DNA of 64,000 nt from Thermogemmata fonticola. Lineage in GTDB: Bacteria; Planctomycetota; Planctomycetia; Gemmatales; Gemmataceae. Shown in pieces: positions 1 through 64,000 of this stretch (position 1 is the stretch's first letter; each line of letters starts with the position of its first letter). A model generated the notes under the pieces. The model saw only the letters and a program-made list of their open reading frames with translations, ran no database searches and had not been told where the DNA came from. Both the position numbers and the translations under genes were made by a program. Location: assembly GCF_013694095.1 (NCBI RefSeq), contig NZ_JACEFB010000009.1, positions 1 through 64,000 of the forward strand, written 5' to 3'.

Positions 1-2100
1 TGGTTATTGCTGGGAGTGGCTTGTCCGCGTCCGGTCCAGTTTGTCCTGTGGGGCCGGTATTATCGCCAGCCGCTTTTGCGCTGGCTGCTTTCCTGGGGCC
101 GCCATCACACGATTCGGATCGACGACGAAGTCCAGCGGCCGCATACAGTGGAAGCCTGCTTGCAGCAGATAGCCGCCGCGCTGCGGTCCGGTCAGGCGGT
201 GGTTCTGTTTGCGGAGGGGAAGCTGACACGGTGCGTGGCCATGCGCCGCTTCGGGCGAGGGCTGGAACGGGTACTACGCTTGGCTCCGGAGGCGGTGGTG
301 GTCCCGGCGGGGATTTACGGCCTGTGGGGGAGCTGGTGGGCGCCCAGCGGCGGGCGGGCCTTTGGCAAACTTCCGCGCTGGCGCCCCCGCGTCTGGATCG
401 GCTTTGGTTCCCCCTTGCCCCCGACCCTCTCCGCGGCGGATTACCGCCAGGCTGTGCAGGAGGTGCTCTGCGAGCTAGCCATCCGGGACAGCGATTACCT
501 CCTGGCCCTGCCGCGGGTTTTCGTGCGCCAGGCGGCCCGGCTCCGCTTGCTGGGGCGGCCCTGCATCATCGATCATGCCTCCGGCAGCCGCCGGGTCTTG
601 AGCTGGGGGAAAACTTACGCCGCCGCCTGCTGTGTTGCCGACTATCTCCGGTCCCGCCTCGGCTCGGACCCGCATGTGGGTGTGTGGCTGCCGACCGGTC
701 TGGGCAGCGCGCTGGCCAATCTGGCGATCGCTCTATTGCACCGCGCCGCGGTCAATCTGAATTACACCGCCGGGGCCGCCGCCGTGCACTCGGCCATCCG
801 GCAAGCCGATCTCCGCCTGATCGTTACGGCCCGGCGCTTCCTCGAACGTTGCCCGCTGAGCATACCAGAGGGTGTCGCCCTCGTGACACTGGAGGAGATT
901 CTCGACAGCGTGACGTCATGGCAGCGGCTGCGGCATTTCCTCGCCGCTCTACTCCTGCCGGGCTGGCTCCTGGAGCGCCGCCATCGCTTGCACCGCCTCC
1001 GCCTCGATGACGTCCTCACCATCGTTTTCTCCAGCGGCAGCACCGGGGAACCGAAAGGAGTGATTCTGACGCACCGGAACGTGGGATCGAATGTGTTCGC
1101 GGCCATCCAAACGATCGAGATTCAGCGGCAGGATCGGCTCTGCGGCGTGTTGCCTTTTTTCCACAGTTTCGGCTACACCGTCTGCCTCTGGGCGCCCCTG
1201 GCGGCAGGATGCCGAGCGATCTATTACCCCGATCCGCGAGCGGCTCAGGAAGTCGGGGCGATCGTGCGCCAGGAGCAAGCGACCATTCTCTTGAGCACCG
1301 CCACTTTCCTGCGGTTTTACCTGCGGCGCTGCGGTCCGGACGATTTTCGCAGTATCCGCATCCTCATCTGCGGCGCGGAGAAGCTGCCCGTGGCGCTGCA
1401 AAAGGAGTTCGAGGACAAATTCGGCGTCCGCCCACTGGAAGGGTACGGCTGCACGGAGCTGTCCCCGGTGGTCTCCACCAATCTGCACGACCTGATTGTG
1501 GGAGACGATGTGCAGGTGCGGAATCGGCCCGGCACGGTCGGCCAGCCGATTGTGGGCGTCGCGGTACGAGCCTGTGCGGTGGAGCTGCCGCATCGCCCGC
1601 TGCCTGTGGGAAGCGAAGGGGTGCTCTGGGTCAAGGGGCCTAACGTCATGGCCGGTTACTTGCATCAGCCCGCCAAGACGGCCGAGGTGATCCAGAACGG
1701 CTGGTACTGCACGGGAGACATCGGCTGCCTCGATGCCGACGGGTTCATCCGCATTACGGGCCGGCTGTCCCGCTTTGCCAAAATTGGCGGGGAAATGGTG
1801 CCTCTGGAGCGGCTGGACGAAGAGCTGCACGAGATTCTGGAGGCGCGCGGCGAACGCTATCTGGCGGTGGCGGCCATCCCGGATGCCCGGCGGGGGGAAC
1901 GCCTCGTCGTCTTGTACCTGGCCAGCATCGCCGACCGGTTGGAAGCTACCCTCTCCGCCCTGGCACAGCGCGGCCTGCCGCCCCTGTGGATCCCCGACCG
2001 GCGGGATTGCTTCCTCGTGGACAGCATGCCCGTTCTGGGCAGCGGCAAGCTGGACCTCAAACGGCTCAGCGAAGTCGCCCAGGAACTGGCCAACCGCTGA
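1..2100 (+). CDS. Acyltransferase / acyl-ACP (acyl-CoA) synthetase fusion, Aas-like, 5'-truncated
   Basis: This is the C-terminal part of a fused protein: a PlsC-type acyltransferase followed by an AMP-forming acyl ligase, the layout of Aas, which activates fatty acids and transfers them to lysophospholipid at the membrane. The frame is open to the window edge, and the acyltransferase HX4D motif that should precede the first visible residues is missing, so the gene begins upstream. The acyltransferase FAEG block is visible near residue 70. The ligase P-loop (FSSGSTGEPKG, about residue 340), the YGCTE motif, the YCTGD motif and the C-terminal GSGKLDLKRL segment with the catalytic Lys are all present. 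A TTG at 7 could be mistaken for a start, but it lies inside the acyltransferase domain. Substrate specificity cannot be read from sequence. Confidence 0.85.
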   Translation, partial: WLLLGVACPRPVQFVLWGRYYRQPLLRWLLSWGRHHTIRIDDEVQRPHTVEACLQQIAAALRSGQAVVLFAEGKLTRCVAMRRFGRGLERVLRLAPEAVVVPAGIYGLWGSWWAPSGGRAFGKLPRWRPRVWIGFGSPLPPTLSAADYRQAVQEVLCELAIRDSDYLLALPRVFVRQAARLRLLGRPCIIDHASGSRRVLSWGKTYAAACCVADYLRSRLGSDPHVGVWLPTGLGSALANLAIALLHRAAVNLNYTAGAAAVHSAIRQADLRLIVTARRFLERCPLSIPEGVALVTLEEILDSVTSWQRLRHFLAALLLPGWLLERRHRLHRLRLDDVLTIVFSSGSTGEPKGVILTHRNVGSNVFAAIQTIEIQRQDRLCGVLPFFHSFGYTVCLWAPLAAGCRAIYYPDPRAAQEVGAIVRQEQATILLSTATFLRFYLRRCGPDDFRSIRILICGAEKLPVALQKEFEDKFGVRPLEGYGCTELSPVVSTNLHDLIVGDDVQVRNRPGTVGQPIVGVAVRACAVELPHRPLPVGSEGVLWVKGPNVMAGYLHQPAKTAEVIQNGWYCTGDIGCLDADGFIRITGRLSRFAKIGGEMVPLERLDEELHEILEARGERYLAVAAIPDARRGERLVVLYLASIADRLEATLSALAQRGLPPLWIPDRRDCFLVDSMPVLGSGKLDLKRLSEVAQELANR

Positions 2101-2295
2101 GGGAAACCGCGGGAGCTTCGCCGCTCGGCTGTCCGCTCTGGACTGCCCGGATGGTTCCGATGGCTCTCCCGATGCTCCTGGCGGTGCCCCCCTCTCCCCT
2201 CGTTCCCCTCGCTGCCTCGAGCCGGGCATTTCCGGCACAATTTCCTGGGGCGACGAGTTCACCCATGCTAGCCGATTTGGCCAGGAGACTAGGTC

Positions 2296-3228
2296 ATGGG
2301 AAACCTGCGCGACGATGAGCCGCCTGCCGCTTCGGAGAGGGCTGCTTCCCCGGAGTCGGAGAGGGCTGCTTTTCTGGAGCGTCTCCGCCGTTGCCGGGTG
2401 GTGCTGGTCCGGCCGCATTACGCCGGCAATCTGGGGGCCGTGGCGCGCATCCTGCGCAATTTCGACCTGCACGATCTGGTGCTGGTGGCTCCACGTGCCA
2501 CACCGCAGGACCTGGAAGCCCGGCGCCTGGCGGTGCATGGCCTGCCGATCCTCGATGCCGCCCGGATCGTCCCGGACCTGGGGGCAGCGCTGAGCGATTG
2601 CGTCTACACGCTGGCCACCTCCGCCGAGACCGCTGGCTTACAACGCCGCGGGCGGATCGCACCCCCGCGCCAGCTCATGCCCGTGCTCTGTCAGGCTGCC
2701 GCTGCGGGACCCGTGGCCCTGGTCTTCGGCCCGGAACCCCACGGCCTGACGCTCGAAGAGGTCAATCGCTGCCACGGCCAGATTTTCATCCCCGCTTCCC
2801 CGGCCTATCCCGCTCTCAACCTGGCTCAAGCCGTCGCCATCTGTTGCTACGAATGGTACATCCACTGTCAGGAGCAGGTCGCCGTACCCTCCGCTCCTCA
2901 TCCCGACCGCCAGGCGGCCACGCATGCCGAGTTGGAACGGATGTTCCGCCATCTCCGCCAGGGGTTGGAAGCGGTGGGTTATCTCTTCGGCGACCGGCAG
3001 GAGGTGTTGATGAGTGCGGTCCGCCATCTCTTGGGGCGTGCCCAGCCTACCAAGGCAGAAGTCCGCATGCTCCACGGCCTGGCGCGACAACTGCTCTGGA
3101 TTGCCCGCCGAGCCGGACGGCCGTTACCGCCTGATCTGCCGGAGTCCTTTCCTCCCGACCCCCTGGCCGGCGAGCTGTCCCCCTCTCCTCCTTCGGACTC
3201 CGCTTCACCTCCGACCCCGCCTTCTTGA
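2296..3228 (+). CDS. trmJ: tRNA (cytidine/uridine-2'-O-)-methyltransferase TrmJ-like (SPOUT family)
   Basis: It is a SAM-dependent 2'-O-methyltransferase of the SpoU/TrmH class, most like TrmJ, which methylates position 32 of tRNAs. Visible motifs are motif 1 (NLGAVARILRN, near residue 50), motif 2 (ALVFGPEPHGL, near residue 150) and motif 3 (PALNLAQAVAI, near residue 177). A helical C-terminal extension of about 130 residues follows, as in TrmJ, ending in a Pro/Ser-rich tail. The first 30 residues carry a perfectly framed 8-residue duplication (SERAASPE, SERAAFLE). The ATG at 2296 follows an AGGAG stretch. TrmH paralogs act on other tRNA or rRNA positions, so the exact target is inferred. 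Confidence 0.85.
   Translation: MGNLRDDEPPAASERAASPESERAAFLERLRRCRVVLVRPHYAGNLGAVARILRNFDLHDLVLVAPRATPQDLEARRLAVHGLPILDAARIVPDLGAALSDCVYTLATSAETAGLQRRGRIAPPRQLMPVLCQAAAAGPVALVFGPEPHGLTLEEVNRCHGQIFIPASPAYPALNLAQAVAICCYEWYIHCQEQVAVPSAPHPDRQAATHAELERMFRHLRQGLEAVGYLFGDRQEVLMSAVRHLLGRAQPTKAEVRMLHGLARQLLWIARRAGRPLPPDLPESFPPDPLAGELSPSPPSDSASPPTPPS
2332..2379 (+). repeat. In-frame 24-bp tandem duplication inside trmJ
   Basis: There are two adjacent 24-bp units (2332..2355 and 2356..2379), nearly identical, encoding SERAASPE and SERAAFLE in the non-conserved N-terminal extension of TrmJ. Confidence 0.85.
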
Positions 3229-3305
3229 TACCGCTCAGCGCATCCCGTTACTCACCGTGCATCTCTCTGCTTCGCCGATCTTCCTGCTTCCGCCTGACGC
3301 TGGAG

Positions 3306-3363
3306 GGAAGAAGATGCGCGAAGGGAGCCACTGAAGAAGAAGATCAGCGATGGAAACCACTGA
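3306..3363 (-). repeat. 29-bp tandem duplication of the 3' end of the TolC-like gene
   Basis: Two adjacent 29-bp units (3306..3334 and 3335..3363) differ at about six positions. The unit at 3335..3363 contains the last codons and stop of the minus-strand TolC-like gene. The other copy lies just past the stop, where the stop triplet has become GCA. Confidence 0.8.
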
Positions 3364-4642
3364 CGGAGGGCGCAGCGGCGGCAGAGGGTGGCGGGAGTTG
3401 GTCGTAGGCGTACCAGCCGAGGGCGGCACGCAAGCGGACGCGGGCTTGATGCCAGGCGGCCACCTGTTCGATCAGTTCGGCTTCGGCGAGGAGGCGTTGC
3501 CAGCGGATTTGGGCTTCGTACACCTCGGCGTTGGGTTGGCCCGCTTCCCGGCGGCGCAGCGCTTGCTCCAGCCGCTGGTCCCACAGTTGCAAGCGCTGAC
3601 GGGCGGCTGCCACCCGGCGTGTCTGCTCCGGCAAAAGCAGGGCGGCGGTTCGGGCCTCATCGGCGATGGCCCGCTCCCGTTGTTCCAGCAGGAGGCGGAC
3701 CTGTTCCCGCCAGCGCTCGACCTGGTTGGCCAGGTCAGGTTGGGGCCGCTTGTGCCGCAGGACGAGGGCGAGCCAGCCGCTTCCTCCGCCCTCTCTCCCC
3801 CGGCGCAGTCCGCCAAAGGGGCGCGGCTCCGCTGCCATCCCCCCCAGCTCCCGCCATTGGGCCGCCGTCTGGACCGTGAGATGATCCCGGACGAGCCGCC
3901 AGGCGCGCAATTCGGGCCGATCCGCCAGAGCCAGGACCGCCGCCTGGTCCGGAGGCAGGCTTTCCTCACTTACGGCAAAGTCATCCACTGGCCAAAATTG
4001 CTCGCTCAACGGTTCCGCCGGCCAGTCCAGGCGCCGCTTCAACTCGATGTTCAACAGCCGAATGCCCAGCTCCAGTTGTTCCACCTGATCGCGTAACTGG
4101 CTGCGTTGCAAGAGGAGGTCTTCCGGTTCCAGAGGGTAAGGGATTTTCTCGGCGCGGGCGATTTGGGCTTTGGCCAACAGGGACTCCACCACGGCCAGGC
4201 TCTGGCGCAGAAGGGGCCGGCGCGCCTCGGCGGCCGCAAGCTGATAGTAGAGGCTCAGGGCGTCGGCCACCGCTTGATTGCGGCTTTCCAGAGCAGCCAG
4301 GTAGCGGAAGCGCGCATCGAGGCGATCTCCCGCGATGGTGCGGTTGGCCGCATCCCAGGAGTTGGCCAAGGCTGCGGCTGCTGCCGCCCGCTGCTGGCAC
4401 TCCCGGACGCTGAGCAAGCGGTAACTGGAGGCGGGGCGCTCCTCGGCTGCCGCTGCTTCTCGTTCTGGCAAGCCGCGGCCATCCAGCACAGGCGGGGCGG
4501 GGCGGGTCAGCACGCGGGGCAGTTCGCGGCTGACGGGTAAGGCCGTCGCCGGCAGCGGAGCGGTGGGCAGCATGTCCCCTTGGGGCGTCCAGCATCCCCC
4601 CAGCGCGATCAGCCACCAGCCGCTCCAGCCTCTGGCGCGCAT
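3344..4642 (-). CDS. TolC/OprM-like outer-membrane factor lipoprotein
   Basis: It is a 432-residue predicted lipoprotein. A short basic start and hydrophobic stretch end in the lipobox IALGGC (Cys at residue 17), so it should be lipid-anchored after processing. The rest is Ala/Leu/Arg/Gln-rich and strongly helical, with two long heptad-like hairpin regions (about residues 80-210 and 290-420). This is the pattern of outer-membrane efflux (TolC-family) proteins, which form trimeric exit ducts for RND or ABC pumps. No pump or membrane-fusion gene is adjacent. The family call rests on length, lipobox and helical pattern, not on a strict motif. The 3' end is tandemly duplicated downstream of the stop. 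Confidence 0.6.
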   Translation of the reverse strand: MRARGWSGWWLIALGGCWTPQGDMLPTAPLPATALPVSRELPRVLTRPAPPVLDGRGLPEREAAAAEERPASSYRLLSVRECQQRAAAAAALANSWDAANRTIAGDRLDARFRYLAALESRNQAVADALSLYYQLAAAEARRPLLRQSLAVVESLLAKAQIARAEKIPYPLEPEDLLLQRSQLRDQVEQLELGIRLLNIELKRRLDWPAEPLSEQFWPVDDFAVSEESLPPDQAAVLALADRPELRAWRLVRDHLTVQTAAQWRELGGMAAEPRPFGGLRRGREGGGSGWLALVLRHKRPQPDLANQVERWREQVRLLLEQRERAIADEARTAALLLPEQTRRVAAARQRLQLWDQRLEQALRRREAGQPNAEVYEAQIRWQRLLAEAELIEQVAAWHQARVRLRAALGWYAYDQLPPPSAAAAPSVSGFHR

Positions 4643-4993
4643 CGACCATCCATGCCTTCTCGGACCGCTCGGCGCAGTCGATCCCCGTGTTCTTCTTTTC
4701 GGCCAGTATTACGCGACGATTTGAACTGTTTTGCCCAACACTCCGCTTCTACCGCCTTTGCGGAAACGAGAACCTGTTCTGGAGCGGCGGTTTTGTGCTG
4801 GCGAGCGGGTGGAAAAGGGTGTACAAAGAAGGGGGAATGAGGGATGGGATGCCGCCACCGTTTAGCACTGTGGCATTACACCTGGGGCCATGATGCCGCT
4901 TCGATCCGCGCTCTTTCCAACTCCAGCCAGCGGGGAAACGGCGGGGTCGCAATGCCATAATCTGATCCTGTGCTGGCAACGAGGTACTCTGTC
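4643..4993. other. Divergent intergenic region, no gene seen
   Basis: These 351 bp separate the minus-strand TolC-like gene from the plus-strand DUF1444-like gene. Both promoters should lie here. I found no convincing -35/-10 pair. The short open frames inside show no coding pattern. Confidence 0.5.
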
Positions 4994-5914
4994 ATGACGA
5001 CTCCGGATGCCTATGATGATGCGGGCCGCTCCAGCGGCCTGTCGGCGGATTTTCGCGCTGCGGTCACGGCGGAATTGCTAGAGCGCGACTACACGGTGGT
5101 GGAATGGGAAACGGAAGGGGTCCATGTGCGGGGACCCGACGACGAGGGGGAACAGTACCTGGGACTGTCCAATCTCTATCGCCGGGCGCAGGGGGTCGCA
5201 CGGGCGGACTGGCCTCAACTCATCGGCGATTTCCTCGACCACCTGGCCAGTATCAGCGAAGGCCCCAAGCTCCCGCAGTCGCTCGATACCTTGACCGCGC
5301 AACTCCGCCCCCGCTTAGGTCCCCCCTTCACCCGCGAGCTGAAGGCCCAGCCCTGGAGCATCCCGCTGCCCGGCACGCCGCTGGTCATCTCCTTGGTCAT
5401 CGACTTTCCCCATGCTATGGCTTACGCCACCGAGGAGATGGTGCAGAACTCCCAAGCGTCCGCCGAGGAACTGCTCGAGTGCGCCCTGGACAATCTCCGC
5501 CAGGATACACCGGAAGATTTCCTGCAACCGCTGAGTGAAAACCTGGAGCTGTTGCTCGGCCACACCGGCGATGGATACGATGCCAGCCGTGCTCTGATCG
5601 TCGAGGAGCTGCTCCCGCAGGACGCCCCCGCGGGTCTGTGGCTGGCCCTGCCGAGCCGCGATGAACTCTACGTCTGGCCCGTCAGCCCCCAAGGCCTTCA
5701 GCACCTTCCCTATCTCAAACTCTTCGCCCAGGACAACTACCATAAGCATCCCTACCCCATCAGCGATGAGATTTTCTGGCTCTACGAGGGACGCTGGCAT
5801 ACCTTTACCATCCGCTTCCAGGCACCGGACACGGTCTCGATCAGTCCGCCGCCGGAATTCATCGAACTGCTGGAAGACTGGGCCGGTTCCGACGACTTGG
5901 AGAACAACCCCTAG
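4994..5914 (+). CDS. DUF1444 (YtpQ)-like protein of unknown function
   Basis: It is a 306-residue soluble protein with no signal peptide or membrane segment. The middle carries a segment resembling the DUF1444 family core (GLWLALPSRDELYVWPV, near residue 212), preceded by a helical region that reads about whether a deadline-like set of hydrophobic strands is present (PLVISLVIDFP). The family has no established biochemical role. I chose the ATG at 4994 because GAGGT lies 8 nt upstream; an in-frame GTG at 4970 has no such site. It stands alone, with the divergent TolC-like gene upstream. No motif suggests catalysis. The family call is tentative. Confidence 0.55.
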   Translation: MTTPDAYDDAGRSSGLSADFRAAVTAELLERDYTVVEWETEGVHVRGPDDEGEQYLGLSNLYRRAQGVARADWPQLIGDFLDHLASISEGPKLPQSLDTLTAQLRPRLGPPFTRELKAQPWSIPLPGTPLVISLVIDFPHAMAYATEEMVQNSQASAEELLECALDNLRQDTPEDFLQPLSENLELLLGHTGDGYDASRALIVEELLPQDAPAGLWLALPSRDELYVWPVSPQGLQHLPYLKLFAQDNYHKHPYPISDEIFWLYEGRWHTFTIRFQAPDTVSISPPPEFIELLEDWAGSDDLENNP

Positions 5915-6108
5915 CCGCCGCTTCTCCTCGGTTTCTGACCTTTTGGGTCTCTGGTTCCACGCCAGTGTAGCTGCGGGGCTAGTCGCGGTGGGTCCTTGAC
6001 GGGGCATCAAGAGTCCGCTTTGTCACCCTGAAGTCCGCGGAACCTTGCTACCTCCCCTGCGGTGTGAGATACCTTCCGCTGGCCGGGTAACTTGTGACAC
6101 GCCGGCCC

Positions 6109-6137
6109 TTTATTGCTTAGCGACCGGCTGATATAAT
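6109..6137 (+). promoter_or_regulatory. Candidate sigma-70-type promoter of the first HEAT-like gene
   Basis: A perfect TATAAT lies at 6132..6137, with a weak -35 (TTTATT, 6109..6114) at 17-bp spacing. Transcription would begin near 6144, which supports translation from the ATG at 6181 rather than an ATG at 6136 that overlaps the -10 box. Confidence 0.5.
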
Positions 6138-6180
6138 GAGGCTGCTTTGTCAGGTTTGCCGGAACAAGGGAGGCAGGACC

Positions 6181-7506
6181 ATGCACAGGCCAGGCGACTC
6201 TCCCCCCCCTCGCCGTTATTGGTTCTGGATGATTGCCCTGCTGGCCGGAGGCAGCGGCCTGGGCAGCTCCGGGGCGTGGGCAGCGGCGGAGCCTTCCCCG
6301 ACGCCGAAGGCCCTGGAGGTTCAGCCGGAGGACCTGCAACGGGCGCGGGCCTTGGTGCAACAGCTCGGCAGCGACAGCTACACCCAACGGGAGCAAGCCC
6401 AGGCGGAACTGGCAAAAATGGGCCGCCTGGCCCGCACCGCTCTTCAGGAGGCTTTGGCGGCGCATCCAAGCCCGGAAGTGCGCCAGCGGTGTGCTAGCTT
6501 GCTGCCCGCCGCCATCGAGGACGACATCAAAGCCCGCCTCGAAGTTTTCCTGGCCGACACCGCTGGCCGCTATCAGCATCAGCTTCCCGCCTGGGACCAA
6601 TTCCGGGCCGTGGTGTGTGACGAGTGGCGTTGGTGCGGCTGGACCCTCGGACGGCGGGCAGACCTCGAACCGGCCGCACGCAAACTCTACGCTGACATGC
6701 TCCGCTCACCCGCCAATCGCCAGCTTCTCTTTTTATGGGATGATTCTCACGGCAGCCTTAGGAGCGCTTTGGCGGAGCGCCGCCTGGAGTTGATCAATCG
6801 GCGAAACGCTCCGGGGGTCATTATCAACAGCCAACTGGTGAGCATGCCCCGGTGTTCGCCCGGACTGGTGGACTGGCTCACGGTGCTGTTTCTGGACTAT
6901 CTCCATCCCACTCCCCCAGGGGGGCGTTCCTCCCTGGCGGCAACGATGATGAATAGTCCTGTGCGTGACGCATTGCGCCAGAATGACGCGATTGGGGAGG
7001 CCGTGCGCCACCTCACGCTGGCCTGGGCTGTGAACCAACGCGATCCCCAGGAGCTGTATTACCTGGTGCTCAATGCGGACAATCTGGGGTTCCCCGCCTG
7101 GACTGTTCCGCTGGCCCAACGCCTGCTCCGTCATCCGGCCGCGCCAGTCGGCTACAAGCTCCAGGCGTTCAACCGCCTCCTCCAGCAGCCCCACCCGCGG
7201 CTCCTGCCCTTGCTCGAATCCCTCTTCCGAGATGAAACCGTCGTGGCCAATATGACTATCATCCGCACGGTCAATGGCCAACAACTGCGGGAGAATATCC
7301 TGGTGCAAATGCGCGATGCGGCCCTGGCCGCCGCCTTGCAAATCTGCCAAATCTCCCCGACCGATTATGGCTTCATCGACCGCCTGCCGCAGCAACAGAA
7401 GACGGCCTTTGTGCAAAGCCGTTTCTACTTCCCGGATGACAAGGTCCGGCAGCAAGCTTTCGCGCGCTGGCAACGGGAACGGCCCCAACCTCCGCCGTCC
7501 CCCTGA
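6181..7506 (+). CDS. Secreted HEAT-like repeat protein, first of a tandem paralog pair
   Basis: It is a 441-residue protein. An N-terminal Arg-Arg and hydrophobic segment ends near AWAAAE, a likely signal peptide, so it is probably exported. After the signal come HEAT-like helices (LVQQLGSDSYTQREQAQAEL, about residues 57-76, then MGRLARTALQEAL). The remainder is helical without a recognised fold. The gene just downstream shares this N-terminal third almost word for word, so the two are tandem paralogs. GGAGG sits about 8 nt before the chosen ATG. Planctomycete secreted proteins often carry similar HEAT motifs of unknown role. I see no catalytic motif. Confidence 0.7.
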   Translation: MHRPGDSPPPRRYWFWMIALLAGGSGLGSSGAWAAAEPSPTPKALEVQPEDLQRARALVQQLGSDSYTQREQAQAELAKMGRLARTALQEALAAHPSPEVRQRCASLLPAAIEDDIKARLEVFLADTAGRYQHQLPAWDQFRAVVCDEWRWCGWTLGRRADLEPAARKLYADMLRSPANRQLLFLWDDSHGSLRSALAERRLELINRRNAPGVIINSQLVSMPRCSPGLVDWLTVLFLDYLHPTPPGGRSSLAATMMNSPVRDALRQNDAIGEAVRHLTLAWAVNQRDPQELYYLVLNADNLGFPAWTVPLAQRLLRHPAAPVGYKLQAFNRLLQQPHPRLLPLLESLFRDETVVANMTIIRTVNGQQLRENILVQMRDAALAAALQICQISPTDYGFIDRLPQQQKTAFVQSRFYFPDDKVRQQAFARWQRERPQPPPSP

Positions 7507-7533
7507 AGGTCCGCCGCTCTGAAAGTCCGCCCT
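7492..7533 (+). repeat. Degenerate 16-19-bp tandem repeat over the 3' end of the first HEAT-like gene
   Basis: Units begin at 7492, 7511 and 7527, each opening with CCGCC. The first two end in CTGAAGGT and CTGAAAGT; the first contains the gene's TGA stop. This is another case of a gene tail copied with its stop. Confidence 0.6.
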
Positions 7534-7652
7534 GGGATCGTAGGGTCTCCTTGGAATGCCACAAACGTGTCCGGCTGGGCTAACCGATGCTGACGGGTAA
7601 AACTTCTCAAAACTCTCCACATCCTGCACCTTTGGAAAGGATGAGTCTTCCC

Positions 7653-9059
7653 ATGAACTGGCGTTACGGTGCTCTTGTGCTGGCTGGGGCGTTGGCCCTG
7701 AACCTGGCTGGAATTGGCGGGCTGGGCCGCGCTGCTTCCCCGGACCCGAAAGATTTGGCCGTTCCCCCCGAAGTGCTGTCGAAGGCGCGGCTGCTGATCC
7801 AGCAATTGGGCAGCGACTCCTATCGGGAACGGGAGCAAGCCCAGGCGGAACTGGCGAAGATGGGCCGCCTGGCTCGACCTGCCCTGCTAGAAGCGATGGA
7901 CCAGCATCCCAATCCGGAGGTCCGCTTCCGAGCTTCCCTGCTCCTGCCGCGCGCTAGTGCGGAGGACCTCAAGGCCCGCCTGGAGGCCTTCCTGGCCGAC
8001 ACCGAGGCCCGCTATGAACATGCCCTGCCGGGTCTGAGCCGCTTCCGCAAGCTGGTCGGGACCGATGTCAAGGCCCGCAATCTCTTCGCGGAGTTTGTCA
8101 AGTCCCCGTCCAATCTCGAATTGCTCACGACGCTGGAACAAGGGGATGCCGCTGCGGGGCGCGCCGTCGCAGACCGCCGCTATCTTCTCTTTGCCCAGAT
8201 GCAAGGCCAGCGCATCCTGCCGAACGGCCAGATCATCCACGAACCGCGGCAAGTCAGCTTTGCGGACATCGCCTGCCTGCTCTTTGTCGAAGCGCTGGTA
8301 CCGAGCAAGTACATTCCCTCCACGCCGGTGTTCGGCCACGTCGGCGGCTCGATGTTCTTGCAGCAACCGGCTTCCCATGCTGTGCTCAACAACCCCTCCG
8401 CCGCTCATCACGAAGCCTACCGTCGCCTCGTGGGAGCCTGGCTGGCCAGCCGCGACGATCCGAACGAATGGAACAATCTCGTCCACATGCTGGGACCGGG
8501 CGGCGTGCTCCAGAACTTTCCCCAGGCCCAGGTGCTCCTGCGCCGCATTGCGAACAGTGACACCGTCCCCGGCTGGTCCAAAGCTCAGGCTTTGATCCAC
8601 CTGGTCCGGCGCAATGGCCGGGCGGAAATCCCCACGCTGCTGGCGTTGTTCCAGGACGACACCACCATCACGCAGGTCTGGTTCGGTAATCCGGGCCTGC
8701 CGAATCAACCGCCGATCCAACACGAATTGCGGCTGCGTGACTTCGCCCTGGCCTGCATGCTGTATCTGACCAATCAGAGGCTGGCCGACTACGGCTTCCG
8801 CTTCCCGCCGGGGCAGGCCCTACCGGCCAATCAGCTCTCTTACGGCAACTATGCGTTTGACAGTGAGCAGGCGCGGCAGGCCGCCTTTGTCAAATTCGGC
8901 TTCTGGCTGCTGAAAAACGGGATGCCCGAGGCGAACACGCCGCCAACTCCGCCGTCCGGCTCCGGGAGAGAAACTCCGCCGGCTCCGAGCGTGCCGCCCC
9001 GCATCAAGGTGCCCCCCGGTGGCATCAATCCACCCCCCGTCATCAAGCCGGAGCGCTGA
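7653..9059 (+). CDS. Secreted HEAT-like repeat protein, second of the tandem pair
   Basis: It is a 468-residue paralog of the preceding gene. An N-terminal hydrophobic segment (LVLAGALALNLAG) ending near GRAAS is a probable signal peptide. The HEAT-like block (LIQQLGSDSYREREQAQAEL, then MGRLARPALLEAM) and the ARLEAFLADT block closely match gene 1, including long runs of identical nucleotides. The C-terminal two thirds have diverged. The tail is Pro-rich (about 50 residues, SGRETPPAPSVPPR) and looks disordered. In-frame ATGs also exist at 7587 and 7641; 7653 fits best with the GGAAAGGATGAG stretch just upstream. Function is unknown. Confidence 0.7.
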   Translation: MNWRYGALVLAGALALNLAGIGGLGRAASPDPKDLAVPPEVLSKARLLIQQLGSDSYREREQAQAELAKMGRLARPALLEAMDQHPNPEVRFRASLLLPRASAEDLKARLEAFLADTEARYEHALPGLSRFRKLVGTDVKARNLFAEFVKSPSNLELLTTLEQGDAAAGRAVADRRYLLFAQMQGQRILPNGQIIHEPRQVSFADIACLLFVEALVPSKYIPSTPVFGHVGGSMFLQQPASHAVLNNPSAAHHEAYRRLVGAWLASRDDPNEWNNLVHMLGPGGVLQNFPQAQVLLRRIANSDTVPGWSKAQALIHLVRRNGRAEIPTLLALFQDDTTITQVWFGNPGLPNQPPIQHELRLRDFALACMLYLTNQRLADYGFRFPPGQALPANQLSYGNYAFDSEQARQAAFVKFGFWLLKNGMPEANTPPTPPSGSGRETPPAPSVPPRIKVPPGGINPPPVIKPER

Positions 9060-9173
9060 TCTCGGCCCAACCCTCGGCCTGTCCTCCGCTTGATCTCTGG
9101 CTGGCCTTCCCTCTGAAGTGGCTCCCCTGATTGCCGATCACGGGGCCTTGCCGGAGCTTACCCGCGCTCGGAG

Positions 9174-9282
9174 GGGGAGCGTTAGGGCTGGCCTAGGGGA
9201 GCGTTAGTGGCTGGTGTTAGGCCAGGGGACTGTCAGGGGCCGGTGCTGGCTCAGGGGAGCGTCAGTGACCGATGTTGGTCCA
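9174..9282 (-). repeat. 29-bp tandem repeat, 3 full copies plus a partial, copying the argG 3' end and stop
   Basis: Full units lie at 9196..9224, 9225..9253 and 9254..9282, with a shortened one at 9174..9195. All open with GGGGA. The unit at 9254..9282 contains the last codons and TGA of argG on the minus strand. In the other copies the same place reads TGA or TAA. The period is not a multiple of three. Confidence 0.85.
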
Positions 9283-10527
9283 GGCGGGAGGAACCACCTG
9301 GCCGCTGGCGGCTAAGGCCCGAGCGCTGACCTGGAGCACGCGGACAAACCCTTCGCTATCGGCGTGGTCGAATTCCCCTACTGCTTCCATGCTGGCGTTG
9401 CTTTCCGAGTACAACTGGTGGGGCACATCCTCGGCGGCGAGGAACTCCACGCGGCCTTTATAGAGCTGGACGGTGATGGTGCCGGTGGCCAGGCGGGTGA
9501 GCGGGGCGAGGGCGGCGCGGGCCATGTGTGAGGCCAAATCGAAGCCGTAACCCTGGTAAATCTGCCGGGCCATAAACAGGGACAATGGATCGAACAGTTC
9601 CCGTCCCCGGCGGTCCAGGATCAACTGCAACAGGAAGGCATAGGCGCTGCCGAGCAACTCCATGCCGGGAGCCTCGTACACGCCGCGGGACTTGATCCCG
9701 ACAAAGCGGTTCTCGACGACATGGGTGCAGATACCCACGCCATGCCGTCCTGCTAGGGCGTTCGCCCGGCGGATCGCCTGGAAGGGACTGAGCAACTGGC
9801 CGTTGATCGCCGTGGGCACCCCCTGGACGAAGCGGATAGTGACGGCTTCCGGTTCCGCCGGTCCCTGGGACGGCAGCACGCCCATGCCCGGCTGCACAAA
9901 CCAGGGGCTAGTCGTCAGATGTTCCAGTTTTCCCGCTTCGTGGGTCAGGCCGAGGAGGTTGGCATCCGTCGAGTAGGGGGCCTCCTTGCTGGCTTTGATG
10001 GGCAGCTTGCGAGCGAGGCAGTAGTCGATCATTTCGGCCCGTCCGCGGAACTGCTGGAGGAAGGCGGGGTCGCGCCAGGGGGCATAGACGGTCAGCTCCG
10101 GGGCGAGCATGTTGGTGCACAATTGGAAGCGGACCTGGTCGTTCCCGCGGCCCGTCGCACCGTGTGCCAGCACGCGGATGCCTCGGCGGCGCAGCTCCGG
10201 CACCATCCCGGCCACGATGACGTGCCGGCCGATCCCGGTCGTGTTCCAGTACGCCCCCTCGTACTTGGCCTGGAACTGGATCACCTCGATCCCCGCGGCG
10301 GCGATCATGTCATGCAACGGTAGAGCGACGAAGTCCGCGGCTCCGCACGCCCGCATCCGCTCCTCGATCGCCCGGAAATCCGTCTCGTCCGGCTGGGCCA
10401 TATCCGCCGTGAAGCACACCACGCGCACGCCTTGCTCCGTCAGCCAGCGGGTGATCGTGCAGGAATCCAACCCGCCGGACGCGGCAAACCCCACCGTCTG
10501 GCCCTTCAAATCGGCTACACTGGTCAT
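9262..10527 (-). CDS. argG: Argininosuccinate synthase
   Basis: It joins citrulline and aspartate with ATP to form argininosuccinate, the penultimate step of arginine synthesis, in the cytoplasm. The N-terminal ATP pyrophosphatase loop appears as FAASGGLDSCTITRWL (residues 13-28; the family has A-Y/F-SGGLDTS). The later blocks ATGRGNDQVRF and SKEAPYSTDANLLG are typical of ArgG. Its 421 residues match the usual length. Start ATG at 10527. It stands alone; no other arginine gene is in the window. The 3' end is covered by a 29-bp tandem repeat, and an 18-bp repeat lies just upstream of the start. Confidence 0.95.
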   Translation of the reverse strand: MTSVADLKGQTVGFAASGGLDSCTITRWLTEQGVRVVCFTADMAQPDETDFRAIEERMRACGAADFVALPLHDMIAAAGIEVIQFQAKYEGAYWNTTGIGRHVIVAGMVPELRRRGIRVLAHGATGRGNDQVRFQLCTNMLAPELTVYAPWRDPAFLQQFRGRAEMIDYCLARKLPIKASKEAPYSTDANLLGLTHEAGKLEHLTTSPWFVQPGMGVLPSQGPAEPEAVTIRFVQGVPTAINGQLLSPFQAIRRANALAGRHGVGICTHVVENRFVGIKSRGVYEAPGMELLGSAYAFLLQLILDRRGRELFDPLSLFMARQIYQGYGFDLASHMARAALAPLTRLATGTITVQLYKGRVEFLAAEDVPHQLYSESNASMEAVGEFDHADSEGFVRVLQVSARALAASGQVVPPAWTNIGH

Positions 10528-10562
10528 GACTCGGCTACCCTCACCTTCGGACTCTTACGGTA

Positions 10563-10594
10563 GCGGACCGCCTCCTGAACGCGGACCGCCCCGG
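10563..10594. repeat. Short direct repeat upstream of argG
   Basis: GCGGACCGCC occurs at 10563 and 10581 (period 18 bp) in the leader region between argG and the divergent JAMM gene. Confidence 0.5.
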
Positions 10595-10724
10595 CTTGTC
10601 CTGTTTCCCACCATCTCCGCTTCCACGGGACCCAGGCCACCCCGTAGCACCGCGGCGCTCCGTCACGATATGATTACATAAACCGCCGCTTCTGGCATCA
10701 CACGCCCCGCTCCTTTCCTTCGAG

Positions 10725-10804
10725 GAACCGCTGTCCACCACCGTCCATGAACCGCTGTCCATCACGAACCATTTTCTTCCAGGAACCGTCATCGTCCATG
10801 AACC
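10725..10804 (+). repeat. Degenerate repeat that copies the start region of the JAMM gene
   Basis: GAACCG begins at 10725, 10749 and 10783, and CCATGAACC occurs at 10746 and 10797. The second CCATGAACC holds the probable start codon (10798). The first creates an in-frame upstream ATG at 10747. Confidence 0.6.
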
Positions 10805-11262
10805 ATCCCTTCTCCCCCGATCCTTTCCCCTCCTATCCTTTTGACCAACTGCTGGTACCGCAAGGGCTTCACTTCCAACTGATCCATCACGCTCGGCTTG
10901 CTCTGCCCCACGAATGCTGTGGCCTGCTGGCGGGGCGCATCCACCGCGGCCAGGCATTTGTCACCCATGTTTTCCCCTTGGGTAATGCTTTGGCCAGTCC
11001 CACGGCGTATCTGACCGATCCCCGCGATCTGCTGCACGCCTTCCGAAGCCTGCGGCAACTCCGCTGCGATTTACTCGCCTTCTACCACTCGCATCCGACC
11101 AGTCCGCCTTGGCCGAGCCGGCGGGACCTGGAGCAGAACACCTACGGCTCGGAAGTGCTGCATGTCATCGTCAGCCTGGCGGAGGAAGAACCGGAGATCG
11201 CAGCTTGGCGGCTGTTTCCGGCGAGCTATCAGGCCGTACCCTACCACCGCCTGGCTAGCTGA
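10798..11262 (+). CDS. JAMM/MPN-type metallopeptidase (M67 family)
   Basis: It is a 154-residue single JAB/MPN domain. The zinc-site pattern is complete: Glu in PHECCGLLAG (near residue 39), then YHSHPTSPPWPSRRD (near residues 98-112) giving HSHP and the distal Asp of the HxHx(n)SxxD signature. Bacterial M67 enzymes cleave isopeptide or C-terminal extensions, for example on sulfur-carrier proteins. No carrier or E1-like gene is adjacent, so the substrate is unknown. The ATG at 10798 is preferred; an in-frame ATG at 10747 arises from a duplicated start region. The gene's TGA abuts the convergent gene's stop (TGATCA), leaving no spacer. Confidence 0.8.
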   Translation: MNHPFSPDPFPSYPFDQLLVPQGLHFQLIHHARLALPHECCGLLAGRIHRGQAFVTHVFPLGNALASPTAYLTDPRDLLHAFRSLRQLRCDLLAFYHSHPTSPPWPSRRDLEQNTYGSEVLHVIVSLAEEEPEIAAWRLFPASYQAVPYHRLAS

Positions 11263-14200
11263 TCAGGCACACGGTTCGTCCTCTGCTGGGGAAGAAGGCG
11301 CTGGACTCGTCGGTCCCTCTGGCTCAAGCAGCCATTCCCAGCGCTGTTGTTTCCGGCCCCGACTCTGGCTGATTCGGCACATGGTCGCAAAGGGGCAGAA
11401 GCGGGTGCATTCGCGTTCCCGCGGCGCCAAGGGGAAGCAACCCTGACGGATGGCGGTCACCACTTGTCGCAGGCGTTGCACGGTCCGTTCCCGGAAGCGT
11501 TCCCAATTCGGGCTTCCCGCGTCGGTGGATGAGCGTCCTCGGTACGGCGGCCACATGATCTTTGGACCGGCCCCCGTGACGAACCAGTAGATCAATCCCC
11601 GCACCGGCGGCGACGTTCCTCCACCTTGGGCCAGCTTCTCCCAAGCGAGGGCGTACACCGGCAATTGCAGTCGCTCCAGGCGCTCCACCTCCGCCGCCGT
11701 GTAGCCAGATCCCCGCCCCGTCTTGTAATCGATGATCCAGATGCCGGACCCGGCCAGGTCCTGATCCACGCGGTCGATCCGCCCGCTCACGCGGATACTC
11801 AGGCCGGCCGCCTCCACCTGGCAATCTCGCTCGCCGGTGCCGAACCCTTCCTCAAACGCCACGGGTTGGGGAACCAGTCCGGCCTTGTGGCATCGCCCCA
11901 TCAGTTGCCGCCATTGCCGCCAGTACCGCCGGGCATAGCTTCGCAACCGCACTCCCTCCCACCGCCAGATTTCCCGGACCAGGCGGCTATGCCCTTGCGG
12001 CAGTTGCCGCTCCACCTCCTCCGCGATCAACTCGGCCAAGCGGCGGACCCAGGGCGGCTCCGCCTCGTTCCCTTCCGCTGTCTGGGCGGTGTCATTCTCG
12101 CTATCGGCAGCCTTCCCGGCCTTGTCCCGCCTCGCTGCCGCTTCCGCGGCAGCCTCCGCCGCCAGTTCCTGGATCAGCGCGCGGTCCTGCCCGTGCTCCG
12201 CCAGTTCCCGGTGGAAGCGGGCCAAAGCCTCATGCAGCACCACGCCCCGGCGGGTGTGTTCGATCTCTTCCGCAGGGTCCGGCAGCCTCTGCAAACCGAG
12301 CACATGCTGGGCGAAGAAGCGGAAGGGGCAGGATAAGTACGTCTCCAGCGCTGTCGGATTGAAGAGGCACTGGTCGTCAAAGAGCTGCTGGACCATGCGC
12401 ACGGCGGTGGGGTTCTGCAATCGGCCGTCATACGGCGTGTACTCCGGTCTGGCCCAGCGGGCCTCCACCATCTGTCGGGCACGCTCCAGGACCTGCTCGA
12501 TCTCCTCCGTCACAGCCGGATAGGAGCGGCGATCCGCCTTCCGCCCCCGTGCCCAGGCGTGGGCGTATTGCACCCGCTGTTCCGCCGCACTCAACGGTTT
12601 TTGGGTCCAGTAGCCATCGAGCAGCATTTTTTGTTGCAGGACGGTCAGCGGCTGCGTGCCGAGCTGTTCCCGCCACTGCTGAACGAAGGCCGCCGGAAGC
12701 AAGGACTCGCCATTGGCATCGAAGGCGGCATAGCTGAGGACCAGTTCCTGGCGGGGTGCAGCGGTCAGAGTGGCAAAGAGCAACTGCTCGCTGGCGAAGC
12801 GCTGCTCCGCGGTTTCCAGAGGCAGACCGGCTTGCCGCAGGCGCTGGCGCTGGCCGTCCGCGAGCAGGGTCTCCCGCCGGTTCAACCTTGGCCAGCTTCC
12901 CTCGCCCATATTCAGCAGCACCAGGTAATCACACTCCAGCCCCGCCGCTTCTTCCGCTTCGACCAGGCGGACCGCCCCGGTTGCTCCGCTGCTACCGGCG
13001 GGTGTGTATTCCCTCAGCGTTACGACACGTTCCACGTATGCCGCCAACTCCGCCCAGCTCTGCACCCTCTGCCGCTGGAGTCCGCCCGCCAGGCTTTGCC
13101 ACAATAGCTCCACCACCACCTTTTCGTCCGCGTCCAGCACTTCGGGGCGCAAACCCAAACTCTCGGCAAACCCACGCAGGCGTGCCAGCAACTCCCCTTC
13201 GGATCGGACGAGACTCACCTCCGGCTCTGTCGGGCCAGCCTCCCCCTCCGCGCTCTCTGCCACCTCGGCAGCGGCCAACTCCGCTTCCTCCTCCGAGACG
13301 GCGGTCTTTTGGTTCCCGATTCCCACGGCATCATAATGCCGGAATAACTCCCGCCAAAAATCTTGACACTGCAATGCCAGTTCCGGCAAGCGCTGCGACG
13401 GGCTTCCCTCTTCGTCGCTGTCTTCCGCGCTGGAATGGGGAAAGTTCTCGCGGGAGATTTTGGCGGAAGTTTGCGACTCGTTTTCTGCCTTGGCTGGGCT
13501 AACCTGCGGCTCACTTTCCTGGAGGATTTTTTGGGCCTGCTCGGTCCAATAGCGAATGGCGTTTTCCAGCGCCCGCCGCCCGCGGGGGATGCCGAGTCGC
13601 CGCAGAAATGCCTCCGCTGCGTAGCGCTGCTCGTCGTTCTCGTCCCAGGCGGGCCGGAAATAGCTGTGTCGCAGGAGGGCCGTCACGTCTCGAAAGCGCC
13701 AGTGCCGCGCCGCCACGTGCAGAGCGAGCAGGAAGAAACCGACCACGGGATGGCGGATCAGGGGCAGCCGCCTGTCCACCGCCAGAGGCACGGCATACTC
13801 CTGGGCGACCTCGTCGTACAACTCGGCCAGCCGCCCTTGGCTATCGCGGGTGGCCAGGAGGATCCGTTCCGCCGGCACCCCCTGGTCCAGCCAGTGCCGC
13901 ACCTGCCGGGCGATCAGGCGTGCCTCTCCCAACGCACCCGCCGCTTCGATCAACCGGAGCTGTGCAGGGAAGGAAGGCGGCGGTGGTGCGGAACCGTCGG
14001 CTGGTAGAAGGATGGGCTGGAGTTTCTCCGCGGCGAGAAGGGACCAGCCGTGATAGTCCAGTCCCGGCCCCTGCTGGACTTGCGGCGCTTCTCCCCACAC
14101 CTCGATGCCGCTTTCTGCCAGGGCTTCCAATAGCATCGCCGTCGAACGGGGCAATTCCACATAGCCGGTGACGATCACACCGCGTAATTCGGAGAACGGC

Positions 14201-14766
14201 TCGCGGCGGTTCTGATACCAGAGGTCCGCTGCCCGGAACTGCCGCTGGGCCTGGCTCAGCGCGTGGGCTTGCTGGCGCCGCCGGTCATACTCCCGGTACA
14301 GCAAGGCCAACTCCTGCAACGCCTGGCCCGCTCCACCTGCCAGATTCTGAAGCGTCTCTTCCCAGAGCTGCGGTGAGATGCCCGCTTCTTCCAGTTCCGC
14401 GACCGTTCCGGCCAGACGTTCGACAAACCCCCGCTTATCCCACACACGCTTGTAATAGTGCAAGGAGGACTGGCACTGCTGAAGGGTGTCCCACACCCAT
14501 TGCCGCCGGTCCCCTTCGCTCAGCTCCGCGAAGCTCCCCGCATGGTGATGCACCAGGGCATCCGCAAAACTTTGCAGGTCTCGAATCTGATCCTGCGCTC
14601 TTTCCCCGCGGCGCTGGCGCCGCTGTTCCGCCTGCCTGCGGCTGGCTGTCAGCCACAATACCCTCGCTTTGCCGTAGCCGCGCTGGAGCCGTTCGTATTC
14701 CTCCTCCAGCCGCTGCCAGCGCGCCGCCCGCGAGGGGGACAAGACCAGCCGGATCATCTCCGCCAT
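11263..14766 (-). CDS. AddB/RexB-like exonuclease with PD-(D/E)XK nuclease and Fe-S site
   Basis: It is 1,167 residues, the size of AddB, the partner of AddA in double-strand-break resection. The C-terminal nuclease shows IDRVD and IIDYKTGRG (catalytic Asp and DYK). Four cysteines (C813 in YLSCPFRFF; C1120, C1124, C1130 in ECTRFCPFATMC) match the AddB Fe-S staple. The helicase-like N-terminus lacks a Walker A; the place normally holding GxxGxGKT reads LSPSRAARW. The start at 14766 follows GAGGTGG; open frame upstream is leader, not conserved protein. No addA is in the window. Expected role: structural and nuclease subunit of an AddAB-type complex. Confidence 0.8.
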   Translation of the reverse strand: MAEMIRLVLSPSRAARWQRLEEEYERLQRGYGKARVLWLTASRRQAEQRRQRRGERAQDQIRDLQSFADALVHHHAGSFAELSEGDRRQWVWDTLQQCQSSLHYYKRVWDKRGFVERLAGTVAELEEAGISPQLWEETLQNLAGGAGQALQELALLYREYDRRRQQAHALSQAQRQFRAADLWYQNRREPFSELRGVIVTGYVELPRSTAMLLEALAESGIEVWGEAPQVQQGPGLDYHGWSLLAAEKLQPILLPADGSAPPPPSFPAQLRLIEAAGALGEARLIARQVRHWLDQGVPAERILLATRDSQGRLAELYDEVAQEYAVPLAVDRRLPLIRHPVVGFFLLALHVAARHWRFRDVTALLRHSYFRPAWDENDEQRYAAEAFLRRLGIPRGRRALENAIRYWTEQAQKILQESEPQVSPAKAENESQTSAKISRENFPHSSAEDSDEEGSPSQRLPELALQCQDFWRELFRHYDAVGIGNQKTAVSEEEAELAAAEVAESAEGEAGPTEPEVSLVRSEGELLARLRGFAESLGLRPEVLDADEKVVVELLWQSLAGGLQRQRVQSWAELAAYVERVVTLREYTPAGSSGATGAVRLVEAEEAAGLECDYLVLLNMGEGSWPRLNRRETLLADGQRQRLRQAGLPLETAEQRFASEQLLFATLTAAPRQELVLSYAAFDANGESLLPAAFVQQWREQLGTQPLTVLQQKMLLDGYWTQKPLSAAEQRVQYAHAWARGRKADRRSYPAVTEEIEQVLERARQMVEARWARPEYTPYDGRLQNPTAVRMVQQLFDDQCLFNPTALETYLSCPFRFFAQHVLGLQRLPDPAEEIEHTRRGVVLHEALARFHRELAEHGQDRALIQELAAEAAAEAAARRDKAGKAADSENDTAQTAEGNEAEPPWVRRLAELIAEEVERQLPQGHSRLVREIWRWEGVRLRSYARRYWRQWRQLMGRCHKAGLVPQPVAFEEGFGTGERDCQVEAAGLSIRVSGRIDRVDQDLAGSGIWIIDYKTGRGSGYTAAEVERLERLQLPVYALAWEKLAQGGGTSPPVRGLIYWFVTGAGPKIMWPPYRGRSSTDAGSPNWERFRERTVQRLRQVVTAIRQGCFPLAPRERECTRFCPFATMCRISQSRGRKQQRWEWLLEPEGPTSPAPSSPAEDEPCA

Positions 14767-14853
14767 AACTTCCACCTCTGGGTTCTTTCCTTCTCCTGCA
14801 ACTCCCGCGATTTCTGCACTTCCTCCGCATACGCATCCGTGCAGCAGCGAACG

Positions 14854-14913
14854 CCTCGGTTGGCCTTCCGCAAGCTGATCCCACCTCGGTTGGCCTTCCG
14901 CAAGCTGGCCCCA
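14854..14913. repeat. 30-bp tandem duplication upstream of the AddB-like gene
   Basis: Two adjacent 30-bp units (14854..14883 and 14884..14913) differ only near the end (AAGCTGATCC and AAGCTGGCCC). Confidence 0.85.
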
Positions 14914-14921
14914 CGCCCTGA

Positions 14922-14976
14922 TTGTACCACGTGATCCCGGTCCGCACCTTTGTACCACACGACCCCGACCCGCACC
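14922..14976. repeat. Second, unrelated 27-28-bp duplication in the same leader
   Basis: Units at 14922..14948 and 14950..14976 both open with TTGTACCAC and close with CGCACC, with a few substitutions between. The sequence is unrelated to the repeat 10 bp away. Confidence 0.75.
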
Positions 14977-15418
14977 TCCGGACTGACCACCGCCGCCCCC
15001 TCCACCCTCTTCCGCCTTCCTCCCGCGAGCCGGGAATGGCTCCGCCCTCTTTGCTCGAAGAGAGCTTGGCGGGAAGAGGGGGGTTTTTCTGCCGTTCTCA
15101 TCATCCTCCCCCACTGCCGATTTTTTTGGATTTTTTCCTTGACAGGGCAATTTTTAGTGTGCATATTTCCATATATCGCAGCTTCCCGTTCAAGGAGGCT
15201 GTTTGACAATCTGGTATTCTATGATCATGTTTACAGATAATATGTGGACATGGTCACAGGCCCAGAACGGAGGAGGACGCCATGTTTTTGAGCAATCGCC
15301 AGCAACGGTGGGGGACGCAGCGGGCCGAAGGCGGGATAGGCCGGATCGGGGCCGGAGCGCAAAGAGGCCGGAGCGGGACCGGAGCGAGAAGGGTGTGGAG
15401 GACGTTGGGCGAAAAGGA
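14977..15418. other. Intergenic region with an AT-rich patch, orphan promoter-like and ribosome-binding signals
   Basis: This spacer lies between fabH (ending 15419) and the AddB-like gene. About 15110..15250 is markedly AT-rich against its surroundings. It holds a good plus-strand promoter candidate and a second TTGACA at 15203. Further on, AGGAGG lies 6 nt before an ATG at 15282. The frame from that ATG is Arg/Gly-rich and runs antisense into fabH, so I do not annotate a gene. Confidence 0.5.
15139..15167 (+). promoter_or_regulatory. Candidate promoter, orphan
   Basis: A perfect TTGACA at 15139..15144 is followed at 17-bp spacing by CATATT (15162..15167). It points away from the AddB-like gene, and no convincing gene follows it. 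Confidence 0.4.
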
Positions 15419-16420
15419 TCACAGGGTGATGAGGGCGCTGCTCCAGGTCAGGCCGCCGCCGAAGGCGACGAGTAGGAGAGTGTCGCCTGGCTGGCAGCGG
15501 CCAGTTTCCAGAGCTTCATCTAGGGCAATCGGGACGCTGGCGGCGGAGGTGTTGCCGTATTTGTCGAGATTGACCATGACTTTGGAGGGTGGAATATGCG
15601 TGGCTTCCAGGGCAGCATCGATGATGCGCTGATTGACCTGGTGGGGAATGAGGATGTCGAAGGTGGGCAAGCCGAGTTCCCGGCAGTCCAGCTCCGCTTG
15701 CTGGATCAATTCGATCATGCGGGTGACAGCGAAGCGGAAGACTTCCCGTCCGGCGAGGCGGAGGTAGTCCAGGCGCTGGGGAACGGTGGCACCGGGCGGG
15801 GGCTGGGGCGTGACCCGGCTGGGCACCTGGATCAGTTCCTGGCGGGAGCCGTCGGCGTAAAGACGGATGCGGCGAATGCCACGGGGGCCAGCCGGTTGAG
15901 CCGAGAGGACCACCGCGCCGGCCCCGTCCCCGAAGAGGATGCAGGAGTTGCGGTCCGTCAGGTCCATGGCCCGCGTGAGCACCTCAGTCCCAACGACCAG
16001 CACGTGGCGGGCTGCCCCGGTGTACACATACTGGCTGGCCACGGACAAAGCATACAGGAAGCCCGAACAGGCCGCCGACAGGTCAAAAGCGGGGATATGC
16101 CGGCATCCCAGGGCCGCCTGAATGAGGCAGGCAGTGGCGGGACACATCAGGTCCGGCGTGACGGTGGCGCAGACGATCAGGTCCAAGTCCTGGGGGGCCA
16201 GGCCGGCTTTTTCCAGAGCGTGCCGGGCGGCTGCCGTTCCCAGCGTGGCCGAAGTTTCTCCAGTGCCGGCAAAGCGGCGGGCGCGAATCCCCGTCCGCGT
16301 CCGAATCCACTCATCGGAAGTGTCCAAATTGAGGCTTTCCGCCAACTCATCGTTGGTGACACTGCGGGCCGGCAAGCAGCGGCCCGTCCCCGCAATGACC
16401 GCGCTGTAAGAAATACCCAT
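15419..16420 (-). CDS. fabH: 3-oxoacyl-ACP synthase III
   Basis: It condenses acetyl-CoA (or another short acyl-CoA) with malonyl-ACP to start fatty-acid synthesis. It is 333 residues, the normal length. The start MGISYSAVIAGTGRCLPAR is typical; the frame is open further upstream but that part is not conserved. The active-site Cys lies in FDLSAACSGFLYAL (near residue 113), the His in ILIPHQVNQRI, and the Asn in LDKYGNTSAASVP. It stands alone, convergent with nothing: YkgJ-type and queuosine genes lie upstream. fabF and a KS-like gene are 4-7 kb away on the same strand but not in the same operon. Confidence 0.93.
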   Translation of the reverse strand: MGISYSAVIAGTGRCLPARSVTNDELAESLNLDTSDEWIRTRTGIRARRFAGTGETSATLGTAAARHALEKAGLAPQDLDLIVCATVTPDLMCPATACLIQAALGCRHIPAFDLSAACSGFLYALSVASQYVYTGAARHVLVVGTEVLTRAMDLTDRNSCILFGDGAGAVVLSAQPAGPRGIRRIRLYADGSRQELIQVPSRVTPQPPPGATVPQRLDYLRLAGREVFRFAVTRMIELIQQAELDCRELGLPTFDILIPHQVNQRIIDAALEATHIPPSKVMVNLDKYGNTSAASVPIALDEALETGRCQPGDTLLLVAFGGGLTWSSALITL

Positions 16421-16594
16421 CGAAATCAACCTGATCCTGAGCCACACCCGCGGTGCTCTAGCCACCGCCGCATCATTCCGAGCATTGCTATCGGTGTAGC
16501 AAATTGTCAGTACAACTTCCACAAGATAATTCCGGGCAACTGGATGGCGGGCGATGTAGGATAACGTCAGATTCGATACCGGGGGGTGTTCCAT

Positions 16595-17017
16595 ATGAGC
16601 CGGCAGCCTTCTGAACCATGGTACGCTGATGGCCTGGCCTTTACCTGCACGCGCTGTGGGGATTGCTGCCGGGGAGCGCCGGGGTATGTCTGGGTCAATG
16701 AGGAGGAGATCGCGGCGATCGCTGAGCATCTGGGGGAGGCGGCGGACCGAGTGCGGGCGATGTACACGCGAGCGGTGCGGGGCCAGCGCTCCTTGCGGGA
16801 ACGGAGCAACGGCGACTGTATCTTTTGGGATGCGGCCAAAGGGTGCACCATCTACCCCGTGCGTCCGCGGCAATGCCGCACCTGGCCGTTCTGGGCCAGC
16901 AACGTGGCCAGCCCGCAAGCCTGGGAACGCACTTGCCAGGTCTGCCCCGGCTGCGGCCAGGGGGAAGTGATCCCGGCGGAAGAGATCACCCGGCGGGTTC
17001 AGGTCATCCGGTTATGA
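16595..17017 (+). CDS. YkgJ-family cysteine-cluster protein
   Basis: It is a 140-residue protein with the CxxCxxCC pattern of the YkgJ family (CTRCGDCC, near residue 20) and later cysteines in GDCIF, GCTIYPVRPRQC and CQVCPGC. These could bind a metal or an Fe-S cluster. The RPxxCRxWPFW segment is the family hallmark. Biochemical function is not established. I chose the ATG at 16595 because a GGGGGG run lies 8 nt upstream; a GTG at 16586 would overlap that run. It is divergent from fabH. Confidence 0.75.
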   Translation: MSRQPSEPWYADGLAFTCTRCGDCCRGAPGYVWVNEEEIAAIAEHLGEAADRVRAMYTRAVRGQRSLRERSNGDCIFWDAAKGCTIYPVRPRQCRTWPFWASNVASPQAWERTCQVCPGCGQGEVIPAEEITRRVQVIRL

Positions 17018-17045
17018 CGGGCAGCGGCCCAGCTCTTCCCCGACC

Positions 17046-17465
17046 TCAACCCGGCGAGGTAGAGGGGGTTGCACCGCCAGCAGGTGAGGATGAAGCCGGT
17101 TGCTCCCGTTCGTAGTGGCAAGTCACGGTCGTAGTGATCCCCCCGCGCGGGGTCCACTTGGACACCACGGTGCAACGGCGGGGTTGGCAAGCCGCCACGA
17201 AGTCATCGAGCAAGCGGTTGGTGACCTGCTCGTAAAAGATGCCCATGTTGCGGTAGCGCTGCAAATAGAGCTTGAGCGATTTCAGCTCCACGCACCATTG
17301 GTCCGGGACATACGTAAAGATGATGGTGCCGAAATCGGGCTGGCCGGTTTTCGGGCAGACACTGGTGAACTCCGGGCAGACAATCTCGATCGTGTAATCC
17401 CGTCCTGGCCGCGGGTTGGGAAAGGTCTCCAGTTGATCCGCACTCGGCGTGGCTGTCGGTTCCAT
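17046..17465 (-). CDS. queF: NADPH-dependent 7-cyano-7-deazaguanine reductase
   Basis: It reduces the nitrile of preQ0 to preQ1 in queuosine synthesis. At 139 residues it is the short, single-domain (YkvM-type) form. The nucleophilic Cys and neighbours are visible in [14 protein letters not shown] (near residue 37). The substrate-binding [14 protein letters not shown] block and the [12 protein letters not shown] block follow. The start at 17465 has GGGGAG about 7 nt upstream. queC is divergent, 137 bp away, supplying the preQ0 that QueF uses. No tRNA-guanine transglycosylase gene is in the window. Confidence 0.93.
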
Positions 17466-17538
17466 AGGGCACTCCCCAGAGGGAATGGAGCAGGTTATGA
17501 TGATACACTGCGGTTTATCGTAGGCTGTGGCGGCGAGG

Positions 17539-17582
17539 GCGGAAGGCGGATGTTCTCCAAGCGGAAGGCGGATGTTCTCCAA
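17539..17582. repeat. Perfect 22-bp tandem duplication in the queC leader
   Basis: Two identical 22-bp units (17539..17560 and 17561..17582) end 20 bp before the queC start codon. Confidence 0.9.
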
Positions 17583-17602
17583 GTGGTGGAGGCGATGAGC
17601 CG

Positions 17603-18340
17603 ATGGCGGGCAAAGCGGTGGTCCTTCTGAGCGGCGGATTGGACAGTGCCACCACCTGCGCCCTGGCACGGGAGGAGGGGTACACGGTTTATGCCTTGTC
17701 CGTGGATTATGGCCAGCGGCATCGGATTGAGCTGGAGCGCGCCCGGCAATTGGCCCGCCGCTTGGGAGTGGCCGAGCATCGCATCGTAGCCGTGGATTTG
17801 CGTGCTATCGGCGGCTCCGCCCTGACGGCCGACATTCCTGTGCCCAAGGACCGCCCGGCAGAAGCCCTGGCCCAGGGCATTCCGATCACCTATGTACCGG
17901 CCCGCAATACCCTGCTTTTGGCTCTGGCCCTGGGGTATGCGGAAACCCTCGGGGCATTCGACATCTTCATCGGAGCGAATGTGCTCGACTATTCGGGCTA
18001 TCCCGACTGCCGGCCCGAATTTCTGCGCGCCTTCGAGACCCTGGCCCAACTGGCCACCCAAGCGGGCGTCGAAGGGCGCGGGCGTTTCCGCATCCATGCT
18101 CCCCTGCTGTACCTGACCAAGGCCGAGATCATTCGCCAGGGACAGCGGCTGGGTGTGGATTACGCCTTGACCCTCAGTTGCTACGATCCCGATCCGCAAG
18201 GGCGTCCCTGCGGGCATTGCGACGCCTGCCAGTTGCGGAAGAAAGGGTTCGCCGAAGCGGGCATTGCTGACCCTGCCGAAGCCGGATTGGCTAGCGCTTC
18301 CCCTGCCGTGCTGGAACAGTCCGCCGGTGCACTCCCTTGA
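17603..18340 (+). CDS. queC: 7-cyano-7-deazaguanine synthase
   Basis: It converts 7-carboxy-7-deazaguanine to preQ0 using ATP and ammonia. The PP-loop SGGLDSATT (near residue 10) marks the ATP site. The zinc site is visible near the C-terminus as a Cys after LTLS, then [14 protein letters not shown]. Its 245 residues are slightly longer than usual because of an Ala-rich tail. The start at 17603 follows GGAGG about 11 nt upstream. It is divergent from queF, with which it shares a pathway and probably a regulatory spacer. I see no preQ1 riboswitch. Confidence 0.93.
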
Positions 18341-18424
18341 ACTTCGTCTGGGGCAGGAAGACAGCGAGGCAGAGGAGGCGCAAGTTCGCGCCGTCAGGCC
18401 GCTGCCGACACCGAGGAGATCGCC

Positions 18425-19693
18425 ATGATGCGCTATCTGCCAGCCCAGACTCTGGGGATTGCCGCCCTGATAGCGGGGGGCGTGTTAGCAGGGTGCGGCT
18501 TATGTGCTGGAGCTGATTGGCCGCAATTCCTTGGCCCCAACCGGGACAATAGCACTCCCGAAAAGGTCCAACCTTGGAAGGGGGAACTCAAAGCACTCTG
18601 GCGGCAGCCGCTGGGTCCCGCCCATAGTTCGCCGGTGGTAGTCCAGGGAGTGGTCTACGCTTTTTACGAACCCGCGGGGAAAAACGCCGATGCCCTGGCG
18701 GCCTTCGAGGCCCGCACGGGCAAACGCCTGTGGGAGAACAGTTACGAACGTGCGGAATTCAAGCCGCTCTTTGGGGCTGGTCCTCGCTCCACGCCGCTGG
18801 TCCATCAAGGCCGCATCTACACCTACGGCGGCACTGGCATCCTCGCCTGCTGGAAGGCACAAGATGGCAGCCTCCTCTGGAAGGTCGATACTTTAGCGGA
18901 GTTCCAGGCCCGCAACCTTTTCTTTGGCGTGTCTACCTCGCCGATCCTGGTCGAGGGAGACAAAGTGGTAGTGATGGTAGGCGGTCCGCAAGCCGGCATC
19001 GTGGCTTTCGACGCCCGCACAGGCCAAACCGTCTGGAAGGCCACTCAGGAACCAGCCAGTTATGCCTCGCCCATCTTCGCCCGGCAACAGCTCATCTTTC
19101 TGGGAGGTTCCCACCTCCTGGGACTGTCGCCGCAGGGACAGTTGCTCTGGAAGTTCCCCTGGGAGGGCCGCGTTGGAGGGCTGGTCGAATCCTCCACCAC
19201 TCCGGTTTGGACTCACGATCTGGTGATCGGCAGCACCGTCACTTCAGGAACCGTAGCATTGCGCCTGAATAACAAGGAGAAGCAAATCCAGCCGGAGAAG
19301 GTGTGGGAAAACAAGCACCTGACCTGCTATTTCTCGACACCGGTTGTGGTCGGCGATTACCTGTACATGATCAACGGAGCGGCCAGCCTGCTCAATCCGA
19401 GCATTACCCTGCGTTGTGTCGAGGTGAAGAGCGGCAAAATTGTCTGGGAACGCAAGGATGTGGGGCGCTACCATGCCGCCCTGTTGCGTTGCGGACCGCC
19501 GGGAGAAGAACATCTGCTGATGCTCGATGACAACGGCCATCTGATTCTCCTGGCGCCGGATCCCAAAGGGTACAAGGAACTGGCCCGGAGTAAGGTCTGC
19601 GGTCCCACCTGGGCCCATCCCGCCCTGGTGGATGGCCGCCTGTATTTGCGCGATGAACAGGAGCTGCTCTGCATTCCTCTGTCTCTGCACTAA
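18425..19693 (+). CDS. PQQ-like beta-propeller lipoprotein
   Basis: It is a 422-residue exported protein. The signal segment ends in a lipobox-like LAGC (near residue 24), so it may be lipid-anchored. WPQFLGPNRDN follows, the usual opening of planctomycete PQQ-type propellers. Repeated blades carry the Trp-docking pattern (FEARTGKRLWE, WKAQDGSLLWK, FDARTGQTVWK, VEVKSGKIVWE). No catalytic metal or PQQ ligands can be claimed. Such proteins may be BamB-like scaffolds or sugar/alcohol dehydrogenase relatives. GAGGAG lies 6 nt before the ATG. It is monocistronic, or may run into the small membrane protein 56 bp downstream. Confidence 0.75.
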   Translation: MMRYLPAQTLGIAALIAGGVLAGCGLCAGADWPQFLGPNRDNSTPEKVQPWKGELKALWRQPLGPAHSSPVVVQGVVYAFYEPAGKNADALAAFEARTGKRLWENSYERAEFKPLFGAGPRSTPLVHQGRIYTYGGTGILACWKAQDGSLLWKVDTLAEFQARNLFFGVSTSPILVEGDKVVVMVGGPQAGIVAFDARTGQTVWKATQEPASYASPIFARQQLIFLGGSHLLGLSPQGQLLWKFPWEGRVGGLVESSTTPVWTHDLVIGSTVTSGTVALRLNNKEKQIQPEKVWENKHLTCYFSTPVVVGDYLYMINGAASLLNPSITLRCVEVKSGKIVWERKDVGRYHAALLRCGPPGEEHLLMLDDNGHLILLAPDPKGYKELARSKVCGPTWAHPALVDGRLYLRDEQELLCIPLSLH

Positions 19694-19749
19694 GCGGGCT
19701 AGCAAGGAATGCCGGAATCTTTCCTTCGCCTGGATCGAGAGCCACGATC

Positions 19750-20337
19750 GTGATCATCGGACTGCTGTTGTCCGCCGGTTTGATCCTTCTGGGAGTTGGG
19801 GCCGGTTGGGGCCAGATACGGCTCTATCGGCGTCTGCGGGAGCAACCCTTTTTACCGGCGGAGGATCAACGGCACTATCGCGCTCAGGGGCGGCGGCGGC
19901 TGGTGATTTCCGCCCTGCTCACGATCATCGGCAGCATGATCGGCGGCTACTACCTCAGCGGCATGGATGAGCGGCTGGTGGCTATCCCGGAGCGGCAGCG
20001 CCAGGCCGCGGCTCAGGCCGGTGAGCATCCTCCCAATCCGGCTCAGGAAGCGGAGGCCGCCGCCGATCGCCGCTTCACTCGCCTGGTTGGCTATTACTGG
20101 ATTGCGGTTATCGTGCTGCTGGGGGTTGTGGTGATGCTGGCCAGTATCGATGTCATCGCCACGCGCCGCTATTGGATGGCTCGTTATCGCGAGTTGCAGG
20201 CCGACCATCAGGCCAAACTCCATCGGGACCTGATCATCTACCGTCAGCGGCGGCTGGAAAAGCGCTTTCGCCCCTTGCCCCGCTCGCCATCTCCGGGAGA
20301 CCCCCCGCCGGATGACGCTGGCACTCCGCCTGCCTGA
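19750..20337 (+). CDS. Small membrane protein, unknown function
   Basis: It is a 195-residue protein with three predicted membrane segments: residues about 2-20, 55-70 (ISALLTIIGSMIGGYYL) and 115-137 (YYWIAVIVLLGVVVMLASI). Arg-rich loops lie between, and a basic, Pro-rich tail of about 50 residues follows. The GTG start at 19750 is the first plausible one. It begins 56 bp after the PQQ-propeller gene on the same strand, so the two may be co-transcribed. I recognise no family. Confidence 0.6.
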   Translation: MIIGLLLSAGLILLGVGAGWGQIRLYRRLREQPFLPAEDQRHYRAQGRRRLVISALLTIIGSMIGGYYLSGMDERLVAIPERQRQAAAQAGEHPPNPAQEAEAAADRRFTRLVGYYWIAVIVLLGVVVMLASIDVIATRRYWMARYRELQADHQAKLHRDLIIYRQRRLEKRFRPLPRSPSPGDPPPDDAGTPPA

Positions 20338-20393
20338 TCCGGTTCTAACCCAAGCCTTCGCTTCTTTCGATTTTCGAGAGTTGGCGGCATCCG

Positions 20394-20435
20394 TATCCGA
20401 CGGTATGGAACGAGTGTCCGACGGTATGGAACGAG
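20394..20435. repeat. 21-bp tandem duplication between the membrane protein and fabF
   Basis: Adjacent units at 20394..20414 and 20415..20435 differ at one base. They lie in the convergent spacer. Confidence 0.85.
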
Positions 20436-20526
20436 GCTGGCCGTGCTTCCGCACTAGCGCCGTGCTTAGGCCCCTGACTTCCATGAGGCATCGGCTGGGC
20501 AGAAGGGAAGAGTCGGTCCGGTCGGG

Positions 20527-21825
20527 TCAGGAGGAGAAGCGTGAGACGATCAGGGCGATATTCTGGCCGCCGAAGCCGAAACTGTTGCTGAGAGCATGCT
20601 GGAAGCGGGCCTCCCGCGCCGTGTTGGGGACGTAGTCCAGGTCGCAGGCGGGGTCCGGGGTCTGGTAATTGATGGTGGGGGGAATGACTCCGTGGCGCAG
20701 GGCCATGATGGTGATGATCAGTTCCACGGCTCCGGCGGCGGCGATGAGGTGGCCGAGCATGCTTTTGCTGCTGGAAATCGGGATGCGATACGCTTGGGGG
20801 CCGAAGACGGCTTTGATTGCAGCGGTTTCCGTGGCGTCGTTGGCTTGGGTGCTGGTACCGTGGGCGTTGATGTAGCCGATGTCGGCGGGTTGGAGAGCTG
20901 CATCCGCCAGGGCTTGGGCCATAGCCTGGCTAGCCCCGCGTCCTTCGGGGTGGGGATCAGTCATGCGGAAGGCATCCGCGGTAGAGCCGTAACCGGTCAG
21001 TTCGGCATAGATGGTTGCCTTGCGAGCCTTGGCGTGTTCGAGTTCTTCGAGCACGAGGAGGCCCGCCCCTTCACCGAGGACAAAGCCGTCGCGGTCCCGA
21101 TCGAAGGGTCGGCTGGCGGTCTGCGGGCTGTCATTGCGCTGGGACAAGGCCGTCAGGCGATTGAAGCCCGTCACTCCCAGGGGATGGATCATGCTATGGG
21201 AGCCGCCAGCGAGCATGACATCGGCGGCGCCGGAACGGATCAGGTCCATCGCCTCTCCGATCGCCTGGGAGCTGGCGGCGCAGGCGGTCTGGCACGCCAG
21301 ATTGGGACCTTCCAGGGCGAATTCCACGGCGAGGTGGGCCGCCGGCGTGTACATCTCCTGCTCGCTTTCGCGGGGACCATTCATCCACTGCAACATGAAC
21401 TGGGTGAAGCGGGCGGGATCGACGGGACCGGGCGACTCCGGCGGCGGCGAAGCATGAGCCAAACCGCGCACCAGGACCGGAAACTCATCGCTGCCTTCCC
21501 CGGACCCCAGATAGACCCCCATACGGGAACGATCCCCCCGCGCCGGATCGAGCAGGCCGGCGTCTTCGAGGGCTTGCCGGGCCGCCGCCAAGGCAAACTG
21601 TGTATTCAGGCCGCAGTTGCGGTAGCGCTGAGGGTCGCGGAGGAACCGGCCTAGATCGAATCCTTTGACTTCTGAAGCGAAGGTCGTCGGAAAGGTGCGG
21701 GCATCGAAGCGGGTGATGGGGCCGACGGCGGTGCGCCCCTCGACTTGTGCCGCGAACAACTCGGCCACGCTCTGCCCCAAGGGTGTAATCACCCCCATCC
21801 CGGTGACGACAACACGCCTGCGCAT
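20527..21825 (-). CDS. fabF: 3-oxoacyl-ACP synthase II
   Basis: It is a ketoacyl-ACP synthase that elongates acyl-ACP with malonyl-ACP. The catalytic triad is intact: Cys in [10 protein letters not shown] (near residue 174), His in [14 protein letters not shown], and His in [13 protein letters not shown]. The GFGGQN motif sits near the C-terminus. Its 432 residues are slightly longer than E. coli FabF. The ATG at 21825 has AAGG 9 nt upstream. A KS homolog without the catalytic Cys lies 152 bp upstream on the same strand, so the two may be expressed together. No acyl-carrier-protein gene is visible nearby. Confidence 0.93.
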
Positions 21826-21906
21826 GCTCAAGACCTTCACCTCAATCCACGGAACAGGTCGCAATCACTGGCCGGTCCAGCGGATGCCGCGGCGGCACAT
21901 CGCCCG

Positions 21907-21926
21907 GTGATATTCCGTGATATTCC
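21907..21926. repeat. 10-bp perfect tandem repeat in the KS-like/fabF spacer
   Basis: GTGATATTCC occurs twice in direct succession. Confidence 0.7.
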
Positions 21927-21977
21927 ATTCCGCTGGTCGGGAGAAACTTTCCCCCGTCCGAGGGGTTGCTGTCCCCC

Positions 21978-23255
21978 TCAGTTGTCCGGGCGCCGGATGA
22001 CAATCGCGGCACACTGGCCCAGGTCGGTGTAGGTGGTTTTGACCACGTAAGGTCGGCGGACAGGGCGGGGTTCGCCGACGTGTACGTGGATGGGGCATTC
22101 GGGGTCCGGATGCTGGTGGTTGAGGGTGGGCGGCAGCCAGCCGTGGCGCAGGGCCAGGACGCTGCACGCCAGTTCCAGCAGGGCGGAAGCCGCACCAAGG
22201 TTGCCAAACCGGCTCAGGGGTGCGAAGACAGGCGTCCGCGTACCGAAAACTTCCGCAATGCCGCGGGCCTCGAAACGGTCGCCGGCACGCGTTCCCAGGC
22301 CGTGGGCATTGACGTGATCCACCTCCTCCGGCGTGATGCCGGCCAGGGCCAGCGCCTGGCGAATGACGCGGGCTAGTCCTTGCCCCGTGTACTGCCGGTC
22401 CACGCCGCTGGCCACTGCCATCACCTCGGCGTAGACGCTGGCTCCCCGCTGCCGGGCATGCTCCAGATTCTCCAGGACGAACACCGCCGCACCTTCCCCC
22501 AGTGCCGTGCCATCTCGGTCGCGATCAAAAGGCCGGACCGCCCCTGCGGGGTCCTCATTGCGCCGCGAAAATTCAGCGAAGAGATTGAAGCGGCTCAAAC
22601 TCAAGGGATGAACCTTGGCTTCGCTTCCTCCCACCAGCATGATGTCCGCCGCTTGCCGCCGCAGGATGCGCAGTGCCTCCTCCAAGGCGGACGCCCCAGC
22701 TACATCTCCGATGATCTGCGTATTGCTCGGCCCTTGAATGTCGTAAAGGATGGTGGCGTGGCAGGCCGGCATGTTAGGCAGATACTTGAGCATCCACAAC
22801 GGCGGCACTTCTGGGATGCCGTGCTCTCCCCAGGCCCGCATGTCCGGGCCGCTCCGATCCGGGCGAATGGAACGCACCGCTGCCGGTCCCAGATCGTCTA
22901 GCTCTGTGGCACCCATGACCGAGGCGAACTCGATGCCGCACCGCTGCGGGTCAAAGCTGCCGCGGGACAAACCGGCGTCCGCCATCGCCCACTGACAGCC
23001 CACCACGCCCAGCGAAACGGTCCGGGCCATAGCATTGAGCGTGCGGCGATAGGACTTGTCGATCATTTGCCGCGGCTGAAAATCCTTGACTTCGCCGGCG
23101 ATCTGCGAGGGAAGATGGGACGGATCGAAGAGGGTAATCCGGCCTACGCCGGCTGTGCCAGCCAACAGCGCCGACCAGAGCGCCTCCGGAGCATTGCCTA
23201 TCGGACTGAGCACGCCGAAGCCAGTAACGACAGCCCGGCGGGACAACATCGTCAT
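21978..23255 (-). CDS. Ketoacyl-synthase homolog lacking the catalytic Cys (chain-length-factor-like)
   Basis: It is a 425-residue thiolase-fold KS with the usual opening (RRAVVTGFGVLSPIG) and the [22 protein letters not shown] block. The active site is altered. Where FabF has TACAAS, this protein has IGDVAGAS, so the nucleophilic Cys is Asp184. The first His is kept (NAHGLGTRAGD, His318). The second His is Asn352 (FGNLGAA), and the adjacent conserved Lys is also lost. Condensing activity is therefore unlikely. In type II polyketide and aryl-polyene systems such partners (KS-beta, chain-length factors) pair with an active KS. Here it lies directly upstream of fabF, which suggests, but does not prove, a heterodimer. 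Start is ATG 23255 or 23249. Confidence 0.8.
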   Translation of the reverse strand: MTMLSRRAVVTGFGVLSPIGNAPEALWSALLAGTAGVGRITLFDPSHLPSQIAGEVKDFQPRQMIDKSYRRTLNAMARTVSLGVVGCQWAMADAGLSRGSFDPQRCGIEFASVMGATELDDLGPAAVRSIRPDRSGPDMRAWGEHGIPEVPPLWMLKYLPNMPACHATILYDIQGPSNTQIIGDVAGASALEEALRILRRQAADIMLVGGSEAKVHPLSLSRFNLFAEFSRRNEDPAGAVRPFDRDRDGTALGEGAAVFVLENLEHARQRGASVYAEVMAVASGVDRQYTGQGLARVIRQALALAGITPEEVDHVNAHGLGTRAGDRFEARGIAEVFGTRTPVFAPLSRFGNLGAASALLELACSVLALRHGWLPPTLNHQHPDPECPIHVHVGEPRPVRRPYVVKTTYTDLGQCAAIVIRRPDN

Positions 23256-23630
23256 CGGTCAACCCACTGGCGGATCGTCTCTCCGCTCCCCACCCCAGGA
23301 CTCCTTTCCTCTGCCTGGACTCGATCCGAAGATCCGAATGTGGAGAAGGATAGGCCGCCGTCTTGGTTCCTCATCCCGTGTCGTCCTCCCCTGTGCTGAG
23401 CGCGAGGCCGGCTGAGCAGGGGGCCGAGACCGTTCAAGTCCTGGGGATGAGGTTTGGCATCCTTCCCTCCTCCACCGCACCACGCTTAGTATAGGAAATT
23501 GCTCCGCTGGTGGAATCACCCGCTCCATACTTGTCCTGCCGATCCCGGTTCGTTACCCTGGGACTGGCGGCCCTGGCAGAAGCCACAGGACTCCACCCTC
23601 GGCAAAGCCGGGGCAAGCCGCCGCCGGCTT
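23256..23630. other. Intergenic region, no gene seen
   Basis: These 375 bp lie between mfnB and the KS-like gene, both on the minus strand. Short open frames are present but none has a ribosome site or recognisable protein. I see no clear promoter or hairpin. Confidence 0.5.
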
Positions 23631-24362
23631 TTAGGAGCGGGCCGGGGAAAAGGCCGCCGCCAGCGTCTCTTTCCACTTGCGGACGCGATGGGGATCGATC
23701 AGGGCCGTCCGCTTGCTACCGGCGCAGGCGGAGGCGCGCACCGCAAAGTAATCCGGGCGCAAGCCGCGGAGAGCCTTCACATGTTCCGGGCGTAAGCCGC
23801 CGCCCAAGGCCACCGTGATCCCGGCGTTCTGAAGCGGCTCGATCAAGCCCGCAATCGCTTCCGGTTTGAGGAAATCCAGGAGGCATTTGCCGTCCTTAAC
23901 GCAGGTATCCAGGAGGAACGCGGCGAAGCGGTAGCGGCGGGCGAAGCGGGCCACTTCCAGCGGCGGAATCGCCTTGGCCCGCCCCCAGTCGGCGTAGGCT
24001 ACCAGGACCATGTCGATATGGGCGGGGAGTTGGCGGCGGGCTTCCAGGAGGTCTTCCCCCCAGCCGGGTGTGTGCGGATAACCGGATAACCCCCATTTGA
24101 CGTAACGCAGGGGCAATTCCAGGTGCCAATGGGCGTGCACCAGAGCGTGCTCGGACCACTCTCCCAGGGCAGCACTGACCGGGACGCGGCCCGCAACGGC
24201 ATCCACCACCGCCGCCACCACGTCGGCCTCGGCTGCCCCCAGAGCACCGCGGCTCGGCTCCTTGACATCGATCAGATCGGCCCCGCCTTCCAAAGCAGCG
24301 GCCACCTCACTGGCATGACGCACGCTGACCAGCAGTTGCGGCGTATTCTTTGGATTACTCAT
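23631..24362 (-). CDS. mfnB: (5-formylfuran-3-yl)methyl phosphate synthase
   Basis: It makes 4-(hydroxymethyl)-2-furancarboxaldehyde phosphate from two glyceraldehyde-3-phosphates, the first step to the furan of methanofuran. It is 243 residues, a single TIM barrel. The two Lys expected in the active site are visible: DLIDVKEPSRGALG (Lys34) and LLDTCVKDGK (Lys156). The phosphate site LGGGLRPEH also fits. Planctomycetes use methanofuran/H4MPT-type C1 carriers, so the gene is expected. No other C1 gene is in the window. Its ATG overlaps the end of the ASCH gene by 8 nt (24355..24362), so translation is probably coupled. Confidence 0.88.
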   Translation of the reverse strand: MSNPKNTPQLLVSVRHASEVAAALEGGADLIDVKEPSRGALGAAEADVVAAVVDAVAGRVPVSAALGEWSEHALVHAHWHLELPLRYVKWGLSGYPHTPGWGEDLLEARRQLPAHIDMVLVAYADWGRAKAIPPLEVARFARRYRFAAFLLDTCVKDGKCLLDFLKPEAIAGLIEPLQNAGITVALGGGLRPEHVKALRGLRPDYFAVRASACAGSKRTALIDPHRVRKWKETLAAAFSPARS

Positions 24363-24813
24363 GGGTGTGGAATCCTTCCACCGGAAAGAAAAAGGTCTGA
24401 CCCTTACAAGCATAATAGGGAAGAGGGCGGGGCTGGCGGAAGAGGAAACCATACAGGCCGGGATGGAAAGCCTCCGGCGGCTGCAAGTGGCGGGAACTAT
24501 CCGCCGCAAACTGCCCCGCTTGAGTATAGCGGACGCACTCCACCAATTCCGCCATGCCGATGATGCCGCCGCGCAAGGTGCACAATTCCCAGAGGCGGGG
24601 ATAACGGACCGCCGCTTCCGCCACGTAGCGCCAGCCGAGAGCCTCACCCGCGGGCCACTGGGCAGCATGGATCAGGGTCCAGCCGCGATGGCGGGCCGCC
24701 CAGCGGCGCAGCTCGATCGTTTTGACTCCCGCGACTAGCAAGCCGGCCCACGGCTGACGCACGGACAGTGCCCAGCTCACCGCGGAGGAATGACGGGATG
24801 GACTGCGGCTCAT
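24355..24813 (-). CDS. ASCH-domain protein
   Basis: It is a 152-residue protein that is essentially one ASCH (ASC-1 homology, PUA-like) domain. The signature ALSVRQPWAGLLVAGVKTIE (near residue 15) and ELRRW are clear. ASCH domains are proposed to bind RNA; some act on modified nucleosides. There is no direct evidence for this one. The start at 24813 has AGGGGG about 7 nt upstream. The 3' end overlaps mfnB, forming an operon; a functional link between RNA binding and methanofuran synthesis is not obvious. Confidence 0.8.
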   Translation of the reverse strand: MSRSPSRHSSAVSWALSVRQPWAGLLVAGVKTIELRRWAARHRGWTLIHAAQWPAGEALGWRYVAEAAVRYPRLWELCTLRGGIIGMAELVECVRYTQAGQFAADSSRHLQPPEAFHPGLYGFLFRQPRPLPYYACKGQTFFFPVEGFHTHE

Positions 24814-25187
24814 GGATCGCCCCCTGGCCCCTGCCTTCCCCTACCGGCTGGCGCCGGACGCTCACTTCCGCCCAAAGCACAATTCTCCACATTGAGAGTG
24901 AAGAGGTACAGCACGGACGGCCGGGAAGGCCCCTCTCCGCTTCGGTTTCCAGGAATTTTAGTCCGCCGGCGGCGTCGAATTGTTGCGTCCGTGGAAATTG
25001 CAAGCTAAGGAATAAGTGGATCGCCCCCGAAAAAGTCGAGTAGATCGCCCCCTGGATTGCAGCGTCGCCCAGATTTTCCTGGACTGGAGGAGGTTTCCGG
25101 CCTGTCGGCGATTCTGCTCGCTGCAAGGAATCGCCTGGCGGAAGAGAACAGCCGATCGATTCGGTAGCTAGGACGAACGAGACGATT
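24814..25187. other. Divergent leader region with a copied ribosome-site segment
   Basis: These 374 bp separate the ASCH gene and the kinase-tubulin gene. A segment GATCGCCCCC, which includes the ASCH ribosome-binding region at 24815, recurs at 25019 and 25043. No convincing promoter pair was found. Confidence 0.5.
25016..25055. repeat. Tandem 24-bp degenerate repeat upstream of the kinase-tubulin gene
   Basis: Units begin at 25016 and 25040 (GTGGATCGCCCCC and GTAGATCGCCCCC). A related copy covers the ASCH start region at 24813. Confidence 0.65.
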
Positions 25188-28100
25188 ATGCCACTGCGTC
25201 TGGTCAGTCAGGAAGAGTTGCCCGCGCCTTTGTCGGGGTACCGGCTGATCGAGCGTTTGGGGCGCGGCGGCTTCGGAGAGGTCTGGAAAGTCGAGGCGCC
25301 CGGCGGCCTGTACAAGGCGGCCAAGTTCGTCTTTGGCGATCTCCAGGGGTCGGACGAACAGAGCCGACCGGCGGAGCAGGAACTCAAAGCCTTGCGCCGC
25401 GTCCGGGAAATCCGCCATCCCTACGTCCTGTCCTTAGAACGCTTCGACACTATCGAAGGCCAGTTGATCATTGTCATGGAACTGGCCGACCGCAATCTGT
25501 GGGACCGATTCCGGGAGTGCCGGGCCCGTGGCCTGGGCGGCATCCCCCGCGGCGAACTCCTCCGCTACATGGAAGAGGCTGCCGAAGCCATTGACCTGAT
25601 GAATATCCACTACCAGATCCAACATCTGGACATCAAGCCGCAAAACCTCTTCCTGGTGGCCAATCACGTCAAGGTGGGAGACTTCGGCCTGGCCAAGTTG
25701 CTCGACGGCATGTCCGCGACGGTCACGGGGGGAGTCACGCCGGTATATGCGGCACCGGAAACTTTCGAGGGGCGCGTCACTCGCTTCTGCGATCAATACA
25801 GCCTGGCCATTGTGTATCAAGAGCTGCTGACCGGCACACGGCCCTTCCACGGCACCAACACCCGGCAACTGCTGATGCAGCATCTCTCCGGCACGCCGGA
25901 TGTCGAACCTTTACCAGAGGGGGACCGCGAGGTGATCCGGCGGGCCTTGCGTAAAGTGCCGGAAGAGCGCTGGCCGAGCTGTATGGAGATGGTGCAAGCC
26001 TTGCGGGCTTCGGGGGAAGGGCGGATCGTCGTAGCGACCGGCGCGGACGTGCCGGATGCCGAACAGGAAGCGCGCACCCGCCCCACACCGCCTCCCACTC
26101 ATGCGGTCAGCAGTGTCGGAGCCGCCTCGGCTCTGGCCACGCGCATGGCTCCTCCTGGGGCCGGAGGAAATCCGCCAGAGGCGGTCCCGCCCGGCACCGT
26201 TCAGCCGCCGGCCTCCCCTGCTGGTCGTTCCGCCAGCGGCGTCCCCTCCGCCGCTTCCTCCGTGGGCGTCCCATCGCCTGTGGCTTCTCCGCGAGCACCC
26301 GGAAGCAGCACCGCGGCCCTCATTACCCCCCGCTTGGTGACGCCATCCACCCTGACCACGTCCCAGTCCGTTACCCGGCTGCGGCAAGACGGTCTCGGCA
26401 GCGGGCCGCCTTCCCAGCTCGTAAATGCCCCCCGCTCCGCCCCTCCGGAACGCACGGGGTCAGGCGTGCTGATCCCGGCGGGCATCATCGGCTTGGGAAC
26501 CAACGGCCTGCGAGTGGTGGAAGCCTTCCAGAGTTTGCTCCAGCAACGTTACAGTGATCTGCGGCAACTGCCCCACCTGCGCTGGCTGGGCATCGACACG
26601 GACCCGCAGGCCATCTCCAGCACGCTCTCTTCCCCCGCGCTGCCCGTGGTCCCCACCCCTTCGCCAGGGACCACGGCCACGCCGACTCAGTCGGTGCTGA
26701 TGGACAACCCCTGGTTTCTGGCTCGCCTGCAACGGCCGGCTCACTATCTCCAGCATCCGCACTTGCCATCTGTGGAGCAGTGGCTCCCTCCCGGAAGTCT
26801 GGCCCGCCTGGGGCGCCAACCCGCTGCCGCCCAAGGAATGCGGGCCTTCGGACGCCTCGCCCTCCTGGACCACTCCCGCCCCTTGCTCCTGCGCTTGCGC
26901 CGCGAACTGGACATTCTCCTGTCCGACCAGCCTCTGCAACAGGCAGCCGCCCACACCGGCCTGACGCTCCGTTCCAATCACCCGCATTTTTTCCTGATCG
27001 CCGATCTGGGCGGAGGAAGCGGCAGCGGCATGTTCCTGGAGTTGGCTTACTGGCTGCGGCGGGAATTGCGCCGCCTGGGCTGTCAGCCGCGCCTCCATGC
27101 CCTGCTTCTGTTACCCCCGGCCGATCCCCGTCTGCTCCGCTCACCGCAGACGTCCGCCGCTCTGGGCAACGCCTGCGCCGCGCTGCGGGAACTGGAGTAT
27201 TGTCAGTCGGGCCGTGGCGTCTATGAGACGCATCTGGACAATGACGAGGGAAGCTGGCGCGATTCCGAACCGCCCTTTACCTCCCTCCATTTCCTGGTCC
27301 GCCCGCTGCACAGTTCCTCACCGCAGCAGCAGTCTTGGCTCACCGATGCTGCTTACCTTCTCTTCCTGCACCTGTTCACCCCTTTGGGCCGTTACCTCCA
27401 GGAGCTTCCCCGTCCGGCTTTTCCCTCGGCTCATCTGGCCGGGCTGTACCGCTTCGACTGGCCGCGGCGGGAACTGCTCGATGCGGCGGCTCACCGCCTG
27501 GCCCGCCTCTTGCTCCAACGCTGGAATGCCCAAGACTCCGCCACCTACGAAGCCCTCCGCCCCCTCGTCGCCGGCTGGCTGGAGCAACAATGGAGCCACC
27601 ACGGCCTGACCACCGAGCAACTCGTGGCCGCCTTCCGCCACGACCTGACGCTCCACCTCGGCGACGACCCCGATCGCTATTGCGACGCCCTCCTCCAATC
27701 TCTGCGCACGCACACTCCCTCCGCTAGCAAGGTGGACGCTTTCGCCGTGTGTCAGGTGTTGGATCAGATTTTGCGTCTGGTGGGCAAACCGCAAGTGGAC
27801 CCCCAACCGGAGGCGGACCTTCGTTTTCCCCAGCCGATCTGCGATTCAGTCTTTGCGGCCACCTATGAGCGCCTCCTGCGGGAATGCGACGCCGCTCTGT
27901 CCGTCCTGGCGGTTCAGATGCTGGAAATGCCCGGCTATCGCTTCGCTGGCGCGGAAGAAGCATTGCGCCAGATCGAGCAGCGCTGGGATGTACAAATCGC
28001 CGCCTTGGAACAAACCCATCAGGACCTGCAACGGCAAGTCCGCCAGCTCTATCAGCGTCTCTTGCATCTGATTGCTCAGTTGGAGCAGGGCGGGACCTTG

Positions 28101-28979
28101 GGCTTGGGGCTGCGCCGCTCCGCCCTGGTGCAGGAGATCCTGGAAAGCCTGCGGCTGCTCTCTCAGCGGCAATTGCAGTGCCGGATCGTCGAGCGGCTTC
28201 TGCCGTTACTGCGGCATCAGCGGGACGCCGCCCCAGAGTTTCTCCGGGACCTGGCTTTGTGCCGTCAAGCTCTCCGCCAGCTCGGCGAACAGTTGGACCG
28301 TCTCAGTCCGGCCTCCACCGCTCCTGCCATGACTGGCCGCCGCCTCCTGCCCTACGGTGCGACCGACGTCCCCACCGCCGCCGACCGCTTACTCCAGCAG
28401 TTGCTCACCCAGCAGCCGGCCCTTTTCGATTCGTGGGAACCGCGCCTCCAGCAGGCTCTGCAACGGAAGTTCCGCGGTTTGGGCAACGTGTGCTTGAAAG
28501 TCGCCGCCAAGGGGGCGGACTTCGCCGCTTGGCTGTTGGAACAATGCCGAGCGGTGATCGATCCTCACCTTCCTCGCCACGATCCCGCCGCCGCCTTCTT
28601 CGAGTGCTTCCCCCCGCCGGAAATGGCCGAAAACGCCTTACGCGAGGCCGTGGATGAAGCCGCCCCGGACCTCCCGGCGGCCCACTCCGAACTCGCCAGC
28701 ACCCCTCGTGCTGTGGCCCTCCTTCCTTCGGGACAAGCAGGCGAACGCCTCCGCCAAATACTGACCGACCTCCGGCCCGACCTGCCTTGGCATCTCCTCA
28801 CCGCTGCCGAGGACCTCTGCCTGTATCGGGAGGAAGAAATCCCTCTGACTGCTCTGCCCCACCTGGGTCCTCTCGGCCAGCAAGCCTACGAGCAACTCCT
28901 GGCTTCGGACCATCCACCCCACAGCCGGGCGGACGTCCCCTGGACGCAGCCTCCGAATGCCTTTGTTCCCACCGCCTGA
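25188..28979 (+). CDS. Ser/Thr protein kinase fused to a tubulin/FtsZ-like domain
   Basis: It is a 1,263-residue two-module protein. Residues about 18-270 are a protein kinase with intact key residues: LGRGGFG loop (24-30), Lys46 (AAK), HLDIKPQN (catalytic Asp148), DFG (165-167) and APE. The HRD Arg is Leu, so activation-loop phosphorylation may not be needed. A Pro/Ser/Ala-rich linker spans about 280-420. From residue about 430 a tubulin-like fold begins: GIIGLGTNGLRVVEAF (near 432) and the phosphate-loop signature GGGSGSG (608-614), equivalent to GGGTGTG of FtsZ/tubulin and seen in the bacterial Tubulin_2 family. The C-terminal part (about 880-1263) is helical and Gln/Leu-rich. No transmembrane segment is seen. 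An FtsZ-type catalytic loop was not identified, so GTP hydrolysis is unproven. Confidence 0.8.
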   Translation: MPLRLVSQEELPAPLSGYRLIERLGRGGFGEVWKVEAPGGLYKAAKFVFGDLQGSDEQSRPAEQELKALRRVREIRHPYVLSLERFDTIEGQLIIVMELADRNLWDRFRECRARGLGGIPRGELLRYMEEAAEAIDLMNIHYQIQHLDIKPQNLFLVANHVKVGDFGLAKLLDGMSATVTGGVTPVYAAPETFEGRVTRFCDQYSLAIVYQELLTGTRPFHGTNTRQLLMQHLSGTPDVEPLPEGDREVIRRALRKVPEERWPSCMEMVQALRASGEGRIVVATGADVPDAEQEARTRPTPPPTHAVSSVGAASALATRMAPPGAGGNPPEAVPPGTVQPPASPAGRSASGVPSAASSVGVPSPVASPRAPGSSTAALITPRLVTPSTLTTSQSVTRLRQDGLGSGPPSQLVNAPRSAPPERTGSGVLIPAGIIGLGTNGLRVVEAFQSLLQQRYSDLRQLPHLRWLGIDTDPQAISSTLSSPALPVVPTPSPGTTATPTQSVLMDNPWFLARLQRPAHYLQHPHLPSVEQWLPPGSLARLGRQPAAAQGMRAFGRLALLDHSRPLLLRLRRELDILLSDQPLQQAAAHTGLTLRSNHPHFFLIADLGGGSGSGMFLELAYWLRRELRRLGCQPRLHALLLLPPADPRLLRSPQTSAALGNACAALRELEYCQSGRGVYETHLDNDEGSWRDSEPPFTSLHFLVRPLHSSSPQQQSWLTDAAYLLFLHLFTPLGRYLQELPRPAFPSAHLAGLYRFDWPRRELLDAAAHRLARLLLQRWNAQDSATYEALRPLVAGWLEQQWSHHGLTTEQLVAAFRHDLTLHLGDDPDRYCDALLQSLRTHTPSASKVDAFAVCQVLDQILRLVGKPQVDPQPEADLRFPQPICDSVFAATYERLLRECDAALSVLAVQMLEMPGYRFAGAEEALRQIEQRWDVQIAALEQTHQDLQRQVRQLYQRLLHLIAQLEQGGTLGLGLRRSALVQEILESLRLLSQRQLQCRIVERLLPLLRHQRDAAPEFLRDLALCRQALRQLGEQLDRLSPASTAPAMTGRRLLPYGATDVPTAADRLLQQLLTQQPALFDSWEPRLQQALQRKFRGLGNVCLKVAAKGADFAAWLLEQCRAVIDPHLPRHDPAAAFFECFPPPEMAENALREAVDEAAPDLPAAHSELASTPRAVALLPSGQAGERLRQILTDLRPDLPWHLLTAAEDLCLYREEEIPLTALPHLGPLGQQAYEQLLASDHPPHSRADVPWTQPPNAFVPTA

Positions 28980-29066
28980 TCTTCCCCCGCGAGTCCATAT
29001 CGTCCCCTTGTTCGTTCGGTTCCCTCATCATTTCGTCTCTAGTTCCAAGCCGTAAAGGCTGTCCGC

Positions 29067-29110
29067 TTGCCTTCGCCACCAGGCCCCTTTGCCTTCGCCA
29101 CCAGGCCCCT
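29067..29110. repeat. Perfect 22-bp tandem duplication
   Basis: Units 29067..29088 and 29089..29110 are identical. Confidence 0.9.
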
Positions 29111-29158
29111 TTCCTCCAGCTCCCCGAACTGGAAAAACCGCCGGCCAGGCTTTGCTCT

Positions 29159-29223
29159 TTCTCTCAGGTGGAAGGGAACCCCCCGGCTTGTTCTCTCAGG
29201 GGAAAAAGGAACCCCCAGGCTTG
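29159..29223. repeat. 32-33-bp tandem duplication
   Basis: Units 29159..29190 and 29191..29223 share TTCTCTCAGG at one end and CGGCTTG or AGGCTTG at the other, with a few substitutions between. Confidence 0.8.
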
Positions 29224-29428
29224 GACCTGGTGAAAAAGACCCACTGACGATTCCGCGTCACCCACCCCACGTCCAGAAGAGTACCAGCCGCCTCCCTTCG
29301 GGGGTTATGAGCAGGCTTTGCGCTGTCCGTTTTTTAAAGGCAGCAGATTGACCGATGATCTCCGGCAGATTATCCTCGAAACGATGCGAACGCAGCCTCG
29401 ACCAAGACACCGCATACAAGCAAAAAAC

Positions 29429-29496
29429 GAGATGGCTGAGGAGAAGATCGCAATCGCTGTAGACGAGACGGCTGGGGAGAGGATCGCAATCGTTGT
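29429..29496. repeat. 36-bp tandem duplication
   Basis: Units begin at 29429 and 29465. Both contain GGCTG then GATCGCAATCG, with scattered substitutions. Confidence 0.75.
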
Positions 29497-29585
29497 TTCC
29501 CCCGAAGTATCCTCGCTGTGCGGAAAAGCTGCATGAAAAGCCAACTGAGGAAAGGGTGAGTTGGAAGTGCCCCAGGAGACCGCCT

Positions 29586-30176
29586 ATGCCGAACGCTGAC
29601 AATCGGTCCGCATCTGACCCCTCGGCGGTTCCCGCTTCCTCTGCGGACGCCTCTGGTGTGCCGTATCCTCACTCCGAAGAGTCCGCCGTGCCGTATCCCA
29701 AGACCGTGCAGGTAGCCGGTGCCGTCTGGATCATCTACGGTATCGTGGCCTTAGTCAATTTGGCATTCCTCATCCTGTTCATTGTGGGGGCAGGCGAGGA
29801 AAAACCCGACGCGGATCGGGAGGCTCAGAAGGCGGCGATTGCTCTGGCCACCTGCTTCGGCATGTTTCAGGCGTTGATTGGCTTGGTATTCATCCACGTC
29901 GGCATCCAGAGCATCCGAGGCACGGCGCGTGATACTTTGGGGAACGGCATCGGTTCGCTTCTGTTCGGCCTGATCAATTTGGCGCAAGGAGGCCGGTTGG
30001 GGATGGCAGGCGACTTCGTCCTGGCCGGGTTCTACTTCCTGTTCGGGGTGCTTCTGATTGGGGCGGGAGTGCTGGCGCTGGCAGGTCGCCGGGAATACCG
30101 CCAGTGGCGCGAGGCCAGTCAGGTCTATCAAGCCTGGCAGGAGGAGCAGAGGCAGGCTCCCCACGGGTCGAGCTAG
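29586..30176 (+). CDS. Small membrane protein with four predicted membrane segments
   Basis: It is a 196-residue protein. About 38 hydrophilic N-terminal residues contain a framed duplication (VPYPHSEE, VPYPKT). Predicted membrane segments follow near residues 40-66, 85-106, 120-135 and 140-165, then a charged tail. AGGAGA lies 7 nt before the ATG at 29586. No family is recognised; the topology resembles small planctomycete membrane proteins of unknown role. It lies downstream of the kinase-tubulin gene after a 606-bp spacer, so co-transcription is uncertain. Confidence 0.65.
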   Translation: MPNADNRSASDPSAVPASSADASGVPYPHSEESAVPYPKTVQVAGAVWIIYGIVALVNLAFLILFIVGAGEEKPDADREAQKAAIALATCFGMFQALIGLVFIHVGIQSIRGTARDTLGNGIGSLLFGLINLAQGGRLGMAGDFVLAGFYFLFGVLLIGAGVLALAGRREYRQWREASQVYQAWQEEQRQAPHGSS

Positions 30177-30467
30177 ATCAGGGACGGTGGCCTGAAGGTA
30201 CCGAGCCAGGCTCCCCGTCGTGCTACTCCAGGTTTACCCAAGTCTCAAAACCCACATGGAAGGGCCTTCCAGGAAGCATCCCTCTGGGCGGGACAAACCA
30301 TCGACTTGAAGAAAGGTTCTGCCAGGCGCTGGGACGCGCGTGTTATCCCGGCTGCTTCTTGCGACATCGCTCCAATGAAGGGATGGGGTGGACAGGGCAT
30401 TCAGGTATCCGCCATGGCGGCAGGGACGGTGCGCGAGCTTGTCGTGCGAATCGAAACCTGGACTGAG

Positions 30468-33400
30468 TCAACGGAGCGAACCCAGGATTGGGGGGACGAG
30501 GCGGAGGAAGCGGCGGGCGAACCACTGGGCTTGTTCTTTCTGGAGGATGGCCCGCTCCTGCGGTTCGCACAGTTGGATGGCGGTGTGCCAATCGGCATCG
30601 GCCCGCTCGTAGCGTTGCAGCATTTCCCAAGCCATAGCTCGTCCCCAGTAGCAATTGCGCAGGAACAGTTGGGCACGCTGGCGATAAGGGGTGCCGTGGA
30701 GCAGGGGGGTGAGCAAAGCGATGGCACGGTGGTAGTCATCGAGGCTGTCCGCGGGGCATCCCCCTCGGCGGCGGAGGTGAGCACGATTGCAATGCATCCC
30801 GCCAAGCGAGAGGCGGTTGCCCAGGTCCTGGGGGTGATTGGCCAGGCGGCGGGAACGGAGAACAATACCTTCTTCGTAGAGCAGCCAGGCCTGGGGCGAT
30901 TGGCCGAGTTGATCGTAGAGCAGAACGAGTTCTCCGATCAGGGTGAGGGTGCGGGGATGTTCAGAACCAAGATGGCGGCGGGTGATCTGGAGGTTTTCCT
31001 CGTAGAGAGCCGCCGCTTCCTGGTGGCGATGGAGTTGGTCGTAAATTTGAGCCAGTAAGCGGCGGGTTTCGAGAGTCAGGGGGTGTTCCCGGCCCAGGCG
31101 GCGGTTCATTGCGGGCAGCAGTTCCTCGACCTGAGCTTGGGCTTGGGGCAATTGCCGGTGCAGGAAGTGAGCGTGAGCGACTTTGAGGCGGATGGCGAAG
31201 GTGTCCGGGTGGTCCGGGCCGAAGTGCTGGAGGGCGGTGTCGAGGACACGCTGAGAGAGGGCGAAGGCATCCCCTGTGCGGTGCAAGGTGAAGAGTGTGC
31301 TGGCCCGGTCCGCCTGAGCGGTGAGGGTGTCGATGTGATGGGGGCCGAGGGTCTGCTCATAGCGGGCGGCCAGCTCTTCGAGAGCGTGCAGGGCTAGCTC
31401 GTGCTGCCCAAGTTTCTGCCAGGTGGCGATGAGGTTGTTGTAGTTGCGGAGAGTCTGGGGATGGTTGGCTCCCAGGGTGCGGAGTTGGCGGCGGCGGGTG
31501 TCGATTTGTAACTCCAGCGCTGGCAGAAGTTGTTCGAGATGGACGTACTGCACGGCGAGGTTGAGGGCCACTTGCAAGGTCGTGGGATGATCCGGTCCGA
31601 GATGCTGCCGGTGGTGGAGATAAAGAGGTTCGAGGATCGCCCGGGCTTCGCGATTGCGGCCCATGTCCGAGAGGGCCACGGCGAGGGTATTGAGGGATTG
31701 CAGGGTGAGCGGGTCAGTCGGCCCGCGGGTGCAGCAGTAGAGGGCATGAGCGGTGCGGAGGAGTTGTTCGGCTTTGGGCAGCTCGCCCAGGTAGAGATAC
31801 GTTTTGCCGAGGGTGTCACGCAGGCGGGCTTCGACGAAGGGATGGTCCGGGAAGGTGGTGGAGAGGTAAGGGAGGGCGAAGTCCAGGGTCTGGCGGAGTG
31901 TGAGGTTATAGCCCCGCCCGCCTTCGATGCCTGCGGGCCGTCCTGCGGCCAGAATGTGCCGTTCGAGGAAGTCAAGCAGGGCCTGGGTTTCGGCCTGCCG
32001 TTGTTGGGCTTCGCGAGCGTGTCGTTCGGCACGCTGCTGAGCGCGTTCCGCTTCGCGTTGGCGGGATTCGGCCAGTTGCTGGGCCTGTTCGGCTTCGAGC
32101 CGGCGGGATTCGGCCAGTTGCTGGGCCGCGCGGGCCTCGGCGGCGGTCTGCTCCGCCCGCAGGTGGTTGTCTTCAGCGCGCTGCTTGGCCAGGCGCTCCG
32201 CTTCCACGGCGCGGCGAGCCTCGATCAGGGCCAGCGTGATCCCCGTGATCCCGAGAAGTAAAACGATTCCCAGAGCGCTGGCGGCATAACCGAGCAAGCG
32301 ACGGCGTCGGCGGCGCTCGGCATCCCGAACGCGATTGGCTGCCCGTTCCGCTTCCGCAGCGCGCAGCCGCTGCTCGACTGTATAGCGATACGAGCTGAGG
32401 CGCTGGGCCACGGCTAGACCATCGGGCGGGCGCTGCTGCGGGTCAATCGCCAGGCAGTCGCAGGCCAGTTGCACCAGCTCCTCATCCGCCCCGCATTGAC
32501 GCAGACGTGTCACAATTTCGTCCGTATCCCCTGTGGCCGCCCGGACAATCATCGTCATCAGGCTTTGGCCGCGGAAAACCTCCTGGCCCGTCAGGATTGC
32601 CGCCAGGATGCCGCCGAGAGCGAAGACGTCCGCACGGGCATCGATCTGTTCCCCCCGTGCTTGTTCCGGCGCCATGTAAGCCGGCGTGCCGACCACCTGT
32701 CCCGCGAGCGTGCGGCTATTCCCTTCCGCCGACACGGGAGCCTGAAGAATGGAGTCCCACTCTGGGCGTTCCGGCCTGCTGTCTCCCTCGCCCGAATCTG
32801 AGGCCGGCTTTCCCGCAGACCCAGGGGAGGGTCCGTCGGGCAGAGGCGAGGGCGAGGCTGGGGAGGAGCTGCCCCGGGGATTGGCAGGGGGACTGCCCTT
32901 GCTTGGGGGAGTGGGAGCGACCGGGGAACTGGAAGAAGCAGGGGCGGGCGGAGCCGAGGCGGGCAAGGCACCATCCGCGGGAGCCGAAGCCGGGAAGTCC
33001 CGCAAAACCTTGGCCACCCCCCAGTCCATGACTTGCACTTCGCCAAACGGGCCGACCATGATATTGCCCGGCTTAAGATCGCGGTGAACGATGCCGTGGG
33101 CATGTGCAAAGCCGATTGCCCGCGCCACCTGCTCAAAGACATCCAGCCAGCGTCCCAACTCTTCCAGAGGGTGGGAGCGCCGGGCCAGGATTTGCGCCAG
33201 CGTTTCGCCGCGGATCAGCTTCATAACCAGATACGGTGGGCCGTCCGCCAATTGCCCCAAAGCATAAACAGGGGGAATGGACGGGTGCGAGAGTTGAGCT
33301 GTGATGCGCGCCTCGGTGACAAACCGCTGGCGGTCGCCATTGGGCAGCAACACCTTGATTGCGACTTCCCGCTGGAATACCTCGTCCCACGCCCGGAAAA

Positions 33401-33578
33401 TCTGTCCCATGCCTCCGCAGCCGATCAAATCGATGACGCGATACCCCGGAATCACGGGCATGGAGGGCGGCACCGGCTCTGAAGGCCGGGGCAGCGCGCC
33501 GGGCAGGCACGACACCGTCGCCGCTGCTGCTGTCCAGGAATCCGGCTGAGCACTCGCGGAGTTATCACATCCGGGCAT
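30468..33578 (-). CDS. Ser/Thr protein kinase with membrane segment, coiled coil and C-terminal TPR array
   Basis: It is 1,036 residues. The kinase domain (about 45-390) has the GCGGMG loop (53-58), Lys75 (VAIK), HRDLKPGN (Asp167) and DWG (185-187, the planctomycete form of DFG). Between DWG and the GTPAYMAPE block (from 297) lies an unusually long Pro/Ser/Ala insertion of about 100 residues in the activation segment. One membrane helix follows (about 430-452), then an Ala/Glu/Gln/Arg coiled coil (455-540) and at least eight TPR units with the LGxxHPxTL spacing, which should face outside the cytoplasm. Such kinases are numerous in planctomycetes; partners are unknown. The ATG at 33578 is preferred to a TTG at 33632 that has no ribosome site. 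Confidence 0.88.
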   Translation of the reverse strand: MPGCDNSASAQPDSWTAAAATVSCLPGALPRPSEPVPPSMPVIPGYRVIDLIGCGGMGQIFRAWDEVFQREVAIKVLLPNGDRQRFVTEARITAQLSHPSIPPVYALGQLADGPPYLVMKLIRGETLAQILARRSHPLEELGRWLDVFEQVARAIGFAHAHGIVHRDLKPGNIMVGPFGEVQVMDWGVAKVLRDFPASAPADGALPASAPPAPASSSSPVAPTPPSKGSPPANPRGSSSPASPSPLPDGPSPGSAGKPASDSGEGDSRPERPEWDSILQAPVSAEGNSRTLAGQVVGTPAYMAPEQARGEQIDARADVFALGGILAAILTGQEVFRGQSLMTMIVRAATGDTDEIVTRLRQCGADEELVQLACDCLAIDPQQRPPDGLAVAQRLSSYRYTVEQRLRAAEAERAANRVRDAERRRRRRLLGYAASALGIVLLLGITGITLALIEARRAVEAERLAKQRAEDNHLRAEQTAAEARAAQQLAESRRLEAEQAQQLAESRQREAERAQQRAERHAREAQQRQAETQALLDFLERHILAAGRPAGIEGGRGYNLTLRQTLDFALPYLSTTFPDHPFVEARLRDTLGKTYLYLGELPKAEQLLRTAHALYCCTRGPTDPLTLQSLNTLAVALSDMGRNREARAILEPLYLHHRQHLGPDHPTTLQVALNLAVQYVHLEQLLPALELQIDTRRRQLRTLGANHPQTLRNYNNLIATWQKLGQHELALHALEELAARYEQTLGPHHIDTLTAQADRASTLFTLHRTGDAFALSQRVLDTALQHFGPDHPDTFAIRLKVAHAHFLHRQLPQAQAQVEELLPAMNRRLGREHPLTLETRRLLAQIYDQLHRHQEAAALYEENLQITRRHLGSEHPRTLTLIGELVLLYDQLGQSPQAWLLYEEGIVLRSRRLANHPQDLGNRLSLGGMHCNRAHLRRRGGCPADSLDDYHRAIALLTPLLHGTPYRQRAQLFLRNCYWGRAMAWEMLQRYERADADWHTAIQLCEPQERAILQKEQAQWFARRFLRLVPPILGSLR

Positions 33579-33727
33579 AGAAAAGTTCCCAGAATCCGAC
33601 CTCGTGGTCGTGGTCCAGCCGCTGTTTCCCAATCGCTAGAGGTTTGTCATCGATCGGGCTGCCGCCACTTTAGTGCATGATACGGGATCATTCCAGTTCC
33701 TCGTAGTTGCGGGATGGACGGAGAGGT

Positions 33728-35392
33728 TCACGCCGGGGATTCTGTTTCGGCAGCAGGGGCAAAATTGAGGCGCTGGTCGAGCACGAAGGTCGCGGCCCGA
33801 TCCACGTGGGGCGGCTCGATGGAGTCCGAGTTGTCCAGATCGGCGATGGTGCGGGCGACGCGGGCCAGACGGTCGGTCAAGCGGGTGGAAATGTTGGCCT
33901 GGGCTACCCTTTGCTTGTAGTGTTCCAATCCTGCGGGGGAGAAGCGGCAGTAGTCCAGGATGCGACCGGCGGGGATGGCGGCGTTGCAGCCGATGGCGGT
34001 GCCTTGGAAGCGGGCCGTCTGGCGGGCGCGGGCAGCTTCCACCTTTTGCCGCAGGAGTTCCGTTTGACCGTCCGTCGTTTCGGAGAAGCGCTCCTCCAGG
34101 GTCAGCGGCTGCAATTCCACCACCAGATCGATGCGGTCGAGCAGCGGTCCGCTGAGGCGCTTCTGATATTTGGCCACAGCCGTGGGGGAACAGGTGCAGC
34201 GCTCCGTGCCCGCGTAGCCGCAGGGGCAGGGATTCATGGCTGCCACCAGGGTGAAGCGGCAGGGGAAGGTGAAGGCGGCGTGGGTGCGGCTGATGGTGAT
34301 CTGCCCGCTTTCCAGCGGCTGGCGCAAGGCTTCCAGAGTATCCCGGCGGAACTCGGGCAGCTCATCAAGGAAGAGGATGCCGAGATGGGCGAGAGTGACT
34401 TCCCCCGGTTGCAGCTTCAAAGTGCCGCCCCCGACAAGGGCCTGCTTGCTGATGGTGTGATGCACCGCCCGGAAGGGACGCTGGGTGACAATTTGGCCGT
34501 CGCGTTCGAGTTGCCCGGCGGCGGAATAGATGCGGGTCAGTTCGATCTGTTCCTCGACGGTGAGCCGGGGCAGGATGCCGGCAATGGCGTTGGCCAACAG
34601 GGATTTGCCCTCCCCTGGCGGCCCAATGAACAAGAGGTTATGGCCCCCGGCGGCACAAAGCAGAGCGGCTTCCTTGGCCTGCTCCTGCCCCTTGATCCGC
34701 CCGAAATCGATCGGCTTTCTCCCGAACGGCTCCAGAGAAATCAACTGATTGAGAACGTTGTCGAAGGTGCGTTTCCCCTGGAAAAACTCGATGACTTCAT
34801 CCAGCATGCTGACGGCGGCGATGCGGCCGTGCTGCCGGCCCGGGGAAGCGGCGATGAGTGCGCATTCCCGTTCGTTGCCCGTCGGCACAATCAGCGTCTG
34901 TTCAGGCCGGGTCGCTTCCGCGATGGCCAAAATCCCCGGCACCCGCCGCACTTCCCCGTGCAAACCCAGCTCGCCCACCAGCACGTAATCCCCCTCCACC
35001 GTGGGGGGCAGGTCCGGCAAGTAACCGGCACATTGTAACAGGATGATGGCCAGGGGGAGGTCCAGCCACGAACCGTACTTGGACATCATCGCCGGCGTGC
35101 AGTGAACCTGAATAATCACGGGGGACTTGCTCATGCCGTACTTGGTCAAAGCTGCGTTGATCCGTAACAGGGCTTGCTGGGCATCCCCCCGCTCCATGCC
35201 AGTGATGACCACGGCGTTCGGCCAGGACCGCGGAGTAGGCAGCACCTCCACTGCCCGCGCCTGAATCTCCACAATCTGCCCTTTCAAGCCGTGCAAAAAG
35301 CCAGCGTTGAGTGAATGCTCCTGGCGTAATAAGTGTCCGAATTCCTCTTCCCGCTGGCGTTTTTTGTCCTGGGGAGAACGGTCCGATGGCAT
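33728..35392 (-). CDS. comM: Mg-chelatase-like AAA+ ATPase ComM/YifB
   Basis: It is a hexameric helicase that promotes branch migration during uptake and recombination of DNA in competent bacteria; here the role is inferred from family. It is 554 residues. An N-terminal Lon-protease-like domain (ChlI) runs to about residue 200. The AAA+ core follows, with Walker A GPPGEGKS (near 262), Walker B ILFLDELPEF (near 335), and the zinc-type Cys cluster NPCPCGYAGTERCTCS (near 400). AGGAG lies 8 nt before the start. It lies in a minus-strand series hemF-ruvC-comM-kinase with gaps of 100-400 bp. The ruvC neighbour is suggestive of shared DNA-recombination work. Confidence 0.92.
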   Translation of the reverse strand: MPSDRSPQDKKRQREEEFGHLLRQEHSLNAGFLHGLKGQIVEIQARAVEVLPTPRSWPNAVVITGMERGDAQQALLRINAALTKYGMSKSPVIIQVHCTPAMMSKYGSWLDLPLAIILLQCAGYLPDLPPTVEGDYVLVGELGLHGEVRRVPGILAIAEATRPEQTLIVPTGNERECALIAASPGRQHGRIAAVSMLDEVIEFFQGKRTFDNVLNQLISLEPFGRKPIDFGRIKGQEQAKEAALLCAAGGHNLLFIGPPGEGKSLLANAIAGILPRLTVEEQIELTRIYSAAGQLERDGQIVTQRPFRAVHHTISKQALVGGGTLKLQPGEVTLAHLGILFLDELPEFRRDTLEALRQPLESGQITISRTHAAFTFPCRFTLVAAMNPCPCGYAGTERCTCSPTAVAKYQKRLSGPLLDRIDLVVELQPLTLEERFSETTDGQTELLRQKVEAARARQTARFQGTAIGCNAAIPAGRILDYCRFSPAGLEHYKQRVAQANISTRLTDRLARVARTIADLDNSDSIEPPHVDRAATFVLDQRLNFAPAAETESPA

Positions 35393-35781
35393 CGCCGCAA
35401 CTCCTCTTCATCCACCCCCTTCGGTCCCAATGGCCGCAAAATCATCCTCATTGTAACCCGCCTCCGCTTTCCTACCAGCCAGGAAGTCGGCCGAAATGTT
35501 CGGGACCGAATCGCGGAAAACGGACGGCATCCATGTTTGAAATTAATAAACAGATTTTTTTTGAGGGCAAATTTGACAATGTGTACCCGTCCGCGGTGAG
35601 GTCGGCGGAACACACCCTGCCGCCAGAAAAGAGCTGGCACCAGCCCCTTGTGTCGAGCGGACGGAATCGCTTGCCGGAGGCATAGCACTGAGACGGGAAC
35701 GCCAGGGCACCTGGAGGGTCGGCTTCACCAGGGGGGTGGGGGGGTGGCGCTGGGAGAACGGATGGAGCGGGTGGCAGAGGA
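35393..35781. other. Intergenic region with an AT-rich core
   Basis: These 389 bp lie between ruvC and comM. A strongly AT-rich patch at 35538..35582 includes a plus-strand TTGACA (35573) with no matching -10. On the minus strand, TTGCCC and ATTAAT at 17-bp spacing (35542..35570) could serve comM. I see no gene. Confidence 0.45.
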
Positions 35782-36408
35782 TCAGGAGGAGGGAGGGGGA
35801 ACCGGCAGGGAGCGCGCGCTGGCGAGGAAGTGACAGAGGGCGACGGCGAGGGCATCGGCCACGTCCGGGGGCTGGGGCAAGCGATCCAGGCGCAACTGGG
35901 CGGCGATGGCATACTGGATTTGGGTTTTGCTGGCGCGTCCGCTGCCGGTGATCAGCTTTTTGATCCGAGTGGCGGGATAACCGACGACGGGCAGTCCGCG
36001 AACGGCCCCGGCGAGCAGGAAGACGCCGCGGGCATGGGCCATGAGGATGGCCGTGCGAGGGTGGGCGTAATGGGCGTAGAGTTGCTCGACAGCCAGGGCC
36101 GCCGGTTGCCACTCCTCCAGGACCTCGACCAGGCCGTCGTGGAGGATGCGGAGGCGTTCGGCCAATGCCTCAGCGCGGCGGCGGGCGGGCGGCGCGCGCA
36201 AGACACCGGCTTCGCAAACCTGGGGTTGCCAGGCGTGCTGTTCGCGCACGGCCTCGAGCACCGCGTAGCCGGTCCGGTGCAGTCCAGGGTCCAAACCCAC
36301 CACGCGCCAGGGTCCTGCGGGCGGCAGAGAGGCGGTCGGAGTTGGTAAGGTTCGCTCTTCGTGCGTCTGATCCGCCACGGAACAGGTCCGAGAAGACAGG
36401 GAAGACAC
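35782..36408 (-). CDS. ruvC: Crossover junction endodeoxyribonuclease RuvC
   Basis: It resolves Holliday junctions by paired nicks. The four acidic catalytic residues are visible: Asp in GLDPGLHRTGY, Glu in LAVEQLYAH, and two Asp in PPDVADALAVALCH. The start is uncertain: the frame opens with GTG at 36408, but the conserved domain begins about 36 residues later (WRVVGLDPG), so a later start would give the normal length of about 170. ruvA and ruvB are not in the window. comM lies 390 bp downstream and hemF 100 bp upstream, all on the minus strand. Confidence 0.9.
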   Translation of the reverse strand: MSSLSSRTCSVADQTHEERTLPTPTASLPPAGPWRVVGLDPGLHRTGYAVLEAVREQHAWQPQVCEAGVLRAPPARRRAEALAERLRILHDGLVEVLEEWQPAALAVEQLYAHYAHPRTAILMAHARGVFLLAGAVRGLPVVGYPATRIKKLITGSGRASKTQIQYAIAAQLRLDRLPQPPDVADALAVALCHFLASARSLPVPPPSS

Positions 36409-36509
36409 AGGGGCGATCCCTCGCGTTGAGTCGGGCGAGAAAGCCAGCGGGGCTGGTCTCTCTCATTTGGCCCGTTGGCAAGCCTCCTACAGGGCCGGCA
36501 GGTCGCCGC

Positions 36510-37439
36510 TCATGCTTCCATATCGGCCCAGTTTTGCGGGATGAGCCAGTATTCGGTCAATTCCGCTTCCCGGCTGCCCGGCTCTGGCCGGTAATCATAC
36601 ACGTAGCGGACGACGGGGGGAAGGCTCATGAGGATGCTTTCCGTCCGCCCCTGCGTGCGCAGGCCAAAGACCGTGCCGCGGTCATAGATCAGATTGAACT
36701 CGACATAGCGTCCCCGGCGGTATTCCTGGAACCAGCGCTGCTGCGGGGTGTAAGGCAGGTCCTTGCGCCGCTGCACAATGGGCAGATAGGCCTCCAGGAA
36801 GGCATCGCCGGCGGCACGCACAAAGGCGAACATGGCCTCACTGGCTTCGGCGTAGTCGAAGAAGATGCCTCCCACCCCGCGGGCTTCCTGGCGGTGCTTG
36901 AGGTAAAAGTACTCATCGCACGCCTTCTTCATCTCCGCGTAGTTGGCGACAGCGGCATGCTGCTGGCAGACCCGCTTCCAGACCTTGTGGAAATGGATGA
37001 CATCCTCGCGATAAGGATAGTACGGCGTCAGGTCCGCACCGCCGCCAAACCACCCTTTGCTCCCTTGGGTGAGGAAGCGGAAATTGGCATGCACCGTTGG
37101 CACTAGCGGACTGCGCGGATGGATCACCAGCGAAATCCCCACGGCGGTGAAATGCAGGCCATCTCCGGGAAGCTGCCGGGCAAAATCGGGGGGGAACTCC
37201 CCGAACACCTCCGAGAAATTCACCCCGCCTTTCTCGAAGACGTTCCCCTCCGCGATGACGCGGGTCCGCCCGCCGCCGCCTCCGGGCCGCTCCCAACGGT
37301 CCTCCCGAAAGCGTGCTCCGCCGTCCATCTCTTCCAACGCCGCACAAATCCGTTCCTGGAGGCTCAGAAAATACTCGCGTGCCGCCTGGTGTAACCCCGC
37401 GTACCTGGCGTCCAAGGTGGGAGGCAGTGCCGTGGTCAT
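36510..37439 (-). CDS. hemF: Oxygen-dependent coproporphyrinogen III oxidase
   Basis: It converts coproporphyrinogen III to protoporphyrinogen IX in heme synthesis, using O2. It is 309 residues, the normal length. Family blocks are complete: GGGGRTRVIAEGNVFEKGGV (near 50), SLVIHPRSPLVPTVHANFR (near 105), GGADLTPYYP (near 135), GGIFFDY (near 200) and the C-terminal RGRYVEFNLIYDRGTVFGL block. The presence of HemF rather than only HemN fits aerobic growth. It is the first gene of a minus-strand series followed by ruvC. Confidence 0.95.
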   Translation of the reverse strand: MTTALPPTLDARYAGLHQAAREYFLSLQERICAALEEMDGGARFREDRWERPGGGGGRTRVIAEGNVFEKGGVNFSEVFGEFPPDFARQLPGDGLHFTAVGISLVIHPRSPLVPTVHANFRFLTQGSKGWFGGGADLTPYYPYREDVIHFHKVWKRVCQQHAAVANYAEMKKACDEYFYLKHRQEARGVGGIFFDYAEASEAMFAFVRAAGDAFLEAYLPIVQRRKDLPYTPQQRWFQEYRRGRYVEFNLIYDRGTVFGLRTQGRTESILMSLPPVVRYVYDYRPEPGSREAELTEYWLIPQNWADMEA

Positions 37440-37630
37440 GGCTTTGGCCCTGGGAAGGTTTCAAAAAAGATATTATTGTCCTCAATTAGTGTAGCTGAGC
37501 TTGCCTTGCCATGCTAGCCCTTGGCGAAACTCACCGGACTCGACCTGGGGTCAGCACTTCCCCTGTAATCCCTCGAACCTGGCGTAACAGTCCCCTCGAA
37601 GTGGCGGGAAAGCCGAGCCCCACGGCCAGA

Positions 37631-37655
37631 CCCCAAAATCCTTGGGGATTTTCTC
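37631..37655 (+). terminator. Candidate Rho-independent terminator
   Basis: The 6-bp stem CCCCAA/TTGGGG with a 5-nt loop is followed by ATTTTCTCT. No plus-strand gene lies just upstream, so it may block stray transcription. Confidence 0.4.
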
Positions 37656-37659
37656 TCCC

Positions 37660-37665
37660 TATAAT
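37660..37665 (+). promoter_or_regulatory. Candidate -10 box of the receiver gene
   Basis: A perfect TATAAT; no good -35 at the right distance. It would give a leader of about 165 nt. Confidence 0.35.
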
Positions 37666-37699
37666 GTCGAACGCTGGAAGTGAATGGTAGGGGTGATTA

Positions 37700-37737
37700 T
37701 CGGTCGGGGGAAAGGGAGTCGGTTGGGGGAAAGGGAG
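37700..37737. repeat. 19-bp tandem duplication in the receiver leader
   Basis: Units 37700..37718 and 37719..37737 differ at one base. Confidence 0.85.
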
Positions 37738-37750
37738 TGGGCAGCCGAGG

Positions 37751-37774
37751 CGTGAGAACTCCGACGTTCCCACG
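37751..37774 (+). other. Hairpin in the receiver leader
   Basis: CGTGAGAAC and GTTCCCACG form a 9-bp stem with one mismatch and a 6-nt loop, about 60 nt before the receiver start codon. A role in regulation is only a possibility. Confidence 0.4.
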
Positions 37775-37837
37775 CTCCCAGCCGCGAGAACGTGAGACGT
37801 GGACGAATCTGACGCTGGCCTGCGGGAGAGACCACTG

Positions 37838-38284
37838 ATGGCTCGTATCTTGATCGCCGACGACAACGTGCAGAACGCGGAATTGTTGGAAGCCCATTTG
37901 GACGGCAGCGGGCATGAAATCCGCATCGCCCTCAATGGGGAAGAGACGCTCCAGTTGGCCCGCACCTGGCAGCCGGATGTCATCCTGCTGGACATCATGA
38001 TGCCGAAGATCAGCGGATTTGAGGTCTGTCGGCGCTTGCGCGCGGATGCGGCCACGCGGGACATCGGCATTCTGATGATCACGGCCCTGGACCAAACGAC
38101 GGATGTGGAAACGGCGGTGGAAGCCGGCACGGACGACTTTCTGACCAAGCCGATCAATAAGACGGAGCTGCTGCTGCGGGTGCAAGCGCTGCTCGCCAGC
38201 CGATCCATGAGCAGCGAAGTCGAGCGGACGCTGGTCTATCTGGGCACGGTCCAGGAAGGCCGGCTTACCCCTCCGCGTTCCTGA
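37838..38284 (+). CDS. Single-domain response regulator
   Basis: It is a 148-residue CheY-like receiver with no output domain. The acidic pocket IADDN (residues 6-10), phospho-acceptor Asp52 (ILLDIMMP), Thr in LMITALD and Lys in FLTKPIN are all present, so it should be phosphorylatable. A 25-residue tail follows with no recognised fold. GGGAGAG lies about 8 nt before the ATG at 37838. No histidine kinase is adjacent, so its partner is elsewhere. SixA, a phosphohistidine phosphatase, lies 14 kb away but there is no positional link. Confidence 0.9.
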   Translation: MARILIADDNVQNAELLEAHLDGSGHEIRIALNGEETLQLARTWQPDVILLDIMMPKISGFEVCRRLRADAATRDIGILMITALDQTTDVETAVEAGTDDFLTKPINKTELLLRVQALLASRSMSSEVERTLVYLGTVQEGRLTPPRS

Positions 38285-38382
38285 AGCGGCCTGGCTAGCT
38301 CTGGGCGAGCGGAACTCACCGTTTGGTCTTCCCACCCGTATCTGTCCCTTCCCCAGCTTGGATAGGACGAGCAGAAGCCATC

Positions 38383-39570
38383 ATGGCGCGGATCATTTTG
38401 CAGCCTCGCAAGGCCCGGCCCTTTTTCCACCGCCATCCGTGGGTATTTGCCGGCGCGATCGCGCGCATCGAAGGCCATGTGGCGGACGGCGATCCGGTAG
38501 CCGTTTATTCCCACACCGGCCAGTTCATTGCCCACGGTCTGTACAACAGCCGCTCGAAGATTCGGGTACGGCTCTACAGTTGGGAGGAAGGGGTAGAGAT
38601 TGGTCCGGCCCTCTTCCGCCAACGGCTAGCCCAAGCCGTCCGGCTACGGCAAGCCCTTTCGTACGGGGAGGCACCGGAGGGCGGCTGCCGCCTGGTGTTC
38701 AGCGAGGCGGATTTTCTCTCCGGCCTCGTCGTCGATCGTTATGGTCCGTGGCTGGTGATGCAACTGTCTGCCTTGGGGCTAGCTCAGCGACGGGAATGGC
38801 TCGTGGAAGCCTTACGCGATTTGGTACCCCTGCGCGGTCTCTACCTCCGGGCGGAAAAGGGGATTGGCTCCCTGGAAGGGATCGAGCTGGCGGAGGGCGT
38901 GCTGTGGGGTGAACCCCCGCCGGAGGACCTGACCATTGTGGAAGACGGCTTACGGTTCGTGGTGGACATAGCCGCAGGACAGAAGACGGGTTTTTATCTG
39001 GATCAGCGGGAGAACCGGCGGCGGGTGGGGGAATTGTGCCGGGGCCAGCGGGTACTGGATGCCTTCTGCTACAGCGGGGGGTTTGCTTTGCATGCGGCGC
39101 GGCACGGCGCGGCGGCTGTCCTGGGCATCGACGGGTCAGAAGCGGCTATCCGCCTGGCCCAGCGCAATGCGGTCCTCAACGGCCTGGAGGCTGCCGTGCG
39201 TTGGGAGTGTGCCGATGTCTTCGATCGCCTGACGGAACTCGTCCGAGCCGGGGAACGCTTCGACGTGGTCATCCTGGACCCGCCCAAATTCGCCCACCGC
39301 CGCCAAGCCGTTCCGGAAGCCCTGCGCGGCTATCACCGCCTCTATCGCCTGGCTCTGCGCCTGCTGGTCCCAGAGGGGCTGCTGGTTTGCTGCTGCTGTA
39401 CCGGAGTTATCTTGCAGGAGGAACTGGAACAACTGTTGTTGGAAACGGCGGTGGCCGCCCGGCGCGATGTGCACATCCTGGAACGGCGCGGTCCAGCCCC
39501 CGATCACCCCATCGCCATGACCTGCCCGGAGACGGGGTATCTCAAATGCCTCATCTGCCGGGTGCTCTAA
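38383..39570 (+). CDS. rlmI: Class I SAM-dependent rRNA methyltransferase, RlmI-like
   Basis: It is a 395-residue protein of the RlmI/COG1092 type, which methylates C5 of cytosine in 23S rRNA. An N-terminal PUA domain (residues about 1-75, HPWVFAGAIARIEG) precedes a Rossmann methyltransferase. Motif I is LDAFCYSGGFALHAA (near residue 225), the acidic SAM residue is in VLGIDGSEAAI, and motif IV is VVILDPPKFA (near 298). The SxTCS Cys region reads CCCCTGV. The start at 38383 follows a weak AGGA. Which base is modified in this organism is inferred. It follows the receiver gene by about 100 bp. Confidence 0.85.
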   Translation: MARIILQPRKARPFFHRHPWVFAGAIARIEGHVADGDPVAVYSHTGQFIAHGLYNSRSKIRVRLYSWEEGVEIGPALFRQRLAQAVRLRQALSYGEAPEGGCRLVFSEADFLSGLVVDRYGPWLVMQLSALGLAQRREWLVEALRDLVPLRGLYLRAEKGIGSLEGIELAEGVLWGEPPPEDLTIVEDGLRFVVDIAAGQKTGFYLDQRENRRRVGELCRGQRVLDAFCYSGGFALHAARHGAAAVLGIDGSEAAIRLAQRNAVLNGLEAAVRWECADVFDRLTELVRAGERFDVVILDPPKFAHRRQAVPEALRGYHRLYRLALRLLVPEGLLVCCCCTGVILQEELEQLLLETAVAARRDVHILERRGPAPDHPIAMTCPETGYLKCLICRVL

Positions 39571-39780
39571 AACTTGATCCTGCTCCCCTCATCATCTCTT
39601 CGTCTGCTGGTGTCCTCTCGACGTCTCTTCTGCTCGTAACGCTTCTCCTATCTGCCGGTACCGGCTGCTTACCGGGTACTCTGAGGCCGGATGCACCACT
39701 TTGGTGCTGCTGGGTTCGGGGGAGACGTTGGATCATTTCGGTGTCCATGCCGAGAGGGTTTGGGTGTTGCGGGGAGAGGG

Positions 39781-39811
39781 ATTTCCGGCGGCGGGGATTT
39801 CGGCGGTGGGA
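39781..39811. repeat. 16-bp degenerate tandem repeat beyond the lipoprotein stop
   Basis: Units start at 39781 and 39797 (ATTTCCGGCGG and ATTTCGGCGG) just past the 3' end of the minus-strand lipoprotein gene. Confidence 0.5.
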
Positions 39812-39813
39812 AG

Positions 39814-40587
39814 TCACCGGGAGGCGCGGTCGAGGCGGATTTGTTCCAGCACCTGGCGGACGGCTTCCGCGGGGGTGGTTCCCAGGCCGGTGTATTGGCG
39901 GCGGGCGCCGTCCCAGGGCAAGGTGGCCCGGAAGAGGTACTGGCTGCCTTCCCGTTGGAGCGAGAAGCTGTCGCGGGGCGCACCGAGGCGTTCCAGTTCC
40001 TGGTACAACTCCTGGAGCGGCGGCCCAGTGGTGGGGATGCTGTCGGGCTGGGGCGGCGGGGTGGAAGCCGGGGCTGGGGCAGGTGGCGCAGGACCAGCCG
40101 GGGTGCTGTCTGCCGCCGGGCGCAGGGGGACACGTTCCGGGGGGCCATCGGGGATTTTCAAGCCCTCGTCGTCCCAGCGGCCCGCGAGACCGGCCGGGGT
40201 GGTGGCGGGGCTGGGAATATGCACGCCGCGGAAGCGGGCGGGATCGTCGTTGTAGCCGCCGTCGGAGGAATCACGCGATCCGGTGCGCCCGGCGGGAGCG
40301 GCGATGAGCGGATCGGTCCGGCCTTGCCCAACGGCGCCCCGCTCAGGTAAGGGAACGTTCTGCCGCGGAATGCGGTCGGGGCCATACACCAGCGGATCGG
40401 ACCCGCGCCCCAGGCTCCCTTCTCGGGACTTGCATCCGGCTAACGGGGCGAGCAGCAGGAGCAGCAACATGCCCAGCCCGCCGGGTTTCCTCCGGCATCG
40501 GTCGATTGTGGCCGCACTGGAACTTGCGAACCGTTCCACCCTGACGGTCCCTGCACTCCACCCCATGGCTGTCGGACATCCTGCCAT
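39814..40587 (-). CDS. Lipoprotein of unknown function
   Basis: It is 257 residues. After a long, basic n-region comes the hydrophobic run MLLLLLLAPLAGC, a clear lipobox (Cys near residue 52), so it should be a lipoprotein. The long n-region may mean that the true start lies later. A disordered Pro/Ala/Asp-rich middle (about 60-175) separates the anchor from a small C-terminal domain (about 180-257, LQELYQELERLGAPRDSF) that has alternating strands and a helix. No family is recognised. It is flanked by unrelated genes. Confidence 0.6.
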   Translation of the reverse strand: MAGCPTAMGWSAGTVRVERFASSSAATIDRCRRKPGGLGMLLLLLLAPLAGCKSREGSLGRGSDPLVYGPDRIPRQNVPLPERGAVGQGRTDPLIAAPAGRTGSRDSSDGGYNDDPARFRGVHIPSPATTPAGLAGRWDDEGLKIPDGPPERVPLRPAADSTPAGPAPPAPAPASTPPPQPDSIPTTGPPLQELYQELERLGAPRDSFSLQREGSQYLFRATLPWDGARRQYTGLGTTPAEAVRQVLEQIRLDRASR

Positions 40588-40794
40588 GCGGTTCCCCCCT
40601 GAAACTGGAAGGGAACTTGCCGCCGACTCTATCCTTTGGCTATCTTCACTGTCCCCGATCTGCGGCGGTCCGTCTACACCCCCCTGTCACTTTCCCCCGG
40701 CAGGCGGGTCATACGCTGACCGATTGTAAGTATCGGGCAAACTTTACCGGCCTCGATCTTTGCTGGCCTATACCATCCTTGCGAGGACTCGACA

Positions 40795-41934
40795 ATGGCG
40801 CTTGACTCTACCCCGGCGGCGGCTTCCTCCCCGACCCCTGTTTCCTCTCCATCGGCGGCTTCCTCCCCTTCTTCTCTGCGGATTGCCGTCATCGCAGGGG
40901 ACGGAATCGGACCGGAGGTGATCGAACAAGCGATCCGGGCGGCGGAAGCCGCTGTGCAACGGTATAGTCCTGCGCGGCTAGAATGGAACCGCCTTCCCTG
41001 GTCCACGGCTTATTACAAGAAGCACGGGCACATGCTGCCGCCGGATGGCTGGGACCTGCTGCGCGAGCATGACGCCATCCTCTTTGGAGCGGTGGGGGAT
41101 CCGAGTGTGCCGGACCGCATCACGGTCCATGAACTGCTCCTGCCCATGCGGCGGCGCTTCGATCAGTACGTCAATCTGCGCCCGGCGTATCTGTTCGCCG
41201 GTGTTCCTTGCCCGCTGGTGGGAAAAAAGCCCGGCGAGATCGACCTGCTGGTTTTCCGGGAAAACACGGAAGGGGAATATGCGCCCGTGGGCGGACGATT
41301 ATATCCGGAGACGCCGGCGGAAGTGGCAGTGCAGACGGCCCTGTTCACCCGCCGGGGTTGCGAACGGATCATGCGGGCGGCGTTTGAAGCGGCCCGTCGC
41401 CGCCCCCGCAAAAAAGTCACCAGCATTACCAAGTCGAACGCTCTGATCTGGGGTATGGGACTGTGGGATGCGGTCTTCGAGGACGTTCGCCGGGATTATC
41501 CCGATGTTCAGAGCCACTCCCTGCTGGTCGATGCCGCCGCGATGGACCTGGTCCGCAAGCCAGAAACGTTCGACGTCATTGTGGCCAGCAATCTTTTTGG
41601 CGATATTCTGACCGATCTATCGGCGGCGGTGACGGGGAGCATCGGCTTGGCCAGCTCCGCCAACATCAATCCGACGCGGGAATATCCCAGCATGTTCGAG
41701 CCGGTCCACGGTTCGGCACCGGACATTGCGGGCCGGGGTATCGCCAACCCCTTAGCGGCCATTCTGTCGGCGGGCCTGATGCTGGATCATCTGGGCCTGA
41801 GTGCCGCTGCGGAAGCGATTCGCCAGGCCGTGGCTGCTGTTCTCGCGGAGGGGAAAGTCCGCACCCCTGACCTCGGCGGTTCGCACACCACCACGGATAT
41901 GGGCAATGCGGTGGTCGCCGCTCTGCAAGGATGA
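40795..41934 (+). CDS. Beta-decarboxylating dehydrogenase, tartrate/D-malate dehydrogenase-like
   Basis: It is a 379-residue member of the isocitrate/isopropylmalate dehydrogenase family. The signature VIAGDGIGPEV (near residue 33) and the metal-binding DAAAMDLV and ASNLFGDILTDLSAAVTGSIG blocks are present. Substrate-side residues read RITVHELLLPMRRRFDQYVN, where isopropylmalate dehydrogenase has a different, Leu-rich loop; this favours tartrate or D-malate as substrate. NAD specificity is likely from the GSAPDIAGRGIANPLA region. A 27-residue Ser/Pro/Ala N-terminal extension is unusual and may be disordered. It is not near leucine genes. Confidence 0.75.
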   Translation: MALDSTPAAASSPTPVSSPSAASSPSSLRIAVIAGDGIGPEVIEQAIRAAEAAVQRYSPARLEWNRLPWSTAYYKKHGHMLPPDGWDLLREHDAILFGAVGDPSVPDRITVHELLLPMRRRFDQYVNLRPAYLFAGVPCPLVGKKPGEIDLLVFRENTEGEYAPVGGRLYPETPAEVAVQTALFTRRGCERIMRAAFEAARRRPRKKVTSITKSNALIWGMGLWDAVFEDVRRDYPDVQSHSLLVDAAAMDLVRKPETFDVIVASNLFGDILTDLSAAVTGSIGLASSANINPTREYPSMFEPVHGSAPDIAGRGIANPLAAILSAGLMLDHLGLSAAAEAIRQAVAAVLAEGKVRTPDLGGSHTTTDMGNAVVAALQG

Positions 41935-42132
41935 TCCGCCCTGGCCCCGACCTTCCAAGGGCTAGGCAGGGAACCTTGCAGGGGCTTTGCACGGGGCGGA
42001 CAGGTCCAAAAGCCGGCTTGCCCCTGGAAATCGCGCCATCGCCAGGGGAAGGCAAGAGCCAGCCCTGGAGCGGAAAGAGGGGAGAACGAGTGGGAGACGG
42101 AAATCGGGTTTATTCCCGGAACGCGACTGGCC

Positions 42133-43167
42133 ATGATTCCCGATGACGCTTTCGAGCCGGACCGCTCCCAGCAGCCGTCCGATTCCGCGCCGCCCCCGCC
42201 GTCCGGCGATCCTTCTCCAGCGCCGGCACTCGTCGAGTGGGAACTGGATGTGCAGGACTCTTTACCTTGGGCGGTAGAAGAACCTGGAGCGGTGGAAGAA
42301 GAGGTGGCTGGCGAGGCTAGCTCCTCCAGGACGGCGGCTAAAACCCCGGAGACCACTGCCCCTTCCGCTTCTCTGTCCGCTCCCGGCGCACCGTCTTCAG
42401 CCTTTTCTCCTCAGCCTTCCGCTTCGCAAAATCCCCCTTCTTCCTCCGAAAAAAAATGCGATGGTGGAAGCAAGGGGGATTCTCCTCCTCATCCCACGGT
42501 CGAGCAGATTCTGGAAGCGATGCTCTTTGTAGGGGGGCCGCCTCTGACTCCCGCGACCGCGGCCTCGGCGATCCGGGGACTGACGGAGGAACGGTTTCAC
42601 CAGGCGCTCCACGCCCTAAATCGCCGCTATCGGCGGCAGAAGCGGCCGTATGCAATCGTTCCCCGCGAGGACGGTTTCGTCCTGACGCTATTGCCGGCGT
42701 ATCAGCACCTGCGGGAGCGGCTCTATGGCGGGCCACGCACCGTGCGCCTATCCCAGGCGGCCCTGGATGTGCTGGCCATTGTCGCCTATCGCCAGCCGCT
42801 GACCAAAGCTGAAGTGGACGCCCTGCGCGGTCAGGAGAGCGGCCCCCAACTCCGCCAACTCCTCCGCCTCGGCCTGATCACGATGCTGCACCGTGGGGAA
42901 AGCCTCCCCTCCCCGGCGAGCGAAGCCCCCACGGCCTACTCCCCGTCCGCAGAATCCCCGGCGGCCGAAACTCCCACTGCCAACCCCCGAACGGCGAAAC
43001 AGCTAGACTCCCCCGGACCGGAGTCTCCCGCCGCGGAGGTTCCCGCCCCCCAGCCTCATCCCAGCACTCTGACTCAGGCCGTCCGCTACGGGACTACCCC
43101 CCGTTTCCTCCGCTTCTTCGGCCTAACCTCCCTGGACGATCTTCCCCGCCTGGCCACTGACACCTGA
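42133..43167 (+). CDS. scpB: Segregation and condensation protein B
   Basis: ScpB is the winged-helix kleisin-binding partner of SMC-ScpA, needed for chromosome segregation. The core starts at about residue 118 (HPTVEQILEAMLFVGG) after a long disordered Pro/Ser/Glu extension. The ALDVLAIVAYRQPLTKAEVDALRG block is diagnostic. The second winged helix is interrupted: after GLITML (247) the usual short GRP loop is replaced by about 65 Pro/Ser/Ala/Glu residues before RYGTTPRFLRFFGL (from about 317). ScpA is not adjacent. The ATG at 42133 lacks a clear ribosome site, so the start may be elsewhere in the extension. Confidence 0.88.
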   Translation: MIPDDAFEPDRSQQPSDSAPPPPSGDPSPAPALVEWELDVQDSLPWAVEEPGAVEEEVAGEASSSRTAAKTPETTAPSASLSAPGAPSSAFSPQPSASQNPPSSSEKKCDGGSKGDSPPHPTVEQILEAMLFVGGPPLTPATAASAIRGLTEERFHQALHALNRRYRRQKRPYAIVPREDGFVLTLLPAYQHLRERLYGGPRTVRLSQAALDVLAIVAYRQPLTKAEVDALRGQESGPQLRQLLRLGLITMLHRGESLPSPASEAPTAYSPSAESPAAETPTANPRTAKQLDSPGPESPAAEVPAPQPHPSTLTQAVRYGTTPRFLRFFGLTSLDDLPRLATDT

Positions 43168-43257
43168 CCAATTTCTGATCGACCTGGGCAATTCCTCCGC
43201 CGACTTGCGCTTTCCCGCGGATACCGGATCGTCGGACCTTTGCCTCGTGTTCCGTCT

Positions 43258-43291
43258 CCTTGACCAGCCTGTCCCCTTGACCAGCCCCAAT
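43258..43291. repeat. 17-bp tandem repeat downstream of scpB
   Basis: Both units open with CCTTGACCAGCC (43258..43274 and 43275..43291). Confidence 0.7.
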
Positions 43292-43397
43292 AGGGCTTGT
43301 CCCGGCGCAAGGATGGCTGACTCTCTCCGTTGTGTGGGTAGAAAAGTCGGTCCTGGCGACACCCAGGGATCGGGAGAGAGATGAAGGACTATCACTA

Positions 43398-43432
43398 GGG
43401 AAAGGGCAAAGGGAGGGGAAAGGGCAAAGGAG
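43398..43432. repeat. A/G-rich tandem repeat of about 18 bp
   Basis: GGGAAAGGGCAAAGG occurs twice in succession, followed by a further GGGGAAAAAGG. Confidence 0.7.
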
Positions 43433-43868
43433 GGGAAAAAGGTGACGACGTGGGTTCGGCGGAAAAAAGGGGACCGAGGAAGAGGTCGGAGGGGAAAAGG
43501 GGAGCGGTGCGGGAAAAATTGCTGAGAAAAAAATTGAAGAGTTTGGGGATTTTTTTCTTGCCATCGAGGGGGATTTGTCGCATTACTAACGAAGTTACAC
43601 GATGTGGCCAGCTTTTGGACAGCCGCCGAGAGACGGAGCAAGGCGAAGTCCAGCGACTGGCTCATCCCACCCAACCGGAGCGCAGCGACCGGTTCTGCGG
43701 ATGGAAGGAGGCAAGGTGGAAAGGATGCCCCCTGTGCGAGGGAGGGGGTGTGGTACTGGGCGGCGGAGGCCAGGGCAGACCAATCTCCTGGCTGCCTTCG
43801 CCCCAGCAGGATACCCCTTCGGTCCGTGTGTGTCGCCCCACAGGAGTTCGCCAGCGGGAGTGTGATGC

Positions 43869-44780
43869 ATGAGCCGTCCAATGAGTTGGAGTACGTGGTG
43901 GAAGTGGAAATGGTGGCAGCGTTCCGCAGGTTCGGTTGAGGGTGCGCGCTGGAGTCTAGGTGAGCCTCCCCCCCTTCCGCGTGGCGCGATTTGTCTGACG
44001 GCCCGGCATTTGACCCGCACCTTTGGCAACGGTCAGACGCGGGCCGTGGCGCTGGATCGCGTGAGCCTGGATCTGCGGCAGGGGGAAGTCCACCTGTTGA
44101 TGGGGCCGAGCGGCTCGGGCAAATCCACCTTGCTGGCGGTCCTCTCCGGACTGCTGCGTCCCGACCGGGGCCAGGTCTTCGCCCTGGGCCGGGATATTTG
44201 GCGGCTTCCCGAAGAGGAACTGGAGCGTTTCCGTCTGCGCCACTGTTCTTACATCTTCCAGGGGTACAATCTTTTCCCGGCTTTGACGGCCCGCGAACAA
44301 CTGGAAATTGTTTTGAAGTGGGGGGAAGGGTGTTCGCCGCGCGAGGCCCGGAAGCGGGCTGAGGCGGTCCTTGGGCAGCTCGGACTGACCCACCGCGCCC
44401 ATCTGCGCCCGGCAGAGCTGTCCGGCGGGGAGAAGCAACGGGTGGCCATTGGCCGCGCCCTGGTGAAAAATCCCACCTTCATCTTCGCGGATGAACCGAC
44501 CGCCGCCCTGGATTGGGACAACGGCCAACTCGCCATGCAACTCCTCTGCCAGTGCGCCCGCCAGCGGGGAGCAATGGTCCTGGTTGTCACCCATGATCCC
44601 CGCCTGATCCCCTTCGCCGATCGGGTCCTGGAACTGGCAGACGGCCGGCTGCGGAACGATGGCACCGCTCCTACCCGTTCCTCTTCCTCTGTCTACGAAC
44701 ACACCCCCCTGCCGCTTCACTACAAGAAAGGCCCGCGCCTGCACTTGCAATTTCCCCCCAAGCTGCCCCTCTCCAGTTGA
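43869..44780 (+). CDS. ABC transporter ATP-binding protein (LolD/MacB-type), no permease adjacent
   Basis: It is 303 residues. The ATPase core has Walker A GPSGSGKST (near residue 78), Q-loop FQGYNLFPAL, signature LSGGEKQRVAIGRAL, Walker B TFIFADEP and the switch His in VVTHDPR. The AVALDRVSLDLRQGEV opening and sequence style resemble the LolD/MacB/DevA group that powers lipoprotein or small-molecule export. It is odd in two ways: the first 28 residues are Trp-rich (MSWSTWWKWKWW), and no permease lies on either side. GGGAG lies 8 nt before the ATG, which supports the extended start. A poorly conserved tail of about 40 residues closes it. Confidence 0.85.
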   Translation: MSRPMSWSTWWKWKWWQRSAGSVEGARWSLGEPPPLPRGAICLTARHLTRTFGNGQTRAVALDRVSLDLRQGEVHLLMGPSGSGKSTLLAVLSGLLRPDRGQVFALGRDIWRLPEEELERFRLRHCSYIFQGYNLFPALTAREQLEIVLKWGEGCSPREARKRAEAVLGQLGLTHRAHLRPAELSGGEKQRVAIGRALVKNPTFIFADEPTAALDWDNGQLAMQLLCQCARQRGAMVLVVTHDPRLIPFADRVLELADGRLRNDGTAPTRSSSSVYEHTPLPLHYKKGPRLHLQFPPKLPLSS

Positions 44781-44792
44781 TCCTGTTGGTCC

Positions 44793-44850
44793 GGCCTCCT
44801 CTTGTGATTGGCGGTCTCCTTGTAGATGGCAGCCTCCTCTTGGTTTCGGC
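44793..44850. repeat. Degenerate 18-20-bp repeat, three copies, after the ABC gene
   Basis: Units start at 44793, 44813 and 44831, each with CTCCT near the front and GGC at the end. Confidence 0.6.
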
Positions 44851-44937
44851 CTTGGAAACTGATGTTTCGGACTTCTCTGGAAGACCTTGCTTCTTTCGGA
44901 AAACCGTGAAGATTAGGGAGTGGGCTTCCCGTCCGCG

Positions 44938-44995
44938 GAAAACCGGTTTTATCCACCCGACAGAGTTACCGGGTCGGGCAAACCGGCTTCACCAG
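44938..44995 (-). repeat. Degenerate duplication of the SDR 3' end
   Basis: AAACCGG followed by a minus-strand stop triplet occurs at 44940 (TAA) and 44981 (TGA, the SDR stop). The copies are about 40 bp apart. Confidence 0.45.
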
Positions 44996-45723
44996 TAGGG
45001 TTGGACGGTGGGTTTGATGACCAGCTCCGGGATGGACACCCGCGGGGGCAAGCTGGCGACGAAGAGGATGGTTTGGGCCACGTCCTCCGGTTTGAGGATG
45101 ACGGCGCGTTGTTCCGGCGTGACCGGTTTGGGGCGGTGTTCGAGGATGGGGGTGTCGATTTCGCCGGGGTAGATGTTGGAGACGCGGATGCCGCTGTCTT
45201 TTTCTTCGTTGGCGAGGACCAGGCCGAAGGCTCCCATGCCGAACTTGGCGGCCACGTAGGCGGCTCCGCCGAGGGGGTTGGCCCGCTTGCCCGCCACGGA
45301 AACCACGTTGATAATGAGGCCGTCGCGCCGGGCCAGCATCTGGGGCAGGACCGCCTGCGTGCAATAGAAAGCGCCGTTGAGGTTGGTGCGGATCATCATG
45401 TCCCAGACTTCGGGGGTCAATTCGCGGCAGGTGCGTGCCTTGATGTTGGCCCCGGCGTTGTTGACGAGGATATCGACCCGGCCGAAGTCTGCGGTGGCCC
45501 GCTCGATGAGGCGGCGGCATTGCTGCGGGTCGGTGACGTCCGTGGGCAGGAACAAGAGGGCATCCCCCCCTTGCAGCTCCTGAGCCGCGGCCGCCAACTT
45601 GGCCGCATCGCGCCCGGCGATGACCACCTGGGCGCCCGCTTGCAGGAACAGGGCGGCCGTCGCCTTGCCCACTCCCGAACCACCCCCCGTGATGACCACC
45701 ACCCGATCCGTGAACTGACCCAT
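44989..45723 (-). CDS. Short-chain dehydrogenase/reductase
   Basis: It is a 244-residue classical SDR. The cofactor motif is VVITGGGSGVGKA (near residue 8), with NNAG at about 85, active-site Ser in VVSVAGKRA (near 138) and the YxxxK pair in AYVAAKFG (near 150). The GRD after the second strand, with no Asp, suggests NADP(H). The substrate cannot be told. The start at 45723 is an ATG. The gene stands alone, convergent with the ABC gene and divergent from prfB. Confidence 0.88.
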   Translation of the reverse strand: MGQFTDRVVVITGGGSGVGKATAALFLQAGAQVVIAGRDAAKLAAAAQELQGGDALLFLPTDVTDPQQCRRLIERATADFGRVDILVNNAGANIKARTCRELTPEVWDMMIRTNLNGAFYCTQAVLPQMLARRDGLIINVVSVAGKRANPLGGAAYVAAKFGMGAFGLVLANEEKDSGIRVSNIYPGEIDTPILEHRPKPVTPEQRAVILKPEDVAQTILFVASLPPRVSIPELVIKPTVQPYW

Positions 45724-45876
45724 AGGCTGTCTCCTGGGGCCGCAAGCCCCCCGTTCTGATTCCGGTGCTGGTGAGATGCGGTTACCCCGCGGTCTCCTGC
45801 TCCTGGGCCGCCTGCAATCCGTCCAGCAGCTACTCTGGTCCTGGACCGCTGGCCGACCGCCTCGCGGCAGTTGCTC

Positions 45877-45905
45877 TTGGGTGCCGCATCCCTTTTCGCT
45901 ATGCT
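45877..45905 (+). promoter_or_regulatory. Candidate promoter of prfB
   Basis: TTGGGT (45877..45882) and TATGCT (45900..45905) lie 17 bp apart, about 110 nt before the prfB start. Confidence 0.4.
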
Positions 45906-46013
45906 ACACTCTAACCGTGGGAATGGCTCCGGATCGGGGCGGGATGGCCGCCGGACAAAATCCCGCCGCCCAGCATCCCCGCTTGTTTTTCCCTTGGAGG
46001 TTAGGACGTTACC

Positions 46014-47157
46014 ATGATCGTTTCTCCCGAACTGCGCCGCAGGACCGAAGAACTGACTGCCCGCTTGCAGCAGTTACGGGACTCTCTTTGACCTGCCGGC
46101 CCGACTTGCCGAACGTGAACAGCTCGAAGCCCGGCAGAGCGAGCCGGATTTCTGGAGCCAACCGGAGAAAGCCCGCAGCGTGATTCAGCAGCTCAAGGCG
46201 ATCAACGCCCTGCTCCGGCCCTACGAAGAGCTGCAAAGCAGCCTCGGCGACTTGCAGGCGATGATGGAGTTGGCCGCAGAAGACCCCTCCCTGGAGGCGG
46301 AATGGGCTGCCTTGCTCGACAAGGCCGAGAAACAATACGAAGCCTTTGAGTTGCAGACCATGATGAGCGGCAAACATGATGCGGCCAACGCTCTGGTGTC
46401 CATCAAGCCGGGAGCCGGAGGAACGGACGCCTGCGACTGGGCCGAGATGCTCTACCGCGCTTACGTCCGCTGGGCCCAACGCCACGGCTACACCATCGAA
46501 GATGTGGATGAGGAGCCGAACCTGGAAGGGGGCATCCAAAGCGTCTCCTTCAAGATCGTCGGACCGTATGCCTACGGCTACATGCAAAGCGAGATCGGCG
46601 TCCACCGCCTCGTCCGCATCAGTCCCTTCGGCAGTGGAGACACCCGCCAGACTTCCTTCGCCGCGGTAGATGTGCTGCCCGAATTGCCCGACGACATCGA
46701 GATTGTCATCCGGGATGAAGACCTCGAAGTCCAGACGTTTGCCTCCGGCGGCCCCGGCGGACAGCACCAGAACAAGACCCAATCCGGGGTGCGCCTGATC
46801 CACAAGCCAACGGGAATCCGGGCCGAAAGCCGCACCGCTCGCAGCCAACATCAGAACAAGGAAAACGCCCTGCGCCTCCTCAAAAGCCGCCTTTATGCCA
46901 TCGAGGAACAGAAACGGCTGGGCGACCTGGTCAAACACTACGACGCCAAGGGGGAGATCGCCTTCGGCTCGCAAATCCGTAGCTACGTCCTGCATCCCTA
47001 CACGCTCGTGCGGGATGAACGGGAGGGGATCGACGTCAAAACCCCCGCCGTCCAGGATGTCCTCGACGGCAACTTCGATCCCTTCATGCAGGCTTATTTG
47101 CGCCACAAAGCCACCCGGCAGAGCCGCTCGGCTCCTCTCGTGGGGGCGAAAAAATGA
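46014..47157 (+). CDS. prfB: Peptide chain release factor 2, with programmed +1 frameshift
   Basis: RF2 releases proteins at UGA and UAA. Reading starts at ATG 46014 (GGAGG about 13 nt upstream), runs 25 codons to an in-frame TGA (46089..46091), then must shift +1 to continue from GAC at 46090. The slip site CTT TGA C is the classic prfB arrangement, in which scarce RF2 raises its own synthesis. The joined product is about 380 residues. The stop-codon recognition tripeptide SPF is in VRISPFGSGDTRQTSF and the catalytic GGQ in GGPGGQHQNKTQSGVRL. A partial copy of the 3' end with a stop follows. Gene callers that ignore the shift will start it too late (46180). Confidence 0.95.
46086..46092 (+). 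other. Programmed +1 frameshift site
   Basis: CTTTGAC: the ribosome pauses at UGA, and CUU slips to UUU. An upstream CGGGA about 8 nt before may act as the internal ribosome-binding stimulator. Confidence 0.9.
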
Positions 47158-47216
47158 TGAGCCGCGGTGAACTGGGAGCTGCCTGCCGCTTTCCTTGGAA
47201 AAAATGAGCCGCGGTG
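47148..47216 (+). repeat. Copy of the prfB 3' end and stop, about 50 bp downstream
   Basis: GAAAAAATGATGAGCCGCGG (47148..47167) contains the prfB stop. A close copy without the second TGA lies at 47198..47216. The spacer between is unrelated. Confidence 0.7.
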
Positions 47217-47249
47217 TCTCCACCGGGCCGGCCGCCGTCAGGAGAGGGT

Positions 47250-48356
47250 ATGGAAGCCGTCGATGTTGTCGGAGCCGGGGCGATCGGCGTGACGGTCGGT
47301 TATGCCCTGCTGGCTGGGGGAGTCCCCGTCCGCTTCGTGGAAAAGGACGCACACAAAGTAGCCGCCGGGAACCGCCACGGTGTGCGCCTCGGAACGGAGC
47401 CGCCCCGTCCCGCGGAGTTCCTGCTCTTCGACCGCTGGCAGCCGCGGCCAGACCGCTGGGTCATCCTCTGCACCAAGTGCTACGACAATCCCGTTGTACT
47501 GGAACGCCTGAACCCGCGCATCCCCCTTCTACCCATCCAGAATGGCCTCGATCCGGCGCTCGAGGCGTTTCCCCACTCCTACGCAGGCATCGCGGCATTT
47601 GTCGCTCAAGCCCAGCAGGAGGAACCGGCTGCCCGGATCACCCGCCGGGGACCGCTGTATGTGGGCCGGCGGCATGGCCCAGAGGGAGACGGCCCAAGCC
47701 GCGGAAATGGTCCAGATCACGGGAATGGTATCCGCCGCGGGGATGGCTCAGACCGCGGGGAAAGTGCAGCAGCCCTGGTGACGGCCTTGCGGCGCTCCGG
47801 CCACTTGCACGTTCGCTGGAAGGACGACATCCGGCCCATTCAGGCCGCCAAGCTCTGGTACAACGCCGCCATCGCCCCGCTGGCCACTCTGGCAGGAGTC
47901 GATAATGCCGCCCTGCTGGAACACCCCGCCCTGCGCCGGCTGTTCATCGCCCTGCTCCGGGAGAACTACCGCATCTTGTGCCAGGCAGGAGTTCGTTTGG
48001 GTTGGCTCGGACCGCTTCCGCCCCCTCTCGTCGCCCGCGTGCTCCGCTGCCGCCCGCTGGTCGCCCTGCTCGCCCCGTTCTTTGCCCGTTCCCTCCGCGG
48101 CACCTACTGCTCCATGAGCGGCGATCTGACCCGCGGCCGAACTGAAGTCGATGCCTACACCGGCGCCTTGCTGCATCTGGCCCGACAGGCGGGCGTTCCC
48201 GCGCCTCTCAACACTGTCCTTTACGAGTTGCTGCAACAGGCTGCCGCCTGCCGCCTCCGTCCCCATCCCGTCCTCGTCGAACCGCTCCTGTCCCTGTTGT
48301 CCCAGAAAGGCGGCCACGCCGTACCCCATCCGCTCAGGAGCGTCCCAAACGCCTGA
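47250..48356 (+). CDS. 2-dehydropantoate 2-reductase-like protein (PanE/ApbA family)
   Basis: It is a 368-residue NADPH-dependent reductase family member; PanE makes pantoate for coenzyme A. The nucleotide fold starts at once (VVGAGAIGVTVGYALLAGG). The catalytic-Lys region reads AAKLWYNAAIAPLATLAG (near 210) and the PanE-type YCSMSGDLTRGRTEVDAYTG block follows. It is longer than E. coli PanE (303). Part of the excess is a Gly-rich 18-bp repeat coding four GxxxGx hexapeptides at residues 148-171. Other ApbA-family reductases act on different substrates, so pantoate is probable, not proven. ATG 47250 has GGAGAGG just upstream. Confidence 0.72.
   Translation: MEAVDVVGAGAIGVTVGYALLAGGVPVRFVEKDAHKVAAGNRHGVRLGTEPPRPAEFLLFDRWQPRPDRWVILCTKCYDNPVVLERLNPRIPLLPIQNGLDPALEAFPHSYAGIAAFVAQAQQEEPAARITRRGPLYVGRRHGPEGDGPSRGNGPDHGNGIRRGDGSDRGESAAALVTALRRSGHLHVRWKDDIRPIQAAKLWYNAAIAPLATLAGVDNAALLEHPALRRLFIALLRENYRILCQAGVRLGWLGPLPPPLVARVLRCRPLVALLAPFFARSLRGTYCSMSGDLTRGRTEVDAYTGALLHLARQAGVPAPLNTVLYELLQQAAACRLRPHPVLVEPLLSLLSQKGGHAVPHPLRSVPNA
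47691..47762 (+). repeat. 18-bp in-frame repeat, four units, inside the PanE-like gene
   Basis: Units at 47691, 47709, 47727 and 47745 encode GPSRGN, GPDHGN, GIRRGD and GSDRGE. A shorter related unit (GPEGD) precedes them. Confidence 0.8.
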
Positions 48357-48420
48357 CCCCCTGTGAACGGGGGTGAATGGTGTTCTCTCCAAACCCTGAA
48401 CTGGGGTGAATGTTGTTCTC
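48343..48420 (+). repeat. Duplicated 3' end of the PanE-like gene with stop
   Basis: Unit 48343..48387 contains the gene's last codons and TGA. Unit 48388..48420 repeats it with about 12 nt deleted. Both close with GTTCTC. Confidence 0.7.
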
Positions 48421-48499
48421 TTTGGCAGCCGCTTCAACAACAACGTGCAATTCTCACGATGTATCCATCGGTGTGCCACTGCCTGTGTCAGTCGGCGAT

Positions 48500-48550
48500 T
48501 CACTCTCCTTGCAAGTTGGCGGAGGGTGATTCCTGCGAGTTGGCGGAAGG
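48500..48550 (-). repeat. In-frame duplication at the C-terminus of tsaE
   Basis: Adjacent units of 27 and 24 bp encode PSANSQES and PSANLQGE plus the stop. The duplication extends the coding tail rather than following the stop. Confidence 0.75.
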
Positions 48551-49042
48551 CGGCCCCGGCGGCTCGGATGAGGACAACCACCGCTCCAGCAAGGCGCTGT
48601 GGCGAGGCCCGTGGGGCACGAGGCGGACGCACCGACCTCCGGACGGGGTGGGATGCAATTCGATCCACAGGTGCTCCGCCGGGAGCAAGGCCGACACCTT
48701 GTCTGCCCATTCGATCAGGCAGACCCCCTCGCCGGAGAGAACCTCATCGATGCCGGCCTCCCAAAGCTCCTCGGCGCTCTGGAGGCGGTAGGCGTCGCAG
48801 TGGTGAATGGTCAGGCGAGCGGGATAATGTTGCAAAAGCACAAAGGTGGGACTGGTGACCCAGGCGGGATTAGGAATGTTCAGCCCTTCGGCAATGGCTC
48901 GTACCAGGGTGGTTTTGCCGGCACCCAGCGGCCCGACCAGAGCCACAACGGCCCCCGGAAACAGAAGCTGGCCCAGGCGGCGGCCCCAGGCCAGGGTGGC
49001 GGCCTCGTCGGGCCACTCCAGCGTCAAGCTCGGCTCAGACAT
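48500..49042 (-). CDS. tsaE: tRNA threonylcarbamoyladenosine biosynthesis ATPase TsaE
   Basis: With TsaB and TsaD it transfers threonylcarbamoyl to A37 of ANN-decoding tRNAs. It is 180 residues. Walker A is LVGPLGAGKTTLVRAIAEGL (near residue 30), the switch Thr is in TSPTFVLLQHYP, and Walker B-like HCDAYRL and LIEWADKV (near 115) complete the fold. The start at 49042 is preferred to a TTG/ATG further upstream since the conserved domain follows at once. The C-terminal tail is a duplicated, low-complexity segment. tsaB and tsaD are not here. Confidence 0.93.
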   Translation of the reverse strand: MSEPSLTLEWPDEAATLAWGRRLGQLLFPGAVVALVGPLGAGKTTLVRAIAEGLNIPNPAWVTSPTFVLLQHYPARLTIHHCDAYRLQSAEELWEAGIDEVLSGEGVCLIEWADKVSALLPAEHLWIELHPTPSGGRCVRLVPHGPRHSALLERWLSSSEPPGPPSANSQESPSANLQGE

Positions 49043-49197
49043 GGCCAGCGTTGCCTGTGGACCAAAACCAAATAACACCCCTCATCGAGGCGGAACCAGC
49101 GGCAAATAAGGGGAAATTCCGCCGCCCCGCTGGACACGAGCGAGGGGACCGGCCAATCCTGGAGGCGGTGGCAAAATCGTACCGCCACGATCGGGAA

Positions 49198-49653
49198 CTA
49201 CTTCGTGTATTCCTTGAGGAACCCCTCGAATTGCTGGCGGTGGCTTTCCTCGTCGCCGAGGATGTCGATGGCTAGCTCCTGCGTCACGAAGTCCCGCCCT
49301 TTCTCGGAGAGATCGATGATCGCATTGTAGGTGCGGATGGCGTCATTTTCGGCTTCCAGCACGCCGCGGATGACGCTGATCACATCCGTGGTATCCTTGG
49401 GAGGTTGCAGGTAGGTTTGCTCCAGTTTCAAGCCCAGACTTCCGGGAATCTGGCCGCCCAGTTGCTTGATGCGGGCGCCGAGGCGGCGGGCATGATCCAG
49501 CTCCCCGGTGATGTCGGCGGCGAGCGCTTGTTTGATAAACTCGGCTCGCACTCCATCGAGATCGATGCTCAGCGAAAGATAGTTAATGATGGTTTCGACT
49601 TCCTTGTTGTAAGCATTCACGAGGGCTTGAATGATTTCCTGTTTGCTGGCCAT
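49198..49653 (-). CDS. Ferritin-like diiron protein
   Basis: It is a 151-residue four-helix bundle of the ferritin/bacterioferritin superfamily. Metal ligands are visible in order: Glu in NKEVETIINY (near 18), the ExxH of ITGELDHARRLG (near 51), Glu in VLEAENDAIRTYN (near 94) and the ExxH of GDEESHRQQF (near 134). A bacterioferritin-like role in iron storage or oxidation is likely; the exact subfamily is not certain. No heme Met is obvious. GGAGG lies about 8 nt before the ATG. It is divergent from the HAD-like gene, 153 bp away. Confidence 0.82.
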   Translation of the reverse strand: MASKQEIIQALVNAYNKEVETIINYLSLSIDLDGVRAEFIKQALAADITGELDHARRLGARIKQLGGQIPGSLGLKLEQTYLQPPKDTTDVISVIRGVLEAENDAIRTYNAIIDLSEKGRDFVTQELAIDILGDEESHRQQFEGFLKEYTK

Positions 49654-49806
49654 GGGGATTTCCTCCTCTGGAAGCCAGTTCCGCCGGCAAGAAGGGCGCC
49701 GGAGCTGCCATCTGCTCCAACGAGGCCGCAGTTCTGCTTGCCCCCGGCGACTGGTACTGTTAGGGTACGATGTGGGACCGCCGTTTCCTAGAGTCTGGGG
49801 ACATTT

Positions 49807-50751
49807 ATGCCATTGACCTTGGAGCAGTATATCGAGCGGATTCACGAACGTCCGGACCTGGTCTGGCCGGCTGCCCCCCGGATCGAGCCGGTCAAGGCCC
49901 GCCCAGCGCTGCGCAAGCTGCCCATTCGTGGGGTGATGTGGACGGTGTACGGGACCCTCGTGGCGATTCCCCAGGGGGAGTTGCTGTTCGAGCATCCGCA
50001 GGACTTCGTCACCGAGGCTGCTCTGGACAAGGTGATCAAGGAGTTCAAGATGTGGCACTCCATGAGCCGCAAGCCAGGAGCGCCTTCGGCTTACCTGCGT
50101 GAGCTGTTCCGCAAGGCCCTGCAAATGCTGCAACTAAGCGGTACGGAGCGCTACCCGGAAGTGCCGGCGGAGCGCATCTGGGACGACATCGTCAAAAAAC
50201 TCCAGCAGAAAGAGTACACCTTCGATGTGGCGATCTACGGCAGCCTGGGGGACTATGTGCAGAAGATCGCCTATTTCTATCACGCCAGCATTCAGGGAGT
50301 CGGGCCGTATCCCCAGGCGGCGGCAACCCTGCGGGAGCTGCACCGGCGCGGCCTGGCCCAGGGATTGCTCGCCGATGGCCAATGCTTCACGCCGGGGCAG
50401 TTGCAGCGCTGCTTGCGTCTGGAAGACCCCCAGGCGGCACTCGATGAGTGGGTCCCGCCGTCTCTGCGCATCCTCTCTGCGGAGAAACGGGCGAAGAAGC
50501 CCTCCGAGACGCTCTTCCGAGCCGCCCTGCAAGCCCTCGCCCGCCACGGCCTGGAGCCGTCCCAAGTGTTGCACGTGGGTTCCCATCTGACCCGCGACAT
50601 CGCCCCGGCCAAACGCCTCGGCTTCCGCACCGCCCTCTTTGCTGGCGATCGCCACAGCCTGGTGGCCACACCAGAGCAGCTCAAAGACCCGGCCCTGCGG
50701 CCCGATGCCCTCATCACCGAGTTGCCCCAAGTGCTGGAATTGCTCCCTTGA
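49807..50751 (+). CDS. HAD-superfamily homolog lacking the nucleophilic Asp
   Basis: It is a 314-residue protein with a HAD fold and a long helical cap (about 60-160). Motif I of haloacid-dehalogenase-type enzymes reads FDxYGTL; here it is WTVYGTL (residues 45-51), so the nucleophile Asp is Thr46. Motif III Lys is kept (AKKPSETLF, near 235), and motif IV is altered: VGSHLTRDIAPAKRLGF, where VGD has become VGS. Classic phosphatase or dehalogenase activity is therefore unlikely; a binding or regulatory role is possible. GGGGA lies 6 nt before the ATG. It is divergent from the ferritin-like gene. The 3' end is tandemly duplicated. Confidence 0.75.
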   Translation: MPLTLEQYIERIHERPDLVWPAAPRIEPVKARPALRKLPIRGVMWTVYGTLVAIPQGELLFEHPQDFVTEAALDKVIKEFKMWHSMSRKPGAPSAYLRELFRKALQMLQLSGTERYPEVPAERIWDDIVKKLQQKEYTFDVAIYGSLGDYVQKIAYFYHASIQGVGPYPQAAATLRELHRRGLAQGLLADGQCFTPGQLQRCLRLEDPQAALDEWVPPSLRILSAEKRAKKPSETLFRAALQALARHGLEPSQVLHVGSHLTRDIAPAKRLGFRTALFAGDRHSLVATPEQLKDPALRPDALITELPQVLELLP

Positions 50752-50840
50752 CCCCCAACGGCAGAACATTCCCTTGACCCTGGTATGGAGGAATGCTCCC
50801 TTGAACCACAACAGCGGAATGTTTCCCTGAACCATGACGG
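50736..50840 (+). repeat. 26-28-bp tandem repeat, four copies, over the HAD-like gene's 3' end and stop
   Basis: Units at 50736..50763, 50764..50789, 50790..50815 and 50816..50840. Each carries TCCCTTGA or TCCCTGA, and the first holds the gene's real stop. Each copy therefore ends in a stop triplet. Confidence 0.85.
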
Positions 50841-51014
50841 TTGAACGACGCTCATCGCGGCCTGACGCCTGTTTTGAACCCATCCGGCGGCCTCCTCCGT
50901 GTTCTCCCCGGAAAACCTTCCCTGACGCGGGATGGTTTCCCCCCTATCTTTCCGCTTTTTCTGGAGGAGCAACTTGTCTGGTGGACGACAGATGTTAGAA
51001 AGGAGTTCTTACCC

Positions 51015-51539
51015 ATGACGGTGGATGTCCAGACTCTGGAGAGCGCCCTGGAGCTGATCCGCGGTTTGGACTTCGCGCATCCCATCGCGGACATCGAGGC
51101 GATCCGCGCCGTCAATCCTCACCGCTACGAGTTCGAGATGCTGACGGCGATTGTGTATGTGGATCGGCAGCGGCACCGGATCGTCGGCTACAAGGATGTC
51201 CGGGCGGATGAGTTCTGGGTACGGGGGCACATGCCGGGCTATCCGCTCTTTCCCGGCGTCTTGATGTGCGAAGCGGCGGCCCAACTGGCGGCTTACTATT
51301 ACACGAGCCAAAAGATCGGCGATGCGGGAATGTTGGTCGCTCTCGGCGCTTTGGATGAGGCCCGCTTCGTGCGCCCCGTGCGGCCCGGCGAACGGCTCGT
51401 CCTCGTCGGTACGGGTCTGAAGGTCCACCGCCGCCTGACCCGCTTCCATGTGCTCGGCCTGGTCGGTAGTGAGCGGGCCTTTGAGACTCAGGTCAGCGGT
51501 ATGCCGATCGGTCCCCTGGCCCAATTGCAAGGAACGTAA
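51015..51539 (+). CDS. FabZ-like beta-hydroxyacyl-ACP dehydratase (hotdog fold)
   Basis: It is a 174-residue single hotdog domain. The FabZ active-site pair is clear: His in GHMPGYPLFPGVLMCEAAAQ (His72) and Glu86 in the same block. FabZ removes water from 3-hydroxyacyl-ACP in fatty-acid elongation. The sequence departs from canonical FabZ before residue 55, so it could act in a specialised lipid or polyketide route. AAAGGAG about 8 nt upstream supports the ATG at 51015. It is not beside other fatty-acid genes; fabH, fabF and the KS-like gene are 28-35 kb away. Confidence 0.78.
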   Translation: MTVDVQTLESALELIRGLDFAHPIADIEAIRAVNPHRYEFEMLTAIVYVDRQRHRIVGYKDVRADEFWVRGHMPGYPLFPGVLMCEAAAQLAAYYYTSQKIGDAGMLVALGALDEARFVRPVRPGERLVLVGTGLKVHRRLTRFHVLGLVGSERAFETQVSGMPIGPLAQLQGT

Positions 51540-51695
51540 AGCGGAGCTGGCAGCCGGCGGGAGACTGGCAGAGGCCGACGCTGAACCTGGAGAGTTGAGA
51601 GCCGATATGCTGGTTCCGGCTGCTTCCGTCGCATTCCGGGAGCCTGGCCCGATCCGCAGGAAGGCCCAGAAACAGAGGCGGTATCGGTCCGGCGT

Positions 51696-52214
51696 TCAGT
51701 CGTACCACAGCGGGGTCACCAGCCACAGGAGCTGGCCGTTGCCGCGGCGCGGCTCTCCATCGCAGCGGATGCAAGCAGCCCCCGCTTTCTCCAGGGTTAA
51801 ATTGCTCTTGTCAATACCGAGCAGCCAGTCGAGGTAATGGGCGAGTTGAGGCATGTGGCCGACGGCGGCGACGGCTTTTTCCCTCCGTTCCGGAAGGCGG
51901 GGGCCTAATGGCGGCAGGTTTGCCAGAAAGTCGGACAGCTTGCCGGGCTTCCAGACATCGATGGCCAGTTCATCACAGGTGACGGGGCGCAAGCCGGGAG
52001 CCAGCACTTCCAGCAGAGCCACCGCCGTTTGGTGAGCACGCACCAGCGGGCTAGAAGCTACGGCATCGAGCACAATTCCGCGCTTGTGCAAGGTGCGGGC
52101 CAAGGCACGGGCTTGCTCCTGGCCTTGGGCGGTCAGCGGGCGGTCAAAATCCCGCTGGGCCGTGCCGCTGCCCAATGCTTCTGCTTCCGCATGACGGATC
52201 AAATATATCCACAT
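51696..52214 (-). CDS. sixA: Phosphohistidine phosphatase SixA
   Basis: It is a 172-residue histidine-phosphatase domain. The catalytic RHAEA is at residues 7-11 (IRHAEAEALG), the second His in VGHMPQLAHYL (near 118), and supporting Arg residues in SSPLVRAHQTA (near 55). SixA removes phosphate from phosphohistidine in phosphorelay proteins. The short length and lack of other domains match SixA rather than phosphoglycerate mutase. ATG at 52214. It is divergent from typA. Confidence 0.85.
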   Translation of the reverse strand: MWIYLIRHAEAEALGSGTAQRDFDRPLTAQGQEQARALARTLHKRGIVLDAVASSPLVRAHQTAVALLEVLAPGLRPVTCDELAIDVWKPGKLSDFLANLPPLGPRLPERREKAVAAVGHMPQLAHYLDWLLGIDKSNLTLEKAGAACIRCDGEPRRGNGQLLWLVTPLWYD

Positions 52215-52340
52215 AGGCGTTCCCGTGGTGGGCGAACAAGCCTCTGTCTTCCAGGACGGCGCATCCCAGACCCCAGGATAGACCTCCGAGCATTCCGGCT
52301 TCCCGCCACGGCTGCGATGCTGCCTCCAGGGCCAGGCTAC

Positions 52341-52368
52341 TCGCTTTCCCGCTTCAGCCCGCTATAAT
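52341..52368 (+). promoter_or_regulatory. Candidate promoter of typA
   Basis: A perfect TATAAT lies at 52363..52368. A weak -35 (TCGCTT at 52341..52346) stands 16 bp upstream. The leader would be about 210 nt. Confidence 0.5.
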
Positions 52369-52510
52369 GCGATGTCCCGCGAAAAGGCAGCCGGAGTTCC
52401 CAGGGCTGGGACGGCCTCGGCGGAAAGTGCAGCCGAAGTTAGGTGCGGCCAGAGCAGAGCATAGGCCGGAACCAGCCGCCGGCTACACTAACTCCGAGGA
52501 CTTCATTATA

Positions 52511-52561
52511 GCGACCGGACTGCTACGGCGACCGGACTGCTATAGCGACCGGACTGCGAGG
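52511..52561 (+). repeat. 17-bp tandem repeat, three copies, in the typA leader
   Basis: Units at 52511, 52528 and 52545 share GCGACCGGACTGC. They end 25 bp before the start codon, and the third overlaps the region with GAGG, so they may affect ribosome access. Confidence 0.85.
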
Positions 52562-52586
52562 AACTGGAGGGAAGTGCATCCAGACC

Positions 52587-54446
<1,860 letters not shown>

Positions 54447-54672
54447 CAGAGCACGAACTGCCTGCGGCGGTGGAGCGAGAGGCACTGCCGCACCAGGGGG
54501 ATAGCATCATCACGCTGGGGGAATGGCGTCACCACGTCAATGAACTGTCACTTTCTGGATGCGTCTTTCCTTTCCGTCGGAAAAACGGCGAGTCGGGGAG
54601 AAACGGCAGGCACGGGATGGCCAGGCACCGGCGACCGGCGGAGAGGGCAGGGAATGCCACGATCACCCGGCT

Positions 54673-55905
54673 TCAGAGCAGGCGGATGCGCACGGACGGA
54701 TCGCGGAGCTGTTGTAAAAGCCGACGCGGGAGATGGCAGTGCAGCCGCACCTCGTTGGCTTCGTCGTGGAACTCCTGGCGATATACCTCGGCGTGGGCGT
54801 TGAGGTAAGCCAGGACTTTGCCGTTGCCCGCGCTAGTGATGATCTCGGCCTCGGCGAAGTCTTCCGCCAGCATTTCCACGACCATGTCGGCCAGTTGATC
54901 GAGTCCCTCCCCAGTCAGAGCGCTGACCGCGACGCAGCGGGGATGCCGGCCTTCCAGCAGCCGCAAACGGGACCGATCCTCCAGGCGGTCGATCTTGTTG
55001 AGCACCAGGAGTGTTGGCTGATTGCTGCAACCCAGTTCCTTGAGCACCGCCGTGACCGCGTCGATCTGCTGCTCTGCCTGCGGGTTGCTGGCATCCACCA
55101 CATGGAGCAGCAGACGGGCATGGCGGGCTTCCGCCAGGGTCGCCCGGAAGGAGGCCACGAGATGGTGCGGCAGGTCCCGGATGAAGCCGACCGTGTCGGA
55201 GAGCAGGACGCGGCCCCAATGGGGGATGTGCCAGCGCCGCGTGCGCGTGTCCAGCGTTGAGAACAACTGGTTTTTGACATACACGCCCGCGCCGGTCAAA
55301 GCGTTCATGAGATGGGATTTGCCCGCATTGGTGTAACCCACCAGCGAGACGGTGTATTCCCGCCGCCGGCTTTGCACCTCCCGCTCCTTGCGTGCCAGGA
55401 CCACAGCCAGGCGGGCCTTGAGGTCGCGGATGCGTTCGGCCACCAGGCGCCGGTCGGTTTCCAACTGGGTTTCGCCCGGACCGCGCAAGCCGATCCCGCC
55501 GCCTGTCTGCCGGCTCAAGTGCGTCCACATCCGCTTCAGGCGGGGCAGGGAGTATTCCAACTGGGCCAGCTCCACCTGCAAGCGGGCCTCCACCGTGCGT
55601 GCCCGGCTGGCGAAAATGTCCAGGATCACCTCGCTGCGATCCAGAACCTTGACCCCCAGCTCCTTTTCCAGATTGCGCACCTGGGCGGGTGACAAGTCGT
55701 TGTCGAAAATGACCACATCCGCGTCGCGCGCCACCACCAGGTCCTTTAGCTCGCGGAGTTTACCAGCCCCGATGTAGGTGGAAACCTCGATCTCCTGGCG
55801 CTTCTGGGTCAGCTCGCCCACAATGACGGCCCCGGCTGTCTCAGCCAAACCGCGGATTTCATCGCACGGGTCCGAAGTCGGCCAAGGACGATGCGGCAGA
55901 GCCAC
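54673..55905 (-). CDS. hflX: Ribosome-splitting GTPase HflX
   Basis: HflX splits or rescues stalled ribosomes. The visible frame has 410 residues from a GTG at 55905. The N-terminal domain (ETAGAVIVGELTQKRQEIEV, STYIGAGKL, FDNDLSPAQVRNLEK) and the GTPase domain (G1 VGYTNAGKSHLMN near 202, G3 SDTVGFIRDLPHHL, G4 VLNKIDRL) are complete. Directly upstream of the GTG, in frame and before the next stop, lie codons for GERAILVSVALPHRP, which resembles the family's conserved opening. No ATG, GTG or TTG is available there. The only start-like codon with a ribosome site (AGGAG, 9 nt upstream) is an ATC at 55972..55974, so the true start may be non-canonical. Confidence 0.9.
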   Translation of the reverse strand: MALPHRPWPTSDPCDEIRGLAETAGAVIVGELTQKRQEIEVSTYIGAGKLRELKDLVVARDADVVIFDNDLSPAQVRNLEKELGVKVLDRSEVILDIFASRARTVEARLQVELAQLEYSLPRLKRMWTHLSRQTGGGIGLRGPGETQLETDRRLVAERIRDLKARLAVVLARKEREVQSRRREYTVSLVGYTNAGKSHLMNALTGAGVYVKNQLFSTLDTRTRRWHIPHWGRVLLSDTVGFIRDLPHHLVASFRATLAEARHARLLLHVVDASNPQAEQQIDAVTAVLKELGCSNQPTLLVLNKIDRLEDRSRLRLLEGRHPRCVAVSALTGEGLDQLADMVVEMLAEDFAEAEIITSAGNGKVLAYLNAHAEVYRQEFHDEANEVRLHCHLPRRLLQQLRDPSVRIRLL

Positions 55906-56238
55906 GCTGACCAGAATGGCACGCTCCCCGGATGCTGTCCAACCGTTCCGTTGCGTCTCAAACGATTTGCTGATGGCGAGCGTCTCCTCGAAAAATCTTC
56001 CGTCGCTTCAGGCGGGATCGTTCTCCGGCAATGTGCTTCCTTATCGTCTAATCCATTCTATGCCATTCGCCGGCGACGATTGCAAGCAAAAAACCGGCGG
56101 AGGGAACCGCTCGCCTTGCCTGGCGGTGGGCAAAAACAAACCGCGCTGCACCTAAGCCGGTGGGAGCTAGGGCAGTGCGGGCTTGGGTGGAACGAGAGCG
56201 TCAGGACGGTCATTGGCAAGGCTGGCAGAGAAGGTGGC
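55906..56238. other. Spacer between the VWA gene and hflX; contains the probable true N-terminus of HflX
   Basis: The part nearest hflX, up to 55974, is in frame with hflX and codes for conserved-looking residues. The rest, to 56238, holds nothing recognisable. Confidence 0.6.
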
Positions 56239-59200
56239 TCAGTCCTTTCGCCGTTCCTCGGCACCCGGCAGGAGGGACAGCGGGGGCAGTTGGACCTCGC
56301 TAGCCGAGGCGAAGACGGGGTTGACCTGGAAGCGGACGGCCCCACGCTGGGCATCATACTGCATGACGCCGCGGAAGTCTGCCAGGCCCATGCGACCCAG
56401 GCGCTTTTCGATATTGCCCAGTTCCGCGGGCAGATAGGGCTGTTGGGTTTGCAGGGTCGTGGTAGCCGACAGGCCGGCGCGGCCAGCGCCACCGGCAAAG
56501 CCATGAGCGGTCAACTGCGCGGGCAGGATCGGGCGCGGGGCATCGGCCACCACCGTGGTATCCGCCAGTTCCGTGCGCGTGCCGCGCTCCAGAGTGATCA
56601 CCACCGGCTCGTTCCGCGTCAGGTCCACTTCATGGAGGCTGACGGTCTGCCGGGGCGTGCCCTGATATTGAGTGACCTTGAGGGTCGCCCGTTGTCCGAG
56701 CGCTTGGCCGTAGGCAGTGCGGACGCGGATGCGATACGTCCCGGAGAAGGCCGAGCTGGCGATGTAGATTTCCGAGCGGTCGCCGTCGAGGCTCTGCTCC
56801 AGGCGATCCCCGCGGAGGATGCCGCCTCCCGCCGAGCGCGGATGGAGCGGAGAACAGGTGGAACCGCTCGGTTCCTCCACGATCAGGTCCAGATCCGCCG
56901 GACCTTGCCAAAGCAGCTCGATGACTAGGTCACGCTGGGTTTGCTGCTGGAGCAGGCGGCGGAGTTGTTCGCGCCGCGGGTCCTGCTGCGGAATCTGCGC
57001 TAGCAGGGCTTCGAGTTGCTGCCGGGCTTGCTGGTGATAGTCGCGGTCATCGACGCCCCAATCCTGGCGGAGCAGTTGCCGGCTGGCCCACAGGACCGCG
57101 TCGGTGTCGATTTGGGGCGCCTGGCGGGCATAGGCCAGGGCGTTGGCGTAGGCCAGGGGTTCATGGGGGGCGATGTCCGCCGCCCGCTTGCAGAAGGCCA
57201 CGGCTAGCTCGTATCTCTTGGCTTGGGCCAAGGCCTGGGCCGCCTGGAGCAAAGCCCGCGGTTCCTGGGGTTCCAGGTCCGCCGCCGAGAGGCTCGCCCG
57301 AAGCACTTCCTCTTCTGCAGCCTGGCTCAGTTGCAATGCGATGGCCAGGGCGTCGTGCGTCCAGGCTTCCGTGGTCAAACCTTTACGCAGGCCGGCCTTG
57401 AGCAGTTCCGCCGCCGCCTCGTACTCCTCTTGCTCCAGGAGGAATTCCGCGGAGGCCACGATCAGGCCGGGGTCTTCCACGGTCCACTCCACGGCCTGGT
57501 TCCACATGCGGCGGGGGTCTTTGCTGAGCTTGGGCTTGAGGACAGCGGGATCGTACCGCGGGTCGATGACGCGGGGTCGATCCGCCGCACGGGCTTGAGC
57601 CGCTCCTTCCCCGGTTGCCGCCGGTTGGCCCGCTCCCGGAGCGCCGGGATTACCCGCGGCGACTGCACCCCCATTGCGGCCCGGTTGCGGACCCAGAGCC
57701 TGGCCGCCGCCCACCGCCTTGAGTTTGACCGAGGAAGCGGGATGGTAGCGGTGGGTCCCCCGGATCAGCAGGGCGCGGGCCGGCGGGTAGTAACCGATAG
57801 AGTTGAGTTGCTTTTGATCCAACAGCGGGGCATCCTCATCAGCGCCAAGGCCTTGCTGACCTCGGCGGACGTTGAGCCATTCCCCGCGGGCGACGGTTTC
57901 CACAATCAGTTCCATCAGCAGCATGCTTTGGTCGCCACCTTGCAGGCCGAACTGGCCGCCGAGGTTACCGAACTGGCCGAGTTGGCCACCGCCGATTTGC
58001 AGACCACCGGCCCCGAAACCGAAGTTCTGGTTGAACGGGTCTGGGCCGAATTGCTGCGCTCCCTGCATGGCCAGGCCGCCGCCGATGGGCGGGCCGGCTC
58101 CGAATTGCTGGCCCTGGAATTGATTGCCAAAGGCTCCGCCGAAGCCCTGGAAGTTCTGGGCGCCGAGCACCGCCCCGTAAATCGCCAAAGCCGAGTTCTG
58201 GAAGAACAGGTTCATGAACAGCATCTGCTGGTTGACGGCGCTGGGAATCGGAATGACCAGGTCCGCCACGGGGAAGACGCGGGTCACCTTCTCTTCCAGG
58301 CGGCGATTGAACGTTGTGATTTCCACATAATCCGGCCGGACGATGAAGGTGGCATTCATCGATTGCAGCACGATATCCAGGAAGTTCCCCAACTTGAGGC
58401 CACGTAAGCTGGTAGCCTTCAGATTTGGCCGCTTATCCCGGATGTCGTTGACCCCTTCCGCCTTGAAGTACTCCTCCATGATGACGAAGTTGATGCCGTG
58501 CTGCTTGCTGAGAATGTCAAGCAGATCGCCCAGGGACTGATCGTTGATGTTGATATCATCCCGGAGGCGGACTTCGTCATTTTCGATCTTGTTCTTCAGC
58601 TCGATCTGAGAAGCCGGGGGATTGGGACCGAGGTTGGAGTGCAGATAGGCTTCCCGGCGCAGGCTGGTCAATTCCCGCCAGACGGCGGCCGGGGGGAAGT
58701 GCACCGGCGGCTCATCGGGATAAGGAATGTGCGACTTCTCCGACTGCATCAGGGAGATGAGGAAGCGGTCCTCCCGGATGCGGACCAGCTCTTTCCATTC
58801 CCGCAGTTGGGTAGCATGCTGGCCGATCATGTAGCTGGCCGTCGCCGTGATGGGGACGGGCTGGGCGTTGTTGATCCGTTCGGCGATCATCAACTGGGCT
58901 TCCTGATAGGCCAGCTCGTAGCGGGCTTGTTGCATCAGTTGGCGGAATTGATCGATGCGGAACTTGATGCGGTTTTCGTCCCGCATTTGTTCTTCCAGGG
59001 CGTTGAGGCGCTGGCGGGCGCGGCTGACGAGGCTGCGTTCGATGTTGGCCTGCCGCTTGATTTCCTCGCCTTTACGGTATACGTCATTGATGGCGGCTCC
59101 GAGATCGGCCAGGAGTTGCCGCCGAGCTGCTTCGCCGAGGGCGGTGTTGCGTTCCACATCTTCTAGCAAGCGCTTGAGATCGGTTAAGACGCCATCGGGA

Positions 59201-60789
59201 TCGCTCCGCAGGCGTTCGCGGGCCTCACGGATAGCGGTTTGAACGCGGAGACGGGCCTGATCCTCAGCGATCTTCCGCTCTGCCAGTTGCTGTTCGAGCA
59301 GTTGCTGGGGCGTAGGCTCGCTGCGCGGCGGAGTTGCTCCTCCTGGACCGCCCGCGGGCGGCTGGGCCGGCGCCGTCTGGATGACTTCGCGCACCGCCGC
59401 TTGCGGGGTGATGCGGAGGGCTTGCACCTTGTCCCCCGCCCGGCGCTTGAGGTCCTGCCATTCCTGAATGGAGAGCTTATTGAGCAACTCGCGCCCCTTC
59501 TCGGCTTCGGGGTCTTTCGGACAGATGCGCAGGACCGCATCAAACAGGGCGGCGGCCTCCCGATAGCGATCCAGTTGGATGGCCCAGGCCGCTTGCGTGA
59601 GCAACTCTTCCCGGTACAGCCGCACTTGCGTACTCGCCAAAGCCAAAGCTCGATCGGACTGGAGCAGAGCGGGGACCTCCTTGTGGGGGGCGTTCCGCCA
59701 TTGCTCCAGCATCAAATTGAGGAAGTAATGCTCCGGTTGCGGAGGTACCAGGGCGATGCTCAAATCCTGGCTGACAGCGCGGCGGGCGACATACCCTTCG
59801 ACATGGAGCCGGAGTTGTTCCGCGGCGGGGCGGGCCAGCTTCCCCAGCACCAATGTGCCCCGGTCCGCACGCAGCGGCGGCAGGCGGGCCGGATAGACTT
59901 CCCCCACCTCCTCGCCGAAGCGGAATTTCTCCACCTTGAGCACCGGCACATCCAGGGCTGCCACCAAGCGGCGGGCGAACTCCTCTCGCTTGCTGATCAT
60001 CCGCAGGTCCTCTTGGACCCGGACTACCGCACCGCCCGTCAGCATAGCCAGGCCGTGGAGATTTGCTGCATGCACCTTCAGCCCCAAAGGCACCGCGAAG
60101 AAGAGAATGTCCTGGGCGTCCAGGCGGCTGCCCAAAGCCAGGCGATCCGCTTCGGACAGCGGCCGGTAGATGCTTTCCCCATCTCCCAGGAGTACGATGG
60201 CCTGGGTGCGGGCCGGGTTGGGACTGAGCGTGGCAGCGGCCCGGAGAATAGCTGCCTGCAAATCCGCCGCCCCGGAGCCGTACTCCATCTCCGTCAACTC
60301 GGCAGCGGCGTCCCGGACCTCCTTGGCATTCGGCGCGAAAAAGCCCTTGGTCAAGGGGCGGGTGGACTCTGGCGTGTTAACTACCCACACACTGACCCGG
60401 TCGGTCTCCTTGAGCACATTGCCCACCCCCTCGATGATCGCTCGGGCTTGCCGCAGGGGGATACCTGCCTGACTGGCCGTGGTATCGACCAAGAAGATGA
60501 CATCCCGCGGGCGGGGCGGCCCGGCTACCTCCAGATTCGGCCGCACTTGCCAGGCAAACACCAGCTCCTCCTCACGGGATTGGTACGTCACCAACGGCAG
60601 GCGGCTGAACTTGGAAACCGCCAGGTCTTCCGTGAAGTGGGTCGTATCCGGACGCCCCGATTCCCCCCGTGGCGGGCGGGACGAACCCGGACGCACATCC
60701 CCCAGTAGATGGGTTCCCACCGCAGCAATCGTCGCCAAAACGCCCAAAACAGCAGGCGCTACCCGAAGGCACTTCAGCAGGCTGTTCAT
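56239..60789 (-). CDS. Large secreted VWA-domain protein with STN-like and DUF2135-like parts
   Basis: It is 1,516 residues. A signal/anchor segment (about 8-25) is followed by a VWA domain (about 90-270) with a MIDAS-like DTTAS (DVIFLVDTTAS, near 96) and VLLGDGES. Next come a mixed region with helices and coiled coil (about 380-720), a secretin/TonB short-N-terminal (STN)-like segment (SLGDLLDILSKQHGINFVI, near 750), a Gly/Gln/Phe-rich low-complexity stretch (about 870-957), TPR-like helices, and a C-terminal DUF2135-like beta domain (WQGPADLDLIVEEPSG, about 1290-1430). This domain set suits an envelope protein; function is unknown. AAGGAG lies 8 nt before the ATG at 60789. It precedes hflX on the same strand, 333 bp away. 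Confidence 0.7.
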   Translation of the reverse strand: MNSLLKCLRVAPAVLGVLATIAAVGTHLLGDVRPGSSRPPRGESGRPDTTHFTEDLAVSKFSRLPLVTYQSREEELVFAWQVRPNLEVAGPPRPRDVIFLVDTTASQAGIPLRQARAIIEGVGNVLKETDRVSVWVVNTPESTRPLTKGFFAPNAKEVRDAAAELTEMEYGSGAADLQAAILRAAATLSPNPARTQAIVLLGDGESIYRPLSEADRLALGSRLDAQDILFFAVPLGLKVHAANLHGLAMLTGGAVVRVQEDLRMISKREEFARRLVAALDVPVLKVEKFRFGEEVGEVYPARLPPLRADRGTLVLGKLARPAAEQLRLHVEGYVARRAVSQDLSIALVPPQPEHYFLNLMLEQWRNAPHKEVPALLQSDRALALASTQVRLYREELLTQAAWAIQLDRYREAAALFDAVLRICPKDPEAEKGRELLNKLSIQEWQDLKRRAGDKVQALRITPQAAVREVIQTAPAQPPAGGPGGATPPRSEPTPQQLLEQQLAERKIAEDQARLRVQTAIREARERLRSDPDGVLTDLKRLLEDVERNTALGEAARRQLLADLGAAINDVYRKGEEIKRQANIERSLVSRARQRLNALEEQMRDENRIKFRIDQFRQLMQQARYELAYQEAQLMIAERINNAQPVPITATASYMIGQHATQLREWKELVRIREDRFLISLMQSEKSHIPYPDEPPVHFPPAAVWRELTSLRREAYLHSNLGPNPPASQIELKNKIENDEVRLRDDININDQSLGDLLDILSKQHGINFVIMEEYFKAEGVNDIRDKRPNLKATSLRGLKLGNFLDIVLQSMNATFIVRPDYVEITTFNRRLEEKVTRVFPVADLVIPIPSAVNQQMLFMNLFFQNSALAIYGAVLGAQNFQGFGGAFGNQFQGQQFGAGPPIGGGLAMQGAQQFGPDPFNQNFGFGAGGLQIGGGQLGQFGNLGGQFGLQGGDQSMLLMELIVETVARGEWLNVRRGQQGLGADEDAPLLDQKQLNSIGYYPPARALLIRGTHRYHPASSVKLKAVGGGQALGPQPGRNGGAVAAGNPGAPGAGQPAATGEGAAQARAADRPRVIDPRYDPAVLKPKLSKDPRRMWNQAVEWTVEDPGLIVASAEFLLEQEEYEAAAELLKAGLRKGLTTEAWTHDALAIALQLSQAAEEEVLRASLSAADLEPQEPRALLQAAQALAQAKRYELAVAFCKRAADIAPHEPLAYANALAYARQAPQIDTDAVLWASRQLLRQDWGVDDRDYHQQARQQLEALLAQIPQQDPRREQLRRLLQQQTQRDLVIELLWQGPADLDLIVEEPSGSTCSPLHPRSAGGGILRGDRLEQSLDGDRSEIYIASSAFSGTYRIRVRTAYGQALGQRATLKVTQYQGTPRQTVSLHEVDLTRNEPVVITLERGTRTELADTTVVADAPRPILPAQLTAHGFAGGAGRAGLSATTTLQTQQPYLPAELGNIEKRLGRMGLADFRGVMQYDAQRGAVRFQVNPVFASASEVQLPPLSLLPGAEERRKD

Positions 60790-60858
60790 CCCGCGCACTC
60801 CTTCGTTACCAGGCCGGAACTGGCTAAACTCCAGCCCCAACCCGTCGTCATTTACTTT

Positions 60859-60887
60859 ATTGTGATCCTTCCGACTTCCCATCGCAA
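60859..60887 (-). promoter_or_regulatory. Candidate promoter of the VWA gene
   Basis: On the minus strand, TTGCGA (60882..60887) and CACAAT (60859..60864) lie 17 bp apart, about 70 bp before the start. Confidence 0.4.
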
Positions 60888-61169
60888 GCTACATTTTCCG
60901 CTCGGCATCCTAGCCGGGTACCGATTTCTCACGTCCTTTATTCTCCCTTCCCCTCTCTATGGATTCGGAAGTGGAGGCCTGGCGTTTCCCTCCATTCGTT
61001 GGTTCCCGTCACCGTTCCAGCACAGGGAGTTCTGCTCTCCCCTCACTTTACACCTTCCTCAACACCGCGGCTGAGGGATTGTTGGCGTATTATTGCTGTT
61101 TCCATTGGCTGGGGCGGCCTAAGTCTAGCGCTTTTGGCGCAATCGCCAGTACCGGCAGCCCCTGTCGAT

Positions 61170-61198
61170 TTGACTTCCTCCCAAATGTGTTCTAGGGT
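61170..61198 (+). promoter_or_regulatory. Candidate promoter of the coiled-coil gene
   Basis: TTGACT (61170..61175) and TAGGGT (61193..61198) lie 17 bp apart; the leader would be about 145 nt. Confidence 0.35.
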
Positions 61199-61348
61199 GA
61201 ATTGTCTCCTGGGAGAGGGTGGCTGGTCCGAGCGGCGGGAGGAGACAAGTCTCGCGTGTCTCGGAACAACCAAACTCCATGGAGAACAAACTGTTACGTT
61301 AAAAACTTAGAGTTCCCTCTGTCGAAGGGACGGCCAGGAAACCGCGGT

Positions 61349-62359
61349 ATGGACCTGCCCCAACCGAACCACGAACCGCCCGTTGAATCGCCCTCGCCCT
61401 TGGCGGAACTCCGCCGCCGGTTGTTGGGGACTCCACCGGCTGCGCCATCGTCCCCCCACGATGGCGCCCCGCGGGCGAGTGCGCCTCCACCCTCCCGCCT
61501 CCATTCTTCGGTTCCTTCCGCTCCGGAGGAACTTGGACCGCCTGCTTCGCCTTCCTCCCCTGGCAGCGGCAGCTTGCCGCACGACTCCCTGACCCGCCGG
61601 TTGAAGATGCCCGCCATTCCGGTATCGGCCTCGGCTTCTGTCCTCGGCGTTTCTCCTACAGAAGCTGCGGTGGATACCCCGCTCCCGCATTCGTTCCCCT
61701 CCCGCCGCCACGTGGCAACCCCTCCCCCCGTAGCGCCCTACGGACCGGCCCCTTACGGGATACCCTACGCTCCGCCTCCTTCCGGAGAGTACTCCCAGGG
61801 ACCTCCCAGCGACTGGGAGGATGAGATCGCCCGCGTACGCCGGGAAAACAAGGAACTGCGCAAACTGCTGGAGGAGATCAAAGGCATCCTCCAGGAAGCC
61901 AGCGAGAACGAACAGAAACTCCTGGCCAAACAGCAAGATTATGAGCGCCAACTGGCGGAAAAGGAGGCCCTCATTCAGGAGCTGACCCAGCACCTGACGG
62001 AAATCGAGGAAAAGATTGAAAAAGGGGAGTTGGTTCCCAAATCCGCCACGCCGAAGACCCGTACCGAGCTGGAAGAGTGGGCCGACGAGTTGGAACGGGA
62101 AAGTGTGCGTCTAGCGCAAGAGTGGAAGAAACTTGAGGAGGAAAAGCGGCAACTGCGCGAGGATGAAGAGGCTCTGGAAAACCAGATGCGGCACACCGAG
62201 AAGGAGATGGCCAAGGAGCGAGCCGAACTGGCTCGACAGCGCCGAGAATTGGAGCGCCTCCAGGAGGAAATCCGCAACCAGATGGAATTGATCCAACGGG
62301 GGGACGCGTCCTTACACCAGCAGCTCCACAATTTCCGGCGGCGGATTCAGGAACAGTAA
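61349..62359 (+). CDS. Pro-rich/coiled-coil protein, unknown function
   Basis: It is 336 residues in two parts. Residues about 1-155 are Pro/Ser/Ala-rich and probably disordered. Residues about 160-336 form a long, highly charged coiled coil with regular heptads (Glu/Lys/Leu/Gln: VRRENKELRKLLEEIKGIL, then ELEEWADELERESVRLAQE). No membrane segment or catalytic motif is seen, so a structural or scaffolding role is likely. AGGAAA lies before the ATG at 61349; open frame upstream is not protein-like. A strong hairpin follows the gene. Confidence 0.65.
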   Translation: MDLPQPNHEPPVESPSPLAELRRRLLGTPPAAPSSPHDGAPRASAPPPSRLHSSVPSAPEELGPPASPSSPGSGSLPHDSLTRRLKMPAIPVSASASVLGVSPTEAAVDTPLPHSFPSRRHVATPPPVAPYGPAPYGIPYAPPPSGEYSQGPPSDWEDEIARVRRENKELRKLLEEIKGILQEASENEQKLLAKQQDYERQLAEKEALIQELTQHLTEIEEKIEKGELVPKSATPKTRTELEEWADELERESVRLAQEWKKLEEEKRQLREDEEALENQMRHTEKEMAKERAELARQRRELERLQEEIRNQMELIQRGDASLHQQLHNFRRRIQEQ

Positions 62360-62847
62360 AGTAGCCGGTCCGCCCCGCGGATATAATAGGTAACCTCCCA
62401 TGCAGCACCGTAGCCCGGTGGGGTCGCACCCGCCGGGCTGCGGTGTTTCTGGCCCCAGGGCAGCCGCTGTCCCTGACCTGCCTCCGCCCCGCCTTCGGCT
62501 TGCGGACTTGCCCCTGCCGGAAGGCTGCCGTTCCGCCCTATCCTCCGCCTGGCAGCTCCTCCGCTCGTCCCTTGGGCTGATGGCTCTTCTCGTTTAGCCT
62601 CTTCTTCGAACGTTCCTTTGTCTTATTCTGTATAATTTATCTTTTTGCTAGATTTGACAGATGTCCTTGATCTGTATGAATGGCCATATCTCCAAGTTGC
62701 CACTTCCGCTCTACGAGAGCCTCCTTGCAGGAGGGCCACACATCCTGGCTGCTGCCGAATCCTCCGCGAGGCAGCGAGGCCGGAAACAGGAGAAGGATGG
62801 CTGGGGTTCATGGAGGAAAGGGGGAACAAGGGCGAGAAGCGGAAATG
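62360..62847. other. Convergent spacer with a terminator and AT-rich segment
   Basis: These 488 bp contain a TATAAT (62382), the strong hairpin listed next and an AT-rich stretch with a second TATAAT (62631). No gene is seen. Confidence 0.55.
62406..62450 (+). terminator. Strong hairpin with short T-run after the coiled-coil gene
   Basis: Left arm CACCGTAGCCCGG (62406..62418) pairs with right arm CCGGGCTGCGGTG (62433..62445), 13 bp with one G.T pair. An inner GGGT/ACCC pairing extends the stem. TTTCT follows. It lies 47 bp past the coiled-coil gene's stop. Confidence 0.7.
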
Positions 62848-64000
62848 TCAGGCGTTCAAGCGGGGTGGGAAGAGCAGATTGAGTTCCTGGTTGAGGCGGT
62901 AGGGCAGGGTTATGGACGTTCGCAGCAGTCTGCAGAGGGCGGGCAAGCGGCGCGTGAAAGGTTCGACGAAGGCCCGGAAACCCTCGCCGCCGATGGGATT
63001 GTTGCTCAGGTCCAAGGTGTGGAGCTGGCGGAGGTGAAAGGCGTGAGCAAGGGCCTGGGCGCCGGCGTCACCGATGTTGCACCAGCAGAGGATGAGGACA
63101 CGCAATTCCTCCAGGTGCTGGGCTGAGGCTAGGGTGATGGTGCCAGTATCGCCGAGAGGGTTACGGCTGAGGTCCAGATAGCGAACCGCTAAGGCCGGAC
63201 CGGCTGGCGGGGGGAAGAGCAAGCCGCGGAGGGACTCGGCAGTCAAGCCGTTGTCTGCCAGGTCAAGGTGGGGGACGCTGAAGAGGGAATGGAGGGGGGC
63301 GGTGAACTGGAACTGACCCAGGTGATTCCCGGCAAGACCCAGGAACTGGAGCTGGCGGAGCAGGGGGCCTTCCGCAAGATGGAAAGCCCCGGCGGGTCCG
63401 AGATCGTTGTCGCGGAGCTGGAGGCAGCGCAGGCGCGGAAAGGCCTGGCTTTTCTGGAGGTGGATTACGGCGTCGCCGGTCAGGCCATTGTCGCTTAAGT
63501 CCAGCTCTTCTAAAGACGGCCAGCTACGGCGGCACAGATGGACCAGCCCGTCATCGCCGAGGCGGTTGCGGCTCAGGCGGAGTTGGCGCAGATGATTGAG
63601 ATAGGGGGAGCGAGCCAGGGCTGCCGCCAGGGAAGGGCCGCAGTACTGGGCGTGGATGGTCAAAGCTTCCAGGCGGTCTAGGAAAGGACAGGCGGCTAGG
63701 GAGTCGGCCCAATGGTCCAAGTCGAGAATCTGCACGTGGCGCAACGGTGTGAGGGCGAAGAGACGCGGGGCGTAGGCCAGGAAGGCCCGTGCGGTAATTT
63801 TGACACTTTCGACAAACCCGCGGCGGAATTCCTCGCCGCTCGTCCAGCCGCGGAACGGAGCGAGCCACTCCTCCCGGTGGCGGCTCAGAAGTAACCATTC
63901 CCGGCGGCGCAACTCGGCCTGTCGCGACGATAGCTCCCCCGCCGGAGACGGCCAGACGGACGTGGCCGCAGAAACCAGCGTGCTGGGAAGATACGAAAAG
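62848..64000 (-). CDS. Leucine-rich-repeat protein, 5' end beyond the window
   Basis: At least 384 residues are visible; the frame is open to the window edge. It is a run of ribonuclease-inhibitor-type LRRs (LRQLRLSRNRLGDDGLVHL, LEELDLSDNGLTGDAVIHL, VRYLDLSRNPLGDTG, LHTLDLSNNPIGGEGF). The segment before the repeats (LLLSRHREEWLAPFRGW, then FRRGFVESV) is typical of Gemmata-type proteins whose N-terminus carries a short conserved repeat-companion domain; that part would be upstream. A TTG at 63912 is an apparent start only. Such proteins are numerous and of unknown function in planctomycetes. Confidence 0.75.
   Translation of the reverse strand, partial: FSYLPSTLVSAATSVWPSPAGELSSRQAELRRREWLLLSRHREEWLAPFRGWTSGEEFRRGFVESVKITARAFLAYAPRLFALTPLRHVQILDLDHWADSLAACPFLDRLEALTIHAQYCGPSLAAALARSPYLNHLRQLRLSRNRLGDDGLVHLCRRSWPSLEELDLSDNGLTGDAVIHLQKSQAFPRLRCLQLRDNDLGPAGAFHLAEGPLLRQLQFLGLAGNHLGQFQFTAPLHSLFSVPHLDLADNGLTAESLRGLLFPPPAGPALAVRYLDLSRNPLGDTGTITLASAQHLEELRVLILCWCNIGDAGAQALAHAFHLRQLHTLDLSNNPIGGEGFRAFVEPFTRRLPALCRLLRTSITLPYRLNQELNLLFPPRLNA

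Follow-up and report, generated by a model that had tools for sequence, protein, structure and literature searches.

A reading frame that joins a protein kinase to a tubulin-like domain raises the question of whether its second part is a whole tubulin that could still assemble, and of what assembly would do for the kinase attached to it. We examined such a frame in the window, a stretch of 64,000 nucleotides from Thermogemmata fonticola (Planctomycetota; Gemmataceae), where an earlier note had pointed to a kinase fused to a tubulin/FtsZ-like GTPase; the single frame, both of its domains and the motifs GGGSGSG (at the position given) and GLGTNG (at aa 435-440) held up. The same note took FtsZ-regulating kinases to be known only as separate proteins, which does not agree with the literature: the family was named FtsZl1 by Makarova and Koonin in 2010, with four planctomycete members carrying an N-terminal kinase domain (PMC2875224), kinase-fused planctomycete FtsZl1 was stated again in 2023 (PMC9871819), and in 2024 a tubulin-like domain was reported as the commonest domain associated with purely cytoplasmic planctomycete kinases (PMC11032199). 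The fusion had therefore been described before. In the 2010 work, FtsZl1 could be aligned reliably only up to H5, with T6-H7 and the tubulin C-terminal domain not placed, FtsZl1 operons were found usually to contain vWA, GTPase or OmpA genes, and it was considered, as a less likely option, that FtsZl1 might form no filaments at all (PMC2875224).

Pfam searches with the window protein matched Pkinase at aa 18-269 (E = 5.3e-31) and Tubulin_2 (PF13809) at aa 433-708 (E = 1.8e-29; 103.5 bits vs. a cut-off of 27); canonical FtsZ/tubulin (PF00091) reached 13.8 bits, below its cut-off of 33, and the PknB/PASTA model (NCBIfam NF033483) 93 bits vs. a cut-off of 450, the latter match being limited to aa 18-303. 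We assign the protein to the Tubulin_2/FtsZl1 branch of the tubulin superfamily, among the members with a fused kinase, and we hold this domain identity to be nearly certain. Its start matches that of its homologues (consensus MxxMPVRxxxxxEPLPGYRLIERLG vs. MPLRLVSQEELPAPLSGYRLIERLG in the window), and a promoter scan near the start returned no usable candidate upstream of 25188. The features of the locus are collected in Table 1.

Table 1. Features of the kinase-tubulin gene and its divergent neighbours, in nucleotide positions of the window (aa, residues of the encoded protein).
Feature	Position	Strand	Basis
Kinase-Tubulin_2 fusion gene, type A	25188-28979	+	single uninterrupted frame, 1263 aa, ATG start
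Ser/Thr protein kinase domain, aa 18-269; HLDIKPQN (non-RD), DFG, invariant activation-loop Thr184	25239-25994	+	Pfam; conservation across 47 rows
Pro/Ala/Ser/Gly/Thr-rich linker, about aa 281-424, ~145 aa	26028-26459	+	composition; homologue L084 model
Tubulin-type GTPase domain with putative H7 and T7, about aa 428-740	26469-27407	+	Pfam; AlphaFold2 model; VIA-align
T4 signature GGGSGSG, aa 608-614	27009-27029	+	sequence; homologue alignment
Putative T7 loop TPLGRYLQ, aa 731-738	27378-27401	+	homologue alignment; T7 assignment inferred from position
Predicted C-terminal (activation) domain, first half: putative S7 and H9, aa 747-779	27426-27524	+	model; assigned by topology
Helical and coiled-coil insert, about 390 aa, aa 780-1169	27525-28694	+	model
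Predicted C-terminal domain, second half: putative S8-H10-S9-S10 and last helix, aa 1170-1239	28695-28904	+	model; VIA-align aligned ranges
Divergent neighbour, ASCH-domain protein	24355-24813	-	cluster recurs upstream of homologues, 12 loci
Divergent neighbour, 4HFCP_synth (PF04476), methanofuran-type C1 pathway, start uncertain	23631-24374	-	recurs upstream of homologues, 14 loci

The same genome (4.8 Mb in 61 contigs) encodes two further kinase-Tubulin_2 fusions, both on contig C1 (P0002, 1171 aa, and P0003, 1199 aa), which are its only other PF13809 matches, and a PF00091 search of it found no FtsZ/tubulin. With one genome scanned per species, the related loci numbered 45; almost all belonged to Gemmataceae or to other Planctomycetota, and most had the complete fusion. 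Viral contigs, also scanned, held no relatives of the window protein. With full-length homologues in independent assemblies, the occurrence of the fusion is far beyond chance. Identity to the C-terminal part of the window protein was 66% for the nearest orthologue (L064) and about 35-40% for others of the same type, and ranged down to about 22%. We detected PF13809 in 82 of the 95 genomes of the family, mostly in two to four copies, and in 18 of 292 genomes from an even sample of the phylum. FtsZ is indeed mostly missing from Planctomycetota, as had been supposed (PF00091 in 4 of 244 sampled genomes), and since so few of the sampled phylum genomes carry PF13809, the fusion cannot serve FtsZ-less planctomycetes in general as their division machinery.

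In a tree of the C-terminal parts (a quick search with SH-aLRT as its sole support measure), the window protein fell within a clade of 19 rows (type A, support 96) and P0002 within a clade of 8 rows (type B, support 100), the other groups including a type C with P0003. At five loci (L077, L079, L080, L085 and L092) the fusions form a head-to-tail pair in which the first gene is of type A and the second of type B, and a sixth pair, at L088, is truncated, which makes at least six loci in all. The paired frames of Limnoglobus roseus (L077; 8774-12436 and 12436-16128) overlap by one base. Counting by eye and without regard to pair type, we saw at least 17 genomes in the family survey in which two PF13809 matches lay no more than 5 kb apart on the same contig. 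In the window genome the A, B and C genes lie apart, with A and B not adjacent. We rejected one candidate for a natural A-B fusion, a 2403-aa kinase-tubulin-kinase-tubulin frame (L078, 8848-16059), whose first half is in the wrong frame; long open frames in GC-rich DNA account for this pseudo-fusion and are a trap for ORF-based fusion calls.

We modelled aa 425-1263 with AlphaFold2 from 40 sequences (mean pLDDT 87.5, pTM 0.77; model numbering plus 424 gives protein numbering). All 11 Foldseek rows at E ≤ 0.001 were tubulin (including gamma-tubulin), FtsZ or TubZ. The best VIA-align match was CetZ 3zid (Z = 27.0, 299 residues aligned, rmsd 3.5, chain 1-343 vs. model 4-817), with CetZ 4b46 and 4b45 at Z = 24-25, gamma-tubulin 1z5w at Z = 23.1 and BtubA 2bto at Z = 23.0, and for the tubulins 334-350 residues were aligned per chain. 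Because the N-terminal domain of tubulin, H7 included, comprises about 240 residues, the match cannot be confined to that domain, and at least about 90 aligned residues must belong to the domains that follow. Going by the order of elements, and in model numbering, we assigned S6 to 275-280, H7 to 287-306, T7 to about 307-318, S7 to 323-333 and H9 to 336-355; a helical insert of about 390 residues would then separate these from S8 (750-755), H10 (759-771), S9 (777-781) and S10 (787-795). The last aligned model residues (815-839) are located after the insert, which contains three long helices (460-489, 494-543 and 550-615) plus further helices, and the model also shows the FtsZl1 trait of an FtsZ-like domain followed by a long coiled coil and then a largely helical region. 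What the model predicts is a complete tubulin fold, with its C-terminal domain split by the coiled-coil/helical insert. In a profile-profile comparison with FtsZ (the FtsZ profile being built from plasmid-borne genes), the first ~230 columns aligned (E about 3e-4) and the C-terminal domain gave nothing (E about 0.5); since the C-terminal tubulin domain is invisible to this comparison, the case for it comes from the structure model. A PDB sequence search with the C-terminal profile gave chance-level matches only, and an FtsZ scan of viral contigs gave no match.

The GTP-loop signature of the GGGTG(S/T)G type is present, with Gly609 and Gly614 (Gly185 and Gly190 in model numbering) invariant in 40 rows, as are Gly13, Arg128, Arg132, Asn237 and Glu244 (model numbering), and T1, the DTD after S2, T4 and a T7-like Asp are conserved among the homologues. 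In T4, about half of the homologues have GGTGGG instead of GGTGSG and type C is one residue short, and GTP binding may on this account vary among them. We noted the shortened T4 in the type-C paralogues L013 (7942-11541, P0003) and L098 (8948-12532), as AGGSG-GM and GGGSG-GM, a loss that may impair GTP binding. The putative T7 has the consensus TPxGRxxD, with Asp in 34 of 40 rows, L064 and most type-A proteins among those retaining it, and Gln738 in the window protein. In FtsZ and tubulin, the active site of one subunit is completed by acidic T7 residues of its neighbour; judging by this substitution, the window copy may be hydrolysis-poor and a poor stimulator of GTP hydrolysis by its neighbour.

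The kinase had been thought active, and the alignment agrees: the HxD Asp, the Asn and the DFG Asp (D148, N153 and D165 in the window protein) are invariant in all 47 kinase rows and the catalytic Lys (K46) in all 46 rows without a gap, and from the conservation of Lys46, Asp148 and Asp165 the kinase looks active. The residue preceding the catalytic Asp is Leu in 47 of 47 rows (HLD), which makes this a non-RD kinase; of four other kinases read from the same genome, three carry HRD and the fourth HGD. Also in this genome, a short stand-alone kinase (L006, 1501-2280, a 348-aa frame), with HGD for HRD, is 37% identical to the window kinase. In a full-length model of the 1189-aa homologue L084, the kinase was confidently predicted, the tubulin part had the same order of elements as in the window model, and the linker was mostly below pLDDT 50, with an overall pTM of 0.60 that fits a flexible tether. 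This points to a kinase that sits on a disordered tether, a feature that is new here.

In a tree of the GTPase domain only, the phylum's unfused FtsZl1 proteins (L120-L122 among them) formed one separate clade (support 97/98); from this tree we set aside one unfused row (un_L016; a branch of 4.4 substitutions, the trimming motif having probably hit the wrong site) and excluded two fused rows without the trimming motif (L023 and L026). The fused proteins lay on one side of the branch to this clade, except for one mis-trimmed row, so that the tree allows a single fusion event and does not prove one. Each of the three unfused loci checked had a nearby gene with a vWA MIDAS motif, and one of these genes also matched vWA in Pfam, weakly and below the cut-off. 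Other neighbours at these loci (L120, 1-10980; L121, 1-11008; L122, 6013-14117) are also uncharacterised, partly zinc-ribbon-like proteins.

The usual vWA, GTPase or OmpA operon of FtsZl1 was not found around the window fusion. Its neighbours are the ASCH and 4HFCP_synth genes, for whose recurrence upstream of homologues shared descent of gene order suffices, and, downstream, a small membrane-like protein and then a TPR kinase on the other strand; we recognised no vWA gene among the neighbours examined. The TPR kinase (1054 aa, 30468-33632, minus strand) lies 1.5 kb downstream of the fusion. Outside the main group, at L106 (6029-12343) and similarly at L103 and L108, the fusion follows a same-strand AAA-like ATPase gene, with a divergent FHA-EAL gene adjoining.

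We tentatively favour, at somewhat less than an even chance, a GTP-dependent assembly of the tubulin type that carries tethered kinases and is possibly an A-B heteropolymer. The tubulin part would bind GTP and assemble longitudinally as CetZ or tubulin do, perhaps together with type B, which in several relatives is encoded next to type A in one operon. The coiled-coil insert would project from such a filament, on which the kinase, held by its flexible tether, would be displayed at high local density. The state of assembly would then set where phosphorylation occurs, whether on neighbouring subunits and linkers or on bound cargo. Because the kinase is without the HRD arginine, it may plausibly be controlled through recruitment and crowding and not through the usual relay of the activation loop.

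The main rival to this polymer reading is that the tubulin-type domain has lost the ability to polymerise and now acts as a scaffold or switch with bound nucleotide, the insert dimerising the protein and the GTP state gating the kinase directly. The large insert in the predicted C-terminal domain might obstruct longitudinal contacts, the T7 Asp is lost in the window copy, T4 is variable among homologues, and the non-filament option of the 2010 paper points the same way (PMC2875224); set against these are the predicted completeness of the tubulin fold and the T7-like Asp kept in most homologues, as expected if inter-subunit hydrolysis matters, and we regard the switch as possible and on the doubtful side. 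We consider it improbable that type A, as in the window, serves as a subunit that caps or regulates a type-B filament, binding to it and triggering no hydrolysis. The A-B operon pairs of relatives and the Gln at the T7 position would suit such a role, but L064 and most type-A proteins keep the Asp, so that it can hold for the window copy only, and the type-B protein of the same genome is also without a clear TPxGRxxD in the alignment. That two genes were joined through an assembly or sequencing error, which the earlier note had named as a possible refutation, has practically no chance of being right, since the architecture is identical in the two own-genome paralogues and about 40 independent contigs and we found nothing in its favour.

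Carried to its fullest extent, the GTP-dependent assembly would be an otherwise undescribed cytoskeletal system of Gemmatales, in which two divergent kinase-bearing tubulins, A and B, encoded in one operon in several relatives, co-assemble into heteropolymers; each subunit would bear a tethered kinase, and its activation domain would be interrupted by coiled-coil arms. In this complete form the reading is rather unlikely. New here, and all computational, are the predicted fold, split but complete, the invariant non-RD kinase on a disordered tether, the A-B pairs, the change of the T7 Asp to Gln in the window copy and the separate unfused clade. The predicted complete fold, if true, would change the 2010 view that there was no recognisable C-terminal tubulin domain and that polymerisation was of a new style or did not occur. 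In the literature located, no FtsZl1 protein is reported to have a tested function. With kinase and tubulin in one chain, conserved in a family where no FtsZ was found and accompanied in several relatives by a second such fusion, the protein offers a concrete case for testing how bacterial signalling might be positioned by a cytoskeleton.

Among known systems, the closest is the kinase-fused FtsZl1 of planctomycetes, which shares the N-terminal kinase, the FtsZ-like domain and the extended coiled coil with a helical C-terminal region (PMC2875224), and to which the window model adds a predicted tubulin fold, complete but split. Unfused FtsZl1, from Gemmataceae and another planctomycete family, shares the Tubulin_2 GTPase domain within a long protein but is without a kinase domain, has vWA-type and uncharacterised neighbours, and forms its own clade. 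In structure the model comes closest to CetZ (3zid, 4b45 and 4b46; Z = 24-27), yet CetZ has neither a kinase nor the large insert and is about 13-17% identical to the window model. BtubA/BtubB (2bto and 5o09) have the tubulin fold (Z = 23) and offer a comparison for the A-B gene pairs, as the products of their paired genes co-assemble; they are canonical PF00091 tubulins without kinase or insert. Kinases of the PknA/PknB type phosphorylate FtsZ as separate membrane proteins beside it, and thus also place a Ser/Thr kinase on or near a tubulin homologue, whereas the window protein is a single fusion with a non-RD kinase.
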